Assembly (NCBI RefSeq): GCF_000297055.2
Contig: NC_022357.1
Span: 1,488,001-1,552,000, forward strand
DNA from: Sulfuricella denitrificans skB26
GTDB lineage: Bacteria > Pseudomonadota > Gammaproteobacteria > Burkholderiales > Sulfuricellaceae
DNA length: 64,000 nucleotides
Direction: 5' to 3'
Below the pieces are notes generated by a model. The model was given only the letters and a program-made list of their open reading frames with translations. It did no database searches and had not been told where the DNA came from. Position numbers and translations under genes: made by a program. This document shows positions 1 through 64,000 of this stretch, piece by piece (the stretch's first letter is position 1; each line of letters starts with the position of its first letter).

Positions 1-345
1 CCAGGCGCAAACTTGGCCATGGCGCTCGGCTGGGCAGTGGTGATGAAGCTTGCCAATATGATGCCGGACAGTCCATTTTCCTTGCCAATGGCGCTGATGG
101 GCATGGCCGGGATAAATATCAATATCGTGCTGATGGTGCTTAATTTGCTGCCGTTACTGCCGCTGGATGGTGGTCGCATCGCCGTCAGCCTGTTGCCTGG
201 GCGGCTGGCCTACCGCTATTCCATGCTGGAACCTTACGGCATGATTTTGCTGGTGATTCTGCTGTTCAGCGGCGTGCTGGGCGCGATTATCGGGCCGCTG
301 ATTCACGTGACAAAATCGTTGATATTGCTGCTATTCGGTATTTGA
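1..345 (+). CDS. M50 family site-2-type metalloprotease, C-terminal part
   Basis: The reading frame is open from base 1, so this is the C-terminal end of a gene starting outside the window. It encodes a hydrophobic protein with at least two or three membrane segments and the motif LLPLLPLDGGR, which fits the LPxxPLDGG motif of site-2 proteases, where the Asp is the third zinc ligand. The HExxH motif would lie upstream and is not visible. Small M50 proteases are commonly found directly before trpS in betaproteobacteria, which supports the call. The substrate is unknown. It could be catalytically active or not; the visible part cannot tell. Confidence 0.8.
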   Translation, partial: PGANLAMALGWAVVMKLANMMPDSPFSLPMALMGMAGININIVLMVLNLLPLLPLDGGRIAVSLLPGRLAYRYSMLEPYGMILLVILLFSGVLGAIIGPLIHVTKSLILLLFGI

Positions 346-404
346 CTAACGGTCATGGCGAACCGCTGCCACAATTGATGTAATAGCATTCGCCCTGACC
401 GTTT

Positions 405-440
405 CCCTCTCTCCTAACTCTCTCCCGGAGGGTGAGAGGG
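405..440. repeat. Short inverted repeat between the M50 protease gene and trpS
   Basis: Arms CCCTCTC (405-411) and GAGAGGG (434-440) flank a CTCCCGGAG-like centre. This resembles the dispersed CCCTCTCC...GGAGAGGG palindromes common in proteobacterial intergenic DNA. No T-tract follows, so a terminator role is not clear. Confidence 0.45.
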
Positions 441-487
441 ACGAGGTATCGCTTCGCGAGTTTTACTTTAAGAAAGAACTTAAGAAC

Positions 488-1690
488 ATGTTTACTGAAC
501 GCGTTTTGTCCGGCATGCGCCCAACCGGTAGCCTGCATCTGGGTCATTACCACGGCGTGCTGAAAAACTGGATCAAGCTGCAGCATGAATACGAGTGCTT
601 GTTTTTTGTTGCTGACTGGCATGCGCTGACTACCCATTACGACACGCCAGGCATTATCGAACAGAGCGTCTGGGATATGGTGATCGACTGGCTCGCCGCG
701 GGCGTGGACCCGTCCCGTGCGACCCTGTTTATCCAGTCGCGCGTGCCAGAACACGCTGAACTTCATCTGCTGCTGTCGATGATGACGCCGCTGGGGTGGC
801 TGGAGCGGATGCCAACCTACAAGGACCAGCAGGAAAAGCTCAGTGGTAAGGATTTGAGTACCTATGGCTTTCTTGGCTACCCGCTGTTGCAGGCGGCGGA
901 TATCCTTATCTACCGCGCCAACCAGGTGCCGGTGGGCGAGGATCAGGTGCCACACATCGAGTTTACGCGCGAGTTGGCGCGGCGCTTCAACCATCTCTAC
1001 GGACGTGAGCCGGGTTTCGAGGAAAAGGCCGAAGCCGCAGTCAAGAAGCTTGGCGGCAAGCGCGCCAAGCTCTATGAGGAACTGCGCACGCGCTATCAGC
1101 AGGAAGGTGACGAGAAGGCGCTTGAGTCAGCACGGGCCTTGCTTAATGACCAGCAGAACCTGTCTTTGGGCGACCGCGAGCGGCTGTTCGGCTATCTCGA
1201 AGGTGGCGGCAAGATGATCCTGGCAGAGCCTCAGGCGCTACTCACTGCGGCTTCAAAAATGCCGGGGCTGGATGGGCAGAAGATGTCGAAGTCCTACAAC
1301 AACACCATTTCCCTGCGCGAGGATGAAGACAGCGTGGCAAAGAAAATCCGCACCATGCCGACCGATCCAGCACGTATTCGGCGCACCGACCCCGGCACGC
1401 CAGAGAAATGTCCGGTTTGGCAGTTTCATTTGGTCTATTCTGAAGAAAGTCGAAAAGAATGGGTGCAGCAGGGCTGCACGACCGCCGGCATCGGCTGTCT
1501 GGAATGCAAACAACCGGTAATCGACGCGGTGCTGGAAGAGCAAAGGCCGATGCGCGAACGGGCGCAGATGTACATGGACGATCCCACCCAGGTGCGCAAC
1601 ATCATTTCTGATGGTTGTGAAAAGGCGCGCGAACTGGCATTCGAAACCATGCGCGATGTTCGCGAAGCGATGGGGTTGAATTACGGCTAG
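488..1690 (+). CDS. trpS: Tryptophanyl-tRNA synthetase
   Basis: Class I aminoacyl-tRNA synthetase that charges tRNA-Trp in the cytoplasm. The HIGH-type signature is seen as HLGH (residues 17-20) and the KMSKS loop is exact (residues 265-269). At 400 aa it is longer than the usual ~330 aa form. The extra length is a charged insertion around residues 180-250, between the catalytic half and the KMSKS loop, as in the long TrpS variants of betaproteobacteria. The ATG at 488 is the first good start and gives the expected N-terminus just before the nucleotide-binding motif. It is followed 23 bases later by lon, so the two are probably co-transcribed. Confidence 0.96.
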   Translation: MFTERVLSGMRPTGSLHLGHYHGVLKNWIKLQHEYECLFFVADWHALTTHYDTPGIIEQSVWDMVIDWLAAGVDPSRATLFIQSRVPEHAELHLLLSMMTPLGWLERMPTYKDQQEKLSGKDLSTYGFLGYPLLQAADILIYRANQVPVGEDQVPHIEFTRELARRFNHLYGREPGFEEKAEAAVKKLGGKRAKLYEELRTRYQQEGDEKALESARALLNDQQNLSLGDRERLFGYLEGGGKMILAEPQALLTAASKMPGLDGQKMSKSYNNTISLREDEDSVAKKIRTMPTDPARIRRTDPGTPEKCPVWQFHLVYSEESRKEWVQQGCTTAGIGCLECKQPVIDAVLEEQRPMRERAQMYMDDPTQVRNIISDGCEKARELAFETMRDVREAMGLNYG

Positions 1691-1713
1691 ATTAGCGCCA
1701 TGTTAGAGGCATC

Positions 1714-4128
1714 ATGCCGAGAAAAAAGAAAACCACGCTAGACCAGGAACTCCTCGAAGGTGAGGTTCTACGTTCCACGGATGCCGGAGAGGACGCCACA
1801 CCGCTGGTTCCTGCCGGCATTTATCCCACTACGCTTTACTTGTTGCCCCTGTCGGAGCGCCCATTTTTTCCGGCACAGAGCCTGCCGTTGCTAATGAACG
1901 AGGGGCCGTGGCTGGAAACGGTGAAGAAGATCGGTGAAACGCCGCAGCAGATGGCAGGTATTATCCTGGTCAATCTTCCTCATACTGAAGGCGCCACACC
2001 AGAGGATTTCTACTCTATCGGCACGCTAGTGCGCATGCATCACCCGGTACGAGCCGAAGGCAAGATCCAGTTTATTGCCGAGGGCCAGAGCCGCTTTCGT
2101 ATCGTCAAGTGGCTTTCCAGCAAGCCACCCTATGTGGTGCAGGTTGAATACCCTTCTGAAATCGCGCGCAACGAGGATGAGCTGAAAGCGTACGCAATGG
2201 CGATCATCAACACCATCAAGGAGTTGATGCCCCTCAACCCGCTGTATAGTGAGGAACTCAAGTTCTTCCTCAACCGTTTCAGCCCGAATGAACCGTCGCT
2301 GCTGGCCGATTTTGCTGCTTCCCTGACGACTGCCTCGAAAGAGGAATTGCAGTCGGTGATGGATGCCTTCAACCTGCGCCGCCGCATGGAGAAGGTGCTG
2401 GTGCTGATCAAAAAAGAGCTTGAGGTCGCCAAGCTGCAGTCGCAGATCCGCGAGCAGGTCGAGCAGAAGATGACCAAGCAGCAGCGCGAGTTTTTCCTGC
2501 GCGAGCAACTCAAGGAAATTCAGAAAGAGCTAGGCCTGGCCAAGGACGACAAAACCGCTGACGTCGAACGCTTCAGGGAGCGACTGGCCAAGCTGAAGCT
2601 TTCCGATTCGGCGAAAAAACGTGTCGATGAGGAGATGCAGAAGCTTTCGGTACTTGAATCCGGCTCGCCGGAATATGCGGTGACGCGTAACTACCTCGAT
2701 TGGCTGAGCCAGCTGCCGTGGGGTAAATTCTCTAAAGACAAGCTCGATCTGGCGCGTGCGCGCAAAATTCTCGACCACGATCATGATGGTCTCGACGACG
2801 TCAAGGAGCGCATTGTCGAATTCCTTGCCGTGGGTTCGCTCAAAGGCGAAATTGCCGGTTCCATTATTTTGCTGGTGGGGCCGCCCGGTGTGGGCAAGAC
2901 TTCTATCGGGCGATCCATCGCCAATGCCTTGGGACGAAAATTCTACCGTTTCTCTCTGGGTGGCATGCGCGACGAAGCCGAGATCAAAGGCCACCGCCGT
3001 ACCTACATCGGCGCCATGCCTGGCAAGTTCGTCCAGGCGATCAAGGAATGTGGCGTGACCAACCCGGTGATCATGCTCGACGAGATCGACAAAATCGGCG
3101 CTTCTTATCAGGGAGACCCAGCCTCGGCGCTGCTGGAAGTGCTCGATCCCGAGCAGAACGTCGATTTCCTGGATCACTACCTGGACGTGCGTTTCGACCT
3201 GTCCAAGGTACTTTTCATTTGCACCGCCAACCAACTCGATACCATTCCCGCGCCGCTACTGGACCGGATGGAGACGATTCGCCTGTCCGGCTACATCACT
3301 GCCGAGAAGGTGAAGATTGCCAAACACCATCTGTGGCCCAAGCAGCTCAAGAAAGCAGGGCTGAAGCGCGGCGATCTGACCATTACCGAAGCCGCTTTGA
3401 AGCGCGTCATCGAGGGCTTTGCGCGTGAGGCCGGGGTGCGAAACCTGGAAAAACAGCTAGGCAGCATGGTACGCAAGGCGGTGGTTAAGATCGTCGGCGG
3501 CGAGGAGCAACCAATTCGCCTGGGCGTCGATGAGGTTGAAGAATATCTGGGCAAGCCGGTGTTCATACCGGAAAAGCCGATCACCGGCATCGGTGTGGTA
3601 ACGGGCCTGGCCTGGACGGCGATGGGCGGTGCCACGCTGTCGATCGAAGCAACCCTGGTGCATACTAAGAACCGGGGTTTCAAAATGACCGGCAAGCTCG
3701 GCGAGGTGATGCGCGAATCGGCTGAGATCGCCTACAGTTACATCTCATCGCACCTCAAGGTGTTCAAGGGTAACCCTGCATTCTTCGACGAAGCCTTCGT
3801 CCACTTGCATGTGCCGGAAGGCGCGACGCCCAAGGACGGTCCGAGCGCGGGCGTCACTATGGCCACCGCGCTATTGTCTCTGGCGCGCCACGAGAAAATT
3901 TCCCGTCCGCTCGCCATGACTGGCGAACTGACCTTGACCGGTGAAGTGCTGGCTATCGGTGGGCTGCGCGAGAAGGTGATTGCGGCGCGGCGCATCCGCA
4001 TTACAGAGTTGATCTTCCCGGAAGCCAACCGGCGCGATTTTGACGAGCTGCCGGATCATATAAAGGAAGGCGTGACGGCGCATTTTGTGAGACAATTCAA
4101 AGATGTGGTGAAGATTGTGTTTGGTTAA
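1714..4128 (+). CDS. lon: ATP-dependent protease Lon
   Basis: Endopeptidase La, the cytoplasmic AAA+ protease that degrades misfolded and short-lived regulatory proteins. The order is an N-terminal LON substrate-binding domain (about residues 35-235), a coiled linker, an AAA+ module with Walker A GPPGVGKT (389-396) and Walker B VIMLDEIDKIG, then the protease domain. The catalytic dyad is visible as Ser711 in DGPSAGV and Lys754 in GGLREKV. The length of 804 aa is normal (E. coli has 784). The start has an AGAGG ribosome site about 5 bases upstream. The position between trpS and scpA, rather than next to clpX, differs from E. coli. No heat-shock promoter was recognised in the short gap after trpS. 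Confidence 0.97.
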   Translation: MPRKKKTTLDQELLEGEVLRSTDAGEDATPLVPAGIYPTTLYLLPLSERPFFPAQSLPLLMNEGPWLETVKKIGETPQQMAGIILVNLPHTEGATPEDFYSIGTLVRMHHPVRAEGKIQFIAEGQSRFRIVKWLSSKPPYVVQVEYPSEIARNEDELKAYAMAIINTIKELMPLNPLYSEELKFFLNRFSPNEPSLLADFAASLTTASKEELQSVMDAFNLRRRMEKVLVLIKKELEVAKLQSQIREQVEQKMTKQQREFFLREQLKEIQKELGLAKDDKTADVERFRERLAKLKLSDSAKKRVDEEMQKLSVLESGSPEYAVTRNYLDWLSQLPWGKFSKDKLDLARARKILDHDHDGLDDVKERIVEFLAVGSLKGEIAGSIILLVGPPGVGKTSIGRSIANALGRKFYRFSLGGMRDEAEIKGHRRTYIGAMPGKFVQAIKECGVTNPVIMLDEIDKIGASYQGDPASALLEVLDPEQNVDFLDHYLDVRFDLSKVLFICTANQLDTIPAPLLDRMETIRLSGYITAEKVKIAKHHLWPKQLKKAGLKRGDLTITEAALKRVIEGFAREAGVRNLEKQLGSMVRKAVVKIVGGEEQPIRLGVDEVEEYLGKPVFIPEKPITGIGVVTGLAWTAMGGATLSIEATLVHTKNRGFKMTGKLGEVMRESAEIAYSYISSHLKVFKGNPAFFDEAFVHLHVPEGATPKDGPSAGVTMATALLSLARHEKISRPLAMTGELTLTGEVLAIGGLREKVIAARRIRITELIFPEANRRDFDELPDHIKEGVTAHFVRQFKDVVKIVFG

Positions 4129-4144
4129 AGGTCACCCCTTAAAC

Positions 4145-4207
4145 CGCAGAGGACGCGGAGGACGCGGAAGTTAAAGGCAGGGAGGGTTTTCCTCCGCGTC
4201 CTCTGCG
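4145..4207. repeat. Palindromic intergenic repeat (CGCAGAGGACGC type)
   Basis: A perfect 17-bp inverted repeat: 4145-4161 pairs with 4191-4207 around a 29-base centre. Arm 1 begins CGCAGAGGACGCGG. It fills the lon-scpA gap and ends 10 bases before the scpA start. It resembles the repeat at 14979-15043 and, more loosely, those at 16236-16287 and 19403-19475. It could form a strong RNA hairpin but lacks a U-tract. Confidence 0.8.
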
Positions 4208-4217
4208 ATGAGAATGA

Positions 4218-5009
4218 ATGTCTGTAATTGATGAAACCCACGTTGTCCGCATCCACGGTGAGCCGCTCACCGAGATGCCGCATGATCTCTACATTCCACC
4301 CGAAGCGCTCGAGGTTTTTCTCGAAACTTTCGAAGGCCCACTTGATCTCCTGCTGTACCTGATCCGTCGCCAGAATCTGGATGTCCTCAATATCCAGATG
4401 GCAGAGCTGACACGGCAGTACATGCACTATGTTGAAATGATGCATGCAGGACAACTAGAGCTGGCTTCCGAATATCTGCTGATGGCGGCGCTGCTGATCG
4501 AGATCAAGTCGCGCATGCTGCTGCCGCGCCGCGACGAAAGTACCGAGGACGAAACCGATCCGCGCGCCGAGCTGGTGAGAAGGTTGCTGGAATATGAGCA
4601 GATGAAGCTGGCGGCACAGCGACTGGATGAACTTCCCATCGCCGGGCGCGATTTCGCTCTGGTTCAGGTGTGGCTGGAGCAGGCAGCGGCAAAGCGCTTG
4701 CCGGAAGTCAGCCTGGATGATCTGAAACAGGCCTGGCTGGGCGTGCTGGCTCGTGCCAGGGTCAATCGCCATCATAAGGTGAGCCGTGAGGAGCTATCGG
4801 TGCGCGAACACATGAGCCGCCTTCTGCGCCACCTGAAGGATGAGCGCTTCGCCGAGTTTGGTGCGCTGTTCGACCCGTCACGCGGTGTGCCGGAACTGGT
4901 GGTGACCTTTCTCGCCGTGCTGGAACTGGTGCGGGAGTCCTTGGTGGTGGTCACCCAGCAGGAACCTTTCGCACTAATTTATGTGAAACTGAACCATGCA
5001 GACACCTAA
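4218..5009 (+). CDS. scpA: Segregation and condensation protein A
   Basis: Kleisin subunit that bridges the SMC dimer and, with ScpB, compacts and segregates the chromosome. The N-terminal kleisin motif [18 protein letters not shown] (about residues 37-54) is characteristic, and a winged-helix C-terminus follows. The length of 263 aa is usual. The start at 4218 lies just after the palindromic repeat and has no strong Shine-Dalgarno sequence. It overlaps scpB by 14 bases, indicating translational coupling. No smc gene is visible in this window. Confidence 0.95.
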
Positions 5010-5547
5010 TTTGAAAGAGATTAAACTGGTGCTGGAAACCGCTCTGTTGGTAGGTCAGGAGCCGCTTTCCCTGCATGAGTTGAAAAAGCTCTTCGACTTT
5101 GAGTTGAACACGGATATTTTGCGCAAACTATTGGAAGAGCTGCGCCAGGACTGGACGGGGCGGGGCGTCGAGCTGGTCAGCGTAGCGAGTGGCTGGCGCT
5201 TCCAGGCGCGTGTCGAATATCAGAAACATCTCGACCGCCTCAATCCGGAAAAGCCGCCGCGCTATTCCCGCGCGGTCATGGAAACCCTGGCGATCATTGC
5301 TTACAAGCAGCCGGTGACGCGTGGTGATATAGAGGATATTCGCGGCGTTACGGTCAGCAGCCAGGTGATCAAGACGCTGGAAGAGCGTGGCTGGATTGAT
5401 GCGGTGGGCCATCGCGACGTACCGGGCCGGCCGGCACTATTTGCCACTACCAGACAAATGCTCGACGATCTCGGATTGCGCTCGTTGGAGGAGTTGCCAC
5501 AGATGGAACAGACCGACGTGAATTTACTTGCAACATCTAACGAATAA
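4996..5547 (+). CDS. scpB: Segregation and condensation protein B
   Basis: Dimeric winged-helix partner of ScpA in the SMC-ScpAB condensin. Family marks are the N-terminal [12 protein letters not shown] segment and the central [20 protein letters not shown] stretch (about residues 92-111), followed by DIEDIRGV. At 183 aa it has normal length with a short acidic tail. Its start lies inside the end of scpA (14-base overlap). The next gene, rluB, follows at once, giving the conserved scpA-scpB-rluB order. Confidence 0.95.
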
Positions 5548-5563
5548 CGGAAAGCAGGACGAT

Positions 5564-6664
5564 ATGCCAGATAAGAAGGATTCCACCGGACCGCGCTCCG
5601 ATTCACCGCCAAGGAAGAAAGCGAGCAACCAGGAATTCCGTGGTGGCAAGAAGACGCCGTTTCGCAAGCCACTGAAGGCACAAAGCGAAGAGAAACCCGC
5701 CAGAGAGGAGGAAGTTCCCGCTCCTATCTACGTCCATGAAGTTGAGGAAAGCGATGACGTCGCTGAAAAATTAGGCACGCCGCGTGGGCGCCGAGGTCTA
5801 CCTACGCAGAAGTTGCAGAAGATTCTGGCACAGGCTGGATTGGGTTCGCGCCGCGACATGGAAGAACTTATCAAGGCTGGACGGGTTACGGTCAATGGTC
5901 AGGTGGCCGAACTGGGCGCGCGCATCAGCGATGAGGACATGGTGCGAGTGGATCGCAAGAACGTCCGGGTTCGCGCGGCGGGCAAGATGCCGCGCATCAT
6001 GCTCTACCATAAGCCGGAAGGCGAGATCGTCAGTCGTGACGACCCGGAAGGCCGCGCCAGCGTGTTCGATCGTCTGCCGCAGATGAGAACATCGAAATGG
6101 ATTGCCATCGGGCGCCTGGACTTCAACACCAGCGGCCTGCTGATTTTTACCACCTCCGGCGAACTGGCCAATCATTTGATGCACCCGCGTTTCGAAGTGG
6201 AGCGTGAATACGCAGTGCGCACCTTGGGCACGCTCACACCCGAGCAGTTGACGCAACTTACGGCGGGGATCGAGCTTGAGGACGGCACGGCAAATTTCGA
6301 TACGATTTCCGACCAAGGCGGTGAAGGCATCAACCACTGGTACCGTGTCGTCTTGCGTGAGGGCCGTAACCGCGAGGTGCGGCGCATGTTCGAAGCAGTC
6401 GGCCTGACTGTCAGCCGGTTGATGCGGGTGCGTTTCGGTGCGATCAACCTGCCGCCGCGCCTGAAACGCGGGCAAACCATGGAGCTGGATCCGCTACAGG
6501 TGCGTCAGATACTGAAATGGGCGGGGATCGAAGCTCCCACCATCGCAGACAAACAGTCGCGCCCAGACGAGGAGAAGAGAGTCAGCCGGATCAGGTCACA
6601 CCCGCCTGTGGCACCAGAAAAACCGGCTCGCCGTCCAGTACGCAAAGCGCCGCCATCCCGCTGA
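5564..6664 (+). CDS. rluB: 23S rRNA pseudouridine synthase RluB
   Basis: Makes pseudouridine at position 2605 (E. coli numbering) of 23S rRNA. An S4 RNA-binding domain (about residues 75-135, starting [14 protein letters not shown]) precedes the catalytic domain with [14 protein letters not shown], where the Asp is the nucleophile. Both ends carry low-complexity basic tails rich in Lys, Pro and Arg, common in betaproteobacterial RluB. I chose ATG 5564 because AGGA lies about 6 bases upstream; an in-frame ATG at 5528 would overlap scpB by 20 bases and has a poorer site. RluE/RluF cannot be excluded by motif alone, but S4 domain, size and context favour RluB. Confidence 0.9.
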
Positions 6665-6798
6665 TTTTCTGAGCGCTGGGTAAGGTTGAGACACAAACCT
6701 TGCCTGATCCTACTTATATTTGCGCGGAATCAATGGGGTGATGCAATCAACTCAAGATCAACAGAGCCCATTGATTCAAACTCCTCACAACATAAAAA

Positions 6799-6819
6799 AG
6801 CCAGCGAAGTTCGCTGGCT
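6799..6819 (-). terminator. Rho-independent terminator for the PEP-CTERM gene
   Basis: Stem AGCCAGCGA (6799-6807) pairs perfectly with TCGCTGGCT (6811-6819) around a 3-base loop. On the minus strand it is followed by a run of T (the AAAAAA at 6794-6799 on the plus strand), the layout of an intrinsic terminator 37 bases after the stop at 6856. Confidence 0.8.
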
Positions 6820-6855
6820 CGAGATCATCACTATAAATTCAGTGACGAAAAACTT

Positions 6856-7629
6856 TTATTGTAAGTATTTGCGTCGGGAAATGAAAAAAGCGAGAGAACC
6901 AATGCCAAGCAGCCATAAAGCGGTGGGTTCCGGCACTGCACTAATCGGTAAGCCACCAGAAGACACAAAGGCAGAATTGGACATGGATATATTCATTAGA
7001 TAAAAACCCTGCCCCAATAATGCACTATAAGCAGAAAACTGCCCGCTTCCTGGTTGGAAGGTTGTAGTACCCAAGGTGCCAAACTGACTTATTCCATGGT
7101 TAAGATCAAAGGCATCCATCGTTTCGATACCGCCCACTATCCCACCCGCCATCCCATTCGGTGCCCATGAAAATACCGAAGTGTTAGTGAAAAGATCGTT
7201 AATACTTATCGTCATGTTGAGATTCGCGGCCGCGGCTAACCCGCCTGGCGTCAGGTCCGTGAGCATGTTGGAATCTGCTGTGAAGCCAAATTCAACAGAT
7301 GTCGGCGCCGTTACAAAAAAGGTGCCAACCCAGGTGTTAGTACCAAAACCGGCCCCGTTACCCGATGCCTGAACCGTGGCGGTAGCCCCGCCATAAGGCC
7401 CAGGTGGAGCAGTAATTGAGGCTGAACCACTGGAAAACCCAGAAAATGCAATTGAATTTGGATTCGAAAAGCCGAGGCTAAAGTTGGAAAGCGTTGTAGA
7501 AGAAGAGGCAATTGCTCCTGCACCAGCTGGGCTACAAAAGCCTAATGCAGCCACCAAAAACAGCGCAACTTTACTTAAACGCTGCACCGGTTTCTGTTCG
7601 GAAATATCATATTTATTGAGCGCCTTCAT
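6856..7629 (-). CDS. PEP-CTERM sorting domain protein
   Basis: Secreted protein of about 257 aa with an N-terminal signal peptide (hydrophobic VALFLVAALGF ending near AGAGA) and a C-terminal sorting tag: AVPEPTALWLLGIGSLAFF followed by SRRKYLQ. Such tags are processed by an exosortase, usually in exopolysaccharide-producing Gram-negatives. The body is Gly/Ser/Thr/Asn-rich and lacks a recognised enzyme domain. The start at 7629 is chosen because GAGGGT lies 6 bases upstream; the longer frame from 7665 would put 12 extra residues before the signal peptide. It is paralogous to the gene at 7759-8634, sharing for example FSWAPNG, NMTI and SNSAFVS. Function unknown; no exosortase gene is in this window. 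Confidence 0.85.
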   Translation of the reverse strand: MKALNKYDISEQKPVQRLSKVALFLVAALGFCSPAGAGAIASSSTTLSNFSLGFSNPNSIAFSGFSSGSASITAPPGPYGGATATVQASGNGAGFGTNTWVGTFFVTAPTSVEFGFTADSNMLTDLTPGGLAAAANLNMTISINDLFTNTSVFSWAPNGMAGGIVGGIETMDAFDLNHGISQFGTLGTTTFQPGSGQFSAYSALLGQGFYLMNISMSNSAFVSSGGLPISAVPEPTALWLLGIGSLAFFISRRKYLQ

Positions 7630-7758
7630 GGTGCTACCCTCAAGTTTAAGAAACAATTCCATCACGTAATTCTCTGTTACAGATCCAAAATGGCTTGCCT
7701 GAAAATATTTCTTTCAATGCTGATGATCTGGAGTGTAAGATTTTCCGACAAATGCTGC

Positions 7759-8634
7759 TTAGCTAACTTTGCGACGCGCAATACCGACCAGCCCGATCAA
7801 ACCGGAGCCAAGTAGCCACGCTGCCGCTGGCACGGGTACGGCGCTAACAAAAGCAGAATTATTCATCGTTATATTCAGGCTATAAGGCCCAATGGCGGCC
7901 AAGTTGGCGCTAGATGCAAAATGGCCCGATCCTGGGTTGAACACGGCGTTGCCAGTATTCACCAAGCCCAATCCCCAATTGAGGTTAAATGCATCCGCTG
8001 TTTCACCTGCATCCAGACTCCCGTTAGGCGCCCAGGAAAATACAGTTTGATTTGTAAGCATATTACTGATGGTAACTGTCATGTTGATGTTGGCAACTGA
8101 AGCCAAGCCACCCGCCGTAATCTGACTTTGCAGATAGGGCGTAGCATCAAAACCGAAATTCACTGTTGTAGGGGCGGTTACCGAAAAATAGCCAACCATA
8201 GTGTTGATGCCAGAACCCGAGCCCACGCCATTGCTTACTGAGGACTCGCCTATGACGGATGCACTGCCAGTGCCTAGCAGCACATTATTGTTTGTAATTT
8301 GCGCATCGCCATAAGAATAGTCGGAAACCATACCATGAGCCATAAAGGAGTTGTTGTAGCTGCAGCCAATGCAGGATGCTGCTGCGTCCATCGTAGCTGC
8401 ATTTCCGGTGCCAGTATTGCCTTGAGCCGCCGTATCAGATGAAAAAGTAAATCCAGTAAAACTGGTTGAGGGCGAAAAGGTCATCCCGAAATTGGTAATG
8501 CTATTGGTGGCGACAGCATAGGATGACGCATGGACATTGGCGGACAAAGCAGTTGCGACGCACAATACCAAAGCTGCAGGAACTCCCGAGAACACATTAC
8601 GCTTTCTCATGGCTTTAAATTTGTTCATTGACAT
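7759..8634 (-). CDS. VPxPA-type C-terminal sorting signal protein (paralogue of neighbour)
   Basis: Secreted protein of about 291 aa with a signal peptide (VPAALVLCVATALSANVHAS) and a C-terminal tag AVPVPAAAWLLGSGLIGLVG then ARRKVS, which matches the VPLPA-CTERM variant rather than the classic VPEP form. The body aligns by eye with the downstream protein: TAPTTVNFGF/TAPTSVEFGF, GGLASVANINMTVTI/GGLAAAANLNMTISI, FSWAPNGS/FSWAPNGM, NNSAFVS/SNSAFVS. GGAGG lies 4 bases before the ATG at 8634; ATG 8628 is also possible. An internal CIGC pair (near residue 80) is absent from the paralogue. Function unknown; the 129-base gap to the next gene leaves co-transcription open. Confidence 0.82.
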   Translation of the reverse strand: MSMNKFKAMRKRNVFSGVPAALVLCVATALSANVHASSYAVATNSITNFGMTFSPSTSFTGFTFSSDTAAQGNTGTGNAATMDAAASCIGCSYNNSFMAHGMVSDYSYGDAQITNNNVLLGTGSASVIGESSVSNGVGSGSGINTMVGYFSVTAPTTVNFGFDATPYLQSQITAGGLASVANINMTVTISNMLTNQTVFSWAPNGSLDAGETADAFNLNWGLGLVNTGNAVFNPGSGHFASSANLAAIGPYSLNITMNNSAFVSAVPVPAAAWLLGSGLIGLVGIARRKVS

Positions 8635-9121
8635 ACATCCTCCAGTTTTTTTAAATTTCTTTACTACAAGTAATTTCATTTTTCGCTTCAACCACTATAA
8701 CAAATTGGTGGTCACAAGGATCTCTTGTTAGAAGGAATAGCAATAAATGTACCACTGCATACAACCATATATAATACAATTAGTTAAGTCTTGCTCGTTC
8801 TGTAATTCTGAAATCAGGGCATTAATTGTGTAAAGTTATTCGACAATATTTGAAACGCATATTGGCCAAAGAACCTATTCTGACGTTTTTGCGAAACGAT
8901 TTATTAATGGAATTATTAGCGACAAAGACATTCGTTCATCCTGAAATCAATGGGTTGTGGCCAACGTTCAACCATCCAAAAGTCGACGCCTATATTAATA
9001 TAGCCTAGAAAAACATAGTAAAGAAGTCGACATCATTTTTGACCGCTTTAATAATCAACACCATGATTCTCGCCCATGCTTTGAATTTAAGCATGAACGG
9101 AGCGGTTGAATAGTGTCGGGG
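8635..9121. other. Gene-poor AT-rich gap
   Basis: 487 bases with no convincing gene. It should hold the promoter of the minus-strand PEP-CTERM-type pair. A 60-codon frame at 8826-9008 (plus strand, TTG start, no ribosome site) is not credible. A small hairpin CATGCTT (9075-9081)/AAGCATG (9089-9095) lies 27 bases after the prmB stop and may mark the end of that transcript, but lacks a T-run. Confidence 0.5.
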
Positions 9122-11501
<2,380 letters not shown>

Positions 11502-11665
11502 GCTGCTATTTTAACAGTGGGAGTGCTGTTCGTGGATTTTCTCTTGATGTTTATCTGATATAGGGTGATTCAGTATCTGGTTCGCAGACCGGTCGAAGAG
11601 ATCGTGCGGTAGGCGAGGCTCCTCTTGTATACTTCACCTAATATTGACACTCACTGTTACCCACC

Positions 11666-12970
11666 ATGTCCGTGATCGCCCAATCCCGAACCTCCGCCCA
11701 TGAGCTAATCGACTTCATTGACACCAGCCCCAGCCCTTGGCACGCAGTGGCGAGTGCCGAGGCGCGCCTGCTAGCGAACGGCTTCACCCGGCTTGAGGAG
11801 GGGGAGCGGTGGCAACTCGCGGTGGGTGGTCGCTATTACGCAGTGCGCGGCGGTGCATCGATGATTGCGTTCGTGCTGGGCAGTCGGCCGATGGCTGAAG
11901 CCGGTTTTTGCATCGTCGGTGCCCATACTGATTCCCCGGGGCTGAGGCTCAAGCCGAAGGCGGCCTTGGCCGGTGATGGTGTCGCGCGCTTGGGGGTTGA
12001 AGTATATGGCGGGCCAATACTGGCTACATTCACCGACCGGGACTTGAGTTTGGCCGGGCGCGTCGTGTTGCGTACGGCGTCAGGTCAGGAAACGCGGTTG
12101 TTGCGCTTCGAGCGCCCACTGGTGCGGTTGCCCAACCTGGCTATACACATGAACCGGGAAGTGAATGAACAAGGCCTGAAGCTCAACAAGCAGACCGAAC
12201 TGCCGCTGATTCTGGGCCTGCTGGGTGAAGGCGATGATGCGGAAGTGCAGTTGCGCAAGCTGTTGGCCGATAAAGTGCAGGGGGAGGCGGCAGACCTGCT
12301 GAGCTGGGAACTGAATGTCTATGACGTGCAGAAGGGTTGCCTGTGGGGCGCGAACGAGGAGTTCATCGCCAGTCGCCAGCTGGATAATCTGGCATCCACT
12401 TATGCTGCCCTCGCGGCCCTGATCATGACGGAGCAGCCGACGGCTACCTGTGTGGCGGCCTTCTTCGATCACGAGGAAGTCGGCAGCGAGAGCGCCACCG
12501 GGGCCGGTGGCAGTTTCGTCAGCGACGTACTGACCCGCATCGGTTTCCAGGCGGAACTGGACGAGGAGGACAGGCGCCGTGCCATGGCGCGCAGCTTCTT
12601 CATCAGCGCCGACATGGCCCATGCCTACAATCCGAATTTTCCGAATGCCTATGAACCCGGTCACAAAGTGATGGTGAACGGCGGACCGGTCATAAAGACC
12701 AACGTGAATCAGCGCTACACCACTAACGCGGAGACGTCAGCCCGCTTCATGGGTCTTTGCGAGAAGGCCGGGGTGCCGTACCAGCAGTACGCGCATCGCA
12801 GCGACCTGGGTTGCGGTAGTACCATCGGTCCTGTGGTGGCGGCACAACTGGGTGTCGCCAGCGTGGACGTCGGTTCGCCCATGTGGGCGATGCATAGCGC
12901 GCGCGAAAGCGCCGGTGTTCATGACCTCGCCTATATGATTGCGGCCCTGACGATGGCTTTCGGCAGTTGA
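11666..12970 (+). CDS. apeB: M18 family aminopeptidase
   Basis: Zinc aminopeptidase of the M18 (aspartyl aminopeptidase) family, predicted cytoplasmic. Metal-site motifs are visible: AHTDSPGLRLKPK near residue 90, DHEEVGSESATGAGG near residue 270, and the C-terminal GSPMWAMHSARESAG with the last His ligand. The length of 434 aa is typical of bacterial members. It stands alone on the plus strand, divergent from the dapE operon across a 164-base gap that must hold both promoters. The natural substrates are not known from sequence; acidic N-termini are the family preference. Confidence 0.9.
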   Translation: MSVIAQSRTSAHELIDFIDTSPSPWHAVASAEARLLANGFTRLEEGERWQLAVGGRYYAVRGGASMIAFVLGSRPMAEAGFCIVGAHTDSPGLRLKPKAALAGDGVARLGVEVYGGPILATFTDRDLSLAGRVVLRTASGQETRLLRFERPLVRLPNLAIHMNREVNEQGLKLNKQTELPLILGLLGEGDDAEVQLRKLLADKVQGEAADLLSWELNVYDVQKGCLWGANEEFIASRQLDNLASTYAALAALIMTEQPTATCVAAFFDHEEVGSESATGAGGSFVSDVLTRIGFQAELDEEDRRRAMARSFFISADMAHAYNPNFPNAYEPGHKVMVNGGPVIKTNVNQRYTTNAETSARFMGLCEKAGVPYQQYAHRSDLGCGSTIGPVVAAQLGVASVDVGSPMWAMHSARESAGVHDLAYMIAALTMAFGS

Positions 12971-13080
12971 AACAAAAAAGGGTATCCGCTCTTCGGCCAG
13001 AACGGGTATTCGTTGGAGAATGCTGGCAATCTGCCGATGTCCGCTTTGGGGCGCATGGCTAAACTGGCGCTTTGTGCAAA

Positions 13081-13097
13081 TTCTGTTGAAAAACTCG
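13081..13097. other. Possible insertion-sequence end remnant
   Basis: TTCTGTTGAAAAACTCG resembles the terminal sequence of several transposon families with ends reading TTCTGTTGAAAAA. It lies just past the point where the neighbouring BCAM0308-like frame loses family similarity. No transposase is present, so this is only suggestive. Confidence 0.25.
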
Positions 13098-13122
13098 CTT
13101 TTATTTATGGCGTGGTATCGGA

Positions 13123-13463
13123 CTAAAAATGGATTTTTGGTACTTGAGAGATTTGTGGCGGCGTTGTCTGAATGAATCTTGCGTTAAATGTCTTCCAACC
13201 TGCCTTTGATGCAGGTATTGGATTTTCTTCCTCGCTTTTCACTCTGTGCAGTAATTCCTCCCGGCGTTCCTTGAAGAATTGCCCGCTCACAGTCACAAAC
13301 CCAGCCGGGAGCTCATCATGGATGCGATGGCAGGCTGGGCACATTTCTTCGTGAGCCTGAGCCGGCTTGGATGCCCATTGCCAGCATCCTTCGTGATAGA
13401 CGGGCAAGCCGTGGGTTCGGGCAGTTTGTGCTTGATTTTGTAGGCGTCATGACTGTGCTGCAT
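13123..13463 (-). pseudogene. Frameshifted, truncated BCAM0308-family gene
   Basis: Two reading frames on the minus strand together give a protein of the Cys-rich BCAM0308 type. The first, from ATG at 13463, reads MQHSHDAYKIKHKLPEPTAC and then runs out of frame. The second continues with VYHEGCWQW, CPACHRIHDELPAGFVTVSG and RREELLHRVK. The family has both parts joined in one frame with an extra CxxC-type spacer, so a deletion of roughly 10-13 bases around 13405 probably caused the shift. After RVKSEEE family similarity stops, so the 3' part is also lost. The function of intact family members is not established. The family identification is from memory of the motif pattern. Confidence 0.55.
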
Positions 13464-13485
13464 CTATGCGATTCAACGTGACTGA

Positions 13486-14946
13486 CTAGATCGCCAGCAT
13501 GTCCATAAATTCGTTCACCGTCGTCGTTTCAAGGCGTTTTGCATCCATGCACAATCCAAGGATCGCATGCGACTGCTTGGCGGGAAATCTCCGCGCCAGG
13601 TTCACCCTGAATTTCTTGACCAGCTCGGGGATGCCTTCCGCGCGGCGGCGGCGATGTCCGATCGGGTATTCGACCGCGATATTTTCGGAGTGGCTGCCAT
13701 CCTTGAAGAAGATTTGCAGGGCGTTGGCGATGGAGCGCTTTTCGGGGTCGAGATAATCCTGGGTGTATTGAGGATTCTCGACACATTCCATCTTGTCGCG
13801 CAGGGCGTCGATGCGCGGGTCGGCGGCAGCCGCGTCTTCGAAATCGGCGGCGGTAAGATTGCCATTCAGGAGGCCAATTGCGGCCATGTATTGGATACAG
13901 TGGTCGCGGTCGGCCGGATTGTGCAGCGGGCCTTTCTTGTCGATGATGCGGATCGCTGACTCGTGGGTGGTGATGACGATCTTGCCGATCTGCGCGATCT
14001 TCTCTTGCGTGTTCAGACGGTCGCCCACCTGGGCATGAAGTTGGAAGGCGGCTTCTATTGCGGTCTGGGAATGGAATTCGGCGGGGAAGGAAATCTTGAA
14101 CAGAATCTGCTCCATCACGTAAGAGCCGTAGGGACGCTGGAATTTGAAGGCGTTGCCTTTGAACAAGACGTCGTAGAAACCCCAGGTCTTGGCAGTGAGG
14201 GCAGAGGGGTAACCCATTTCACCTTTCAGCGTCATCAGCGCCAGGCGCACTGCACGGCTGGTGGCATCACCCGCCGCCCAGGATTTACGCGGGCCGGTGT
14301 TGGGCGAGTGGCGATAGGTACGCAGGGCTTGGCCATCGATCCAGGCGTTGGACACGGCGTCGATGATCTCATCCCGCGAGCCGCCCAGAAGCTTGGTTAC
14401 AACGGCAGTGGAGGCGATTTTTACCAGGATTACGTGATCGAGCCCAACCCGGTTGAAGCTGTTTTCCAACGCCAATACGCCCTGAATTTCATGTGCCTTG
14501 ATCATGGCGGTCAGCACGCTCTTCATGGTCAGCGCGGATTTTCCGTGTGCTACGCGGGTGCGAGAAAGCCAATCGGCGGTGGCAAGGATGCCGCCCAGGT
14601 TGTCGGAAGGGTGGCCCCATTCGGCGGCCAGCCAGGTGTCGTTGAAATCCAGCCAGCGCACCATGGCGCCGATATCGAACGCGGCTTTGACAGGGTCGAG
14701 CTGGAATTGCGTCCCCGGCACCCTGGCGCCGTTAAGCACCACCGTATCGGGCACTATCGGCCCGAGCAGCTTGGTGCAGGCCGGGTAGGAGAGCGCCTCC
14801 AAGCCGCAGCCCAGGGTGTCCATCAAACAGTATCGGGCGGTATCGTAAGCTTCCGCGGATTTGATTTCGTAATCGCAGACGTAGTCGGCAATGTCCACCA
14901 GAACCTGATCGGGTTCTGGGCGGACGTTGGAGGTGTGGGAGGACAT
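13486..14946 (-). CDS. prpD: 2-Methylcitrate dehydratase
   Basis: Dehydrates 2-methylcitrate to 2-methyl-cis-aconitate in the methylcitrate cycle of propionate breakdown; cytoplasmic and iron-sulphur independent. The MmgE/PrpD fold is recognised from [37 protein letters not shown] (about residues 136-156) and the late [16 protein letters not shown] segment. The length of 486 aa is normal (E. coli 483). AAGGA lies about 7 bases before the start. It is the last of prpB-prpC-prpD on the minus strand, separated from prpC by a palindromic repeat. An aconitase needed for the next hydration is not in the window. Confidence 0.95.
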
Positions 14947-14978
14947 GCGGTTTCCTTTTAGCTAGAAAAACAATTTTT

Positions 14979-15043
14979 ACCGCAAAGGACGCAAAGGAAA
15001 ATCTAGCTTGCATTCCTTCGCGAACCTTTGCGTCCTTTGCGGT
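14979..15043. repeat. Palindromic repeat directly after the prpC stop codon
   Basis: A perfect 19-bp inverted repeat: 14979-14997 (begins ACCGCAAAGGACGC) pairs with 15025-15043. The prpC stop codon occupies 15043-15045, so on the minus strand the repeat starts at the last base of the stop. It fills the prpC-prpD gap and is related to the lon-scpA repeat. Confidence 0.85.
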
Positions 15044-16203
15044 TAATGGGTTTGGCCTCTTTTTTCAATGGGCAGGTAAGGGCGATTTTCCGGCCCGATA
15101 TATTCGGCATTCGGTCGGATGATCTTGTTGTCGATGCGCTGCTCGAAGATATGTGCCGCCCATCCGGTGGTGCGGGCGATCACGAACAAGGGGGTGAACA
15201 TCTCGGTCGGAACGCCCATCATGTGGTAGCTGGAGGCTGAATACCAGTCGAGGTTGGGGAACATCTTCTTGGTTTCCCACATCACCGATTCGATGCGGTC
15301 GGAGATGTTGAACAGGTTCATGTTGCTGCCATCCTCGCATAACAGGCGCGATACGGTCTTGATTGCCACGTTGCGCGGATCGCCGATGGTGTAGACCGGA
15401 TGGCCGAAGCCGATGATGATTTCCTTGCGCGCGATGCGGCTGCGGATGTCGGCCTCCGCCTCGTCCGGGCTGCGGTAACGCTGGATGATCTCCATTGCAG
15501 CCTCGTTGGCGCCACCGTGCTTCGGGCCTCTGAGCGCGCCTATTGCGCCAGTGATGCAGGAATGGATATCGGATAGCGTGCCGGCAATGACCCGTGCGGT
15601 GAAGGTGGAAGCATTGAATTCGTGTTCGGCATACAGGATCAGCGATATATCCAGCGCCTTGCTCTGGAGGTCAGAAGGCACTTTGCCGTGCAGAAGATGG
15701 AGGAAATGGCCGGCCACGGTGTCGTCGTCCGTTTCCAGCTCGATGCGTTTCCCGTTGTGCGAATACTGATACCAGTACAGCAGCATCGAGCCGAAAGAGG
15801 CGACCAGACTGTCCGCGATGTCTTGCGCACTCTGGAGATTGCGGTCGGGGTTCTCGGGCTGCAGGATGCCCAGCATCGAGCAGCCGGTGCGCATCACGTC
15901 CATCGGATGTGCAGAGGAAGGGATTTGTTCGAGCACGGTTTTCAAAGCCTCTGGCAGGCCTCGCAGCGATTTCAGCTTGTGCTTGTAACCGTCCAGCTCG
16001 GATTGGGTGGGCAGTGCGCCATGAATCAGCAGGTAAGCGACTTCCTCGAAAGTGGACATTTCTGCCAGTTCCAGGATGTCGTAGCCGCGGTAGTGCAGGT
16101 CGTTGCCACTGTGGCCGACGGTACACACTGCCGTGGTTCCGGCCACCACGCCAGACAGGGCGACTGATTTTTTCTTTTTTGGAGCGTTATCCGTTTCACT
16201 CAT
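15043..16203 (-). CDS. prpC: 2-Methylcitrate synthase
   Basis: Condenses propionyl-CoA with oxaloacetate. It is told apart from citrate synthase by the short N-terminus (starts near [14 protein letters not shown], no zinc-like domain) and by [14 protein letters not shown] where GltA has [11 protein letters not shown]. Catalytic residues are in [13 protein letters not shown] (His) and the GFGHPVY His. The true start is ATG 16203 with GGAG about 10 bases upstream; the five codons further upstream begin with TTG. The 386-aa length fits (E. coli 389). It lies between prpB and prpD, with palindromic repeats at both its 5' and 3' junctions. Confidence 0.95.
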
Positions 16204-16235
16204 TTGTGTGGTCTCCAAATGCAGTCAATCACTGA

Positions 16236-16287
16236 TCCGCAGATGCACAGTTTTTTGAGATATGGGGTTTCTCTGTGCCTCTGTGGT
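16236..16287. repeat. Imperfect palindrome directly after the prpB stop codon
   Basis: TCCGCAGATGCACAG (16236-16250) pairs imperfectly with CTGTGCCTCTGTGGT (16273-16287). The prpB stop codon is 16287-16289, so the repeat again begins at the stop. The reading ACCACAGAGGCACAG on the minus strand resembles the ACCGCAAAGG and CCGCAGAGG repeats nearby. Confidence 0.65.
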
Positions 16288-17177
16288 TAATTGTTTTTTT
16301 CTTGAGAAAACAGCTGATCCAGTTTCTGCTCGTATTCATGGTAGCCAAGGTGCTCGTAAAGATCCATGCGCGTTTGCATCTGGTCGAGCACTTTCTTCTG
16401 CGTTCCTTCACGTCGAATGGATTCGTAGACGTTTAACGCGGCCTTGTTCATTGCTCGGAAAGCGGACAGAGGATAAAGCACCAGGGAAACGTCCGCACCA
16501 GCTAACTCCTCAACAGTATAGAGCGGTGTCGAGCCGAATTCGGTGATATTGGCGAGCACGGGCACTTTTACTGCTTCGGAAAACTTTTTGTACATGGGAA
16601 GCTCGGTGATCGCTTCCGGGAAGACCATGTCCGCACCCGCCTCGACGCAGGCGCAAGCGCGATCGATGGCGGACTGCAAGCCTTCCACCGCCAAGGCATC
16701 GGTACGGGCCATGATGACAAAACCGTGATCTGTTCTGGCGTCCACAGCAGCCTTGATGCGATCCACCATCTCCGCCTGCGAGACTATCGCCTTGCCAGGA
16801 CGATGGCCGCAGCGTTTGGCCAGCACCTGATCTTCGATATGCACGGCGCCTGCGCCAAATTTGATCATGGCCTTGACGGTGCGGGCGATGTTGAAGGCGC
16901 CACCGAAGCCGGTATCGATATCCACCAGAACCGGCAGGTTGGTCGAGTCGGTAATGCGACGTACGTCGGTTAGCACGTCGTCGAGGGTGGAGATGCCGAG
17001 GTCGGGCAAACCGAGCGAGCCCGCCGCTACACCGCCGCCCGAGATATAGAGCGCCTTGTAGCCCGTATGTTCTGCCAGTTTGGCATGGTAGGCATTGATC
17101 GCGCCGATGACCTGCAGAGGTTTCTCAGCGGCAACGGCGACGCGGAAGCGCGCGCCAGCGGATAAAATCTCTGTCAT
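16287..17177 (-). CDS. prpB: 2-Methylisocitrate lyase
   Basis: Cleaves 2-methylisocitrate to pyruvate and succinate, the last step of the methylcitrate cycle. The isocitrate-lyase superfamily signature KRCGHRPGK is present with the catalytic Cys at residue 123, the same position as in E. coli PrpB; SGGGVAAG and DIDTGFGG supply the phosphate and metal sites. The 296-aa length is exact for the family. It is the first gene of prpB-prpC-prpD. Upstream lies a good sigma-70 type promoter (TTGACA, 17 bases, CATTAT) and a 16-bp palindrome shared with the divergent GntR gene. Confidence 0.96.
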
Positions 17178-17235
17178 GTCTTACCCTTTGTGGGAATCGC
17201 TGTTGTTTTGCAAAGCATAAATTCGAGGAATGAGT

Positions 17236-17264
17236 ATAATGTTATCGAATAAAGTATATGTCAA
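17236..17264 (-). promoter_or_regulatory. Likely sigma-70 promoter of prpBCD
   Basis: On the minus strand the -35 box TTGACA (17264-17259) matches consensus fully, and a -10 box CATTAT (17241-17236) follows after exactly 17 bases. Transcription would start near 17229, about 50 bases before the prpB ATG. Prediction only. Confidence 0.5.
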
Positions 17265-17282
17265 TAATTAGCTTATGTAATA

Positions 17283-17298
17283 TGTCTTATATAAGACA
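17283..17298. promoter_or_regulatory. Perfect palindrome, candidate GntR operator
   Basis: TGTCTTATATAAGACA is its own reverse complement over all 16 bases. It lies between the divergent prpB and GntR genes. Its centre is near -61 of the predicted prpB start, while on the plus strand it falls just before a GATAAT box (17302-17307) that could serve the GntR gene. HutC-type GntR proteins bind short palindromes with TGT...ACA ends, so this is the natural operator candidate. Confidence 0.6.
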
Positions 17299-17349
17299 GT
17301 GGATAATTTTTATTGATCGTGCTAGGGTTAAAAAAGGCAAGGGCAAATC

Positions 17350-18084
17350 ATGACTAAATCGCATTCGACTCCTACATTCAGACCGCTCTATGAGCAGATC
17401 AAGATTCTGATCACGCAAAGCCTTGTGGCTGGCGAATGGCGTCCCGGCGAAGTAATCCCCAGCGAGCTGGAACTGGCGAGCCGGTTCAAGGTCAGTCAGG
17501 GAACAGTGCGCAAGGCGATCGACGAGCTCGCAGCGGATAATATTTTGGTGCGGCGCCAAGGGAAGGGGACATTTGTCGCCACCCACACCGAAGAGCATAC
17601 GCAGTACCGTTTCCTGCGCATCGTCGAGCTGAGCGGCAAGAAAGAATTCCCGGTCAGCGAGTTGCTGCATTGTGAGCGCGGCAAGGCCGACAGCATTGCC
17701 GCGGAGCGACTCGGACTGAAGCGTGGAGCGCCGATCATGATGGTGCGCCGTCTGCTCCGGTTTTCTGGAGAGCCGGTGATTCTGGATGATATCTGCCTGT
17801 CCGCTACCCTGTTCAAAGGACTCAACGATGCTTTGATCGCTGAGTTTGAGGGTACGCTCTACAGCCTTTACGAATCCCGCTATGGCACCCGGATCATCCG
17901 CGCCGAGGAGCGTATCCGGGCCGTCGTGGCGGACGAAACTGTTACAGGCCTGCTCGGCATCCCGCCAAATGCACCGCTGCTGGATATCGACCGGGTGGCT
18001 TATACTTACGGTGATCAACCGGTGGAATGGCGCGTTAGCCGCTGCAACACACAACATCACTGCTATCTGAACGATCTGGGCTAA
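17350..18084 (+). CDS. GntR family transcriptional regulator (HutC/UTRA type)
   Basis: DNA-binding regulator with an N-terminal winged helix (about residues 8-76; GEVIPSELELASRFKVSQGTVRKAI is typical) and a UTRA effector domain (about residues 95-238). At 244 aa it has the usual length. It is divergent from prpBCD across 172 bases that contain a perfect palindrome, so it is the likely regulator of propionate catabolism here, in place of the sigma-54 activator PrpR used by enterobacteria. The effector may be a methylcitrate-cycle intermediate; that is inference. It may autoregulate because the palindrome overlaps its own promoter region. Confidence 0.88.
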   Translation: MTKSHSTPTFRPLYEQIKILITQSLVAGEWRPGEVIPSELELASRFKVSQGTVRKAIDELAADNILVRRQGKGTFVATHTEEHTQYRFLRIVELSGKKEFPVSELLHCERGKADSIAAERLGLKRGAPIMMVRRLLRFSGEPVILDDICLSATLFKGLNDALIAEFEGTLYSLYESRYGTRIIRAEERIRAVVADETVTGLLGIPPNAPLLDIDRVAYTYGDQPVEWRVSRCNTQHHCYLNDLG

Positions 18085-18089
18085 AAATA

Positions 18090-18178
18090 GTCCTGAGTTA
18101 AATTCAGTGCTGAGTCCTGAGTAATTAGCGGACCAGGACTCAGGACTCAGGACTCAGGACTTTTAAAGAACTCAGGAT
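18090..18178. repeat. GTCCTGAGT / ACTCAGGAC repeat cluster
   Basis: Two direct copies of GTCCTGAGT (18090-18098, 18114-18122) face three tandem copies of GGACTCA around 18136-18160 and a further ACTCAGGA at 18170-18177. They can fold into a long hairpin. The cluster starts 6 bases after the GntR stop codon and ends just before the malic enzyme gene. The same AGTCCTGAGTTAA word occurs inside the sucB coding sequence at 27611. Confidence 0.8.
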
Positions 18179-18186
18179 TAAACAAC

Positions 18187-19383
18187 ATGACTACCTTGAA
18201 TCAACAGGCTCTTGATTATCACGAGTTTCCTCGACCGGGAAAAATTTCGGTAGAGTCATCCAAACCCTGTGCCACAGCACAGGACCTTTCCCTGGCATAC
18301 ACCCCTGGCGTAGCCGAGCCGGTGCGCGAAATCGCCAAAAACCCGGAAAACGCCTACCGCTACACTAACAAGGGCAACCTGGTTGCAGTAATCACCGATG
18401 GTACCGCCATTCTTGGATTGGGCAATCTGGGGCCACTGGCGAGCAAGCCGGTGATGGAGGGGAAGGGTATTCTGTTCAAGCGCTTTGCCAATATCGACGT
18501 GTTCGATATCGAGGTCAACGCGCCCAGTATCGAGTCCTTTATCGAAACCGTGGTTAATATTTCGCCGACCTTCGGCGGCATCAACCTGGAGGATATCGCT
18601 GCACCCCACTGCTTCGTGATCGAGAAAGCGCTCAAGGAACGGCTGGATATTCCGGTTTTTCACGACGACCAGCACGGTACCGCGGTGATCATTTGCGCAG
18701 GCCTGCTCAACGCGCTGGAGATACAGGGCAAGAAGCTGGAGGACGTGAAACTGGTATGCCTCGGCGCCGGCGCTGCCGGACTGGCAGGAATGCGCCTGCT
18801 GATTTCTATGGGTGCAAAAAAGGAAAACATGCTGCTGGTGGACAGCAAGGGGGTGATCCATGCCGAACGTAGCGACCTGAACGTCTACAAGCAGGAATTT
18901 GCCAAAGATACCCCGCTACGCACGCTGACGGAAGCCATGCATGGCGCGGATGTGTTTATTGGCGTTTCCGGTTCCAACCTGGTCAGCCAGGACATGATAA
19001 AAAGTATGGCGCCCAGGCCGATCGTGTTCGCCATGGCAAATCCCGATCCTGAAATACTGCCTAGTGAAGCCCACGCGGCGCGCGATGACCTGATTATGGC
19101 CACAGGACGCTCCGATTTTCCCAACCAGGTCAATAATGTGCTGGGATTCCCGTTTATTTTTCGCGGTGCGCTGGATGCACGCGCCAAGCAGATCACCGAG
19201 AAAATGCTGATAGCCGCCGTAAAAGCGCTGGCCGAACTGGCGCGCGAGCCGGTGCCGGAAGAGGTGCTCAAGGCTTACAACGCCAAGGAAATGACTTTCG
19301 GCAAGGACTACATCCTGCCCAAGCCGTTCGATCCTCGCTTGATCGAGCGCATTCCGCCGGCAGTGGCGAAAGCTGCTGATTGA
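18187..19383 (+). CDS. Malic enzyme (short form)
   Basis: Oxidative decarboxylation of malate to pyruvate. The sequence begins like the malic half of MaeB-type enzymes (LAYTPGVAEPVREI, VAVITDGTAILGLGNLGP) and carries the NAD(P)-binding GAGAAGLAGMRLL and the FHDDQHGTAVI segment. At 398 aa it ends after the malic domain and lacks the phosphotransacetylase-like domain of the ~760-aa MaeB. Cofactor preference cannot be read with confidence. It lies on the plus strand after GntR and before the sdh operon, fitting conversion of the succinate/malate made by the methylcitrate cycle to pyruvate. Confidence 0.92.
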   Translation: MTTLNQQALDYHEFPRPGKISVESSKPCATAQDLSLAYTPGVAEPVREIAKNPENAYRYTNKGNLVAVITDGTAILGLGNLGPLASKPVMEGKGILFKRFANIDVFDIEVNAPSIESFIETVVNISPTFGGINLEDIAAPHCFVIEKALKERLDIPVFHDDQHGTAVIICAGLLNALEIQGKKLEDVKLVCLGAGAAGLAGMRLLISMGAKKENMLLVDSKGVIHAERSDLNVYKQEFAKDTPLRTLTEAMHGADVFIGVSGSNLVSQDMIKSMAPRPIVFAMANPDPEILPSEAHAARDDLIMATGRSDFPNQVNNVLGFPFIFRGALDARAKQITEKMLIAAVKALAELAREPVPEEVLKAYNAKEMTFGKDYILPKPFDPRLIERIPPAVAKAAD

Positions 19384-19402
19384 CCTGGAAGATGAACAAC
19401 CG

Positions 19403-19475
19403 GCCACAGAGCTCATAGAGGCCACGGAGAAAAACCAGGGTTTTTAATCGCCCTATACTTGGTGTGCTCTGTGGC
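19403..19475. repeat. Inverted repeat between malic enzyme gene and sdhC
   Basis: GCCACAGAGC (19403-19412) pairs perfectly with GCTCTGTGGC (19466-19475); GCCACGGAG repeats the left arm at 19431. It belongs to the same CACAGAG-type group as the repeat after prpB. It may act as a processing site upstream of sdhC. Confidence 0.6.
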
Positions 19476-19519
19476 AAGGGCATTTTTGTTGATTGTGCTT
19501 AAATCATTCGGAGGCGACT

Positions 19520-19897
19520 ATGGCAAGAAAACGCCCCATGTATCTTAATTTGTTCAGGATCAAGTTGCCCTTGCCGGGTATCGTCTCCTTCCTGCACCGG
19601 GTCAGCGGAGCTCTGCTGTTTATCGCCATCCCCCTGTTCCTTGCTGCACTCCAACTTACGCTAGGCTCTCAGGCAGACTTCGACACAGTGACACAGGGAT
19701 TTGAAAGTCCGCTGGTCAAATTGGTGTTGATAGCCCTGTTGTGGGGCTATTCTCATCATTTTTTTGCTGGCTTGCGCTTCATCGCCATGGATATGGGTCT
19801 CGGTGTGGAACTCGCTAAGACCCGTCGGAACAGCTGGCTGGTTATGGCTTCCAGCCTGACCCTGACGGCGATAACAGGGGGGTGGCTATTATGGTAG
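19520..19897 (+). CDS. sdhC: Succinate dehydrogenase cytochrome b556 subunit
   Basis: Membrane anchor of complex II; with SdhD it binds haem b and ubiquinone. Family motifs are [20 protein letters not shown] and [11 protein letters not shown] near the N-terminus and [16 protein letters not shown], whose His residues include the haem ligand region. Three membrane helices are predicted. ATG 19520 has GGAGG 5 bases upstream; the frame extends back to 19493 but without such a site. It overlaps sdhD by 7 bases if sdhD starts at 19891. Confidence 0.93.
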
Positions 19898-20241
19898 AGC
19901 GCATCGTCAGCGGAGCCCATTACGGCCTGCGCGACTGGTTGATGCAACGCGTCACGGGCGTCGCCATGGCGCTTTACTCGCTTTTCATGGTGGCCTTTCT
20001 GCTGACTCATCAGCCGCTTCAGTTCGAGGAATGGAGCGGTCTGTTTCAAAATCAGTGGATGCGCCTTGCCAGCCTGCTTTTCCTGCTCAACCTTTACCTC
20101 CACGCCTGGGTCGGGGTCAGGGACATCTTGATGGATTATGTGCACCCTACCGTGCTCAGGTTGACACTCGAGGCGCTGGTCATACTCGCGCTGGTCGGCT
20201 GTACTGCGTGGTCGGTGCAGATTTTATGGAGTATTCGATAG
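19891..20241 (+). CDS. sdhD: Succinate dehydrogenase membrane anchor subunit
   Basis: Second membrane anchor of complex II with three helices; [16 protein letters not shown] is the conserved haem/quinone-site segment. The chosen ATG has AGGGGGG about 8 bases upstream, and a GTG at 19882 is an alternative. The 116-aa length is normal. It overlaps sdhC at its start, and its stop TAG touches the GTG of sdhA. Confidence 0.93.
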
Positions 20242-22004
20242 TGGCCATCGCCAAGCGTACTTTTGATGCATTGATTATCGGTGGCGGTGGGGCGGGCCTG
20301 CGTGCGGCGCTGCAACTGTCCCACGCCAATCTGAAGGTGGCGGTGGTGTCCAAGGTCTTTCCGACCCGCTCCCATACCGTTTCCGCCCAGGGCGGCATTG
20401 CCGCGTCCCTGGGCAACGTCAGCGAGGACAACTGGCACTGGCACATGTACGACACGGTGAAAGGATCGGATTACCTGGGCGACCAGGATGCCATTGAATT
20501 CATGTGCCGACAGGCCAACGAGGCAGTGATCGAGCTGGAGCATTTCGGCATGCCGTTCGACCGCCTGCCCAATGGTAAAATCTACCAGCGGCCGTTCGGC
20601 GGAATGACGCAGAATTATGGCGGAGAGCCGGTGATGCGCACCTGTGCCGTAGCCGACCGAACCGGCCACGCCATGCTGCATACCTTGTACCAGCGCAACA
20701 TCGCTGCCAAGACCCATTTTTTCGAGGAATACTTCGCGGTCGATCTGGTGATGGATGGTCACGGCTATGCACTGGGTGCGGTGGCGATCGAGATTGAATC
20801 AGGCGAGCCGATCTTTATCGAGGCGCGCGCCACGCTGCTGGCAACGGGGGGCGCCGGGCGCATCTTCAGCGCCACGACCAATGCCCTGATCAATACCGGA
20901 GATGGCCTCGGCATGGCGCTGCGCGCCGGTATTCCGCTCGAGGACATGGAATTCTGGCAGTTCCACCCGACGGGCATTGCCGGGGCCGGTGTGCTGGTGA
21001 CAGAAGGGGCGCGCGGCGAGGGCGGCTACCTGGTCAACAAGGATGGTGAGCGTTTTATGGAGCGCTACGCGCCCAGCGCCAAGGACCTTGCTTCGCGCGA
21101 TGTGGTGTCCCGTGCCATGGCAGTGGAAATCCACGAAGGGCGCGGCTGCGGCAAGGACGGCGATTACGTCGAGTTGAAGCTCGACCATCTCGGGCCGGAG
21201 GTGATCCAGCATCGCCTGCCGGGCATTCGTGATCTTTCCATCAAGTTTGCTCATGTCGACCCGATCGAGGCGCCGATCCCCGTGGTGCCTACGGTACACT
21301 ACATGATGGGCGGCATTCCCACCAATCTGCAAGGGCAGGTGGTAATGCCGACCACTACCGCCCCGGAGGAGGCCGTGCTCGGGCTTTATGCCATCGGCGA
21401 ATGCGCCTGCGTTTCGGTGCATGGCGCCAACCGCCTGGGCAGCAATTCACTGCTCGACCTGATCGTGTTCGGACGCGCTGCAGGCAACCATGTCATCGAA
21501 TACCTGAAGGAAAACCCATTCCCGCGCCCCATACCGGATGGCGCCCTGGATCTGCCTATGACGCGCCTGAGCCGCTGGGATACCAAACGCGACGGTATTA
21601 CCGTGGACGAGTTGCGCGAACAGATGCGCAAGACCATGCAAAGGCATTGCGGCGTGTTCCGCAAGGAAGAGGTACTGCAGGAAGGGGTAAGGGAAATGCT
21701 GGAAATTGCTGCGCGCCTGCCGGATGTAATGCTGCGCGATCACAGCAAGATCTACAACACTGGCCGGATCGAAGCGCTGGAACTGGAAAACCTGATGGGC
21801 GTAGCGCTGGCGACGATGATTTCGGCCGCTGCGCGCCAGGAAAGCCGTGGAGCCCATGCGCGCGATGACTACCCGCTGCGCGATGATAACAACTGGCTGA
21901 AGCATACACTGTATTTCAGCGAAGGACACCGGCTGGATTACAAGCCGGTGCGGCTGAAGCCGTTGACGGTGGAGCCTTTCAAGCCGAAGGCGAGGGTATA
22001 TTGA
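20241..22004 (+). CDS. sdhA: Succinate dehydrogenase flavoprotein subunit
   Basis: Catalytic subunit oxidising succinate to fumarate. The FAD-binding [17 protein letters not shown] begins at residue 8, and SHTVSAQGG places the covalently flavinylated His at residue 45, as in E. coli. EFWQFHPTG and the RGEGGYL segment are substrate-site motifs. I chose GTG 20241, which overlaps the sdhD stop and has GGAG 9 bases upstream, giving 587 aa (E. coli 588); ATG 20226 would add five residues. The open frame back to 20031 is not coding. A repeat begins within its stop codon. Confidence 0.95.
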
Positions 22005-22053
22005 GTAATGGGTAAACGGTGATGGGTTTCCCCATTACTCATTTCTCATCACC
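22003..22053. repeat. Interleaved inverted repeat between sdhA and sdhB
   Basis: Units GAGTAATGGG (22003-22012) and GGTGATGGG (22018-22026) are followed by their complements CCCATTACTC (22031-22040) and CATCACC (22047-22053). The order A-B-A'-B' is not a simple nested hairpin. The first unit shares the last two bases of the sdhA stop codon, and the block ends just before the sdhB ribosome site (AGGAGA). Confidence 0.75.
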
Positions 22054-22064
22054 AGGAGAATTAA

Positions 22065-22760
22065 ATGCGTTTCTCGATCTACCGCTATAACCCGGAAACC
22101 GATTCCAAGCCTCGCATGCAGGACTATGAGCTGGATATCGAGGCCGGCAACATGATGTTGCTCGACGCCATTCTGCTGCTCAAGGCACAGGACGAGACCC
22201 TGAGCGTACGCCGCTCCTGCCGCGAGGGAGTGTGCGGCTCGGACGCCATGAACATCAATGGACGCAACGGGCTCGCCTGCGTTACGCCACTGTCCGGGCT
22301 CAAGCAGCCGATCGAACTGCGCCCGTTGCCTGGCCAACCGGTGGTTCGCGACTTGGTGGTGGATCTGAGCCAGTTCTACAAGCAATACCGCTCGATCAAA
22401 CCCTACCTCATCAACAACGAACCGGAACCGGAAATCGAGCGTCTGCAATCACCCGAAGACAGGGAAAAGCTGGACGGTCTGTACGAGTGCATTTTGTGTG
22501 CATGCTGCTCAACTGCCTGCCCATCGTTCTGGTGGAACCCGGACAAATTCGTCGGGCCGGCCGGGTTACTGCAGGCTTATCGTTTTATCGCCGATACGCG
22601 CGACCAGGCTACCAACGAGCGCCTGGACAACCTGGAAGACCCCTACCGGTTATTTCGCTGCCACAGTATCATGACGTGTGTGGATGTCTGTCCGAAGGGG
22701 CTGAATCCCACCGGCGCGATCGGTAAAATCAAGGAAATGCTGGTAAAACGCACGGTATGA
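22065..22760 (+). CDS. sdhB: Succinate dehydrogenase iron-sulphur subunit
   Basis: Electron-transfer subunit of complex II. The [2Fe-2S] ligands are visible in SCREGVCGSDAMN (Cys52, Cys57, Asp60) and LAC (Cys72). The [4Fe-4S] and [3Fe-4S] ligands are in CILCACCSTACPSFWW and CHSIMTCVDVCPKG. At 231 aa it has normal length, and AGGAGA precedes the ATG. Its TGA stop overlaps the ATG of the sdhE frame (ATGA), and a GTGAGG-type repeat starts with the very next base. Confidence 0.96.
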   Translation: MRFSIYRYNPETDSKPRMQDYELDIEAGNMMLLDAILLLKAQDETLSVRRSCREGVCGSDAMNINGRNGLACVTPLSGLKQPIELRPLPGQPVVRDLVVDLSQFYKQYRSIKPYLINNEPEPEIERLQSPEDREKLDGLYECILCACCSTACPSFWWNPDKFVGPAGLLQAYRFIADTRDQATNERLDNLEDPYRLFRCHSIMTCVDVCPKGLNPTGAIGKIKEMLVKRTV

Positions 22761-23071
22761 GTGAGGAGAGAAGAGTGAGGCGTGAGGAGGAAGATGGCGA
22801 AAATAGCAAGGGTTGTTTTACTCCTCACTCTTCACCCCTCACCCCTCACGGCCGTATTAGCTGGGACTGCCGTCGCGGCATGCTGGAACTCGACATTGTT
22901 CTGGCGCGATTTATGGCGCAGAATTTCAATCGGCTTACGCTGCAGGAAGTGGACGCATTCAAGGAACTGCTGGCTTATTCAGACCCGGATTTATGGGGCC
23001 TGATCCAGGGCGGTGAAATCGGCGTGGATGATAACGAAAGAAGGGTGTTGCTGTTGCTGCGCCAATATTAA
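22757..23071 (+). CDS. sdhE: Succinate dehydrogenase flavinylation factor SdhE with repeat-derived N-terminus
   Basis: Small assembly factor that helps attach FAD to SdhA. The family core starts at RISWDCRRGMLELDIVL (from about residue 33), containing the RGxxE motif, and ends NERRVLLLLRQY. Normal SdhE is about 85-90 aa and begins only a few residues before that core. Here the only in-frame starts before the core are ATG 22757 and GTG 22775, both at or inside a palindromic repeat. The protein must therefore be 104 (or 98) aa with a ~32-residue arginine/glutamate-then-proline/serine leader encoded by the repeat. Starting at the ATG of RGM would destroy the RGxxE motif. The order sdhCDAB-sdhE-gltA is common in betaproteobacteria. 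Confidence 0.88.
   Translation: MSEERRVRREEEDGENSKGCFTPHSSPLTPHGRISWDCRRGMLELDIVLARFMAQNFNRLTLQEVDAFKELLAYSDPDLWGLIQGGEIGVDDNERRVLLLLRQY
22761..22849. repeat. GTGAGGAG-type palindromic repeat overlapping sdhE
   Basis: Left arm units GTGAGGAGA, GTGAGGC, GTGAGGAGG (22761-22790) face CTCCTCACTC, CCCCTCACC, CCCTCAC (about 22821-22849). It begins at the first base after the sdhB stop codon and is entirely within the sdhE reading frame. It is the same family as the repeat at 24396-24478. Confidence 0.85.
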
Positions 23072-23090
23072 CTGAAGAGGATTACGAAAC

Positions 23091-24383
23091 ATGGGTGAAC
23101 GCAAGGCTTATCTCCAAATCGACGGTGGTGAGGCAATCGAATTGCCGATTCTTTCCGGTACCCTCGGCCCGGATGTGATCGATATCCGCGGCTTGGGAAA
23201 ATACGGGATATTTACTTACGATCCTGGCTACCAATCCACGGCCAGTTGCAGTTCGAAAATCACCTATATCGACGGCGACGAGGGCATCTTGCTTTATCGC
23301 GGCTACCCCATAGAGCAGTTGGCAGAGCATGCCGACTTCATCGAGGTCTGCCACCTTCTTTATTACGGCGAACTGCCTTCCCAGGAACAGAAGCAGGAGT
23401 TCGATTCGATCATACGCCATCACACCATGGTGCATGACCAGGTCAACAACTTTTACCGCGGATTCCGTCGCGACGCCCATCCTATGGCTTCAATGGTTGG
23501 GGTTGCAGGAGCGCTGTCTGCCTTCTACCCGGATTCCGGGGATGTGTCCGACCCGCGCCACCGCGAAATTTCCGCCCACCGGCTGCTTGCCAAGGTGCCT
23601 ACCATCGCGGCGATGAGCTACAAATACAACACTGGGCAGCCCTTCGCCTACCCGAAAAACTCGCTTTCCTACGCAGCAAACTTTTTGCATATGATGTTCT
23701 CCACACCGTGCGAGGAATACGTACCCAACCCGGTGATGGTCAGGGCGATGGACCGGATTTTTACGCTTCATGCCGATCATGAGCAGAACGCCTCCACTTC
23801 CACCGTTCGCCTCGCTGGTTCCAGCGGCGCCAATCCTTTCGCCTGCATCGCCTCCGGCATCGCTTCCTTGTGGGGGCCAGCTCACGGCGGCGCCAACGAG
23901 GCAGTGCTCAACATGCTGGAAGAGATTGGGGATGTATCTAAAATTCCGGAGCTCATTGAGCGCGCCAAGGACAAGAGTAATCCATTCCGCCTGATGGGCT
24001 TTGGTCACCGTGTGTACAAGAATTTCGACCCGCGTGCCAACCTGATGCGACAAACCTGCCATGAAGTGCTCAATGAGTTGGGCTGTCAGGATGACCGACT
24101 GTTCCAGATTGCCCTTGAGTTAGAACGCATTGCCCTGGAAGACGAGTATTTCATCGAGAAAAAGCTCTACCCGAACGTGGATTTTTATTCGGGTATCGTG
24201 CTTCGGGCCATTGGCATCCCAACCAATATGTTCACCGCAATTTTTGCCATTTCACGCACCATTGGCTGGATTACCCAATGGAATGAAATGATTGCCGACC
24301 CGGAACAGAAAATTGGGCGGCCGCGCCAGCTGTTCCTGGGTCCGAAAAAGCGGGATTTCGTACCGATTTCGCAACGTAGGTAA
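23091..24383 (+). CDS. gltA: Citrate synthase (type II)
   Basis: Condenses acetyl-CoA with oxaloacetate to start the TCA cycle. At 430 aa with the N-terminal domain (residues 1-60, [11 protein letters not shown]-like region at 45-60) it is the long, NADH-sensitive type of Gram-negatives. Catalytic His residues are in [14 protein letters not shown] and [13 protein letters not shown]; the aspartate lies in the [10 protein letters not shown] region. It is clearly different from the methylcitrate synthase at 15043-16203. It lies between sdhE and sucA, and a repeat starts 13 bases after its stop. Confidence 0.96.
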
Positions 24384-24395
24384 CCCGCGAAGCGG

Positions 24396-24478
24396 GTGAG
24401 GGGTGAGGAGTGAGGAGCAAAATCTCGGCCAGCGTCGATTTTGGCTTTTCTCCTCACCCCTCACTCCTTACCCCTCAC
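24396..24478. repeat. GTGAGGGG-type palindromic repeat between gltA and sucA
   Basis: Left arm GTGAGGGGTGAGGAGTGAGG (from 24396, continuing to 24417) faces CTCCTCACCCCTCACTCC and CCCCTCAC (24450-24478). It is the same family as the repeat overlapping sdhE. The sucA frame stays open through most of it (back to 24403). Confidence 0.85.
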
Positions 24479-24486
24479 TTGGTGTA

Positions 24487-27333
24487 ATGGAAAAGAGCAT
24501 GGGCGTAATGAAGGAGATGCAGGACAACTCGGCTCTTTATGGCGGCAATGCACCGTTCATCGAGGAGCAGTACGAGCTTTACCTGGGCAATCCTGCACAG
24601 GTTAGCGAGGAATGGCGGGCGTATTTTGACCGCCTGCAGAAAATGCCTGGGGCGGTTGCAACGGATGTTCCCCACGCCCCGGTGGTGCAGTCGTTCGCTG
24701 AACGTGCCAGGCATCCCTGTGTTCCGGTGCAGGGCGCAGATGTCGATGCCCTGGTCAACAAACAGATTGCCGTCCTTCAACTAATCAATGCTTATCGCTT
24801 CCGCGGCATGATGCGGGCGAACGTCGACCCGCTCAAGCGCCGCGAGTTGCCTGACGTGCCCGAACTGCTGCCTGAGTTTTACGGACTGAACGATGCCGAT
24901 TTGTCCCATGAATTCAAAACAGGATCTTTTCTGGCCCCGGATTCTTCGACCCTGCACGATATATTGCGGATACTCAGGGAAACCTACTGCGGCAATATCG
25001 GTTCCGAATACATGTACCTTTCGGATACCATGCAAAAGCGCTGGATCCAGGACCGGATCGAACCCAACCGTGCGCAACCGCAGTTTTCTCCTGAGAGCAA
25101 GCGACGCATTCTGGAGCAGCTCACCGCAGCGGAAACGCTGGAAAAATACCTGCACACCCGCTATGTCGGACAGAAGCGATTTTCACTGGAAGGCAGCGAC
25201 AGCCTGATCCCTTTGCTAAATCACCTGATTCAGCGTGCCGGCAGTCAGGGCGTGCAGGAGATGGTGATCGGCATGGCGCACCGCGGCCGTCTCAACGTGC
25301 TGGTGAACACCATCGGCAAGTTGCCGGGTGACCTGTTCCTGGAATTCGAAGGCAAACATACCGCACATATTCGCCTGCCTTCCGGAGACGTCAAGTATCA
25401 CCAGGGTTTCTCCACCGACGTCGCTACTCCAGGCGGGTCGATGCACCTTACGCTTGCGTTCAATCCCTCGCATCTGGAAATCGTCAACCCGGTGGTGGAA
25501 GGCTCGGTGCGCGCACGCCAGCAGCGCCGCTATGACATGGTGGGTGACCAGGTGGTGCCGGTGCTGATCCACGGCGATGCCGCCTTTGCCGGCCAGGGCG
25601 TGGTGATGGAAACCCTGAATCTGTCCAAAACGCGAGGCTTCGGCACCGGTGGCACGGTGCATATCGTCATCAACAATCAGATTGGCTTCACCACTTCCGA
25701 CCCGCGCGACACCCGTTCCACGCTGTATTGCACCGACGTGGCGAAGATGGTGGGCGCACCGATTTTTCACGTCAATGGAGACGATCCCGAGGCAGTTCTG
25801 CTGGTCACCGAAATCGCACTCGATTTTCGCATGAACTTCCACAAGGATGTGGTCATCGACCTAGTGTGCTATCGGCGGCTTGGGCACAACGAGCAGGATG
25901 AGCCGATGGTGACCCAGCCGTTAATGTACAAGGCTATCGCACAGCATCCCACCACTCGCCAGCTCTATGCCGACAGGCTGATCGCTGAAAACGTAATTTC
26001 ACCGCACGATCCCGAGGAAATGATCGCTGCCTACCGCCGGGATCTTGATGCCGGCGTTTCCGTGAACAGAAGCGTGTTGACCAATTTCAAGCAGTCATTT
26101 GCGACTGACTGGGCGCCCTTCAAAAAAGGCAAATGGACCGATCCAGCCAACACCAGTGTGCCGAAAGCCGACCTGCGGCGCCTGTCGGGTTTGCTGACAA
26201 CCACACCCCCAGATTTCAAGCTGCACCCCAGGGTTGAAAAAATCATTGCCGATCGCCGCCTGATGGGGGAGGGCAAGTTACCGCTGGATTGGGGTATGGC
26301 TGAAAATCTGGCCTACGCTACCCTGCTGGAAAACGGTTTTGCGGTTCGCTTATCCGGGCAAGATAGCGGGCGAGGCACCTTCTTCCATCGACATGCGGTT
26401 TTGCACGATCAGAACCGCGAAAAATGGGATGACGGTGCCTATTTGCCTTTGCAGAACATCGCTGAAAATCAACCCCGTTTTCTGGCTATCGATTCAGTGC
26501 TGTCGGAAGAGGCGGTGCTCGGTTTCGAGTATGGCTATGCGTCGGCCGAGCCGAACGAACTGGTGATCTGGGAGGCGCAGTTCGGTGATTTTGCCAATGG
26601 CGCCCAAGTGGTGATCGACCAGTTCATCAGTGCCGGCGAGGCCAAATGGGGCAGGTTGTGTGGCTTGGTGATGCTGCTGCCGCACGGCTTCGAGGGGCAG
26701 GGTCCTGAACACTCGTCGGCGCGACCGGAACGCTACCTGCAATTGTGTGCCGAAGACAACATCCAGGTATGCATGCCCACTACGGCAGCACAAATATTCC
26801 ATTTGCTGCGCCGCCAGATGGTGCGCCCCTATCGAAAACCATTGATCGTGATGACCCCGAAGAGTTTGCTGCGCCACAAGGATGCAATGTCGTCGCTGGA
26901 AGATCTGGCAAAAGGGAAATTTCATCCGGTTATCGGCGAAGTGGATGCCACGGATCCAGGCCGGGTCACTCGCATTGTGGCGTGTAGTGGCAAGGTCTAC
27001 TACGATTTGCTGGCGGCACGACGCGAGCGCAATTTCAATCACATCGCCATCATCCGTATCGAGCAGCTTTATCCTTTCCCTGCAGTGCAATTCACGGCCG
27101 AGTTGCAACGCTACAAGAAGGTCAAGGAACTGGTGTGGGCGCAAGAAGAACCGATGAACCAGGGCGCCTGGTATCAGACCCAGCATCATGTACGCGAATG
27201 TTTGTTGGCCAATCAGCCGCTTTTCTATGCCGGACGCCCCGCGTCAGCATCGCCTGCAGTGGGTTATGCCGCAAAGCATCAAGAGCAACAACAAGCCTTG
27301 ATAGACGCAGCACTAAACAAATTTCAACAATAA
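24487..27333 (+). CDS. sucA: 2-Oxoglutarate dehydrogenase E1 component
   Basis: Thiamine-diphosphate enzyme that decarboxylates 2-oxoglutarate, the first component of the OGDH complex. Visible motifs are IGMAHRGRLNVLVN, HGDAAFAGQGVVMET and HIVINNQIGFTTSDPRD (cofactor site), and the C-terminal EEPMNQGAW. At 948 aa it is near the E. coli length of 933. The start is uncertain: ATGs at 24487, 24499 and 24508 are all possible, and the family N-terminus corresponds to about MQDNSALYGG. The frame is also open back to 24403, through the repeat. sucB and lpdA follow as one operon. Confidence 0.95.
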   Translation: MEKSMGVMKEMQDNSALYGGNAPFIEEQYELYLGNPAQVSEEWRAYFDRLQKMPGAVATDVPHAPVVQSFAERARHPCVPVQGADVDALVNKQIAVLQLINAYRFRGMMRANVDPLKRRELPDVPELLPEFYGLNDADLSHEFKTGSFLAPDSSTLHDILRILRETYCGNIGSEYMYLSDTMQKRWIQDRIEPNRAQPQFSPESKRRILEQLTAAETLEKYLHTRYVGQKRFSLEGSDSLIPLLNHLIQRAGSQGVQEMVIGMAHRGRLNVLVNTIGKLPGDLFLEFEGKHTAHIRLPSGDVKYHQGFSTDVATPGGSMHLTLAFNPSHLEIVNPVVEGSVRARQQRRYDMVGDQVVPVLIHGDAAFAGQGVVMETLNLSKTRGFGTGGTVHIVINNQIGFTTSDPRDTRSTLYCTDVAKMVGAPIFHVNGDDPEAVLLVTEIALDFRMNFHKDVVIDLVCYRRLGHNEQDEPMVTQPLMYKAIAQHPTTRQLYADRLIAENVISPHDPEEMIAAYRRDLDAGVSVNRSVLTNFKQSFATDWAPFKKGKWTDPANTSVPKADLRRLSGLLTTTPPDFKLHPRVEKIIADRRLMGEGKLPLDWGMAENLAYATLLENGFAVRLSGQDSGRGTFFHRHAVLHDQNREKWDDGAYLPLQNIAENQPRFLAIDSVLSEEAVLGFEYGYASAEPNELVIWEAQFGDFANGAQVVIDQFISAGEAKWGRLCGLVMLLPHGFEGQGPEHSSARPERYLQLCAEDNIQVCMPTTAAQIFHLLRRQMVRPYRKPLIVMTPKSLLRHKDAMSSLEDLAKGKFHPVIGEVDATDPGRVTRIVACSGKVYYDLLAARRERNFNHIAIIRIEQLYPFPAVQFTAELQRYKKVKELVWAQEEPMNQGAWYQTQHHVRECLLANQPLFYAGRPASASPAVGYAAKHQEQQQALIDAALNKFQQ

Positions 27334-27364
27334 TTAATTCATTAAGTTATCGGAGATAGTTAAG

Positions 27365-28555
27365 ATGCTAGTTGAAGTTAAAATACCGGTTTTATCTGAA
27401 TCCATCTCCGAGGCCACCCTGCTTTCATGGCACAAAAAAGTGGGTGATTCCGTAGTGCGCGACGAGATCTTGATCGACGTTGAAACCGACAAGGTGGTGC
27501 TGGAACTGCCCGCGCCTCAGTCCGGCATTTTGGCAAAAATCATCAAGGGCGATGGACTATCCGTGACCGGTAATGAGGTGATCGCCGTGATAGATACCGA
27601 AGCCAATACCAGTCCTGAGTTAACAGCAGTCCTGAGTCCAGAGAAAACACCGAACTCAGCACTCTCGCTCAGCCCGGCAGTACGCAAGCTGGTGACCGAG
27701 CATCATCTCAATCCGGTGGAAATCAGAGGTAGCGGCCAAGGCGAACGCATCACGAAGGAAGACGTGCTGGCCCACCTCGAAAAATCGGTTAACCCAGTGA
27801 CTCATGCTGAGCCAGCGAATATCCCATCTGTGGCGACTGCAATACCTGCTGGCTCACGTCCTGAGCAGCGCGTGCCGATGACTCGGCTGCGCGCACGCAT
27901 CGCCGAGCGCCTGGTTGAGGCCCAGCAAACTGCTGCCATACTCACCACCTTCAACGAAGCCAACATGCAGCCAGTGATGGAACTGCGCAACCGTTACAAG
28001 GAAAAATTCGAGAAAGAGCACGGCGTCAAGTTGGGCTTCATGTCCTTCTTCGTCAAGGCAGTAATTGCGGCGCTGAAGAAATACCCGATCGTCAACGCCT
28101 CTATCGACGGCGACGACATTGTCTACCACGGTTACTACGACATCGGTATCGCGGTAGGCAGCCCACGGGGCCTGGTGGTGCCGATCCTGCGCGACGCCGA
28201 CCAGCTTTCCATCGCCGAGATCGAGAAGAAAATCGCCGATTTCGGAGTCCGCGCCAAAGACGGCAAGCTGACCATCGAGGAGCTTACCGGCGGCACCTTC
28301 ACTATCTCCAACGGCGGTGTTTTCGGTTCGATGATGTCGACCCCCATCCTGAATCCTCCTCAGTCAGCCATCCTTGGCATGCACAAGACCACTGATCGCC
28401 CCGTGGCGGAAAACGGCCAGATCGTCATCCGGCCGATGATGTATCTGGCATTATCCTACGATCATCGCGTCATCGATGGTCGTGAGGCGGTGCTGTCGCT
28501 GGTGGCAATCAAAGAAGCGCTGGAGGATCCGGCGCGCATGCTGCTGCAGATTTAG
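27365..28555 (+). CDS. sucB: 2-Oxoglutarate dehydrogenase E2 (dihydrolipoamide succinyltransferase)
   Basis: Core of the OGDH complex, transferring succinyl to CoA. Order: one lipoyl domain with the lipoylated Lys43 in ETDKVVLEL (residues 1-78), linker, peripheral-subunit-binding domain ([19 protein letters not shown], about 100-140), second linker, and catalytic domain ending [13 protein letters not shown] with catalytic His367 and Asp371. The 396-aa length is normal. The first linker (residues 82-103) is encoded by sequence closely resembling the GTCCTGAGT intergenic repeat and reads [20 protein letters not shown] instead of the usual Ala/Pro-rich linker. Confidence 0.96.
27610..27672. repeat. 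GTCCTGAGT-type repeat inside the sucB coding sequence
   Basis: CAGTCCTGAGTTAACAGCAG then TCCTGAGTCC, followed by the complementary ACTCAGCACTC, matches the words and order of the intergenic cluster at 18090-18178 (which also has AGTCCTGAGTTAA and CAGTGCTGAG). The block encodes the linker after the lipoyl domain without breaking the frame. Confidence 0.75.
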
Positions 28556-28569
28556 GAGAAAGGGAAATC

Positions 28570-29997
28570 ATGTCCGTAACCTATGATGTGGCGGTAATCG
28601 GTGCTGGCCCGGCGGGCTATGTTTCGGCTATCCGCTGCGCTCAGCTCGGGCTGAATACAGTGTGCATCGACGATTGGAAAAATGAGGATGGCAAGGCTAG
28701 CCTGGGCGGAACCTGTCTCAATGTTGGCTGTATTCCCTCCAAAGTGCTGCTCGAATCCTCGGAGAACTACGAGCGTATCCAGAACAACTTTCCCGCGCAC
28801 GGCATCACGGTCGAGGGTCTGAAACTGGATGTCGGCACCATGCTGGCGCGCAAGAAAAAGATCGTGCACACCCTGACCGACGGCATTTCGGTGCTACTCA
28901 GGAAGAACAAGGTGGCCATCATCCATGGCAAAGCCAGTTTTACTGGCGGAGGCGCACCATGGAAGCTCGAAGTTGTGCAGCATGACGGAAAGGTGGAATC
29001 GGTTGAGGCCAGGCATGTGATCATCGCTACCGGTTCTACTCCGCGCCAGCTGCCACAGGTGCCAGTGGACAACAAGCGGGTGGTGGACAATGTCGGTGCG
29101 CTCGACTTCAAGGAAGTGCCGAAAAGGCTTGGCATCGTCGGTGCCGGCGTCATCGGTCTGGAACTGGGCAGCGTATGGCGCCGGCTGGGTTCGAACGTCA
29201 CCCTTTTCCAGCCAAACGATACCTTCCTGCCTAGCGTGGATGACCAACTCGCAGCCGAGGCGTTGCGCATCTTTACGCGCCAAGGACTGGCGATCCATCG
29301 TGGCGTCAAGCTCTCCGCGATCAAGGTGAGCAGAAAAAACGTCGCTGTTGAATTCGAAAACAAGGAAGGTGTCCAGAAGCTGTTGTTCGACAAGCTGATT
29401 GTGGCGATCGGGCGTGCTCCCAATGCTGCCGGCCTGGATACCGACAAGGTTGGACTCAAGTTCGATGAACATGGATACATCGATGTGGACGAGCATTGCC
29501 GCACCAACCTGTCGAATATTTACGCTATTGGTGATGTGGTGCGCGGGCCCATGCTGGCACACAAGGGTTCGGAGGAAGGGGTTGCAGTGGCCGAGTTGAT
29601 CGCTGGACAGGCCGGGCATGTCAATTACGAAACTATCCCGTGGGTGATCTATACCTCACCGGAAATCGCCTGGGTAGGGCAGACCGAGCAAGCGCTGAAG
29701 ATTGCTGGAGTGGAATACAGCAAGGGAATCTTTCCTTTCAGCGCCAATGGCCGCGCCCATACCTTGCAGGAAACGACGGGCCTGGTCAAAGTGCTGGCCG
29801 ATGCAAAAACAGATCGCATCCTCGGTGTCCATATTATCGGCCCGTGTGCCTCTGAATTGATCCAGGAAGCGGTGGTGGCTATGGAGTTCGCGTCGAGCAG
29901 TGAAGACCTCGCTCGCATTGTGCATGCCCATCCCTCGCTTTCGGAATCCTTGCATGAGGCGGCACTGGGCGTAACCAAGCGATCGATCCATATTTAA
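28570..29997 (+). CDS. lpdA: Dihydrolipoamide dehydrogenase (E3)
   Basis: Flavoprotein that reoxidises dihydrolipoamide with NAD+ for the OGDH (and possibly pyruvate dehydrogenase) complex. The FAD-binding VIGAGPAGYVSAIR (residues 9-22), redox disulphide GGTCLNVGCIPSK (Cys49, Cys54), NAD-binding GIVGAGVIGLELGSV and the C-terminal HAHPSLSES with the catalytic His are all visible. The 475-aa length is normal. GGAG precedes the ATG. The gene follows sucB by 14 bases; its stop overlaps the zapE start (TAATG). Confidence 0.96.
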   Translation: MSVTYDVAVIGAGPAGYVSAIRCAQLGLNTVCIDDWKNEDGKASLGGTCLNVGCIPSKVLLESSENYERIQNNFPAHGITVEGLKLDVGTMLARKKKIVHTLTDGISVLLRKNKVAIIHGKASFTGGGAPWKLEVVQHDGKVESVEARHVIIATGSTPRQLPQVPVDNKRVVDNVGALDFKEVPKRLGIVGAGVIGLELGSVWRRLGSNVTLFQPNDTFLPSVDDQLAAEALRIFTRQGLAIHRGVKLSAIKVSRKNVAVEFENKEGVQKLLFDKLIVAIGRAPNAAGLDTDKVGLKFDEHGYIDVDEHCRTNLSNIYAIGDVVRGPMLAHKGSEEGVAVAELIAGQAGHVNYETIPWVIYTSPEIAWVGQTEQALKIAGVEYSKGIFPFSANGRAHTLQETTGLVKVLADAKTDRILGVHIIGPCASELIQEAVVAMEFASSSEDLARIVHAHPSLSESLHEAALGVTKRSIHI

Positions 29998-31106
29998 TGT
30001 TTGCTGACGATGTATTGAACATGAATCTGGTGGAATGCGTCCACCTGCGGGCCAGTCAACTCAGTATAGTGCTGGATGAGGCGCAACAGCACGCGGTGAA
30101 CCGTCTGCAGCGTCTTTACGATTCCTTGCTTGAAAGCGAAGCGCACAAGAACCGGTTTCTGCATAAATTGTTCGGCGGAAAACAGCATCATGTACGCGGA
30201 CTGTACTTGTGGGGCGGGGTCGGTCGCGGGAAAAGCTTCCTGATGGATGTTTTTTTCTCCAGTGTGCCACTTGAGCAGAAGAAGCGGGTGCATTTTCACC
30301 GCTTCATGCAGGATGTTCATGCCGAGCTCGACACCATCAAGCATCACGCCGACCCGCTGGTGATCGTGGCGCAGCGCATTTCACAGCAGGCGCGTCTGAT
30401 CTGTTTCGATGAATTCCACGTTAGCGATATCGCCGATGCCATGCTGCTGGGGCGGTTGCTGCGCGAACTACTGCAGCAAGGAGTGGTACTGGTCGCCACT
30501 TCGAATCATAAACCGGATGAACTTTACATGCACGGTCTGCAGCGCAGTCGATTTCTGCCCGCCATCGCCCTTCTCAGGGAACGGCTGGATGTTGTTGAAA
30601 TCGACGCCGGCGTCGACTACCGGCTACGTATGCTGGAAAGGGTCAAGGCCTATCATCTCCCCCTCGATGAGGCAGCTGAAGCCAATCTGGCTGCTGCTTT
30701 TTCCAGTCTTGCCGGCGGTGAATGGGCTAGCCATATTTCCCTGGAGATAGAGGGTCGCCAGATCATAGCAACACGCACAGCGCCCGGCGTGGTTTGGTTC
30801 GAGTTTCTGAGTATTTGCGGTGCTCCGCGAGGTCAGGCGGACTATATTGAAATTGCCCGGCGCTTCCATACCGTGCTGATTTCCGGGATTCCGAAAATGA
30901 CGCCTGAGCAGGCGGCTGAAGCACGGCGCTTTACCTGGCTGGTTGATGAATTCTACGACCGGCGGGTGAAGTTGATCGTGTCGGCAGAGGTGCCGCCGCA
31001 GGAACTGTATCAGGGCGGTCCGCATGCAGAAGAATTCAATCGTACTGTCAGCCGGTTAACGGAAATGCAGACGCATCAGTACCTGGCTCAACCGCATTTG
31101 CCTTGA
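29997..31106 (+). CDS. zapE: AFG1-type ATPase ZapE
   Basis: P-loop ATPase of the AFG1/LACE1 family; in E. coli ZapE acts on the Z-ring during division. Walker A GGVGRGKSFLMD and Walker B LICFDEFHVSD are visible, with FHRFMQDVH and the ATSNHKPDELY sensor segment typical of the family. The 369-aa length matches. The start ATG overlaps the lpdA stop, so it is translationally coupled to the OGDH operon. This arrangement after lpdA is found in other betaproteobacteria; why it is linked to central metabolism is not known to me. Confidence 0.92.
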   Translation: MFADDVLNMNLVECVHLRASQLSIVLDEAQQHAVNRLQRLYDSLLESEAHKNRFLHKLFGGKQHHVRGLYLWGGVGRGKSFLMDVFFSSVPLEQKKRVHFHRFMQDVHAELDTIKHHADPLVIVAQRISQQARLICFDEFHVSDIADAMLLGRLLRELLQQGVVLVATSNHKPDELYMHGLQRSRFLPAIALLRERLDVVEIDAGVDYRLRMLERVKAYHLPLDEAAEANLAAAFSSLAGGEWASHISLEIEGRQIIATRTAPGVVWFEFLSICGAPRGQADYIEIARRFHTVLISGIPKMTPEQAAEARRFTWLVDEFYDRRVKLIVSAEVPPQELYQGGPHAEEFNRTVSRLTEMQTHQYLAQPHLP

Positions 31107-31115
31107 GGGAGGAAT

Positions 31116-32105
31116 ATGCATCGATTTAACGCTTACCGAATTTTCGAAAAGGAGGGTCAGGTATCGGCCCGGTTGGTCGAGCTCGGAATTGATGATCTCG
31201 ATCCGGGCGAGGTGCTGATCCGGAACAGCCACTCCAGCGTCAATTACAAGGATGCCCTTGCCGCCACCGGTACGGGCAGAGTTGTCCGTCGTTTTCCGGT
31301 CATAGGAGGGGTTGACGTGGCGGGAGTGGTCGTCACCTCCGGCGATACGCGTTTCTGGGAAGGCGAAGCCGTACTGGTCACCGGGTATGGCATGGGGGTG
31401 GAGCATGACGGTGGCTATGCGGAATATTCCCGCGTGCCTGCCGACTGGGTTGTGCCTCTTCCTCTGGAAATGAGCTCTGCCGATGCGATGGCGATCGGCA
31501 CGGCGGGATTTACCGCTGCGCTGGCGATCATGCGCATGGAGCAGAATGGCCTCAAGCCAGCCAACGGCCCTGTGGTGGTGGTCGGTGCTTCGGGCGGAGT
31601 GGGTAGCGTGGCCGTGGATTTGCTTGCCGGACTGGGGTACGAAGTGACCGCAATCAGCGGCAAAGACGATCAACACGAATATATGCGCCATCTGGGTGCG
31701 TCCCAGGTACTGTCACGCCATACTCTGGAAATGGGCAAAAAACCTTTGGAAAAGACTATCTGGGCTGGTGCGGTTGATCCGGTTGGGGGCGAGATGCTGG
31801 CCTGGCTTACCCGCACTATGAAACAGGATGGAACGATTGCGAGTTGCGGCCTGGCGGCAGGGATCGAACTGCACACCACGGTGATGCCGTTCATCCTCCG
31901 CGGCATCAGTTTGCTCGGCATCGATTCGGTGCAGTGCCCGATGGCGTTGCGGCGCAGCGTCTGGGAGCGACTGGCGAGCGACATGCGGCCACGTCATCTC
32001 AAGGAAATGACGCGCACCATCCATTTCGAACAATTGCCAGAAACTTTCGACGCGTTGTTGAAGGGGGCGGTAAAGGGCAGAGTGGTGGTTGAAATTCAGG
32101 CATGA
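31116..32105 (+). CDS. acuI: AcuI/YhdH-type quinone oxidoreductase (acryloyl-CoA reductase)
   Basis: Medium-chain dehydrogenase/reductase of the YhdH/AcuI subfamily, which reduces acryloyl-CoA to propionyl-CoA with NADPH. Features: SSVNYKDALAATG near residue 40, the Rossmann VVVGASGGVGSVAVDLL (about residues 152-168), and the C-terminal GRVVVEI. No zinc ligands, as expected for this subfamily. The 329-aa length fits. It lies 9 bases before prpE, whose product makes propionyl-CoA, so both genes feed the methylcitrate cycle encoded at 13.5-17.2 kb. The specific substrate is inferred from subfamily and context. Confidence 0.82.
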   Translation: MHRFNAYRIFEKEGQVSARLVELGIDDLDPGEVLIRNSHSSVNYKDALAATGTGRVVRRFPVIGGVDVAGVVVTSGDTRFWEGEAVLVTGYGMGVEHDGGYAEYSRVPADWVVPLPLEMSSADAMAIGTAGFTAALAIMRMEQNGLKPANGPVVVVGASGGVGSVAVDLLAGLGYEVTAISGKDDQHEYMRHLGASQVLSRHTLEMGKKPLEKTIWAGAVDPVGGEMLAWLTRTMKQDGTIASCGLAAGIELHTTVMPFILRGISLLGIDSVQCPMALRRSVWERLASDMRPRHLKEMTRTIHFEQLPETFDALLKGAVKGRVVVEIQA

Positions 32106-32114
32106 GGGGAAAAA

Positions 32115-34022
32115 ATGGGCAAGTACCAGGACTTTTACCGGAAATCGATTGACCAGCCTGATGAATTCTGGGCCGAGCAGGCCAAGCTGATCGACTGGCA
32201 CAGGCCGTTTGACCAGGTGCTGGACTACAGCCGGCCCCCATTTACCCGATGGTTTGTCGGCGGCCTCACCAACCTGTGCCATAACGCCGTGGATCGCCAT
32301 CTGAAAGACCGTCCAGAGCAGAATGCACTGGTTTACATCTCCACCGAAACCGGCCAGCAGCAGTCTTACACCTACCGCGAGCTGCATGCCGAGACCAGCC
32401 GTTTTGCCGCTGTGTTACGCGCGCAGGGCGTGGAGAAGGGGGATCGTGTCATTATCTACATGCCGATGATCCCGGAAGCGGTGTTTGCCATGCTCGCCTG
32501 TGCGCGGCTGGGCGCCATCCATTCCGTGGTGTTCGGCGGCTTCGCTTCGGCCAGTCTGGCGACCCGCATCGACGATGCCCAACCCCGGTTGCTGATCACC
32601 GCCGACGCCGGAATGCGCGGAGGCAAGATCATTCCCTACAAGCACCTGGTGGACGAAGCGCTGCGGCTGTCCAGCCACCCGCCGCAGAAGGTGTTGATCG
32701 TCAACCGGGGTCTCGACAAGGAAATGGCGATTACCACCGAGCGCGATCTGGATTATGCCAGCCTGCGCGAACAGCATAGGGATGATCGGGTCGATCCGGT
32801 GTGGCTGGAGTCTTCCGAGCCCAGTTATATTTTGTACACGTCCGGCACCACCGGCAAACCCAAGGGCGTACAGCGCGACACTGGTGGCCACGCGGTGTCG
32901 CTGGCGGCTTCCATGCGCCACATCTACGCAGGGCAGCCGGGCGAAACCATGTTTACCACCAGCGACATCGGTTGGGTTGTGGGCCATTCCTACATTGTCT
33001 ACGGTCCGCTGATCAACGGTATGACGACTATCCTGTATGAGGGTCTGCCGATCCGGCCCGATCCGGCAATCTGGTGGAAGATCGTAGAGGAGAACAAGGT
33101 CAGCGTCATGTTTTCATCGCCCACCGCGATTCGCGTGCTGAAAAAGCAGCCGCCTGAATTCCTGCATAAGCATGACGTCTCTTCGCTGCGCAATCTGTAT
33201 CTTGCCGGCGAGCCACTGGACGAACCGACCGCGCGCTGGATTGCCGATGCGCTCAAGGTTAATATTATCGACAACTACTGGCAGACCGAGACCGGTTGGC
33301 CGATCCTGTCCAGCGTGCCGGGCATAGAAGATACGCCGCGCAAGTTCGGCTCGCCAAGTTTCCAGGTGTACGGTTTTAACCTGAAACTGCTGCACGAGAG
33401 TACTGGTCAGGAGGTTGGCGTCAACGAGAAGGGCGTACTGGTAGCGGTGCCTCCGCTGCCACCGGGTTGTTTGTCCACGGTATGGGGTGACGACACGCGC
33501 TTCGTTAACACCTACTTCTCGACTTTCGAGACCGAAATGGTCTACTCCACCTTCGATTGGGCAACCCGTGACGAGGATGGCTACTATTTCATTCTTGGCC
33601 GCACCGACGATGTTATCAATGTCGCCGGACATCGCCTGGGCACGCGCGAGATCGAAGAGGCCATTCAGGCCCATCCCAACATCGCCGAAGTGGCAGTGGT
33701 TGGCATTCACGACGAGTTGAAGGGGCAGGCAGTCATGGCCTTCGCTGTGGCCAAGGATGCGAGCCGCACTTCAACTCCGGAAAGTGCTGCCCAGATGGAA
33801 AAGGAAGTGATGGCGACCGTAGACAAGGAGCTAGGCGCCATCGCACGTCCCGCCAAGGTGCATTTCGTTTCTGCGTTGCCGAAAACCCGCTCCGGCAAGC
33901 TCCTGCGCCGCAGTATGCAGGCGCTGGCGGAAGGGCGTGAACCCGGAGATTTGACCACGCTGGATGATCCGGCTTCTCTTGAACTGGTTCGGAATGTCAT
34001 TGCACAATGGCGAAAAGAGTGA
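32115..34022 (+). CDS. prpE: Propionate-CoA ligase
   Basis: Activates propionate with ATP and CoA to propionyl-CoA. AMP-forming ligase motifs are YTSGTTGKPKG (P-loop) and the C-terminal PKTRSGKLLRR with the catalytic Lys that is commonly acetylated. The N-terminal YRKSIDQPDEFWAEQAKLID and RPPFTRWFVGG are typical of PrpE and help distinguish it from acetyl-CoA synthetase. The 635-aa length is near the E. coli 628. It forms a pair with acuI and is about 15 kb from prpBCD within the same metabolic block. Confidence 0.93.
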   Translation: MGKYQDFYRKSIDQPDEFWAEQAKLIDWHRPFDQVLDYSRPPFTRWFVGGLTNLCHNAVDRHLKDRPEQNALVYISTETGQQQSYTYRELHAETSRFAAVLRAQGVEKGDRVIIYMPMIPEAVFAMLACARLGAIHSVVFGGFASASLATRIDDAQPRLLITADAGMRGGKIIPYKHLVDEALRLSSHPPQKVLIVNRGLDKEMAITTERDLDYASLREQHRDDRVDPVWLESSEPSYILYTSGTTGKPKGVQRDTGGHAVSLAASMRHIYAGQPGETMFTTSDIGWVVGHSYIVYGPLINGMTTILYEGLPIRPDPAIWWKIVEENKVSVMFSSPTAIRVLKKQPPEFLHKHDVSSLRNLYLAGEPLDEPTARWIADALKVNIIDNYWQTETGWPILSSVPGIEDTPRKFGSPSFQVYGFNLKLLHESTGQEVGVNEKGVLVAVPPLPPGCLSTVWGDDTRFVNTYFSTFETEMVYSTFDWATRDEDGYYFILGRTDDVINVAGHRLGTREIEEAIQAHPNIAEVAVVGIHDELKGQAVMAFAVAKDASRTSTPESAAQMEKEVMATVDKELGAIARPAKVHFVSALPKTRSGKLLRRSMQALAEGREPGDLTTLDDPASLELVRNVIAQWRKE

Positions 34023-34102
34023 CTATTTGGAGCTCACGATTTGTATTATCAGGAGCTATTCCGTAACCTATACTCAATCAATATAAAAATCACAGGTCTG
34101 TA

Positions 34103-36037
34103 ATGGAAGCTATCAACCAGAGCCGCTTCAAAGAACTGAAGGCAACGGGACAGTTGCCCTCACCGAAGGGCGTGGCACTTGCCTTGCTCAATTTGATGCA
34201 GCAGGAAGACGTTACAATCCAGAGTATTGCGCATGTTGTTCAAACCGACCCAGCCCTTTCCGGGCGCTTGATCAAATTCGCCAATTCGCTTCATTTCAAT
34301 ACGCGCCGCCCCATCGCTTCGGTTTCCGAAGCGGTGATGATGATCGGCCTGCCTATGGTGCGCCAACTGGTGCTGGGATTTTCGGTTTTATCCGATCATC
34401 GCAATGGCAAATGCAATGCTTTCAATTACCAGCAATTCTGGTCGTGCTCACTGGCTACAGCCATCGCCAACCAAGCGCTGAGCGCACAGGCCAAAACATC
34501 GAGCGAGGAAACATTTACCTGTGGTTTGCTGAGCGGGATTGGAAGGCTAACGCTGGCCACCCTGTTTCCCGACAAGTATGCAACAGTTCTCAGCACCGCA
34601 GCAGGCGCACCTCCCGATGAATTGAACCGTCTGGAGCAGGAACAATTTGACACCGATCATAATGAGTTGGCTGCCGCTCTGCTCAAGGAATGGGGGTTCC
34701 CCCTCATTCTCATTGAAACGATCTATCATCATGAGAATCCGGAAAAAGGGGATTTTCAGGCGGGCTCACGGGCCTATACGCTGGTGCATTCGTTATCCTT
34801 GTCCCGCAGCCTGGCAAACCTCTGTATAGCGGACGAAGGTTCGCGCCGCGCGTTGCTGCCGGGTTTGTACGTGCTTGGCGCTCGCCTCGGCATCGATGCT
34901 GAAGCGCTGATGACGCTGAGCGACCATGTCGTCAGCGAGTGGCAGCAGTGGGGTAAGATTCTCGACGTACCAACCCAGGAACTGCCGTCCTTTGCCGAAA
35001 TGGCGGCCTCCTTGCCACCCCTGGTCGAGGTTGCCGGCAGCGAAGCATCAGGAAAAACCGATCAAGCGGAACTTCCGCTGCGCATCCTGATTGTGGACGA
35101 CGACAAGGCCGTTTCAAATTATCTGCAAAAGCTTCTGGCCAGTCATGGGCATACAGTGTTCTCTGCTGCTGATGGGCAGGAGGGGCTGGAGAAGGTGATC
35201 GAATACAATCCTCAGCTCGTTATCAGCGACTGGGTAATGCCGAACATGGATGGTATCGCCTTCTGCAAATCCTTGCGCACGACCCGGGGTGGTCGAGAAC
35301 TTTACTTCATCATTCTGACGGCTCTGGCCGATGAAGACCGGCTGGTCGAGGCATTCGAGGCCGGGGTGGATGATTACCTGGTCAAGCCTTTCAGTGTAAA
35401 AGTGCTGATGGCACGCTTGCGTGCCGGTCAAAGGTTGACTCAGCTCAAAGAGGAGATCAGCCGGGAACGGGAAGAGGTACGCCGGATCGCTTCGGAACTG
35501 GCCGTCACCAATCGTCGCCTGCAACGTCTGGCTCTGACGGACCCTCTGACTTTGCTGCCCAATCGGCGTTATGGCATGGATAGTCTGGAGCAGGAGTGGG
35601 AGGCGGCCAAAAACAGCGCCCGCCCCTTGACCTGCATGCTGATCGATTTGGATCGCTTCAAGCAGATTAACGATACTTACGGTCACGACACTGGCGATGT
35701 CGCACTGAAGCAAGCCGCCAAGATTTTGAAAAATGCCGCGCGTACGCAGGATATCGTTTCCCGCATAGGTGGCGAGGAATTCATGGTGATTTGCCCGGAT
35801 ACCCAGCTGAAAGAGGGTGCGCAGTATGCCGAGCTGATCCGCAGGACATTTGAAGACAGTTTGATTAATGCTGGAGCAGACCGTGTAAAAATAAATGTCA
35901 GCATCGGCGTCGCCCAATACAACCCGACCATGCCGCATTTTAGCGCCCTGATCAAAGCTGCCGACGATGCGTTGTATCAGGCCAAACTCAATGGCAGGAA
36001 CAAAGTTGTGGCCTGCACGTCAGTAACCTCTCGGTGA
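34103..36037 (+). CDS. HDOD-REC-GGDEF signalling protein
   Basis: Predicted cytoplasmic diguanylate cyclase fused to a response-regulator receiver and an HDOD domain. HDOD: about residues 15-225 (GQLPSPKGVALALLNL start). REC: about 326-445, with acidic residues in ILIVDDD and phospho-acceptor Asp376 in ISDWVMP. A short coiled linker (450-475) leads to GGDEF: 480-640, active-site GGEEF at 556-560, and an intact inhibitory I-site RTQD (547-550), exactly five residues before it. So it should make c-di-GMP and be subject to product inhibition. No cognate kinase is adjacent. No membrane segment was seen. It stands alone after prpE. Confidence 0.9.
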   Translation: MEAINQSRFKELKATGQLPSPKGVALALLNLMQQEDVTIQSIAHVVQTDPALSGRLIKFANSLHFNTRRPIASVSEAVMMIGLPMVRQLVLGFSVLSDHRNGKCNAFNYQQFWSCSLATAIANQALSAQAKTSSEETFTCGLLSGIGRLTLATLFPDKYATVLSTAAGAPPDELNRLEQEQFDTDHNELAAALLKEWGFPLILIETIYHHENPEKGDFQAGSRAYTLVHSLSLSRSLANLCIADEGSRRALLPGLYVLGARLGIDAEALMTLSDHVVSEWQQWGKILDVPTQELPSFAEMAASLPPLVEVAGSEASGKTDQAELPLRILIVDDDKAVSNYLQKLLASHGHTVFSAADGQEGLEKVIEYNPQLVISDWVMPNMDGIAFCKSLRTTRGGRELYFIILTALADEDRLVEAFEAGVDDYLVKPFSVKVLMARLRAGQRLTQLKEEISREREEVRRIASELAVTNRRLQRLALTDPLTLLPNRRYGMDSLEQEWEAAKNSARPLTCMLIDLDRFKQINDTYGHDTGDVALKQAAKILKNAARTQDIVSRIGGEEFMVICPDTQLKEGAQYAELIRRTFEDSLINAGADRVKINVSIGVAQYNPTMPHFSALIKAADDALYQAKLNGRNKVVACTSVTSR

Positions 36038-36041
36038 GGTT

Positions 36042-36986
36042 TTAGCGCTTTCTGATCAGCCAGCAGCGATGTATTTTCTTGTTGCGGAAATCTTCCGGGA
36101 CGGTCTGATTGGAAATTTCCCTGATGTTTTTCGTTGCCAGCGTTGCCTCGTCGAGTTGGAAACTACGCAGGTTGGTTGAGAAGAACAGTTCGCCGCTTTC
36201 CGGCAAAAGCTTCAGGCACTGGTTGATCAGTCGGGCGTGGTCGCGCTGCACATCTAGCACACCGCTCATTTTTTTGGAATTCGAGAAAGTGGGGGGATCC
36301 ATGACGATCAGGTCGTAATGTTCACCACGCCTTACTTCATCATCCAGAAAACCGAATACATCGGCGCGCACCAATTCATGCTGCTCCAGATTCATGTCGT
36401 TCAGCTCGAAGTTGCGACGCGTCCAATCCTGATAAGTATTGGACAGATCAACGGTGGTGGAGCGGATGGCGCCACCCACTGCAGCGTAGACTGTGAAACT
36501 GCCGGTATAAGCGAACAGATTGAGAAAGCGTCTGCCGGCGGCTTTCTCCTGAACCATGCGCCGGGTATTGCGGTGGTCGAGGAACAGGCCGGTGTCGAGA
36601 TACTCTTCCAGGTTGACGATAAATCGGTGGCCGCCTTCATGCACGATAAAATCTTCGCCCCGGGCGCCGGTTTTTTCGTACTGCAGCAGGCCGCGCTGAC
36701 GCCGCCTTTGCTTGAAGTAAATAGAGGAAAGAGGCAGGGCCAGTACTTCGCTCGCCGCGGTGCGCACGCTTTCCACCCAGCGTTCATGCTCTTCCTCGCT
36801 GATTTGCCAGCCTGTGTCGAATTCTTGCAGGTGCGCCTTTTGCTCGTACAGATCCAGAGCAACCGGAAACTCCGGCACGTCGCGGTCGTAGACACGGTAG
36901 CAGCTGACGCCGCGCCGATTTGCCCACTTCGACCAGTGCCGGAAGTTTTTCTGCAATCGGTTGAAAAAAATCGATATATCAGTCAC
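36042..36986 (-). CDS. RlmK-like 23S rRNA methyltransferase
   Basis: SAM-dependent RNA methyltransferase. The sequence from FFNRLQKNFRHWSKWANR through LDTGLFLDHRNTR, FLNLFAYTGSFTVYAA (SAM site) and VMDPPTFSNSKKM (catalytic DPPT/S motif) resembles the C-terminal, RlmK half of E. coli RlmKL, which methylates G2069. The THUMP-RlmL half is missing, so here it is a separate ~314-aa protein. I chose GTG 36986, giving VTDISIFFNRLQ; the open frame back to 37082 covers what looks like promoter DNA. An RlmI-type m5C enzyme is a less likely alternative. It converges with the HDOD-GGDEF gene. Confidence 0.8.
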   Translation of the reverse strand: MTDISIFFNRLQKNFRHWSKWANRRGVSCYRVYDRDVPEFPVALDLYEQKAHLQEFDTGWQISEEEHERWVESVRTAASEVLALPLSSIYFKQRRRQRGLLQYEKTGARGEDFIVHEGGHRFIVNLEEYLDTGLFLDHRNTRRMVQEKAAGRRFLNLFAYTGSFTVYAAVGGAIRSTTVDLSNTYQDWTRRNFELNDMNLEQHELVRADVFGFLDDEVRRGEHYDLIVMDPPTFSNSKKMSGVLDVQRDHARLINQCLKLLPESGELFFSTNLRSFQLDEATLATKNIREISNQTVPEDFRNKKIHRCWLIRKR

Positions 36987-37152
36987 TTGGTAAATTGATT
37001 TGGCTGGCGTATAATCATTCGGCAAGGATTTGTCGTGCAATCCGGTCTGCCGCACAAGCCCGCGTAGTATACCCCACCCCAAGTTTTAACTTTGTCACGA
37101 TCTGCCTGGACCGGCCAAATAATTGTGGGCCGACGTTTAGGAGATGCAATAC

Positions 37153-38583
37153 ATGTCGTTTGAAAATCTCGGCCTTTCAGCCGAATTGCTGCGCGCGGTT
37201 ACCGATCAAGGTTATACCGAGCCCACGCCGATCCAGGCGCAAGCCATTCCGGTCGTCCTTGAAGGGCGCGACCTTATGGGTGGCGCACAGACCGGTACCG
37301 GTAAAACGGCCGGTTTTACGCTGCCTTTGCTGCAGTTGTTGAGCATCCATGCCAATACCAGTACTTCGCCAGCCAAACACCCTGTACGCGCACTGATCCT
37401 CACGCCTACGCGTGAATTGGCTGCGCAGGTAGAAGAAAGCGTACAGACTTATGGCAAATACCTACCATTAAAATCCACCGTGGTATTTGGCGGAGTCAAC
37501 ATTAAAGAACAGATCGCTGCACTGAAAGGCGGAGTGGAAATTCTGGTGGCAACGCCCGGGCGATTGCTTGACCACGTCGAGCAAAAAACCGTCAATCTGT
37601 CCAAGGTGGAAATACTGGTGCTGGACGAGGCAGACCGCATGCTGGACATGGGTTTTCTCCCCGATATCAAGCGCATCATCGCGCTATTGCCCGCGAAGCG
37701 GCAAAACCTGCTGTTTTCCGCTACCTTCGCCGGCGAAATCAAGAAACTTTCTGATCAATTGCTCACAGACCCGGTGCTGATCGAGGTGGCGCGCCGCAAT
37801 GCCGCTTCCGAGAATGTCACCCAGGTGATCTATCCGGTCGACCACGAGCGCAAGCGCGAACTGCTGGCGCACCTGATCAAGTCTGAAAATCTGCAGCAAG
37901 TTCTGGTGTTCAGCCGAACCAAGCACGGCGCCAGTCGTCTGGCCCAACAACTGGAGAAGGACGGCATCAGCGCCACCGCGATTCACGGTGACAAGAGCCA
38001 GCAGCAACGCACCCAGGCGCTGGCGGAGTTCAAGGATGGCACGGTTCGGGTGCTCGTTGCGACCGATGTCGCCGCTCGTGGCCTGGATATCGACCAGCTT
38101 CCCCATGTGGTGAATTTCGACTTGCCTAACGCGCCGGAAGATTATGTCCATCGCATCGGACGGACCGGGCGTGCAGGCAGTAGCGGTGAAGCAATTTCGC
38201 TGGTGTGTGCGGACGAGCTGAGGATGCTGGCGGAAATCGAGTCCATGTTGAAGCGTGAATTGCCCAGAATAACCGTGCCCGGCTTCGAGCCTGGTGCGGC
38301 CGCCCAGATTGCAGCCCGAGCAGGATTCGCAGACAGGCCCCGGCGTGAGCCACGGCCTGCGGAACATTCCCGCAACAGGGAAGGGCGGGACGTCAGGGAG
38401 AGTAGAGGTGCGCCCCCCCGCTCCCCTGTCAATCCGCTGGATGCGCCCTATGTTACGCCACCTATCAAGCAAGAAGCGGTTCAGCCCGCGTCCACATCTC
38501 ACGCTAAATCGCGCCAGACCGCGAAGAAACCGATTCCGGCACTGCTGATGCGGCCGGCAACTCCAACATCTGAAGGAAACTAA
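37153..38583 (+). CDS. rhlE: DEAD-box RNA helicase, RhlE type
   Basis: ATP-dependent RNA helicase for ribosome assembly and RNA turnover. Q motif [19 protein letters not shown], Walker [13 protein letters not shown] motif [15 protein letters not shown], and HRIGRTGR are all visible. Two RecA domains span about residues 1-375, followed by a basic, Pro/Arg-rich tail. At 476 aa it fits RhlE. ATG 37153 has GGAG 9 bases upstream; ATG 37144 is too close to it. The stop codon lies in the loop of a strong hairpin. Confidence 0.9.
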
Positions 38584-38599
38584 TTTCCTTCAGATGTTG
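38564..38599. terminator. 16-bp perfect hairpin enclosing the rhlE stop codon
   Basis: CAACATCTGAAGGAAA (38564-38579) pairs perfectly with TTTCCTTCAGATGTTG (38584-38599); the 4-base loop CTAA contains the stop TAA (38581-38583). No T-run follows on the plus strand, so it may be a stabilising or rho-assisted 3' end rather than a classic terminator. Confidence 0.6.
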
Positions 38600-38637
38600 A
38601 TTCGAGCCCGGTTCTAGTTTATCCTTCCCGGCTCTTC

Positions 38638-38727
38638 GGAGAGGTGGATGAGTGGTTTAAGTCGCACGCCTGGAAAGCGTGTTTAGGTTAATGCCTAACG
38701 CGGGTTCGAATCCCGCCCTCTCCGCCA
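38638..38727 (+). tRNA. tRNA-Ser (anticodon GGA)
   Basis: Acceptor stem GGAGAGG (38638-38644) pairs with CCTCTCC (38717-38723), followed by discriminator G and encoded CCA. The anticodon arm CACGC-CTGGAAA-GCGTG gives anticodon GGA. A long variable arm (GTTTAGGTTAATGCCTAAC region) and T-loop GGTTCGAATCC confirm a class II serine tRNA. Confidence 0.96.
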
Positions 38728-38734
38728 GATTTAT

Positions 38735-38830
38735 GGCGGGCCTCCCCGCATTGCAAGGTAGTGAACCTGGTCAGATCCGGAAGGAAGCAGCCACAGCTAT
38801 TTATTGCAAGTGCCGGGGGTTGGGCTCGCC
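38735..38830 (+). ncRNA. ffs: Signal recognition particle 4.5S RNA
   Basis: The conserved SRP core GGTCAGATCCGGAAGGAAGC (38769-38788) is present and is the Ffh-binding loop. The ends GGCGGGCC and GGCTCGCC pair to close a ~96-base rod. Boundaries are set from that pairing and may be off by a few bases. It lies between tRNA-Ser and dnaX, a common arrangement. Confidence 0.95.
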
Positions 38831-38887
38831 ACCCCTAAACTGCTTGGCGCTCTGCCTGGTGGGTCTTAATCTGTTACAATTTCCCCC

Positions 38888-40489
38888 ATGAGTTACCAAG
38901 TCCTGGCGCGGAAATGGCGCCCCAAAACTTTCACTGAGCTGGTGGGCCAAGAGCACGTTGTCAAGGCGCTGTCTAATGCCCTGGATCAGCAACGTCTGCA
39001 CCATGCCTATCTGCTTACGGGCACCCGAGGTGTTGGCAAAACCACGTTGGCAAGGATATTGGCTAAGGCGCTCAACTGCGAAACCGGTATGACCTCTTCA
39101 CCGTGTGGACTATGTTCTGCTTGCCGCGAAATAGACAGCGGGCGGTTTGTCGATCTGCTTGAACTGGACGCAGCTTCCAACACCGGTATCGACAATATGC
39201 GCGAGATATTGGACAACGCCCAGTACGCGCCAACTGCCGGCCGGTTCAAAGTTTATTTGATCGACGAAGTACACATGCTCTCCAAGGCAGCCTTCAATTC
39301 CATGCTGAAAACGCTGGAAGAACCGCCTGAACATGTTAAGTTCATACTCGCCACCACCGATCCGCAGAAAATTCCTGTCACGGTGCTGTCACGCTGCCTG
39401 CAATTCAATCTCAAGCAAATGCCTCCCCTGTTGATTGTCGGCCATTTGCAAAGCGTCATGACGAAGGAAAACATCTCCTTCGAGCTGCCTGCGTTGCAAC
39501 TTCTGGCACGCGCCGCTCAGGGCAGTATGCGCGACGCACTGTCTCTTCTCGATCAAGCCATCGCCTACAGCGGTGGCATGGTGGGGGAGACTCAGGTACG
39601 CGATATGCTGGGTTCTATCGACCAGACCTATCTGTTTGAAATTCTCGGTGCCTTGGCTGCCAAGGACGGTCCGTCACTGATTGCTGCGGCCGAACGGATG
39701 GAAGAACGCAGTCTGTCGTTCGAAGCTGCTTTGCAGGACTTGGGCGCGCTGCTGCACAAGGTTGCCCTGGCGCAGACCATTCCGGAAGCACTCGGCGAGG
39801 ACCTGCCGGAACGGGCGAAACTGCTTGAATTGGCGCAGCTTTTCGGTGCTGATGAGGTGCAGTTGTGTTACCAGATCGCTCTGCATGGCCGACGTGACTT
39901 GAGTCTGGCGCCGGATGAATTTGCCGGTTTCAGCATGACTTTGCTGCGGATGCTAGCTTTTACCTTGGAGGAAGCGCCCCAGCCTGCGGTTCGACGCGAA
40001 ATGCCGCGCTCGACTCCTCCTGCGAAGGCTGTTGTGAGTGAAGAGGAGCGCCCGGCTGAAACACCTGCTCCCGCTGCCAAGTCAATTACTCCCCTGAAAA
40101 ACAATTCCTCTTTTTCCGGCGACTGGCACGGCCTTGTGAACCAACTCAAGCTGGGCGGTATGGCCAAGATGCTAGCTCAGCACTGCGAGCTTAAATCATT
40201 TGAGAACGGCCTGATGGAACTATGTGTGCCACAGGAACACCGCCACCTGATGGATAAGCCTTACCAGGACAAACTCAGGGCAGCCGTGACCGAGCACTTT
40301 GCCGAACCAGTCAGGCTCAGCATTACCGAGGGTAGCGTAACCGGCGACACCCCTGCCCAGATCGAAAGTCGTGAGAAACAGGAAAAACAGTCACTGGCAG
40401 TGGCGGCGATCGAGCAGGATCCGTTCGTGCGTACGCTGGTTGAAAATTTTGACGCAAAGGTCATTGAATCCTCGGTTAAACCTCTATGA
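38888..40489 (+). CDS. dnaX: DNA polymerase III subunits gamma/tau
   Basis: AAA+ clamp-loader ATPase. Walker A GTRGVGKTTLARI (about residues 42-54), zinc-finger cysteines (CETGMTSSPCGLCSAC), DEVHMLSKAAFNSMLK (Walker B) and SRC sensor motif are visible. At 533 aa it is shorter than E. coli tau (643) but has a C-terminal domain after a Pro/Ala linker (about 365-400), so it is probably the full tau-like form. I saw no A-rich slippery heptamer for making gamma. It begins the dnaX-ybaB-recR operon. Confidence 0.94.
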   Translation: MSYQVLARKWRPKTFTELVGQEHVVKALSNALDQQRLHHAYLLTGTRGVGKTTLARILAKALNCETGMTSSPCGLCSACREIDSGRFVDLLELDAASNTGIDNMREILDNAQYAPTAGRFKVYLIDEVHMLSKAAFNSMLKTLEEPPEHVKFILATTDPQKIPVTVLSRCLQFNLKQMPPLLIVGHLQSVMTKENISFELPALQLLARAAQGSMRDALSLLDQAIAYSGGMVGETQVRDMLGSIDQTYLFEILGALAAKDGPSLIAAAERMEERSLSFEAALQDLGALLHKVALAQTIPEALGEDLPERAKLLELAQLFGADEVQLCYQIALHGRRDLSLAPDEFAGFSMTLLRMLAFTLEEAPQPAVRREMPRSTPPAKAVVSEEERPAETPAPAAKSITPLKNNSSFSGDWHGLVNQLKLGGMAKMLAQHCELKSFENGLMELCVPQEHRHLMDKPYQDKLRAAVTEHFAEPVRLSITEGSVTGDTPAQIESREKQEKQSLAVAAIEQDPFVRTLVENFDAKVIESSVKPL

Positions 40490-40505
40490 GTGACAGGAGA
40501 GCAAG

Positions 40506-40832
40506 ATGTTGAAAGGCGGATTGGGCAATATCATGAAACAGGCTCAGCAAATGCAGGAAAACATGCAGAAAATGCAGGAAAAACTGGCCTCGGTTGAAGT
40601 TGAAGGCCAAGCTGGCGCCGGCTTGGTCAAAGTGGTGATGACCTGCCGCCACGATGTTAAGCGGGTGAGTATCGATGACAGCTTGATGGGTGAGGACAAA
40701 GAAATGCTGGAAGACCTGCTGGCTGCCGCGGTGAATGACGCAGTGCGACGTGTGGAAACCATCACCCAGGAAAAAATGAGCGGCTTTACCTCTGGACTGG
40801 GCCTTCCTCCGGGAATGAAACTGCCATTCTAA
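40506..40832 (+). CDS. YbaB/EbfC nucleoid-associated protein
   Basis: Small DNA-binding protein of 108 aa. The Gln/Met-rich N-terminal helix ([19 protein letters not shown], residues about 11-29) and the later [12 protein letters not shown] tail are family marks. It sits between dnaX and recR, its conserved location. AGGAG precedes the ATG. It ends 1 base before recR. Confidence 0.95.
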
Positions 40833-40833
40833 A

Positions 40834-41430
40834 GTGAAAGCGCCGTCCAGCCTCGAAAATCTGATCGAAGCCCTGCGTTGCCTGCCTGGAGTCGGGCCTA
40901 AATCCGCCCAGCGGATGGCATACCATCTATTGCAGCGCGACCAGAAAGGCGCAACAAAACTGGCTGGTGCGCTGACTCATGCTCTCGACACCATCCGCCA
41001 CTGCCGGCGGTGCAACAGTTTTACCGAGGAAGAAATCTGCTCTCTCTGCCGATCTGAGCGGCGTGAAGCCTCCCTGCTATGCGTGGTAGAAACGCCCGCC
41101 GACTTGATGATGATGGAGCAGACCCAGAGCTACCATGGCCTGTATTTCGTGTTGATGGGCCGGCTCAGTCCGCTCGACGGCATCGGTCCGAAAGAGATTC
41201 ATCTCGACCGTTTGATCCAGCGCGCCACCGATGGGGCGGTGAATGAAGTGATCCTGGCAACCAATTTCACCGTTGAGGGAGAGGCTACAGCACATTATAT
41301 CGGCGAAATTTTGCGCTCTCGCGGTGTTAAAGCCAGTCGCATAGCGCGCGGCTTACCGGTCGGCGGCGAACTTGAGCACGTGGATAGCGGCACCCTGGCA
41401 CAAGCCATCCTGGAGCGCCGCGAAGTTTGA
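40834..41430 (+). CDS. recR: Recombination protein RecR
   Basis: Acts with RecF and RecO in loading RecA at gaps. Helix-hairpin-helix near [17 protein letters not shown] (about residues 16-32), a zinc finger (CRRCNSF...CSLC, about 54-70) and a Toprim domain from VVETPADL are present. The 198-aa length is exact. The start is GTG. It is the last gene of dnaX-ybaB-recR; the next gene, an ABC permease, starts 31 bases later. Confidence 0.95.
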
Positions 41431-41460
41431 CAACCTGTGGTTGTTTTGTAAGGTCTTTCC

Positions 41461-42597
41461 ATGAGCGCCTCCACTCTCCTACCGAAAGCTGAAGCAAACC
41501 TCGAAATAACGCACGAGGCTGTGATTATGTGCTGCTCTGGGGCATGGATACTGCAAGGCATCCCGCTGCTGGAGCGGTATATCGCGCAACTTGTCTGGCC
41601 TGTATCTGGCACTGTAATTTTTGACTGCACAGCCGTTACCTCCCTGGATAGCGCGGGTGCATGGCTGATTTTCCGCACAGTGCGGCAGCTTGAACGGATG
41701 GGGCTTATCGTTACAACCCAGGGGTTGCGTCCGGATCATCAAGCACTATTGCAGCTGATTCAATCTCACGCATCCGGGGAACGCGCGACTGGCTTGCCAA
41801 ACCACGGTTTTTTGAATCAGCTCGGCCGCAATGTTTGGAGCCACCTCGACGAATTCAAAGGACTTATTGCCTTTCTGGGTGAAATCTCCATTGCCATGCT
41901 GCGCTCTCTGGCACACCCATCACTCATCCGTTGGCGAGCTATCCTGTACAACCTGCAGATCGCGGGATTCAATGCTCTGCCCATCGTCGGGTTACTGGCC
42001 TTCCTGATAGGGGTGGTCGTCGCCTACCAGGGTTCGATACAACTGGTACGCTACGGCGCCAATATTTTTGTGGCCGACCTGGTAGGACTTTCCATTTTGC
42101 GTGAAATGGCTCCACTGCTGACTGCCATCATCGTCGCCGGACGCTCCGGATCAGCTTACGCGGCACAGATCGGCACCATGAAAGTCACTGAGGAAATCGA
42201 CGCCCTGCACACCATCGGTGTCTCACCCATGGAACTGCTGGTGCTGCCCAAAATGCTGGCGCTGTTGGTGGCGCTACCATTGCTTACGGTATATGCGGAC
42301 ATCCTTGGCGTGCTGGGTGGAATGATCGTGGGCCAAACACAACTCAATGTCAGTTTTGCCGATTTTCTTGATCGCTTCGATGATGCTGTCAAAATGAGTT
42401 CTTTTCTGGTTGGCCTTGGCAAGGCCCCTGTTTTTGCCGCGATTATCGTACTGGTAGGCTGTTTTCAAGGCTTCCGGGTAAGCGGCAGCGCCGACAGCGT
42501 GGGTCGCCAGACCACTGTCAGCGTGGTCCAGGCTATTTTTCTGGTGATTGTTTTCGATGCCTTGTTTTCAGTGATCCTCAGCTGGCTGAATATATGA
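41461..42597 (+). CDS. MlaE-type permease with N-terminal STAS domain
   Basis: Inner-membrane permease of an MCE/Mla-type lipid ABC transporter. Residues about 15-115 form an STAS-like domain (FDCTAVTSLDSAGAWLIF resembles the MlaB core), and residues 130-378 are the MlaE domain with about five membrane helices (GFNALPIVGLLAFLIGVVVAYQ; EEIDALHTIGVSPMELLVLP). So MlaB and MlaE functions appear fused. It overlaps the ATPase gene by 4 bases. It is the first gene of a four-gene set that lacks a separate MlaC periplasmic carrier. Confidence 0.9.
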   Translation: MSASTLLPKAEANLEITHEAVIMCCSGAWILQGIPLLERYIAQLVWPVSGTVIFDCTAVTSLDSAGAWLIFRTVRQLERMGLIVTTQGLRPDHQALLQLIQSHASGERATGLPNHGFLNQLGRNVWSHLDEFKGLIAFLGEISIAMLRSLAHPSLIRWRAILYNLQIAGFNALPIVGLLAFLIGVVVAYQGSIQLVRYGANIFVADLVGLSILREMAPLLTAIIVAGRSGSAYAAQIGTMKVTEEIDALHTIGVSPMELLVLPKMLALLVALPLLTVYADILGVLGGMIVGQTQLNVSFADFLDRFDDAVKMSSFLVGLGKAPVFAAIIVLVGCFQGFRVSGSADSVGRQTTVSVVQAIFLVIVFDALFSVILSWLNI

Positions 42598-43379
42598 GTG
42601 GTGCTAACGAGCCAATTATTGAAATTTGCCACCTTCACACCCGCTTTGGCAATGCGGTGGTGCATGAGGATGTGAACCTCATCGTTCAACGCGGTGAAAT
42701 TTTTGCACTGGCTGGCAGCAGCGGTTGTGGAAAGTCCACCCTGTTACGCGAAATAATTCAGCTCCAGCAGCCTGAATCCGGCTCGATCAAGGTGTTTGGA
42801 TGTGAAGTACAGGGCATGGGCGGCGATCAGGCCACGATCATGCGACGCCGCCTGGGCGTCATGTTCGAGCGCGGCGCACTGTTCAGCGCACTCACGGTAG
42901 CGGAAAATGTCGGTATGCCGCTGCGTGAACACACCGATCTGAGCAGTGCATTGATCGACGAGATCGCTGCCATCAAGATTGCTCTGGTGGGGCTGCCGGA
43001 AAGTGCCGGGTCCAAATTCCCTGCCGAGCTTTCCGGCGGTATGCGCAAGCGGGCGGCTCTGGCGCGTGCCATCGCACTCGACCCGGAACTGCTGATCCTA
43101 GACGAGCCCACTGCCGGACTCGACCCGTTGAGTGCCAGCAGCCTTGACGAATTGGTGCGGCACTTGAAAGAATTGCTTGGACTGACCATCCTGATGATCA
43201 CCCATGACCTCGATCTGTTATGGGGTGTAGCGGACCGGGTTGCGATTCTGGGCGAGGGGCGCGTGCTGGGGGAGGGCACCATGAAGGATCTATCCAAATC
43301 GGATCACCCCATGGTGCGTGAATATTTTTATGGACCGCGTGGGCGTGCGGCTTGGGAGCAAACGTGGAATCGAAAGTAA
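42594..43379 (+). CDS. MlaF-type ABC transporter ATPase
   Basis: ATPase of the MCE transporter. Walker A GSSGCGKST (about residues 40-48), ABC signature LSGGMRKRAALARAIALDPE and Walker B LLILDEPTAGLDP are visible, then the switch His in MITHDLDL. LSGGMRKR is typical of Mla/lipid importers. The 261-aa length is normal. It overlaps the permease gene by 4 bases and the MCE gene by 16 bases. Confidence 0.92.
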   Translation: MSGANEPIIEICHLHTRFGNAVVHEDVNLIVQRGEIFALAGSSGCGKSTLLREIIQLQQPESGSIKVFGCEVQGMGGDQATIMRRRLGVMFERGALFSALTVAENVGMPLREHTDLSSALIDEIAAIKIALVGLPESAGSKFPAELSGGMRKRAALARAIALDPELLILDEPTAGLDPLSASSLDELVRHLKELLGLTILMITHDLDLLWGVADRVAILGEGRVLGEGTMKDLSKSDHPMVREYFYGPRGRAAWEQTWNRK

Positions 43380-44245
43380 ATTTCACTATCGTCGGACTGT
43401 TTACCTTGACGCTGGTCGCAGCGCTGATTGCCATTCTCCTCTGGCTCGGAACCGGTGGCCGATACTACAAACTTTACGATACCTATTACGCTTACATGAA
43501 CGAATCGGTTTCAGGGCTGAATTTGAATGCACCCATCAAATATCGCGGCGTTGAAGTTGGCAATGTCCGCGACATCACACTGGATCCCTCCAACTCCGAA
43601 AGGGTACGACTACTTCTCAAAATTGAGCGCGGCACGCCGGTCAAGGAGGATTCAGTGGCGCTACTCCGCACTCAGGGGTTGACTGGTATCGCCTATGTCG
43701 AGCTTGCTGGTGGCAGCCTGCGATCCCCATTATTGAAGGCAAAGCACGATGAGGAATATCCGGAGATTCACACTGGACCATCGCTGATGACGCGCATGGA
43801 TACCGCGCTGAGCACCCTGCTGGCGAACGTTAGCCGTGTTTCTGACAACATTAATGCAGTACTTGACGAAGACAACCGCCGCGCTTTCAAGCATAGCCTC
43901 GCACAAATCGATACGGTAACGCGCGCGCTGGCGGCCCGTCCAGAGGCCATTGAAGCTAGCGTGAGCAATGCCGCCAAAACACTGGAACACAGCGCTCGAG
44001 CCAGTGCCGAGCTGAGCAGTCTGATCGAACGAGCAGGGCGTAGCGCCGAAGCGGTCGAGCGACTGGCCAATGAGACCTCCCGCACTGCAGCTGCAGTGCC
44101 CGGCACGCTGCAGAGTATACAGTTACTGATGGTCGACCTGAGAGAGCTGAGCGCTTCTCTGCGCCGTGTCAGTGACCAACTGGAACGCAGCCCTAACGCA
44201 CTTTTGTTTGGCAAGCCTCAGCCTGAGCCAGGGCCAGGCGAATAG
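43364..44245 (+). CDS. MCE-domain lipid transport protein
   Basis: Single-pass periplasmic protein: membrane helix at about residues 8-30, MCE domain about 38-120 (SVSGLNLNAPIKYRGVEVG, then VALLRTQGLTGIAYVEL), and a long helical C-terminus (about 140-285) that may form a tube or coiled coil. I chose GTG 43364, with GGGAG 6 bases upstream. At 293 aa it is longer than MlaD (~180) and nearer to other single-MCE proteins. It works with the upstream ATPase and permease and the downstream lipoprotein. Confidence 0.9.
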   Translation: MESKVNFTIVGLFTLTLVAALIAILLWLGTGGRYYKLYDTYYAYMNESVSGLNLNAPIKYRGVEVGNVRDITLDPSNSERVRLLLKIERGTPVKEDSVALLRTQGLTGIAYVELAGGSLRSPLLKAKHDEEYPEIHTGPSLMTRMDTALSTLLANVSRVSDNINAVLDEDNRRAFKHSLAQIDTVTRALAARPEAIEASVSNAAKTLEHSARASAELSSLIERAGRSAEAVERLANETSRTAAAVPGTLQSIQLLMVDLRELSASLRRVSDQLERSPNALLFGKPQPEPGPGE

Positions 44246-44259
44246 AGGAGGGCAGATAA

Positions 44260-44907
44260 TTGAAACAATTTCTCGAAAAAAAATGGGATGTCAAAATCAC
44301 CGCAGCGCTGCTCACCCTTGCGCTGACAGGTTGTTCCGCCCTGCGCCCGATCGAAGCAGAATCGGTGCACACCTACCTGCTGGAAGCGCAAATTGACCCT
44401 AAAGAACAGGTTAAACTCATTCCCCTCGTATTGATCGTCAGTTCACCGCGCGCTGTACCTGGTTACGATGCCGTGCATATGGCTTTTATACGCCAGCCCC
44501 ATATGCTCGAATATTTTGCCAAAAATCGCTGGGCAGAAGCGCCTGCAAAGATGCTGGGCCCACTTCTGGTGCGCGCGTTGGAACTGCGAACAGGCTTCAA
44601 AGCGGTAGCGTCCTCTGACGGTATGGTGAAGGGTGACGTGCGTCTGGATACCGAAATCACCTTGCTGCAACAAGAATTTATTACCTTACCCAGTCGCCTG
44701 CACATGAAGCTGCGCGTCCAGTTGGTTGAGCAGTCGAATTACCGTGTATTGGCAACCCAGGTATTCGATGCGGTTGAAACTGCGCCTACCAATGACCCTT
44801 ACGGAGGGGTCATCGCTGCCAATCTGATGTTGCCAAAGTTGCTCGGTCAGATTGCCGATTTCGCGGTCAAGAATGGCGTTTCCTTCTCGGAATACAGAAA
44901 ACAATGA
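44260..44907 (+). CDS. ABC-type transport auxiliary lipoprotein (PqiC/YmbA-like)
   Basis: Predicted outer-membrane lipoprotein of 215 aa. The lipobox LALTGC places the lipidated Cys at residue 25, after a hydrophobic stretch. Family features are the HTYLLEAQ opening and the RQPHMLEYFAKNRWAEAPAKML segment, where other family members have similar Y...W/RW sequences. The start is TTG with GGAGGG about 7 bases upstream. As PqiC does for PqiB, it probably docks the MCE protein at the outer membrane. Confidence 0.85.
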   Translation: MKQFLEKKWDVKITAALLTLALTGCSALRPIEAESVHTYLLEAQIDPKEQVKLIPLVLIVSSPRAVPGYDAVHMAFIRQPHMLEYFAKNRWAEAPAKMLGPLLVRALELRTGFKAVASSDGMVKGDVRLDTEITLLQQEFITLPSRLHMKLRVQLVEQSNYRVLATQVFDAVETAPTNDPYGGVIAANLMLPKLLGQIADFAVKNGVSFSEYRKQ

Positions 44908-45024
44908 GAAGATGTCAATTGAATGCACTTTATACATGTCATGATCACATGATAGTGTGCGAAAATAAAAGAAATCAAAAAAAACAAGAACAGATATCCC
45001 TTCGTGGCCACTAAGGAAAAAATA

Positions 45025-45726
45025 ATGCCACTAGCAGATCGACATCAGATATCTACTGCGCCCAGAAAAAAAAGCAATGTACTGATTGTTGATGACCATC
45101 CTATTGTGCGGCAGGGCATCGCTCAACTCATTAATCGCGAAGACGACATGCGAGTCTGCTGCGAGGCGGGAGATGCGGATCAGGCCCTGGAAGAAATAGC
45201 TAAATGCGACAGTTGTTGCAATACTGACATCGCACTTGTCGACATGTCGTTGCCGGGCATATCTGGTCTCGAGCTAGTCAAAACCCTGCGATCACGTTTC
45301 CCGGAAATACAGATTCTGGTAATTTCCACTCATGATGAATCTCTCTATGCTGAAAGAGCGTTAAGGGCCGGCGCAAAAGGCTACATAATGAAGCAGGAAG
45401 CCACAGCAAAAGTCTTGATTGCAATCAGGCATATATTGAGTGGTGAAGTTTACCTTAGTGAGAAAATGCGTTCGAAAATACTGCAGCGGATCATTGATAA
45501 CAGGTTCGAAACCCCATCGTCCCCAGTCTCTCACCTAAGCGACAAGGAAATTGATGTTCTGCGGCTCATCGGGAAGGGTCTCAGGACCAGTGAAATTGCT
45601 GCGGAGCTAAGTCGCAGTGTGAAAACCGTCGAAGCGCATCGCGCCAATCTCAAGGAAAAATTGGGGCTAAAAAATGCTACGGAACTGGTCAGGTTTGCAG
45701 TGCAATGGGTTGAGAGCGAATCGTGA
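45025..45726 (+). CDS. LuxR/NarL-type response regulator
   Basis: Two-domain regulator: REC (about residues 17-135) with acidic pocket IVDDH, phospho-acceptor Asp73 in LVDMSLPG and switch Lys in IMKQEA; then a LuxR HTH (about 165-230, LSDKEIDVLRLIGKGLRTSEIA, KTVEAHRANLKEKL). ATG 45025 has AAGGA 7 bases upstream; GTG 45004 is possible. No histidine kinase is adjacent, so it is an orphan here. The next plus-strand genes encode a CBS protein and an HPP membrane protein. Confidence 0.9.
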   Translation: MPLADRHQISTAPRKKSNVLIVDDHPIVRQGIAQLINREDDMRVCCEAGDADQALEEIAKCDSCCNTDIALVDMSLPGISGLELVKTLRSRFPEIQILVISTHDESLYAERALRAGAKGYIMKQEATAKVLIAIRHILSGEVYLSEKMRSKILQRIIDNRFETPSSPVSHLSDKEIDVLRLIGKGLRTSEIAAELSRSVKTVEAHRANLKEKLGLKNATELVRFAVQWVESES

Positions 45727-45922
45727 GTTGATAATGTGGCTTCCTTGAAATTTCGCTAACAATCATTAAAATATATAAGCCTCTTAAGAATTATCTGGCT
45801 GAACTTTCAAAGTTTATTTTATTAAATATAAATATATACAGTTTATTACACTTATAACCTAATGCCCTATCTTAAGATGGATATCGAAATTATGGCAATT
45901 TCATTACTGTTGGTTTCCCTCC

Positions 45923-46552
45923 ATGCAAGAATCTTCTAACGACACTTCCAACGCTGATTCTGTTGGCGATGAGATGCCGGAGTTGGAATTGACCGACGCA
46001 GACATTCTGGATGCGATGCGGCACATTCCCGGCTACCTCGACATCACTACGGAAGATTTTCGGACGATTTATCACCTAGCGCATCGCCATGCGTTGGGGC
46101 GTCTTTTGGGCAATTTCAAGGCAGGAAATCTGATGCGTGCGGGGATTGAACCGCTACTTGCCGACAGTCCCCTTGACGAAGCGGCGAAGGCTCTCGTTCG
46201 ATCCGGCTACAAGGCACTTCCCGTAGTTGATAAAAAAGGCTGCGTGATAGGAATGCTTACTGAAACCGACTTCTTACGGCGGCTAAAAGTCGATACTTTC
46301 CTGGAGTTGCTGCTGAGCATGCTGGATAATGCATTCGAATTAAAGCATCGTTGTCATGAGACACCCGTGAGTTCAGCAATGACCGCCCCCGCCATAACGG
46401 TAACCCGTGATGCCGGCTTTGGGGAAGTTATAGGTGCGTTCCACAAACATAATGGTCGCAGCCTACCCGTCGTGGAAAGCGATGGACGGCTGCTTGGCTT
46501 GCTGCTACGCAAAGACTTTTTTACTGCCTATAATCTGGAAAATATTCGATGA
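45923..46552 (+). CDS. CBS-domain pair protein
   Basis: A 209-aa soluble protein with two CBS motifs, about residues 72-125 (VRSGYKALPVVDKKGCVIGM) and 150-205 (KHNGRSLPVVESDGRLLGLL), which usually bind adenine nucleotides. An acidic ~35-residue N-terminal segment precedes them. The start overlaps nothing upstream; its stop overlaps the HPP gene by 4 bases. In other bacteria HPP and CBS domains occur fused in one protein, so the two products probably form a unit. The ligand is unknown. Confidence 0.87.
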   Translation: MQESSNDTSNADSVGDEMPELELTDADILDAMRHIPGYLDITTEDFRTIYHLAHRHALGRLLGNFKAGNLMRAGIEPLLADSPLDEAAKALVRSGYKALPVVDKKGCVIGMLTETDFLRRLKVDTFLELLLSMLDNAFELKHRCHETPVSSAMTAPAITVTRDAGFGEVIGAFHKHNGRSLPVVESDGRLLGLLLRKDFFTAYNLENIR

Positions 46553-47097
46553 AAATTCCTGAATATTTCCGTAAGATGCGTGGCACCACACGGGGCAGCC
46601 CACCGCGGGTAAGCAACACCGAAATTGTATGGTCCTGGACCGGTGCATTCCTGGGCATTGCGCTAGTGGCTTGGGTGGATCAGCTTTTTTTCAAAGGTAT
46701 TGATCTATCTCTGATGATTGGTTCTTTTGGCGCATCTGCCGTACTCGTTTACGGCGCGGTGCGCAGTCCTTTGGCCCAACCGCGCAATTTGGTGGGCGGA
46801 CACGTCATATCGGCAATCGTTGGCGTCATCTGCTGGAAACTGCTTCATTCGTACCCATGGCTAGCGGAAGCGATGGCGGTTGCTACCGCGATAGCCCTCA
46901 TGCACGCTACCCGGACACTGCATCCACCTGGCGGTGCCACGGCTTTAATCGCAGTAATAGGTTCCAAAGAGATTCATGATTTGGGGTTTTTGTACGTATT
47001 GATACCCGCCACTGTAGGCCCCCTGATTCTACTGATGGTAGCAATCCTGGTAAATAATATTCCGAATTCAAGGCGTTATCCGGAAATCTGGTTTTGA
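46549..47097 (+). CDS. HPP family integral membrane protein
   Basis: A 182-aa protein with about four or five membrane helices and the defining motif HPPGGATALIAVIG (about residues 124-137); other conserved stretches are GSFGASAVLVYGA and PLAQPRNLVGGH. HPP members in chloroplasts have been linked to nitrite transport, but the bacterial role is not established. It overlaps the CBS gene by 4 bases (ATGA). Confidence 0.9.
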   Translation: MKIPEYFRKMRGTTRGSPPRVSNTEIVWSWTGAFLGIALVAWVDQLFFKGIDLSLMIGSFGASAVLVYGAVRSPLAQPRNLVGGHVISAIVGVICWKLLHSYPWLAEAMAVATAIALMHATRTLHPPGGATALIAVIGSKEIHDLGFLYVLIPATVGPLILLMVAILVNNIPNSRRYPEIWF

Positions 47098-47481
47098 TAC
47101 ATTAGGGTGGCGCTGATTAGTGTAATCGCGAGAAGGCAGGCGAAGAGGCCAATTGTATTACGGTGCGCCATTCGATTAGATTCGGATGTGCGAATAACAC
47201 TAAAACAATAACGCCGCTTGAAGCGGCGTTATGTGTCGGCTTAAGGGATGCCGATTAGGTCAGTAATCGAATACTGACTAGGGTAGCAACTACAGACAAT
47301 TAATCGTTGAAGTGTCGATAGGCATCTCCTGTTTACAGAACCCGTGATTACTCGAGAACCACACTTATTTTATACGCTTTATTTCCGGAAAATTCAACTC
47401 AAAATATTCTGGCAACCTTCAAATCTCAAGCGTCCAGTTCGTGCTTCGTGCGTGTCAGGGGAATACCCTATCTCTGGAACC
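47098..47481. other. Gene-poor gap with a hairpin
   Basis: 384 bases without a credible gene. The only structure is the hairpin at 47208-47232. A 64-codon minus-strand frame at 47394-47588 overlaps the next ORF and has no family support. Confidence 0.5.
47208..47232. terminator. Terminator-like hairpin
   Basis: ATAACGCCGC (47208-47217) pairs perfectly with GCGGCGTTAT (47223-47232) around loop TTGAA. It lies 111 bases after the HPP stop. There is no strong T-run on the plus strand; on the minus strand TTGTTTTAG follows. Confidence 0.55.
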
Positions 47482-47904
47482 TTAAACGGGGTGAGATCTC
47501 TGGCTAGATAATGAAATAAGGCGAGGATGCATGGGACAGTTAACACAAAAGTCACTGTCATCCATTTGGCCAGAAAAACATTGACCAATCATATTGGCAT
47601 ATTCACTACCGAATTCTTTTCTAAACCTTTCTGATTGGTTCATTAAATATACCGTGATTTGGGATTGAAGGCATTGAACGGACTTTGCAGCATTATCACG
47701 AGTATACCTATCCCAAACAAACTCATCTGGCAATATTGAACCAGCCATCCTTATCTCATCTGTGTAGCCCAATGCCCTATAAAAATCCTCAAAATTACTG
47801 ACACGGTGAAACAGGGTGTCATCTGCCACTATGTATCCAAAATCCTTTTGCGATGGACTTGAAAGATTATATGAAAAGTGCGGCATTCTTTTTGGATTGT
47901 TCAT
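47482..47904 (-). CDS. Hypothetical protein
   Basis: A 140-aa frame with no family I recognise. It is soluble, with no signal peptide, and has three Cys near the C-terminus (GQCFSGQ and FCVNCP). The composition is reasonable for a real protein, but there is no strong ribosome site, and the C-terminus (LSSQRSHPV) is low in information. It lies in the AT-rich stretch next to an IS remnant, so it may be acquired DNA or a decayed gene. Confidence 0.4.
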   Translation of the reverse strand: MNNPKRMPHFSYNLSSPSQKDFGYIVADDTLFHRVSNFEDFYRALGYTDEIRMAGSILPDEFVWDRYTRDNAAKSVQCLQSQITVYLMNQSERFRKEFGSEYANMIGQCFSGQMDDSDFCVNCPMHPRLISLSSQRSHPV

Positions 47905-48016
47905 AATTTAGCTACGCCAGTAATTATGATCATGACTCTACGCCTATTCTGATTTTATCAAATAGGGGATTCCCTTAATATTACTAGGCAAGAATGGGGC
48001 TAAGGATGAATCTCCC

Positions 48017-48196
48017 CTGTTGCGGAAGATATACATTGACCGGGAAGAAGCTCGGTGCGACATGATTCATTACATCGAGCTTTTTTATAACCCAAAACGC
48101 CGTCATGGTTACGCCAACCGGACTACTCCGGTAGAGTTAAAAAAATAGTTTTTCAACCGGCAGGAGAGTGTCTACTAAAGCCGGGGGATTCAGGGT
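48017..48196 (+). pseudogene. IS3-family transposase 3' remnant with right end
   Basis: A frame ending at the TAG at 48146-48148 reads REEARCDMIHYIELFYNPKR then RHGYANRTTPVELKK, which is the C-terminus of IS3-type integrase-like transposases (the IELFYNPKRRH motif). After the stop, about 45 bases end in TGTCTACTAAAGCCGGGGGA, resembling the right terminal repeat of such elements. The rest of the element is gone. The left boundary is approximate. Confidence 0.7.
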
Positions 48197-48253
48197 GTGC
48201 TACTCTTATAGCCTTACAATGTCTTCACAGTTAATTTCAGGGGAGTCCATAAT

Positions 48254-48544
48254 ATGAACAAAGGCGAATTGATCGATGCTGTGTCTAAAATGACCCAGCA
48301 CCCAAAAACACAAACAGAAGAGATGTTTAATGCGTTTATGGCGGTTATACAAAACTCGCTGACTAGTGGCAATAGTGTCCAGATGATCGGCTTTGGTACA
48401 TTCGCTGTTGAGGAACGCGCCGCCCGTATCGGTCGCAATCCGGCTACGGGTAAGGAACTCAAGATCCCCGCCAAGAGAGTCGTCAAATTCAAGGTCGGCA
48501 GCAAAATGAAAGATGCCGTTGCTGGCGTAACCAAGAAGAAGTAG
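48254..48544 (+). CDS. HU-family DNA-binding protein
   Basis: Histone-like nucleoid protein of 96 aa. The family core MNKGELIDAVS, GFGTFAVEERAARIGRNPATG (about residues 47-67) and the C-terminal KVGSKMKDAV are clear; the IGRNPATG arm includes the DNA-intercalating Pro. Slightly longer than HU (90 aa), with a basic KKK tail. GGGGAG lies about 9 bases before the ATG. IHF is less likely because of the GRNP context and tail. Confidence 0.93.
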   Translation: MNKGELIDAVSKMTQHPKTQTEEMFNAFMAVIQNSLTSGNSVQMIGFGTFAVEERAARIGRNPATGKELKIPAKRVVKFKVGSKMKDAVAGVTKKK

Positions 48545-48635
48545 TGCCAGGACGGGCGGACAACAATCCACCCGTCTTCGTTCTACCGAATCAAGCTGTT
48601 AATACCTTGCCGTTAGCCCAGGATACGCCCTGCAC

Positions 48636-49031
48636 ATGCTCCACAATTTGATGCCGTTTCTGATTCACTGGGGTATCACGTCCCTGTCCCTCTGGGTAGC
48701 AAGCTACGTGTTCAAGGGAATCCGGTTTGCGGATACCCCCTCGCTTGTCATTTCCGCTCTGTTGCTGGGTTTTGCCAACGCCATCATCAGGCCGCTGTTG
48801 ATTATTATTACCCTGCCGTTCACTTTGCTGACGCTGGGGTTTTTCCTGCTGGTGATCAATGCGCTGATGCTACAGCTGGTTTCATCATTGGTTAAGGGCT
48901 TCACGATTTCGGGATTCTGGACCGCTTTTTTTGCCAGCATATTTATTGCCATACTCAGTTTGTTAATTGGAGTCTATCTGGATGGCGGTGGCACATCCTG
49001 GCAATTGCATAGAACCGGCCTCTGGGTCTGA
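48636..49031 (+). CDS. Small four-helix membrane protein (phage holin family / YvlD-like)
   Basis: A 131-aa protein with four predicted membrane helices (around residues 5-25, 35-55, 60-85, 95-118). The segment LLLGFANAIIRPLLIIITLPFT followed by LTLGFFLLVINALML is typical of the YvlD-like family annotated as phage holin family. Such chromosomal proteins are widespread and there is no phage context here. Function is unknown. Confidence 0.85.
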   Translation: MLHNLMPFLIHWGITSLSLWVASYVFKGIRFADTPSLVISALLLGFANAIIRPLLIIITLPFTLLTLGFFLLVINALMLQLVSSLVKGFTISGFWTAFFASIFIAILSLLIGVYLDGGGTSWQLHRTGLWV

Positions 49032-49424
49032 TGCTCACGGATCGGTTCTGCCGGAGGCAGGGTAAGCTTAAACAAACGACATCTAAGCCTTAGCCTAGTT
49101 CATCCTATAGAGGTTTGATCAGAAAACATCGAGAGGTAGCGGAGTATTTTGTGCAGGCTTGGAAGATAGAAGAACCATTGCTCATAAGAATCCAATTCTA
49201 AAGAGCCCAGTTCTTTAAAGACATCGATCCGGTTAATCGAGAAGCTATTTTACTGTGATGGTAGGCTCAGGTTTGAGTAGGCTACTAAAATTTCAGTGGT
49301 GGTTACCGAAATTCCGTGGGAGCTACAACACCATTATTTAGTGCTCATCAAACCAGATCGATTTAACATAATATACATTATACGAAGTGAATTTATATTT
49401 TCATGTTTGACATTTAACATCTAA
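49032..49424. other. Gene-poor AT-rich gap
   Basis: 393 bases separating the convergent membrane-protein and ankyrin genes. No ORF, RNA or long repeat was recognised. It is more AT-rich than the flanking housekeeping DNA, especially 49360-49430. Confidence 0.5.
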
Positions 49425-50063
49425 TTACCTTTTTCCATGCAGTAGATCGGCAATATCAGTATTACCGCTCTCCATTGCCCAACTCCAGGCTGTTGCTCCA
49501 TTTTCATTTTTGATGCCTACATTGGCGTGATAATTGAGCAACACTTTAACTACTTCGATGTGCCCGCCTTTTGATGCCAGCATCAACGCGGTTGTACCGT
49601 TGCGGGTCGCGGAGTTAACTTCCGAGCCAGCCCGCAACAGTATCCCGACAATTTCGCTATGGCCAGAAAATGCCGCATACATCATCGGTGTCCAGCCCTG
49701 ATGATTTGGGCCTGCATCAGCCCCAAAGCCGAGCAACGTGTTGACTACATGAATATGTCCATTAAGCGCCGCAAGCATGAGTGCCGACTCACCGAATTGG
49801 TTTCTGGTGTTTAGTTTCGCGCCGGACATATGAAGCGTACGTAAAATAGTGTTTTGCCCTTCGCGTGCGGCAATAATTAAAGCCGTGTTGCCATTAGCAT
49901 CCATTACATTGGCATCGACACCCCTGGCAAGAAAATCCTGGACTGCACCAGTATCACCAAGAGGTATCGATATAAATAAATCATCAATAAATCCATCAGC
50001 TAAAGAAATATTGCTAACCAGCATTAGGATAAATAACGCCTTACCTACTATTTTATATATCAT
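49425..50063 (-). CDS. Ankyrin-repeat protein, exported
   Basis: A 212-aa protein with an N-terminal signal peptide (KALFILMLVSNISLADG, cleavage near residue 22) and about five ankyrin repeats from residue 30 on (NTALIIAAREGQNTILRTL, ESALMLAALNGHIHVVNTLL, WTPMMYAAFSGHSEIVGILL, TTALMLASKGGHIEVVKVLL, ATAWSWAMESGN). It should be periplasmic and act in protein binding. Its ATG overlaps the tatD stop by 4 bases (ATGA), so it is the last gene of the long minus-strand block. Confidence 0.9.
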   Translation of the reverse strand: MIYKIVGKALFILMLVSNISLADGFIDDLFISIPLGDTGAVQDFLARGVDANVMDANGNTALIIAAREGQNTILRTLHMSGAKLNTRNQFGESALMLAALNGHIHVVNTLLGFGADAGPNHQGWTPMMYAAFSGHSEIVGILLRAGSEVNSATRNGTTALMLASKGGHIEVVKVLLNYHANVGIKNENGATAWSWAMESGNTDIADLLHGKR

Positions 50064-50824
50064 TTTACTTTAAACAGTCGCATAAAATTACGAGTGGTGG
50101 CCTCAGTTAATTCTTCATTACTGATTCCTCTCAATCGTGCGACTTCCTCCGCGACATGCTTCACATATGCCGGTTGGTTGGTTTTTCCACGAAATGGAGC
50201 GGGTGCAAGATAAGGTGAATCGGTTTCGACCAGCACTCTATCCAGCGGTATTTCCTTTGCAACTTCCTTAACTTGTATCGCCTTCTTAAAGGTAACTATG
50301 CCTGAAAAGGAGATATAAAATCCAAGAGCTATCGCACGTTCCGCAACCTCCAGACTTTCGGTAAAGCAATGCATTACCCCACCTACGCTTGCCGCCCCCT
50401 CCTCTTCCATGATGCGCAGCGTATCGGCCGCGGCCTCGCGGGTATGGATAATCAATGGCTTGCCGCAAAGTCTTGCTGCCCGGATATGGTTGCGAAAGCG
50501 CTCCCTTTGCCATTCTAGGTCGCCTTTCAGTCTGAAGTAATCCAGACCGGTTTCACCGATTGCAATCACCTTGGGATGGTTCGCAAATTCAACCAGCTTT
50601 TCAACTGTCGGTTCCTCCTCGTCTTCATAGTCGGGATGAACTCCGGTCGATGCGTAGAGTTGAGGGTGGGTTTCAGCCAGGCTGATAACCGCATGAAAAT
50701 CTGAGAGATTAACGCTTACGCATAGCGCAAGACCGACGCCATTGTTTTCCATGTTGGCGAATATCTCGGGCAGATTTGAGGCGAGTTCAGGAAAATTTAA
50801 GTGGCAGTGGGAATCGACTAGCAT
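50060..50824 (-). CDS. tatD: TatD-family metal-dependent hydrolase
   Basis: Predicted cytoplasmic Mg/Zn-dependent DNase of the TatD/YcfH family. Metal-binding motifs: DSHCHLNFP at residues 4-12, IGETGLDYF, LIIHTREAA, MHCFTES and VETDSPYLAP. ATG 50824 gives the standard start MLVDSHCHL; a GTG three codons upstream is possible. At 254 aa it fits. In this gene order (holB-pilZ-tatD) the closest E. coli homologue is YcfH, so the symbol is used in the family sense. Confidence 0.9.
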   Translation of the reverse strand: MLVDSHCHLNFPELASNLPEIFANMENNGVGLALCVSVNLSDFHAVISLAETHPQLYASTGVHPDYEDEEEPTVEKLVEFANHPKVIAIGETGLDYFRLKGDLEWQRERFRNHIRAARLCGKPLIIHTREAAADTLRIMEEEGAASVGGVMHCFTESLEVAERAIALGFYISFSGIVTFKKAIQVKEVAKEIPLDRVLVETDSPYLAPAPFRGKTNQPAYVKHVAEEVARLRGISNEELTEATTRNFMRLFKVK

Positions 50825-50881
50825 GGCTTGCACGGGAGTATGCCGCCCGTGGGCGGCGGCGTGGTTTGAGTGGAGTACTAT

Positions 50882-51244
50882 CTACATAGTATGGGTTGGG
50901 CGGGTTGTTTTGCTGCCGCCAAGTAAGCCCTCGATTTTGTTGCGTGCCGAGACACCGCTTTCATTATCGCCGAACTGCACGCCTACCCCCTGGACCTTGT
51001 TGCCCTGCGCCCCTTCCGGGGTAATCCAGACAACACGGCCAGCTACCGGCAACTTGTTCGGATCCTCCATCAAGGAAAGCAGCATGAAAACCTCATCACC
51101 CAGTCGATAAGGCTTGTTGGTTGGGATAAAGATCCCGCCGTTCTTCAGATAAGGCATATATGCCGCATACAGTGCAGTTTTTTCCTTGATGCTCAAAGAA
51201 AGTACACCTGGCCGCGGAGAGGCTGAAGTTTTTGAATCAGACAT
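50882..51244 (-). CDS. pilZ: PilZ-domain type IV pilus protein
   Basis: A 120-aa PilZ-fold protein. It begins RPGVLSLSIKEKTALYAAYMP and has NGGIFIPTNKPYRLGDEVFMLLSL and GRVVWITPEGAQGNKVQGVGVQF, the typical PilZ pattern of pilus biogenesis proteins. It lacks the RxxxR c-di-GMP arm, as classical PilZ does. The position after holB and before tatD is the same as in Pseudomonas. It overlaps holB by 8 bases. Confidence 0.9.
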   Translation of the reverse strand: MSDSKTSASPRPGVLSLSIKEKTALYAAYMPYLKNGGIFIPTNKPYRLGDEVFMLLSLMEDPNKLPVAGRVVWITPEGAQGNKVQGVGVQFGDNESGVSARNKIEGLLGGSKTTRPTHTM

Positions 51245-52271
51245 AAGCGGCTTCCTGACGATTCACGAGTTGCCAATAAGAAAAAAACAATTGCTCCAGC
51301 ACCAATCTGGTGTTCAGCGGATGGTGCACAGCGCGCTGTGCAGTTAATAACTCCTGCTGGAACCGAAACAATTCTATCAAGTTAACAGCTTTTGCCAAGC
51401 GATTCATTTCCGCTGACGACTCAGGCTGGTATCGCGCCTGTCCCGCCATACCAATACTTGCTAGATCATAGACCCACTGCTGCATCCAATTGAGTATCCA
51501 GGCCAACTCCATCTTGTCGCCCTGCTCTGCCAAGGCAAGCGGGTCAAATCGATCCGGCGCACCAAGCTGTTCCAGAATTTGACGGCGTTTAATCTGATAA
51601 TCTTCTGCGCTTAACCGAAGGGCGGCAAGGGGTGCGTAGCCCGATTGCGCCAGGCAAGCCTCCGCTTCTGCGACCTCCTGCTCCCGTAGCCACTTCAATG
51701 CCTCTGCACGCCCAGGAAGCGGTGCATCAATCTTTTGGCAGCGGCTGCGAACTGTAGGAAGCAGGCGTTGGGGCTGATGTGACACAAGAATAAACAAAGT
51801 GCCAAGCGGCGGCTCCTCCAATGTTTTCAGCAGCGCATTGGCTGCGTGAACATTCATCGCTTCCGCCGGGTGAGCCAGAATAATGCGCATGCCATTGCGG
51901 TGAGTTGTCAGGTTGACGAAATCCGCTAATTCACGAATCTGGGCCACAGTAATAAATTGGCTCGCTTTTTTGTCGGTCGCCTTGCCCTGCTCTGCCGTTT
52001 CGCCCGTAGATTCAGCCGCAGAACTCTGTGCTTCAGGTTCAAGCAGACGAAAGTCGGGATGTCCGCCGATCTTGAACCAATGGCATGAGCCGCAATGTTC
52101 GCAAGCTTCACCCGAATCCAGTGGGGATTCACACAGTAACGCTTGTGCCAGCGTATAGGCCAAATTGAATTTCCCAATTCCACCACGGCCTTGCAGCAAC
52201 AGCGCGCCAGGCAAAGTCGCCTTGGTCGACATTAGTCGCCGCCAAATATTAATTTGCCATGAATAAATCAT
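51237..52271 (-). CDS. holB: DNA polymerase III delta-prime subunit
   Basis: Clamp-loader subunit of the AAA+ type. LLQGRGGIGKFNLAYTLAQALLC (P-loop-like), a zinc site CEHCGSCHWF, HPAEAMNVHAANALLKTLEEPP and the SRC motif of VRSRCQKI are present. At 344 aa it is similar to E. coli HolB (334). An insertion rich in Glu, Ala and Lys after the zinc site (about residues 80-105) is a small oddity. It overlaps pilZ by 8 bases and follows tmk by 5. Confidence 0.9.
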   Translation of the reverse strand: MIYSWQINIWRRLMSTKATLPGALLLQGRGGIGKFNLAYTLAQALLCESPLDSGEACEHCGSCHWFKIGGHPDFRLLEPEAQSSAAESTGETAEQGKATDKKASQFITVAQIRELADFVNLTTHRNGMRIILAHPAEAMNVHAANALLKTLEEPPLGTLFILVSHQPQRLLPTVRSRCQKIDAPLPGRAEALKWLREQEVAEAEACLAQSGYAPLAALRLSAEDYQIKRRQILEQLGAPDRFDPLALAEQGDKMELAWILNWMQQWVYDLASIGMAGQARYQPESSAEMNRLAKAVNLIELFRFQQELLTAQRAVHHPLNTRLVLEQLFFSYWQLVNRQEAAYV

Positions 52272-52276
52272 ATTAA

Positions 52277-52897
52277 TCAGAGCGATGAAATAATATCTTC
52301 AAGATCAACTTGAATTTCATTCAACGTCCGCCCACTATCGATCACCCGGATTCGTTCAGGGAATTGCGATGCGCGCTTCAAATATGCGTCCCGCACGCGT
52401 TGGAAAAATTCCTGCTTTTCCTGTTCGAAACGGTCCAGAGAAACATTGCCGGACAAGCGCTGCCGACTAACTTCGAGTGTAACGTCGAATAACAAGGTCA
52501 AGTTCGGCTGCAAATCCTGCTGAACCCATTGCTCAAGGATTTTCAGTTTGGATTCTTCCAGTCCCCTGCCCCCGCCCTGATAGGCAAAACTGGCGTCGGT
52601 AAAGCGGTCTGAAATTACCCAGGTTCCTGCACTCAACGCAGGAATAATGACCTTGTCCAAGTGCTCCCGCCTGGCAGCGAACATCAGCAGAGCCTCGGTT
52701 TCAAGATGCATGGCTTGATGCAGGAGCAGTTCGCGCAATGCTTCGCCAAGCGGCGTTCCGCCCGGTTCCCTGGTGACAAGGACATTTTTACCTTGACTGC
52801 GCAAACGCTCCGCCAGCCAATTCAGGTGGGTGCTCTTACCGGCACCATCAATTCCCTCAAGGGTGATGAATTTTGATTTATTTGTATTTAATATCAT
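52277..52897 (-). CDS. tmk: Thymidylate kinase
   Basis: Phosphorylates dTMP to dTDP. P-loop [18 protein letters not shown] at residues about 11-28, [10 protein letters not shown] (DR-type substrate site) and [21 protein letters not shown] are visible. I chose ATG 52897 (206 aa); the frame stays open to 53002 but that extension enters mltG and has no family sequence. No clear ribosome site, suggesting translational coupling to mltG 14 bases upstream. Confidence 0.93.
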
Positions 52898-52910
52898 TAT
52901 ATTGCGATAT

Positions 52911-53924
52911 TTAATTAATCTTTTTTCTGGATAAATTTTTCTGGTAACGCGCCACAGCCTGATTATGCTCCGCCAAGCTGCGGGAAAACTGGTGGGTGCC
53001 ATCCCCCTTGCTTACGAAATACAGCGCGGAGGTCTCGTCAGGGTGTAAAGCCGCATGAATAGAAGCCGATCCCGGCATGGCAATCGGACCGGGCGGAAGT
53101 CCGCTGCGAGTGTAAGTATTATAGGCATTATCGGCGGTTAAATCGCTCTTATGCAAATTGCCATCAAACGTCTCGCCAAGGCCGTAAATGACTGTTGGAT
53201 CCGTTTGCAACCTCATGCCGATACGCAGGCGATTGATAAAGACGGCAGCGATCATCGGACGTTCTACGGATTGCCCGGTTTCCTTCTCGACGATGGAGGC
53301 CATGATCAAAGCTTCGTAAGGTGTGGAATACGGCAGATTCGGGCTGCGTTCACGCCAGGCATCGGCTAGTCGTTGCCCCATGATCTGGTAGGCCCGTTTT
53401 AGTACTGACAAGTCGCTCATCCCGTTGCTGAAATAATAGGTGTCTGGAAAAAAGAGCCCCTCGGCGCTCTCTTCCTCGATCCCCAGGCGATTTAACAACT
53501 CCCTGTCGCTCAGGCCGGTGGTGTCGTGCCTGATAGCCGGATGCTCGTCTAGCGCCTTGCGCATCTGGCTGAAATTCCAACCCTCTATAAACACAATTGC
53601 GCTCTGGCTGACATCGCCCTTCGTGATCTTTTGAAGCAGTTGGAACGGGGTAATTTCATGATCCAGTTGATAATTGCCAGCCTTGATTTCCCCTTCCCTT
53701 CTAAAGGATTTTGCCAAGGTGATAAAGCTCCATGGCTCTGAAATCAGTCCTTCAGTACTGAATTGTCTGGCAACGGTACGCAGGCTGCTACCATGCTTGA
53801 GCGTAAACTCGTAAGGCACTTGGGGCAGGTGTACAGGGGTGTTGGCAAAATACAGTATCCAGCCCGCAGCCATCATTCCCAACACAATGAGCGTGGCAAC
53901 GCCGCGCTTAATGACAGTCATCAT
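52911..53924 (-). CDS. mltG: Endolytic murein transglycosylase MltG
   Basis: Inner-membrane enzyme that cuts nascent glycan strands and sets their length. One N-terminal membrane helix ([18 protein letters not shown], residues 9-26), a LysM-like region, then the catalytic domain with [13 protein letters not shown] (catalytic Glu) and the C-terminal [18 protein letters not shown]. At 337 aa it is normal. It overlaps pabC by 17 bases. Confidence 0.93.
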
Positions 53925-54720
53925 CCAGCAAATTCCTCAAGAGCGCCGCCAGTTTGCCGGCCGGCCATGTTTTTCCGGCCAGTTCCCTGACCTGCCAGAC
54001 GCCAAATACGCTGTTGCAAAGCACAACCTCGTCCGCGTCATAAATTCGGGCCAACGGCAGGTTTTCCACCCTGACCGCCATGCCGAGCCTGCCAGCCAGA
54101 TCCATGATGCGTTCCCGCTGCACGCCGGCCACGCCGCAACGCACGAGATCCGGGGTGTGCAAAGTCTTGCCCTTAAGAAGAAACAGATTGCTCATCGTGC
54201 CTTCGATTACATTTCCACCTATGTCGAGCATTAAACCCTCGGCAATTTCGGAATTGCTCCATTCCCGTCGCGCTAGCACGTTTTCCAGTCGATTGAGATG
54301 CTTGATCCCAGCCAGCTGGGGTTGTATGCCAAGGCGCGTGGAACAAAGGTGCAGCCTCACCCCCTCTGTCAAATAGCTTGCCGGATACTGCGGAGCGGGA
54401 GTCGCCATCAGGATGTGGGTCGGTTCCATGTGCTCTGGGATAGCATAGCCACGTTGGCTCTCGCCACGAGTGACAATTACTTTCACCACGCAGTCTGGTG
54501 CTTCCGCTAGCAATTGGGCCATTTCTACAGCCAGGATGGTTTCCGGCGGGCAAACAATGTTGAGCGCCGCACAATCCGCGTACAGCTTGTCATAATGACG
54601 TGGCCAGCACAATGGATGGCCGGCTCTCACCAGCAAAGAACGAAAAACCCCATCACCGTACATCAACCCTCGGTCAAAGGCCCGGACATATTCGCTCGGA
54701 AGACCATTAACCAGGATCAT
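53908..54720 (-). CDS. pabC: Aminodeoxychorismate lyase
   Basis: PLP enzyme that releases pyruvate from 4-amino-4-deoxychorismate to give p-aminobenzoate for folate. Class IV aminotransferase fold; the PLP Lys is in GIKHLNRLENVLARR (about residues 138-152) and the start has the DRGLMYGDGVFRSLLV signature. The 270-aa length is normal. It overlaps pabB by 4 bases and mltG by 17 bases. The pabB-pabC-mltG-tmk-holB order is well conserved. Confidence 0.93.
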   Translation of the reverse strand: MILVNGLPSEYVRAFDRGLMYGDGVFRSLLVRAGHPLCWPRHYDKLYADCAALNIVCPPETILAVEMAQLLAEAPDCVVKVIVTRGESQRGYAIPEHMEPTHILMATPAPQYPASYLTEGVRLHLCSTRLGIQPQLAGIKHLNRLENVLARREWSNSEIAEGLMLDIGGNVIEGTMSNLFLLKGKTLHTPDLVRCGVAGVQRERIMDLAGRLGMAVRVENLPLARIYDADEVVLCNSVFGVWQVRELAGKTWPAGKLAALLRNLLDDDCH

Positions 54721-56039
54721 TGAGCAGTTCCTAACGCCCTGAGCAACCCTTTTGCCTTGGCGCGAGTTTCGGCAAGTTCACGTAAAGGGTCGGAGTCAGC
54801 AACGATACCTGCACCGGCCTTGAAGGTCAGCGCATTCTCTTCGAACATAAAGCTGCGGATCAAGATGTTGAGATCCATGCTGCCATCGAGATTAAGATAT
54901 CCCATGCTGCCTGTATAAGCGTAACGGGATGAGGGTTCAAGCTCACTGATGATTTGCATGGTACGGACCTTGGGGCAGCCGGTAATCGTGCCTCCTGGAA
55001 ACAACGCACGTATCACTTCAGAAGGAGTCGTGTTCTCGCGCAAACGGCCATGCACGCTGGATTCGATGTGATGTACGTGAGCGTAGCTGCACACCGTCAT
55101 CAACTCACTGACCTCGATGCTGCCTGGCTCGCACACCCGCCCCAGATCATTGCGTTCGAGGTCGACCAGCATGATGTGCTCGGCGCGTTCCTTGGGGCTG
55201 GCTATCAACTGTTGACGCAACAGTTCATCCTCTTCTGCCAGCAGAGCACGCGGATGCGTGCCGGCGATCGGGCGCGTTTCGATCACGCCACTACGTATCT
55301 TCGCCAGTCTCTCCGGGGAAGAACTGATAATCTGGTAACTGCCGAAGTCGGCGATACCCGCAAAAGGGGCCGGATTGCTCTCGCGCAGGCGTGCGTAAAC
55401 ACCGATCGCACTGCCTTGATGTTCGATCCGTGCCTGCCACTGGCGTGCAAGATTGACCTGGAACACGTCCCCTTCCAGGATGTAGCGCTTAATCTTAGCC
55501 ACCCCTTGCAGGAAAATCTGTTCGTCTTCCTCTTCAAGTTCCTCCACCCTTACCGGGTTGCTCTCATATTCGGTAACATCACTCAAATCGGTGCGCAGGT
55601 CTTCAAGAAGATGCGAATGGGCCTCCTCAGCAAACAAGTAGGTCTGCCTCTTGACATGGTCGACCATGATCGCCGCAGGGATACGGACAAGGGCGGCCAA
55701 CGGGAATTGGCTTGTCTGCTGTCTTTCTGCGACGGAGGGCTCTAGTTGGTGTAGCAATTCATAGCCAAGATAAACGAACCAGCCCCCGTGAAAGGGAAGC
55801 TTGCTCGCTTCCTGCTCTGGTGGGCGCGTGGATTTCCCCCACTCTTCATCCAGAACAAAAAAAAATGATTTTTCCAATCCTGCCGGATCGGAGGGGAATA
55901 TTTGTGACTGCACTGGAAAAGCGAAAAGAATATCCCAACCAGGACAACTCAGGGTTTGCAGCAGATAAGGATAGCGCAACGGATTTGCCGCATGGAGGCC
56001 AAGCAAGTCAGGCGTACCGGGGAGCTGTATGACGGGCAC
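54717..56039 (-). CDS. pabB: Aminodeoxychorismate synthase component I
   Basis: Chorismate-utilising enzyme that makes 4-amino-4-deoxychorismate with a glutamine amidotransferase partner. The chorismate-binding core includes FQVNLARQWQAR, ETRPIAGTHPR, DLERNDLGRVCEPGS and FPGGTITGCPK. At 440 aa it lacks an amidotransferase domain. Anthranilate synthase (TrpE) is the alternative because of PIAGT, but the adjacent pabC argues for PabB. pabA is not in the window. Confidence 0.87.
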   Translation of the reverse strand: MPVIQLPGTPDLLGLHAANPLRYPYLLQTLSCPGWDILFAFPVQSQIFPSDPAGLEKSFFFVLDEEWGKSTRPPEQEASKLPFHGGWFVYLGYELLHQLEPSVAERQQTSQFPLAALVRIPAAIMVDHVKRQTYLFAEEAHSHLLEDLRTDLSDVTEYESNPVRVEELEEEDEQIFLQGVAKIKRYILEGDVFQVNLARQWQARIEHQGSAIGVYARLRESNPAPFAGIADFGSYQIISSSPERLAKIRSGVIETRPIAGTHPRALLAEEDELLRQQLIASPKERAEHIMLVDLERNDLGRVCEPGSIEVSELMTVCSYAHVHHIESSVHGRLRENTTPSEVIRALFPGGTITGCPKVRTMQIISELEPSSRYAYTGSMGYLNLDGSMDLNILIRSFMFEENALTFKAGAGIVADSDPLRELAETRAKAKGLLRALGTAQ

Positions 56040-56088
56040 AAGCTACCTTAATGACAAGAAAACCCCAGAGACGTGAGCCCCTGCAGGC

Positions 56089-57327
56089 TCAGATCTTGCG
56101 AAACACCAGAGTACCGTTGGTGCCACCAAACCCGAAGGAATTCGACAGGGCGACATCGATTTTCATCTTGCGGGCAATATTCGGCACATAGTCAAGATCA
56201 CACTCGGGGTCCTGCTCGACCATATTGATGGTCGGCGGAGAAATTTGATGATATATGCTCAGTGCAGAAAATACCGCTTCGACCCCGCCGGCAGCACCAA
56301 GCAGATGCCCGGTCATGGATTTTGTCGAATTGACTGCGATATTTTTGGCGTGTTCGCCAAAGCACAGCTTGACCGCCTTGGTTTCTGCCAAATCGCCCAA
56401 AGGCGTGGATGTGCCGTGGGCATTGATGAAATCAACCTGATCGTGTGGAATACCCGCGTTACGCAAGGCATTCGTCATGCATCGAGCGGCGCCGCTACCG
56501 TCTTCGCAGGGAGCCGTCATGTGGTTGGCATCTGCGCTCATGCCGAAACCCGGCACTTCGGCATAAATTCTCGCTCCGCGCGCCTTGGCGTGTTCGTATT
56601 CTTCGAGCACCAGTATCCCTGCGCCTTCTCCAAGCACGAAGCCATCCCGACCGGTATCCCAGGGGCGACTCGCCCTTTCGGGATCATCATTGCGAGTGGA
56701 TAGCGCGCGTGCCGAGGCAAAGCCGCCAACCGCCAGTGGTGTCACAGTAGATTCCGCTCCGCCCGCGATCATGATATCGGCGTCGCCGTACTCGATCATG
56801 CGCGCGGAATCGCCAATGCAGTGAGTCGCCGTGGTACAGGCTGTAACCATCGCCAGATTCGGGCCTTTTAGTCCAAACATGATGGACAGATTGCCTGAGA
56901 TCATATTGATGATCGTGCCTGGAATGAAAAACGGGGAAATTTTGCGCGGACCGCCTTCCAGATAGGTGTTATGAGTAACCTCGATCATCGGTAAACCACC
57001 GATGCCGGAACCGATATTAACGCCGATGCGTTCGGCGTTTTCCGGGGTAACCACAATGCCGGAGTCCTTGATCGCCTGCACTCCCGCCGCAAGCCCGTAA
57101 TGGATAAAAATATCCATGCGGCGAGCTTCCTTGGCGGAAATGTATTCGGTGATATCGAACCCTTTGACCTCACCGGCAATCTGGGAGGAAAAAGCTGTGG
57201 GGTCGAACCGGGTAATCCGGCTTATTCCAGACTTGCCGGCAAGAATGTTCGACCACGCTTGCTCAACAGTATTACCGACAGGCGAAATTATGCCCAGACC
57301 GGTGATGACGACTCTGCGTTTAGACAA
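56089..57327 (-). CDS. fabF: 3-Oxoacyl-ACP synthase II
   Basis: Condensing enzyme of fatty acid elongation. Catalytic Cys164 in TACTTATHC and the two His residues in [11 protein letters not shown] and [13 protein letters not shown] are in place. The 412-aa length is exact. Directly after acpP in the conserved fab cluster; the pabB gene is 49 bases downstream. Confidence 0.96.
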
Positions 57328-57369
57328 GACGGCTCCAGTTGCGAGTGGTTACAGGATAGATGGAACAGT

Positions 57370-57606
57370 TTAGTTCAGATGACCATTGACGTAATCAACG
57401 GCTTGTTTGACGGTGGTGATTTTTTCCGCTTCTTCGTCAGGAATTTCGCAGTCGAACTCTTCTTCCAGTGCCATGACCAGCTCAACGGTATCCAGGGAAT
57501 CAGCGCCCAGGTCGTCGACGAAGGAGGATTCAATCTTTACTTCTGCTTCGTTCACGCCAAGTTGCTCAGCAACGATTTTTTTGACGCGTTGTTCGATATT
57601 TTCCAT
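57370..57606 (-). CDS. acpP: Acyl carrier protein
   Basis: Carries growing acyl chains on phosphopantetheine attached to Ser37 in GADSLDTVE. 78 aa, highly acidic, ends [17 protein letters not shown]-type ribosome site precedes the ATG. It lies between fabG and fabF, its conserved site. Confidence 0.98.
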
Positions 57607-57692
57607 CTAAGTACCCTCTCTTGAATCGCTATAAAAAAGCTGACGCATTTTACCAAAAATTGCCCACTTCACCAAACGGGAAGTTTGCCCAA

Positions 57693-58433
57693 TCAACTCA
57701 TGTACATGCCGCCATTGACGTGCATTGTGGTACCCGTAACATAACCTGCTTGCGGCGAAGCTAGGAACGCGACCGAAGCTGCGATATCCTGGACCGTACC
57801 AAGTCGTCCCAGCGGGATGTGGCCTAGCAGGCCATTGCGCTGCTCCTCGCTCAGGGCGCGGGTCATGTCCGTGTCGATGAAACCCGGCGCGACACAGTTT
57901 ACCGTAATATTTCGGCTGCCGACTTCGCGTGCCAGCGACTTGCTGAAGCCAATGATAGCTGCCTTGGCAGCGGCATAATTAGTCTGGCCGGCGTTCCCCA
58001 TCGCGCCTACCACCGAGGCAATGCTGATGATGCGGCCATAACGTGCCTTCATCATCGAGCGCAGAACAGCCTGGCTCAAGCGGAATACGGACTTCAGGTT
58101 GGTATCCATGATATCGTCCCACTCTTCCTCCTTCATCCGCATCAGCAGATTGTCACGGGTGATGCCGGCATTATTGACCAGAATCGAGATTTCACCGAAT
58201 TGGGCACGTATCGCTTGCAACACCTGTTCGATCTGCGCAGGATCTTTGACGTTAAGAGCCAGCCCTGCACCCTTGATGCCGGCTTGGCTCAGATAACTGC
58301 TGATATTGTCTGCGCCGGCCTGGCTGGTCGCCGTACCGACAACGGTTGCGCCCTGCTTGCCGAGTTCCAGCGCGACAGCTTGGCCAATTCCACGACTGGC
58401 GCCTGTTACCAAAGCAATTTGCCCATCCAGCAT
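57693..58433 (-). CDS. fabG: 3-Oxoacyl-ACP reductase
   Basis: NADPH-dependent short-chain reductase of fatty acid synthesis. GASRGIGQAVA (residues 11-21), NNAG (87-90), and the catalytic Ser140, Tyr153 and Lys157 (YAAAK) are visible. The 246-aa length is normal. AGGAG precedes the start by about 9 bases. Between fabD and acpP. Confidence 0.96.
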   Translation of the reverse strand: MLDGQIALVTGASRGIGQAVALELGKQGATVVGTATSQAGADNISSYLSQAGIKGAGLALNVKDPAQIEQVLQAIRAQFGEISILVNNAGITRDNLLMRMKEEEWDDIMDTNLKSVFRLSQAVLRSMMKARYGRIISIASVVGAMGNAGQTNYAAAKAAIIGFSKSLAREVGSRNITVNCVAPGFIDTDMTRALSEEQRNGLLGHIPLGRLGTVQDIAASVAFLASPQAGYVTGTTMHVNGGMYMS

Positions 58434-58449
58434 TTAACTATTCTCCTGA

Positions 58450-59379
58450 TTATTTCAATGTATCCATTGCCTGGCGCAGCGCTGCTTCATCAGACAGCAC
58501 AAATGCCTGCATGTCGCCATTAATGCGCTTGTTCAGTCCGGCCAGCACCTTCCCGGGTCCGCATTCTGCAAGCTTGACGATGCCTTGATCTGCAAAGCCT
58601 CTGACTGTTTCCACCCATCTCACCGGGCTGTACAGTTGGCGCGCCAGTGCATCCTTGATGCCAGCCTCATCGCCGTGACTTTTGACATCGGCGTTATGCA
58701 CCACCGGAATTTGCGGCGTCTTGATCGAAATAGTCAACAGGCGCTGCGTCAGTGCATCCGCCGCCGGGCGCATCAAGGCACAATGGGATGGAACGCTGAC
58801 CGGCAGCGGCAGCGCGCGTTTTGCGCCCCTTTCCTTGGCCAGAACCATGCCACGCTCAACCGCGGTTTTGTGACCAGCGATCACGACTTGGCCCGGCGAA
58901 TTGAAATTGACCGGCTCCAGCACCTCGCCTTGAGCTGCTTCGGCACAAACGGCTCGCACGGCATCGTCATCGAGCCCCAGGATCGCTGCCATGCCCCCCA
59001 CCCCTTCGGCCACCGCTTCCTGCATGGCCTGTGCGCGGAACCGTACCAGTGGCAATGCATCGGCAAATGAAAGCGCCCCGGATGCAACCAGTGCGGTGTA
59101 TTCGCCCAAGCTGTGGCCGGCCAGTGCAGTCGGTTGCGCTCCTTGCAGGGCATTCCAGGCGCGGAACACCGCCACGCCGGCAGTCAGCATCACCGGCTGG
59201 GTATTCACGGTCAGGTTGAGCTCTTCGGCGCTGCCGCCCGTGACCATGCCCCATAAATCCTGCTTGAGAATGCTCCCCGCTTCCTCAAAGGTCTCCCGCA
59301 CGATGGGAAGCCCATCGAAGCCATTCATCATGCCGACCGACTGCGAACCTTGTCCTGGAAATACGAATGCGAAACTCAT
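58450..59379 (-). CDS. fabD: Malonyl-CoA:ACP transacylase
   Basis: Loads malonyl groups onto ACP. The nucleophile Ser90 is in GHSLGEYTAL; FVFPGQGSQSVGM opens the protein and VPSHCALMRPA contains the catalytic His. 309 aa, normal. It is 13 bases after fabH and 16 before fabG. Confidence 0.96.
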   Translation of the reverse strand: MSFAFVFPGQGSQSVGMMNGFDGLPIVRETFEEAGSILKQDLWGMVTGGSAEELNLTVNTQPVMLTAGVAVFRAWNALQGAQPTALAGHSLGEYTALVASGALSFADALPLVRFRAQAMQEAVAEGVGGMAAILGLDDDAVRAVCAEAAQGEVLEPVNFNSPGQVVIAGHKTAVERGMVLAKERGAKRALPLPVSVPSHCALMRPAADALTQRLLTISIKTPQIPVVHNADVKSHGDEAGIKDALARQLYSPVRWVETVRGFADQGIVKLAECGPGKVLAGLNKRINGDMQAFVLSDEAALRQAMDTLK

Positions 59380-59392
59380 GTTTTTAACTTTC

Positions 59393-60352
59393 TTACCAAG
59401 TTACTAGCGCAGAACCCCAGGTGAAACCGCCACCCACGCCTTCCATCAGTATGGTGTCGCCGAGCTTGATCCGGCCATCCCGAACCGCGACATCAAGCGC
59501 CAAGGGAATCGAAGCCGCCGAGGTGTTGCCATGTTTGTCGACTGTGACCACGACATTATCCATGCTCATGCCCAATTTCTTGGCAGTGGCCTGGATAATG
59601 CGAATATTGGCCTGATGCGGTACCAGCCAGGTGATGTCCGACTTCTGCATGCCATTGGCTGCGAGGGTCTCCTCAACGATGGAGTCCAGCACCCCGACTG
59701 CAAACTTGAACACGCCGGTGCCGTCCATTTCCACGAAGGGGTTACCTTCAGCCCTGCCGCCCGAGAGGCACGCTGGCACAGCCAATAGATGGCCATAACT
59801 GCCATCAGCATGCAGATGGGTGGAAATAATTCCAGGTTCTTCACTGGCTTTCAGGACAACCGCACCAGCGCCATCGCCGAACAGGACGCAGGTGTTGCGG
59901 TCGGTCCAGTCCATGATGCGGGAAAAAGTTTCCGCACCCACAACCAAGGCGCACTTGCTTTGCCCGCCACGAATGAACTGATCGGCCGTTGCCAGGGCGT
60001 AGACAAAACCACTGCAAACCGCCTGGATGTCGAACGCCGGGCCACCGCTCCTGATGCCCAGTTTGTCCTGGAGAATACAGGCTGTACTAGGAAACACGAC
60101 ATCAGGCGTAGTTGTGGCAACGATGATCAAGTCGATGCTTTGGGGGTCGACGCCGGCCATTTCTATGGCCCTCTGCGCCGCTTGGAAAGCCAGATCGCTG
60201 GTGGTCTGATTTTCTGCGACGATGTGGCGTTCACGAATGCCCGTGCGGGAAAAAACCCACTCGTCCGAGGTGTCGACCATCTTCGCCAGATCGTGGTTGG
60301 TCAGGATTTTTTCCGGCAGGTAGCCGCCGGTACCGATAATACGTGAATACAT
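59393..60352 (-). CDS. fabH: 3-Oxoacyl-ACP synthase III
   Basis: Starts fatty acid synthesis by condensing acetyl-CoA with malonyl-ACP. Catalytic Cys113 in [11 protein letters not shown], His in [10 protein letters not shown] and Asn in [11 protein letters not shown]. The 319-aa length is normal. Its start overlaps the last base of the plsX stop, so the two are coupled. Confidence 0.96.
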
Positions 60353-61368
60353 CAGGCCTTTTCCTCGTTCAACATGGCCATTTGTTCATTAATCCGGCGC
60401 AAGACGCCGTTGCGCACTTCCTCGACCGCTCGTTCAATGGCGAACTGAAAGGCGAAACTATCTGCCGAGCCGTGGCTTTTCACCACAACCCCTCGCAATC
60501 CAAGTAGGCTTGCGCCGTTGTAACGCCGATGATCGAGGCGCTTCTTGAATGCGCTGAGAACCGGGTAGGCGATAAGGCCAGCCAAATGGGTCAGGATGTT
60601 GCGCTTGAATTCCTGGCGTAAAAAAGTCGCCAACATCTGCACCAGTCCTTCCGACGCCTTTAGCGCAACATTGCCGACAAAGCCATCGCATACCACCACG
60701 TCCGTGGTGCCTTTATAGATGTCGTTGCCTTCCACATTGCCATGGAAATTCAGATGGCTCTGACGCAATAATTCGGCGGTCTGCTTGACCACTTCGTTGC
60801 CCTTGATGTCTTCTTCGCCAATATTGAGCAGACCAACTGTGGGGGCTTCCTTGTGCTCCACAGCGGAAACCAGCATCGCGCCCATTACAGCGAACTGGAG
60901 CAGGTGGTTGGCAGTGCAATCCACATTGGCTCCAAGGTCGAGAACGTGGGTATGGCCGTTCAGCGTGGGCATCATCCCGGCAATTGCCGGTCGTTCTATC
61001 CCGGGCAGCATTTTCAGGACAAAGCGGGATATGGCCATTAACGCACCAGTGTTACCGGCGCTAACGCAAGCATTCGCCTCGCCCGTTTTTACCAGGTTGA
61101 TGGCGACACGCATGGAGGAGTCTTTTTTGTTGCGCAAGGACAGCGCGGGGGGGTCGTCCATAGTAACCACCTCGCTGGCATGATGAATGCGTAGACGAGA
61201 AGTCACAGAGACCTTGAGGGAGCGAAGCTCGGCCTCAATCACCTCGGCCAGGCCGACTAATACTATATTGACTTCAGCGTCCCGTTTCAGGTACGCCAGA
61301 GCAGCAGGGACCGTGACATGGGGTCCATGATCGCCCCCCATGGCGTCGATCGCAACAGTGATATCCAT
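60352..61368 (-). CDS. plsX: Phosphate acyltransferase PlsX
   Basis: Makes acyl-phosphate from acyl-ACP for phospholipid synthesis. Begins [24 protein letters not shown] and the [18 protein letters not shown] segment are family marks. 338 aa. It links lipid and fatty acid synthesis in the rpmF-plsX-fab operon. Confidence 0.95.
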
Positions 61369-61401
61369 TACGCTTGTTGCAAACCGCCTTTACCGTACCG
61401 A

Positions 61402-61581
61402 TTACTCGCCCTTGGCACGCGCAACCTTTTTGCCACGGTAGAAACCGCTAGGGCTGACGTGGTGACGCAGGTGAATTTCTCCGGTGGTAGGCTCCACAGC
61501 CAACGGTGGGTTGGTCAGGAAGTCGTGCGCGCGGTGCATGCCACGCTTAGAGGGGGATTTCTTGTTCTGTTGTACAGCCAT
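61402..61581 (-). CDS. rpmF: Ribosomal protein L32
   Basis: 59 aa: [20 protein letters not shown], then [20 protein letters not shown] and [11 protein letters not shown], ending ARAKGE. This is an intact L32 without the Cys-type zinc site. It lies between yceD and plsX as in most proteobacteria. It was identified by reading the minus strand directly. Confidence 0.95.
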
Positions 61582-61589
61582 GATAACTC

Positions 61590-62105
61590 CTAATTTTTTC
61601 TCAAATCTTTCGTTTTCAGCGCGGCCAGAGCACTGAAAGCATTTTGTTTATCGGTTTTCGCCTGGCCAAAATCATCGCCCGTCTTACAGTCTCCCGACGC
61701 GTGCGTAGGCACCATCGGCAAGCCCAGCAACACTTCATCTTCAACCAACGCCAGCACATCCATATTCGGATCCACCTTTATAGCATCAGTTAATTCATCC
61801 TCGTTCACCAGTGCTGGAAAAACCTGTTCATCCTCGATTAATTCCAGTTCGGAATCGAGGTCCACAGGAAAAGCCAGAGTTCCAAGGCAACGCTGGCACC
61901 TAAGTTGCAGCATGCCCTTGACGGCGCAAACCAGAAAAAGCTTATCGTTCTCGCCGCGCTTGCCGGTCAGGGTGTACTCCAGCGTACCGCTACTGGAAAA
62001 CAGTAAATCCTGCAGCCGACTCAAATTTGCGACCGCGACGCTACCGCTTAACGATTCGCCGTTGAGCGCAAACTCGATGCTGTTGATGACGACCTGTTCA
62101 GGCAT
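61590..62105 (-). CDS. yceD: YceD/DUF177 family protein (23S rRNA accumulation)
   Basis: 171 aa, with the family zinc-like CxxC in [19 protein letters not shown] and the acidic LIEDEQVFP segment, followed by [18 protein letters not shown]. YceD is linked to rRNA accumulation in E. coli; its molecular role is not fully known. It is 8 bases before rpmF, the conserved order, and begins the minus-strand operon. Confidence 0.92.
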
Positions 62106-62217
62106 AAGGCGCGCATGATATAATTTTTAAGATTGGCTGTCAAAAAACAAGCTCCAAGAGCAATCCAAAATAGCGATCCTAGAAACTTGATGTTTTGATA
62201 ATTTAACGGGTTCCCGC

Positions 62218-63636
62218 GTGATCAAGAAAATTCTTATTGCCAATCGTGGTGAAATCGCGGTCCGTATTGTACGCGCTTGCTCCGAAATGGGGATTAAATC
62301 CGTCGCCATCTATACGGATGCCGACCGACATGCCCTGCACGTCAAGAAGGCCGATGAATCATACAATATCGGCTCCGACCCGGTCATTGGCTACCTGAAT
62401 GCACATAATATAGTCAATCTCGCTGTTGCGGCAGGTTGCGATGCGCTTCATCCCGGCTACGGCTTCCTTTCGGAAAATCCGGTTTTGGCAGAAATCTGCG
62501 CCAAGAGAGGCATCAAGTTCATCGGACCATCTCCAAAAGTAATCCACCGCATGGGCGACAAGATTCAGGCTCGGCAGGCAATGATCGATGCAGGCGTACC
62601 AGTAATTCCAGGCAGCGAAGGCAACTTGGCCAACGTCAAACAAGCAATTGAACTGGCCACCGGAATTGGCTACCCCGTCATGCTGAAAGCCACCAACGGC
62701 GGTGGTGGGCGTGGTATCCGCCGCTGCAACAGCGAAGAAGAACTGGTCAAGAATTATGACCGCGTTGTTTCCGAAGCCACCAAGGCATTCGGCAAGCCTG
62801 AGCTATTCATGGAAAAATGCGTGGTCAACCCGCGCCACATTGAAGTCCAGGTCATCGGAGACAGCTTCGGTAGCGTGATCCATCTGTTCGAACGCGATTG
62901 TTCGATCCAGCGCCGCAATCAGAAGTTGATCGAAATCGCGCCTTCCCCGCAACTGACCCGCGCCCAACGCGACTACATCGGCAAGATCGCTGTGCAGGCA
63001 GCCAGAACAGTCGGCTACGAAAACGCGGGTACGGTGGAGTTTCTGCTCGACCAGGACAATCAGTTCTACTTTATGGAAATGAATACCCGCCTGCAGGTAG
63101 AACACACTGTAACCGAAACCATTACCGGCATCGACATTGTCCAGGAGCAGATCCGTATCGCCAGTGGTCTGCCTCTGCAGTACAAGCAGGAAGACGTGAA
63201 TTATCGTGGCTTCGCCATGGAATTCCGCATCAATGCGGAAGATCCGAAAAACGATTTTCTCCCTAGCTTCGGCCGCATCACCCGCTACTATGCTCCCGGC
63301 GGTCCCGGCGTACGCACCGATGCAGCTATGTATACCGGCTACGTGATCCCGCCCTATTATGATTCGATGTGCGCCAAGCTTACGGTCTGGGCGCTGACTT
63401 GGGAAGGCGTAGTCGAACGTGGGAAACGCGCCCTGAACGACATGGTGGTTTATGGTGTTAAAACCACCATTCCTTATTACCAGCAGATTTTGCAGCATCC
63501 GGATTTTCGTAGCGGCAAGTTCGACACCAGCTTCGTCGAAGCTCACCCTGAACTGACCAATTACACGGTGCGACTGCCCAAGGAACAGCTTGCGGCAGCC
63601 ATTTCGGCAGCAATCGCGGCCCATGTGGGACTTTGA
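62218..63636 (+). CDS. pycA: Pyruvate carboxylase subunit A (biotin carboxylase)
   Basis: ATP-grasp enzyme carboxylating biotin. LIANRGEIAVRI at the start, GGGGRGIRR (ATP-loop, about residues 161-169), MEMNTRLQVEHTVTE near residue 290 and EFRINAEDP are visible. 472 aa, starting with GTG. AccC is the closest alternative by sequence, but here it is followed by an oxaloacetate-decarboxylase-type carboxyltransferase gene, not accB, which points to the two-subunit pyruvate carboxylase. Confidence 0.85.
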   Translation: MIKKILIANRGEIAVRIVRACSEMGIKSVAIYTDADRHALHVKKADESYNIGSDPVIGYLNAHNIVNLAVAAGCDALHPGYGFLSENPVLAEICAKRGIKFIGPSPKVIHRMGDKIQARQAMIDAGVPVIPGSEGNLANVKQAIELATGIGYPVMLKATNGGGGRGIRRCNSEEELVKNYDRVVSEATKAFGKPELFMEKCVVNPRHIEVQVIGDSFGSVIHLFERDCSIQRRNQKLIEIAPSPQLTRAQRDYIGKIAVQAARTVGYENAGTVEFLLDQDNQFYFMEMNTRLQVEHTVTETITGIDIVQEQIRIASGLPLQYKQEDVNYRGFAMEFRINAEDPKNDFLPSFGRITRYYAPGGPGVRTDAAMYTGYVIPPYYDSMCAKLTVWALTWEGVVERGKRALNDMVVYGVKTTIPYYQQILQHPDFRSGKFDTSFVEAHPELTNYTVRLPKEQLAAAISAAIAAHVGL

Positions 63637-63670
63637 TTTCAACTTTTGATTTGTAACTCTAGGATAAAGC

Positions 63671-64000
63671 ATGGCTAAAGTTTTCATCAGCGATCTGGTA
63701 CTGCGCGACGGGCATCAATCCCTGATTGCGACCCGCATGCGCACTGAAGATATGCTGCCGATCTGTGCCAGGTTGGACAGTGTGGGTTTCTGGTCACTGG
63801 AAGCTTGGGGTGGCGCGACATTCGACGCCTGCGTACGTTTTCTGCGCGAAGATCCGTGGGATCGCCTGAAGAAACTGCGAAAGGCACTACCCAATACCCG
63901 AATCCAGATGCTGCTTCGCGGCCAGAATCTGCTCGGCTACCGCAATTATTCAGATGACGTGGTGCGCGCCTTCGTAAAAAAATCGGCCGACAACGGTGTG
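63671..64000 (+). CDS. pycB: Pyruvate carboxylase subunit B / oxaloacetate decarboxylase alpha, N-terminal part
   Basis: The frame begins ATG at 63671 and runs off the window end, so only the first 110 residues are seen. [20 protein letters not shown] and [24 protein letters not shown] are the metal- and substrate-binding start of the HMGL-like carboxyltransferase domain. It lies 34 bases after the biotin carboxylase gene. PycB and OadA cannot be separated from this fragment; the pairing favours PycB, making oxaloacetate for the TCA and methylcitrate cycles. Confidence 0.82.

Follow-up and report, generated by a model that had tools for sequence, protein, structure and literature searches.

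A heptamer palindrome inserted behind the sdhE start codon of Sulfuricella denitrificans probably provides the start site and a tolerated N-terminal leader

In the genome of Sulfuricella denitrificans skB26 (G000, 3.2 Mb), a palindrome built of heptamer units is inserted just past the start codon of sdhE, at the sdhB-sdhE junction, and the reading frame of the gene runs through it. Judging by comparison with related genomes, we consider it quite likely that translation now starts inside this palindrome, at GTG 22775, and that the peptide thereby added to SdhE is a tolerated tag. Positions refer to the window, i.e. the whole stretch of 64,000 nt that was analysed, and the genus was represented by 12 genomes (G000-G011). 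Because GTGAGGN units are repeated in tandem along the left arm, AGGAG in the preceding units could serve each GTG as a Shine-Dalgarno sequence about 6 nt upstream. Initiation would most likely occur at GTG 22775 in this arm, possibly also at ATG 22757 by coupling to sdhB termination, and the ribosome would then read the loop and the right arm, so that a leader of 25 (or 31) residues is joined to the SdhE core.

The gene upstream, sdhB (22065..22760, + strand; named from a reading of its sequence rather than by a family search), ends with TGA 22758-22760, which overlaps an ATG at 22757..22759 (+). The palindrome follows directly (22761..22849, +), with a left arm of GTGAGGN units at 22761-22792, a loop, and a right arm of NCCTCAC units at 22818-22849. 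The arms are 32 nt long and 78% complementary, the fold of 22740-22880 has a z of -3.4 (2/200 shuffles were equally or more stable), and the right arm is stop-free in every forward frame. ATG 22757 and GTG 22775 share one frame that stays open until the stop ending at 23071. The conserved core, an Sdh5 domain beginning with GRISWDCRRGMLELD, occupies 22850..23068 (+), and between the end of the palindrome at 22849 and ATG 22880 there is no ATG, GTG or TTG; ATG 22880, the next usual start codon after the repeat, encodes the Met inside the RGMLE motif. The original prediction that the core lacks a close start and has only ATG 22757 and GTG 22775 as in-frame starts before it is thus borne out. Counted up to Gly 22850, the leader would comprise 31 residues from ATG 22757 (MSEER...) or 25 from GTG 22775 (MRREEE...), both continuing through REEEDGENSK and CFTPHSSPLTPHGR. 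The most likely translated form spans 22775..23071 (+; 98 aa), and its residues 1-25, MRREEEDGENSKGCFTPHSSPLTPH, are encoded by the repeat. A search of window positions 20000-28000 for a known RNA family gave 20 weak Rfam matches, all to microRNA below the gathering score, and these were rejected as chance matches with hairpins. Considered as a MITE, the repeat has inverted arms and, when empty and filled sites were compared by eye, no clear target-site duplication.

The identity of the core is well founded. A profile search matched Sdh5 (PF03937) to residues 33-103 of the 104-aa ORF with 66.3 bits against a cut-off of 27, and the core is complete, since the match begins at ORF residue 33, which corresponds to profile position 2. 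This was the sole PF03937 match in the genome at E <= 0.001, making SdhE a single-copy protein; on the narrower NCBIfam equivalog PRK10878 it scored below the cut-off (42.8 of 120 bits). The core contains RGMLE and aligns with SdhE/YgfY/UPF0350 entries, and we take RGxxE in SdhE to be the flavinylation motif. The closest SdhE matches among the named loci were 95% (a Gammaproteobacteria bacterium MAG), followed by 82% and 81% (Sulfuricella sp.).

Both empty and filled versions of the site exist among relatives. SdhE was matched in 10 of the 12 genus genomes (G004 and G008 were without), and two of these ten, G007 and G003, have no repeat: there, ATGA combines the SdhE start with the sdhB stop, and the N-terminus reads MN-DRIRWDCRRGM or MN-NRILWDCRRGM. 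A hand comparison with the empty site of G007 (L009; ATGA-ACGACCG, the hyphen marking the insertion point) gives a net insertion of 87 nt, or 29 codons, at 22761..22847 (+). The remaining eight of the ten carry repeat-derived sequence. As judged by eye, the GTGAGG repeat of G000 is present in diverged form in G010 and G011; the palindrome of G006 consists of GGGTGAT/GGGTAAT units and that of G002, G005, and G009 of GTCCTGA-like units, and in G001 a half arm is found together with another palindrome. A leader is not compulsory in G002, G005, and G009 because a TTG stands two codons before the core. Outside the genus, a right arm is joined to the core in three of nine further same-family SdhE loci (GTGAGG type in G016 and G017, GGGTGAT type in G015), and six have no such repeat. 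In the genomes of genus g2 (L140-L147), SdhE apparently does not follow sdhB, and the sequence upstream varies between genomes, resembling in some of them the C-terminus of an integrase (by eye). The leader, whose uniqueness the original prediction had proposed to check by an alignment of relatives, is neither gene- nor species-specific. A sequencing error hiding a start after the repeat is unlikely, given that two sister genomes carry the diverged repeat and again have no start codon after it.

GTG 22775 is the best-supported start, most likely giving the 25-residue leader, as judged from several lines of sequence evidence. It is favoured because of a strong Shine-Dalgarno sequence, homologues in sister genomes, the state of the codon overlapping the sdhB stop there, and the lengths of alignment gaps. 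The Shine-Dalgarno-like GTGAGGAGA (22761..22769, +) lies 5 nt before it with a predicted energy of -9.3 kcal/mol, compared to -2.8 for ATG 22757 and -11.6 for the out-of-frame ATG 22794, the strongest value but at a spacing of 3 nt. Random GTGs from the same stretches (n=400) averaged -3.0, with 3.75% at or below -8. The codon has homologues in G010 (-8.5) and G011 (-5.0; there GTG/ATG with a weaker Shine-Dalgarno sequence), and the codon overlapping sdhB is TTG in both, out of frame with SdhE in G011. Alignment gaps between the in-repeat GTG and the core measure 9 and 12 nt, and those in the RuvX and Ddl comparisons 3 or 21 nt; such multiples of three are expected if translation begins upstream. 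The claim that SdhE is translated through the repeat is therefore supported by the empty site in relatives, the in-frame insertion, the shared in-repeat GTG, the gap lengths, and parallel genes. The predicted leader of about 32 residues stands as a repeat-encoded leader, and its length probably needs revision, as GTG 22775 is a better candidate than ATG 22757.

ATG 22757 may nevertheless be used as well. That it is the main start, reached by ribosomes that end at the sdhB stop (ATGA coupling) and producing the 31-residue leader, appears somewhat unlikely to us. This codon is homologous to the nearest start in the repeat-less G007 and G003, where the upstream context is similar, and LolD is arranged alike, reading MSEE... 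from an ATG ahead of a repeat. However, its predicted Shine-Dalgarno sequence is weak (-2.8 vs -9.3), and the replacement of its equivalent by TTG in G010, and by an out-of-frame TTG in G011, leaves GTG 22775 as the preferred start.

The palindrome belongs to a large family. The exact motif CCTCACNCCTCAC occurs in G000 in 63+50 copies versus 7+6 for a reversed control pattern and was found in 62 of the 150 related genomes, including 11 of the 12 of the genus (G005 has none, G009 a single copy), although the reversed pattern reaches a similar frequency in some of the more distant genomes. Forty-six two-armed palindromes of the form (GTGAGGN)n...(NCCTCAC)n, drawn from 54 stretches and the window, were examined in G000, clusters lacking either arm being left uncounted. 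They measure roughly 50-130 nt and lie mostly at gene junctions in operons: 32 separate co-directional gene pairs, one a convergent pair, and 13 have one side without a gene call. Of the 38 genes that approach an element, 30 terminate 0-20 nt ahead of it and eight enter or pass its edge; for many of the genes downstream, an ATG is available 0-33 nt past the element. An ideal (GTGAGGA)n array has a predicted Shine-Dalgarno energy of -8.8, with AGGAG six bases ahead of the GTG two units on and one TGA per unit, and these signals fall in all frames because 7 is not a multiple of 3. A second palindrome of the GTGAGG family within the window (24396..24478, +) lies between a citrate-synthase-like gene and the next large ORF and requires no leader, since ATGs stand at +8, +20, and +29 after it. 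ORF 24403-27333 can be called from GTG 24403 inside that palindrome, and its longer N-terminus is probably an over-call. A further palindrome-like stretch, of GGGTAAT/GGGTGAT type by eye, lies in the sdhA-sdhB spacer (window 22003-22053).

sdhE is not alone in starting inside such a repeat. Inspection of the 46 palindromes revealed at least six whose downstream gene necessarily starts within the element, i.e. those encoding SdhE, HemW, LipB, RuvX, Ddl, and ApbE; six is a minimum because 13 elements had an uncalled side. No start is found between repeat and core in any of the latter five. The repeat joins the core as VRGKGEKATQLLAPHASPFTE-PPPLSLYIHLPWC in HemW, VRSEEKKAESEVLPLTPHSYLLTRN-LGLVEY in LipB, VRSEEKRLSSGEEILPPHPSPFTPHPPQR-GTVLGFDFG in RuvX, and ...GFSPHPSPLTPHL-FGKVAVLLGG in Ddl. 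In ApbE (L039:1965-3065; G000:C1:91164-92264), a lipoprotein-like signal, LLFALAGC, follows the repeat, and the next in-frame start is 94 nt past it; the repeat encodes the N-terminal part of the signal peptide of this ApbE-family lipoprotein-like protein. The in-repeat GTGs of HemW, ApbE, LipB, and RuvX have a predicted Shine-Dalgarno energy of -8.3 kcal/mol. At both hemW and apbE, the preceding gene (Ham1/rdgB-like and glutathione synthetase, respectively) also terminates in the repeat, with ...VRGEG or ...VRGEA, its TGA sharing bases with the downstream GTG. LolD is ambiguous, as a GTG at +6 past the repeat would still yield a full profile match. Long ORFs overlap the repeat or arm at L037, L038 (leuS, right arm only) as well, and two candidates, L051 (cysS) and L047 (TolB), were rejected as in-repeat starts, since their long ORFs overlap the repeat yet an ordinary ATG follows. 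Separately, a single ORF of 629 aa joins two lipid A acyltransferase-like genes across a GTGAGG-family palindrome (L042:1091-2980; G000:C1:325090-326979), with the linker EEKGVRREEQKPTPVPDFDFTPHASLLSPHFN followed by MMSRLGIF. This query was matched in 11 of 12 genus genomes, with a stop inside the best match of eight of ten relatives; the two halves are matched separately in G001 and G003.

The same junctions harbour different palindromes in different members of the genus. At the rdgB-hemW junction, the eight codons before the HemW core are free of starts in all 12 genomes, and the sequence there is occupied by palindromes of unrelated families, of GTGAGG (3), GTCCTGA-like (3), GGGTRAT (2), GTAGGAGCGG (2, plus a partial one in G001), and GGTTGGG (1) type, families having been assigned by short words and by eye, and a strong fold not being universal (z +0.4 in G002). 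In G004 and G007 (L095, L102), the HemW core is preceded in frame by a REP-like palindrome, GTAGGAGCGGCC...GGCCGCTCCTAC, the nearest start being a GTG 26 codons upstream. Unrelated families likewise occupy the RuvX junction, where two of the 12 genomes (G003, G008) are without a palindrome, and repeats also come and go at LipB (10 genomes) and Ddl (8 with an N-terminus). No leader is needed at four of the eight Ddl loci because translation can begin at an ATGATG behind the spacer or palindrome. The Ddl start lies in the repeat in G000 and G011 (L083, minus strand from 2018; L117), the N-terminus reads MMQ..FGKVAVLLGG in G004, G005, G007, and G008, and G003 and G010 have another short ATG start. 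For SdhE, HemW, RuvX, and LipB, identity between G000 and G011 is 93-98% in the upstream genes and the downstream cores and 67-72% in the 90-nt junctions; the SdhE repeat compared with unrelated 90-mers gives a mean identity of 54% and 66% at the 95th percentile.

The leader had been proposed to be domesticated, i.e. a selected peptide, and the hairpin to control sdhE translation. Neither idea is supported by the comparison with sister genomes. From G000 to G011, 24 of 81 aligned leader sites differ versus 5 of 219 in the core, and from G000 to G010 21 of 84 versus 21 of 219. Leader differences are spread over the three codon positions as 8/7/9 and 7/6/8 in these two pairs and 5/9/10 in a third, and this evenness gives no sign of selection on the leader peptide; core differences (3/1/1, 6/6/9, and 3/6/10) are too few for a strong control. 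The SdhE leader is thus probably a tolerated, disordered tag, incidental to a repeat that carries start sites of its own, a view that follows from the make-up of the repeat, with Shine-Dalgarno sequence, GTG, and TGA in every frame. The insertion, its frame, the lack of further usual start codons, and the parallels in other genes can be read directly from the sequences; the initiating codon, any effect on expression, and the lack of a function for the leader are what we infer from them.

It is improbable, in our view, that the hairpin is a conserved regulator of sdhE translation or mRNA stability with the leader as its side effect. Folding is indeed a common property of these sites: over 61 junctions of the five genes, the median z was -2.2 with 24/61 at or below -3, compared to a median of 0.1 and 0/61 for within-gene controls, and sisters carry unrelated palindromes at the same junctions. 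These 61 exclude L001 and L011 (duplicates of L002 and L149), L032-L036 (named loci), L150 (a second G020 match), SdhE loci of other families (including L012-L030), Ddl L123-L127 (partial or unrelated), and HemN-like L103-L104. At sdhE itself, however, G011 no longer has the hairpin (z +0.6) and that of G010 is weak (z -1.4) while the frame persists, and in G003 and G007 the gene persists even without the repeat.

Two further readings are very unlikely. SdhE might start at a non-canonical codon near the core, e.g. ATT 22856, or at ATG 22880, with the repeat as an untranslated spacer, as would suit the many related G000 repeats behind which an ordinary ATG lies at a distance of 0-33 nt. Yet ATT 22856 encodes the conserved Ile of RI-W, which is kept in leaderless relatives that start upstream of this codon, a start at ATG 22880 would remove the RG of RGMLE, and gaps in multiples of three in the sdhE repeat are at odds with a spacer. 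Equally far-fetched is a damaged sdhE, with ATG 22794 (22794..23003, +; an overlapping 69-codon ORF) capturing ribosomes so that little SdhE is made: its AGGAGG gives the strongest predicted match, but the spacing is just 3 nt, no equivalent was read in G010 or G011, and the single-copy SdhE core is intact, without a stop and with the five differences from G011. Initiation at GTG 22775 within an inserted palindrome hence remains our preferred reading.

More tentatively, with the odds in our estimate slightly against it, heptamer palindromes might generally act as portable start cassettes that seize the upstream stop and the downstream start and are swapped among sister genomes, so that N-termini of housekeeping proteins (SdhE, HemW, LipB, RuvX, Ddl, ApbE) are continually rewritten. 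In such a cassette, a (GTGAGGN)n arm would supply a start, a stop (by GTGA overlap), and a Shine-Dalgarno sequence for the GTG two units on, each recurring every 7 nt. If translation from within the repeat is confirmed, it would show that an element between cistrons is able to take the place of the native start site in conserved genes, since it brings ribosome-binding sites and start codons in every frame, and would offer a natural experiment on the freedom with which protein N-termini are exchanged. It would also be a warning for annotation, as apparent N-terminal over-calls across palindromes can be real, and the genus would be suited to tracking element turnover at shared junctions.

Several known repeats share parts of this behaviour. 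Palindromic RPE elements of Rickettsia (105-146 bp) lie in frame within conserved protein genes, some of them N-terminal with the protein expressed, according to the accessible portions of the reports (PMC2229807, PMC10969869, PMC3733652). The sdhE palindrome is likewise in frame in a conserved gene, with an empty site in G003/G007, an 87-nt difference, and an open frame; unlike RPE as described there, the heptamer arms supply start codon and Shine-Dalgarno sequence, lie at operon junctions, and are replaced by unrelated palindromes in sisters. RAYT-associated GTAG/CGTC REPs are abundant short palindromes that separate co-directional genes and lie close to the upstream stop; some are in ORFs, more at the N- than the C-terminus, though often judged extragenic, as the available text has it (PMC3733652). 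The heptamer palindromes resemble them in their co-directional setting (32/46) and in the 30/38 approaching genes that stop 0-20 nt before them, but their arms end in GTGAGG/CCTCAC rather than GTAG or CGTC; the rdgB-hemW junctions of G004 and G007 do carry REP-like GTAGGAGCGG palindromes. A RAYT transposase as the mover of the repeat was rejected, with 0 PF01797 (Y1) matches in G000 and a positive control in 5/14 genomes. ERIC/RU-1 and related enterobacterial MITEs are small palindromic mobile repeats whose frames can be fused in frame to ORFs (PMC2759123, PMC2229807, accessible portions), mostly C-terminally with one N-terminal case (wbbJ), whereas the heptamer repeat forms the start of housekeeping genes. 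GGGNATC / GGGGA(C/T)T heptamers of Xanthomonas and Nostoc are mostly intergenic, between aligned genes, and vary between related species; their unit is different, they may form G-quadruplexes, and the available part of the report does not mention translation as leaders (PMC4692102). Intrastrand-triplex motif was considered as a name for the heptamer repeat and set aside, going by the accessible part of its description (PMC4666352). Literature searches with six exact 12-13-mers returned no bacterial repeat among the matches listed, judged by titles, and searches on Sulfuricella repeats and on palindromes with translational coupling did not return this arrangement among the matches listed, seen in part; nor was a description of heptamer palindromes as start-site donors found in the portion of the literature covered, which has most subscription journals outside its scope. 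Translated palindromes as such are thus already known from Rickettsia RPE, REP, and ERIC, and the new part appears to be the heptamer repeat as a donor of start sites.
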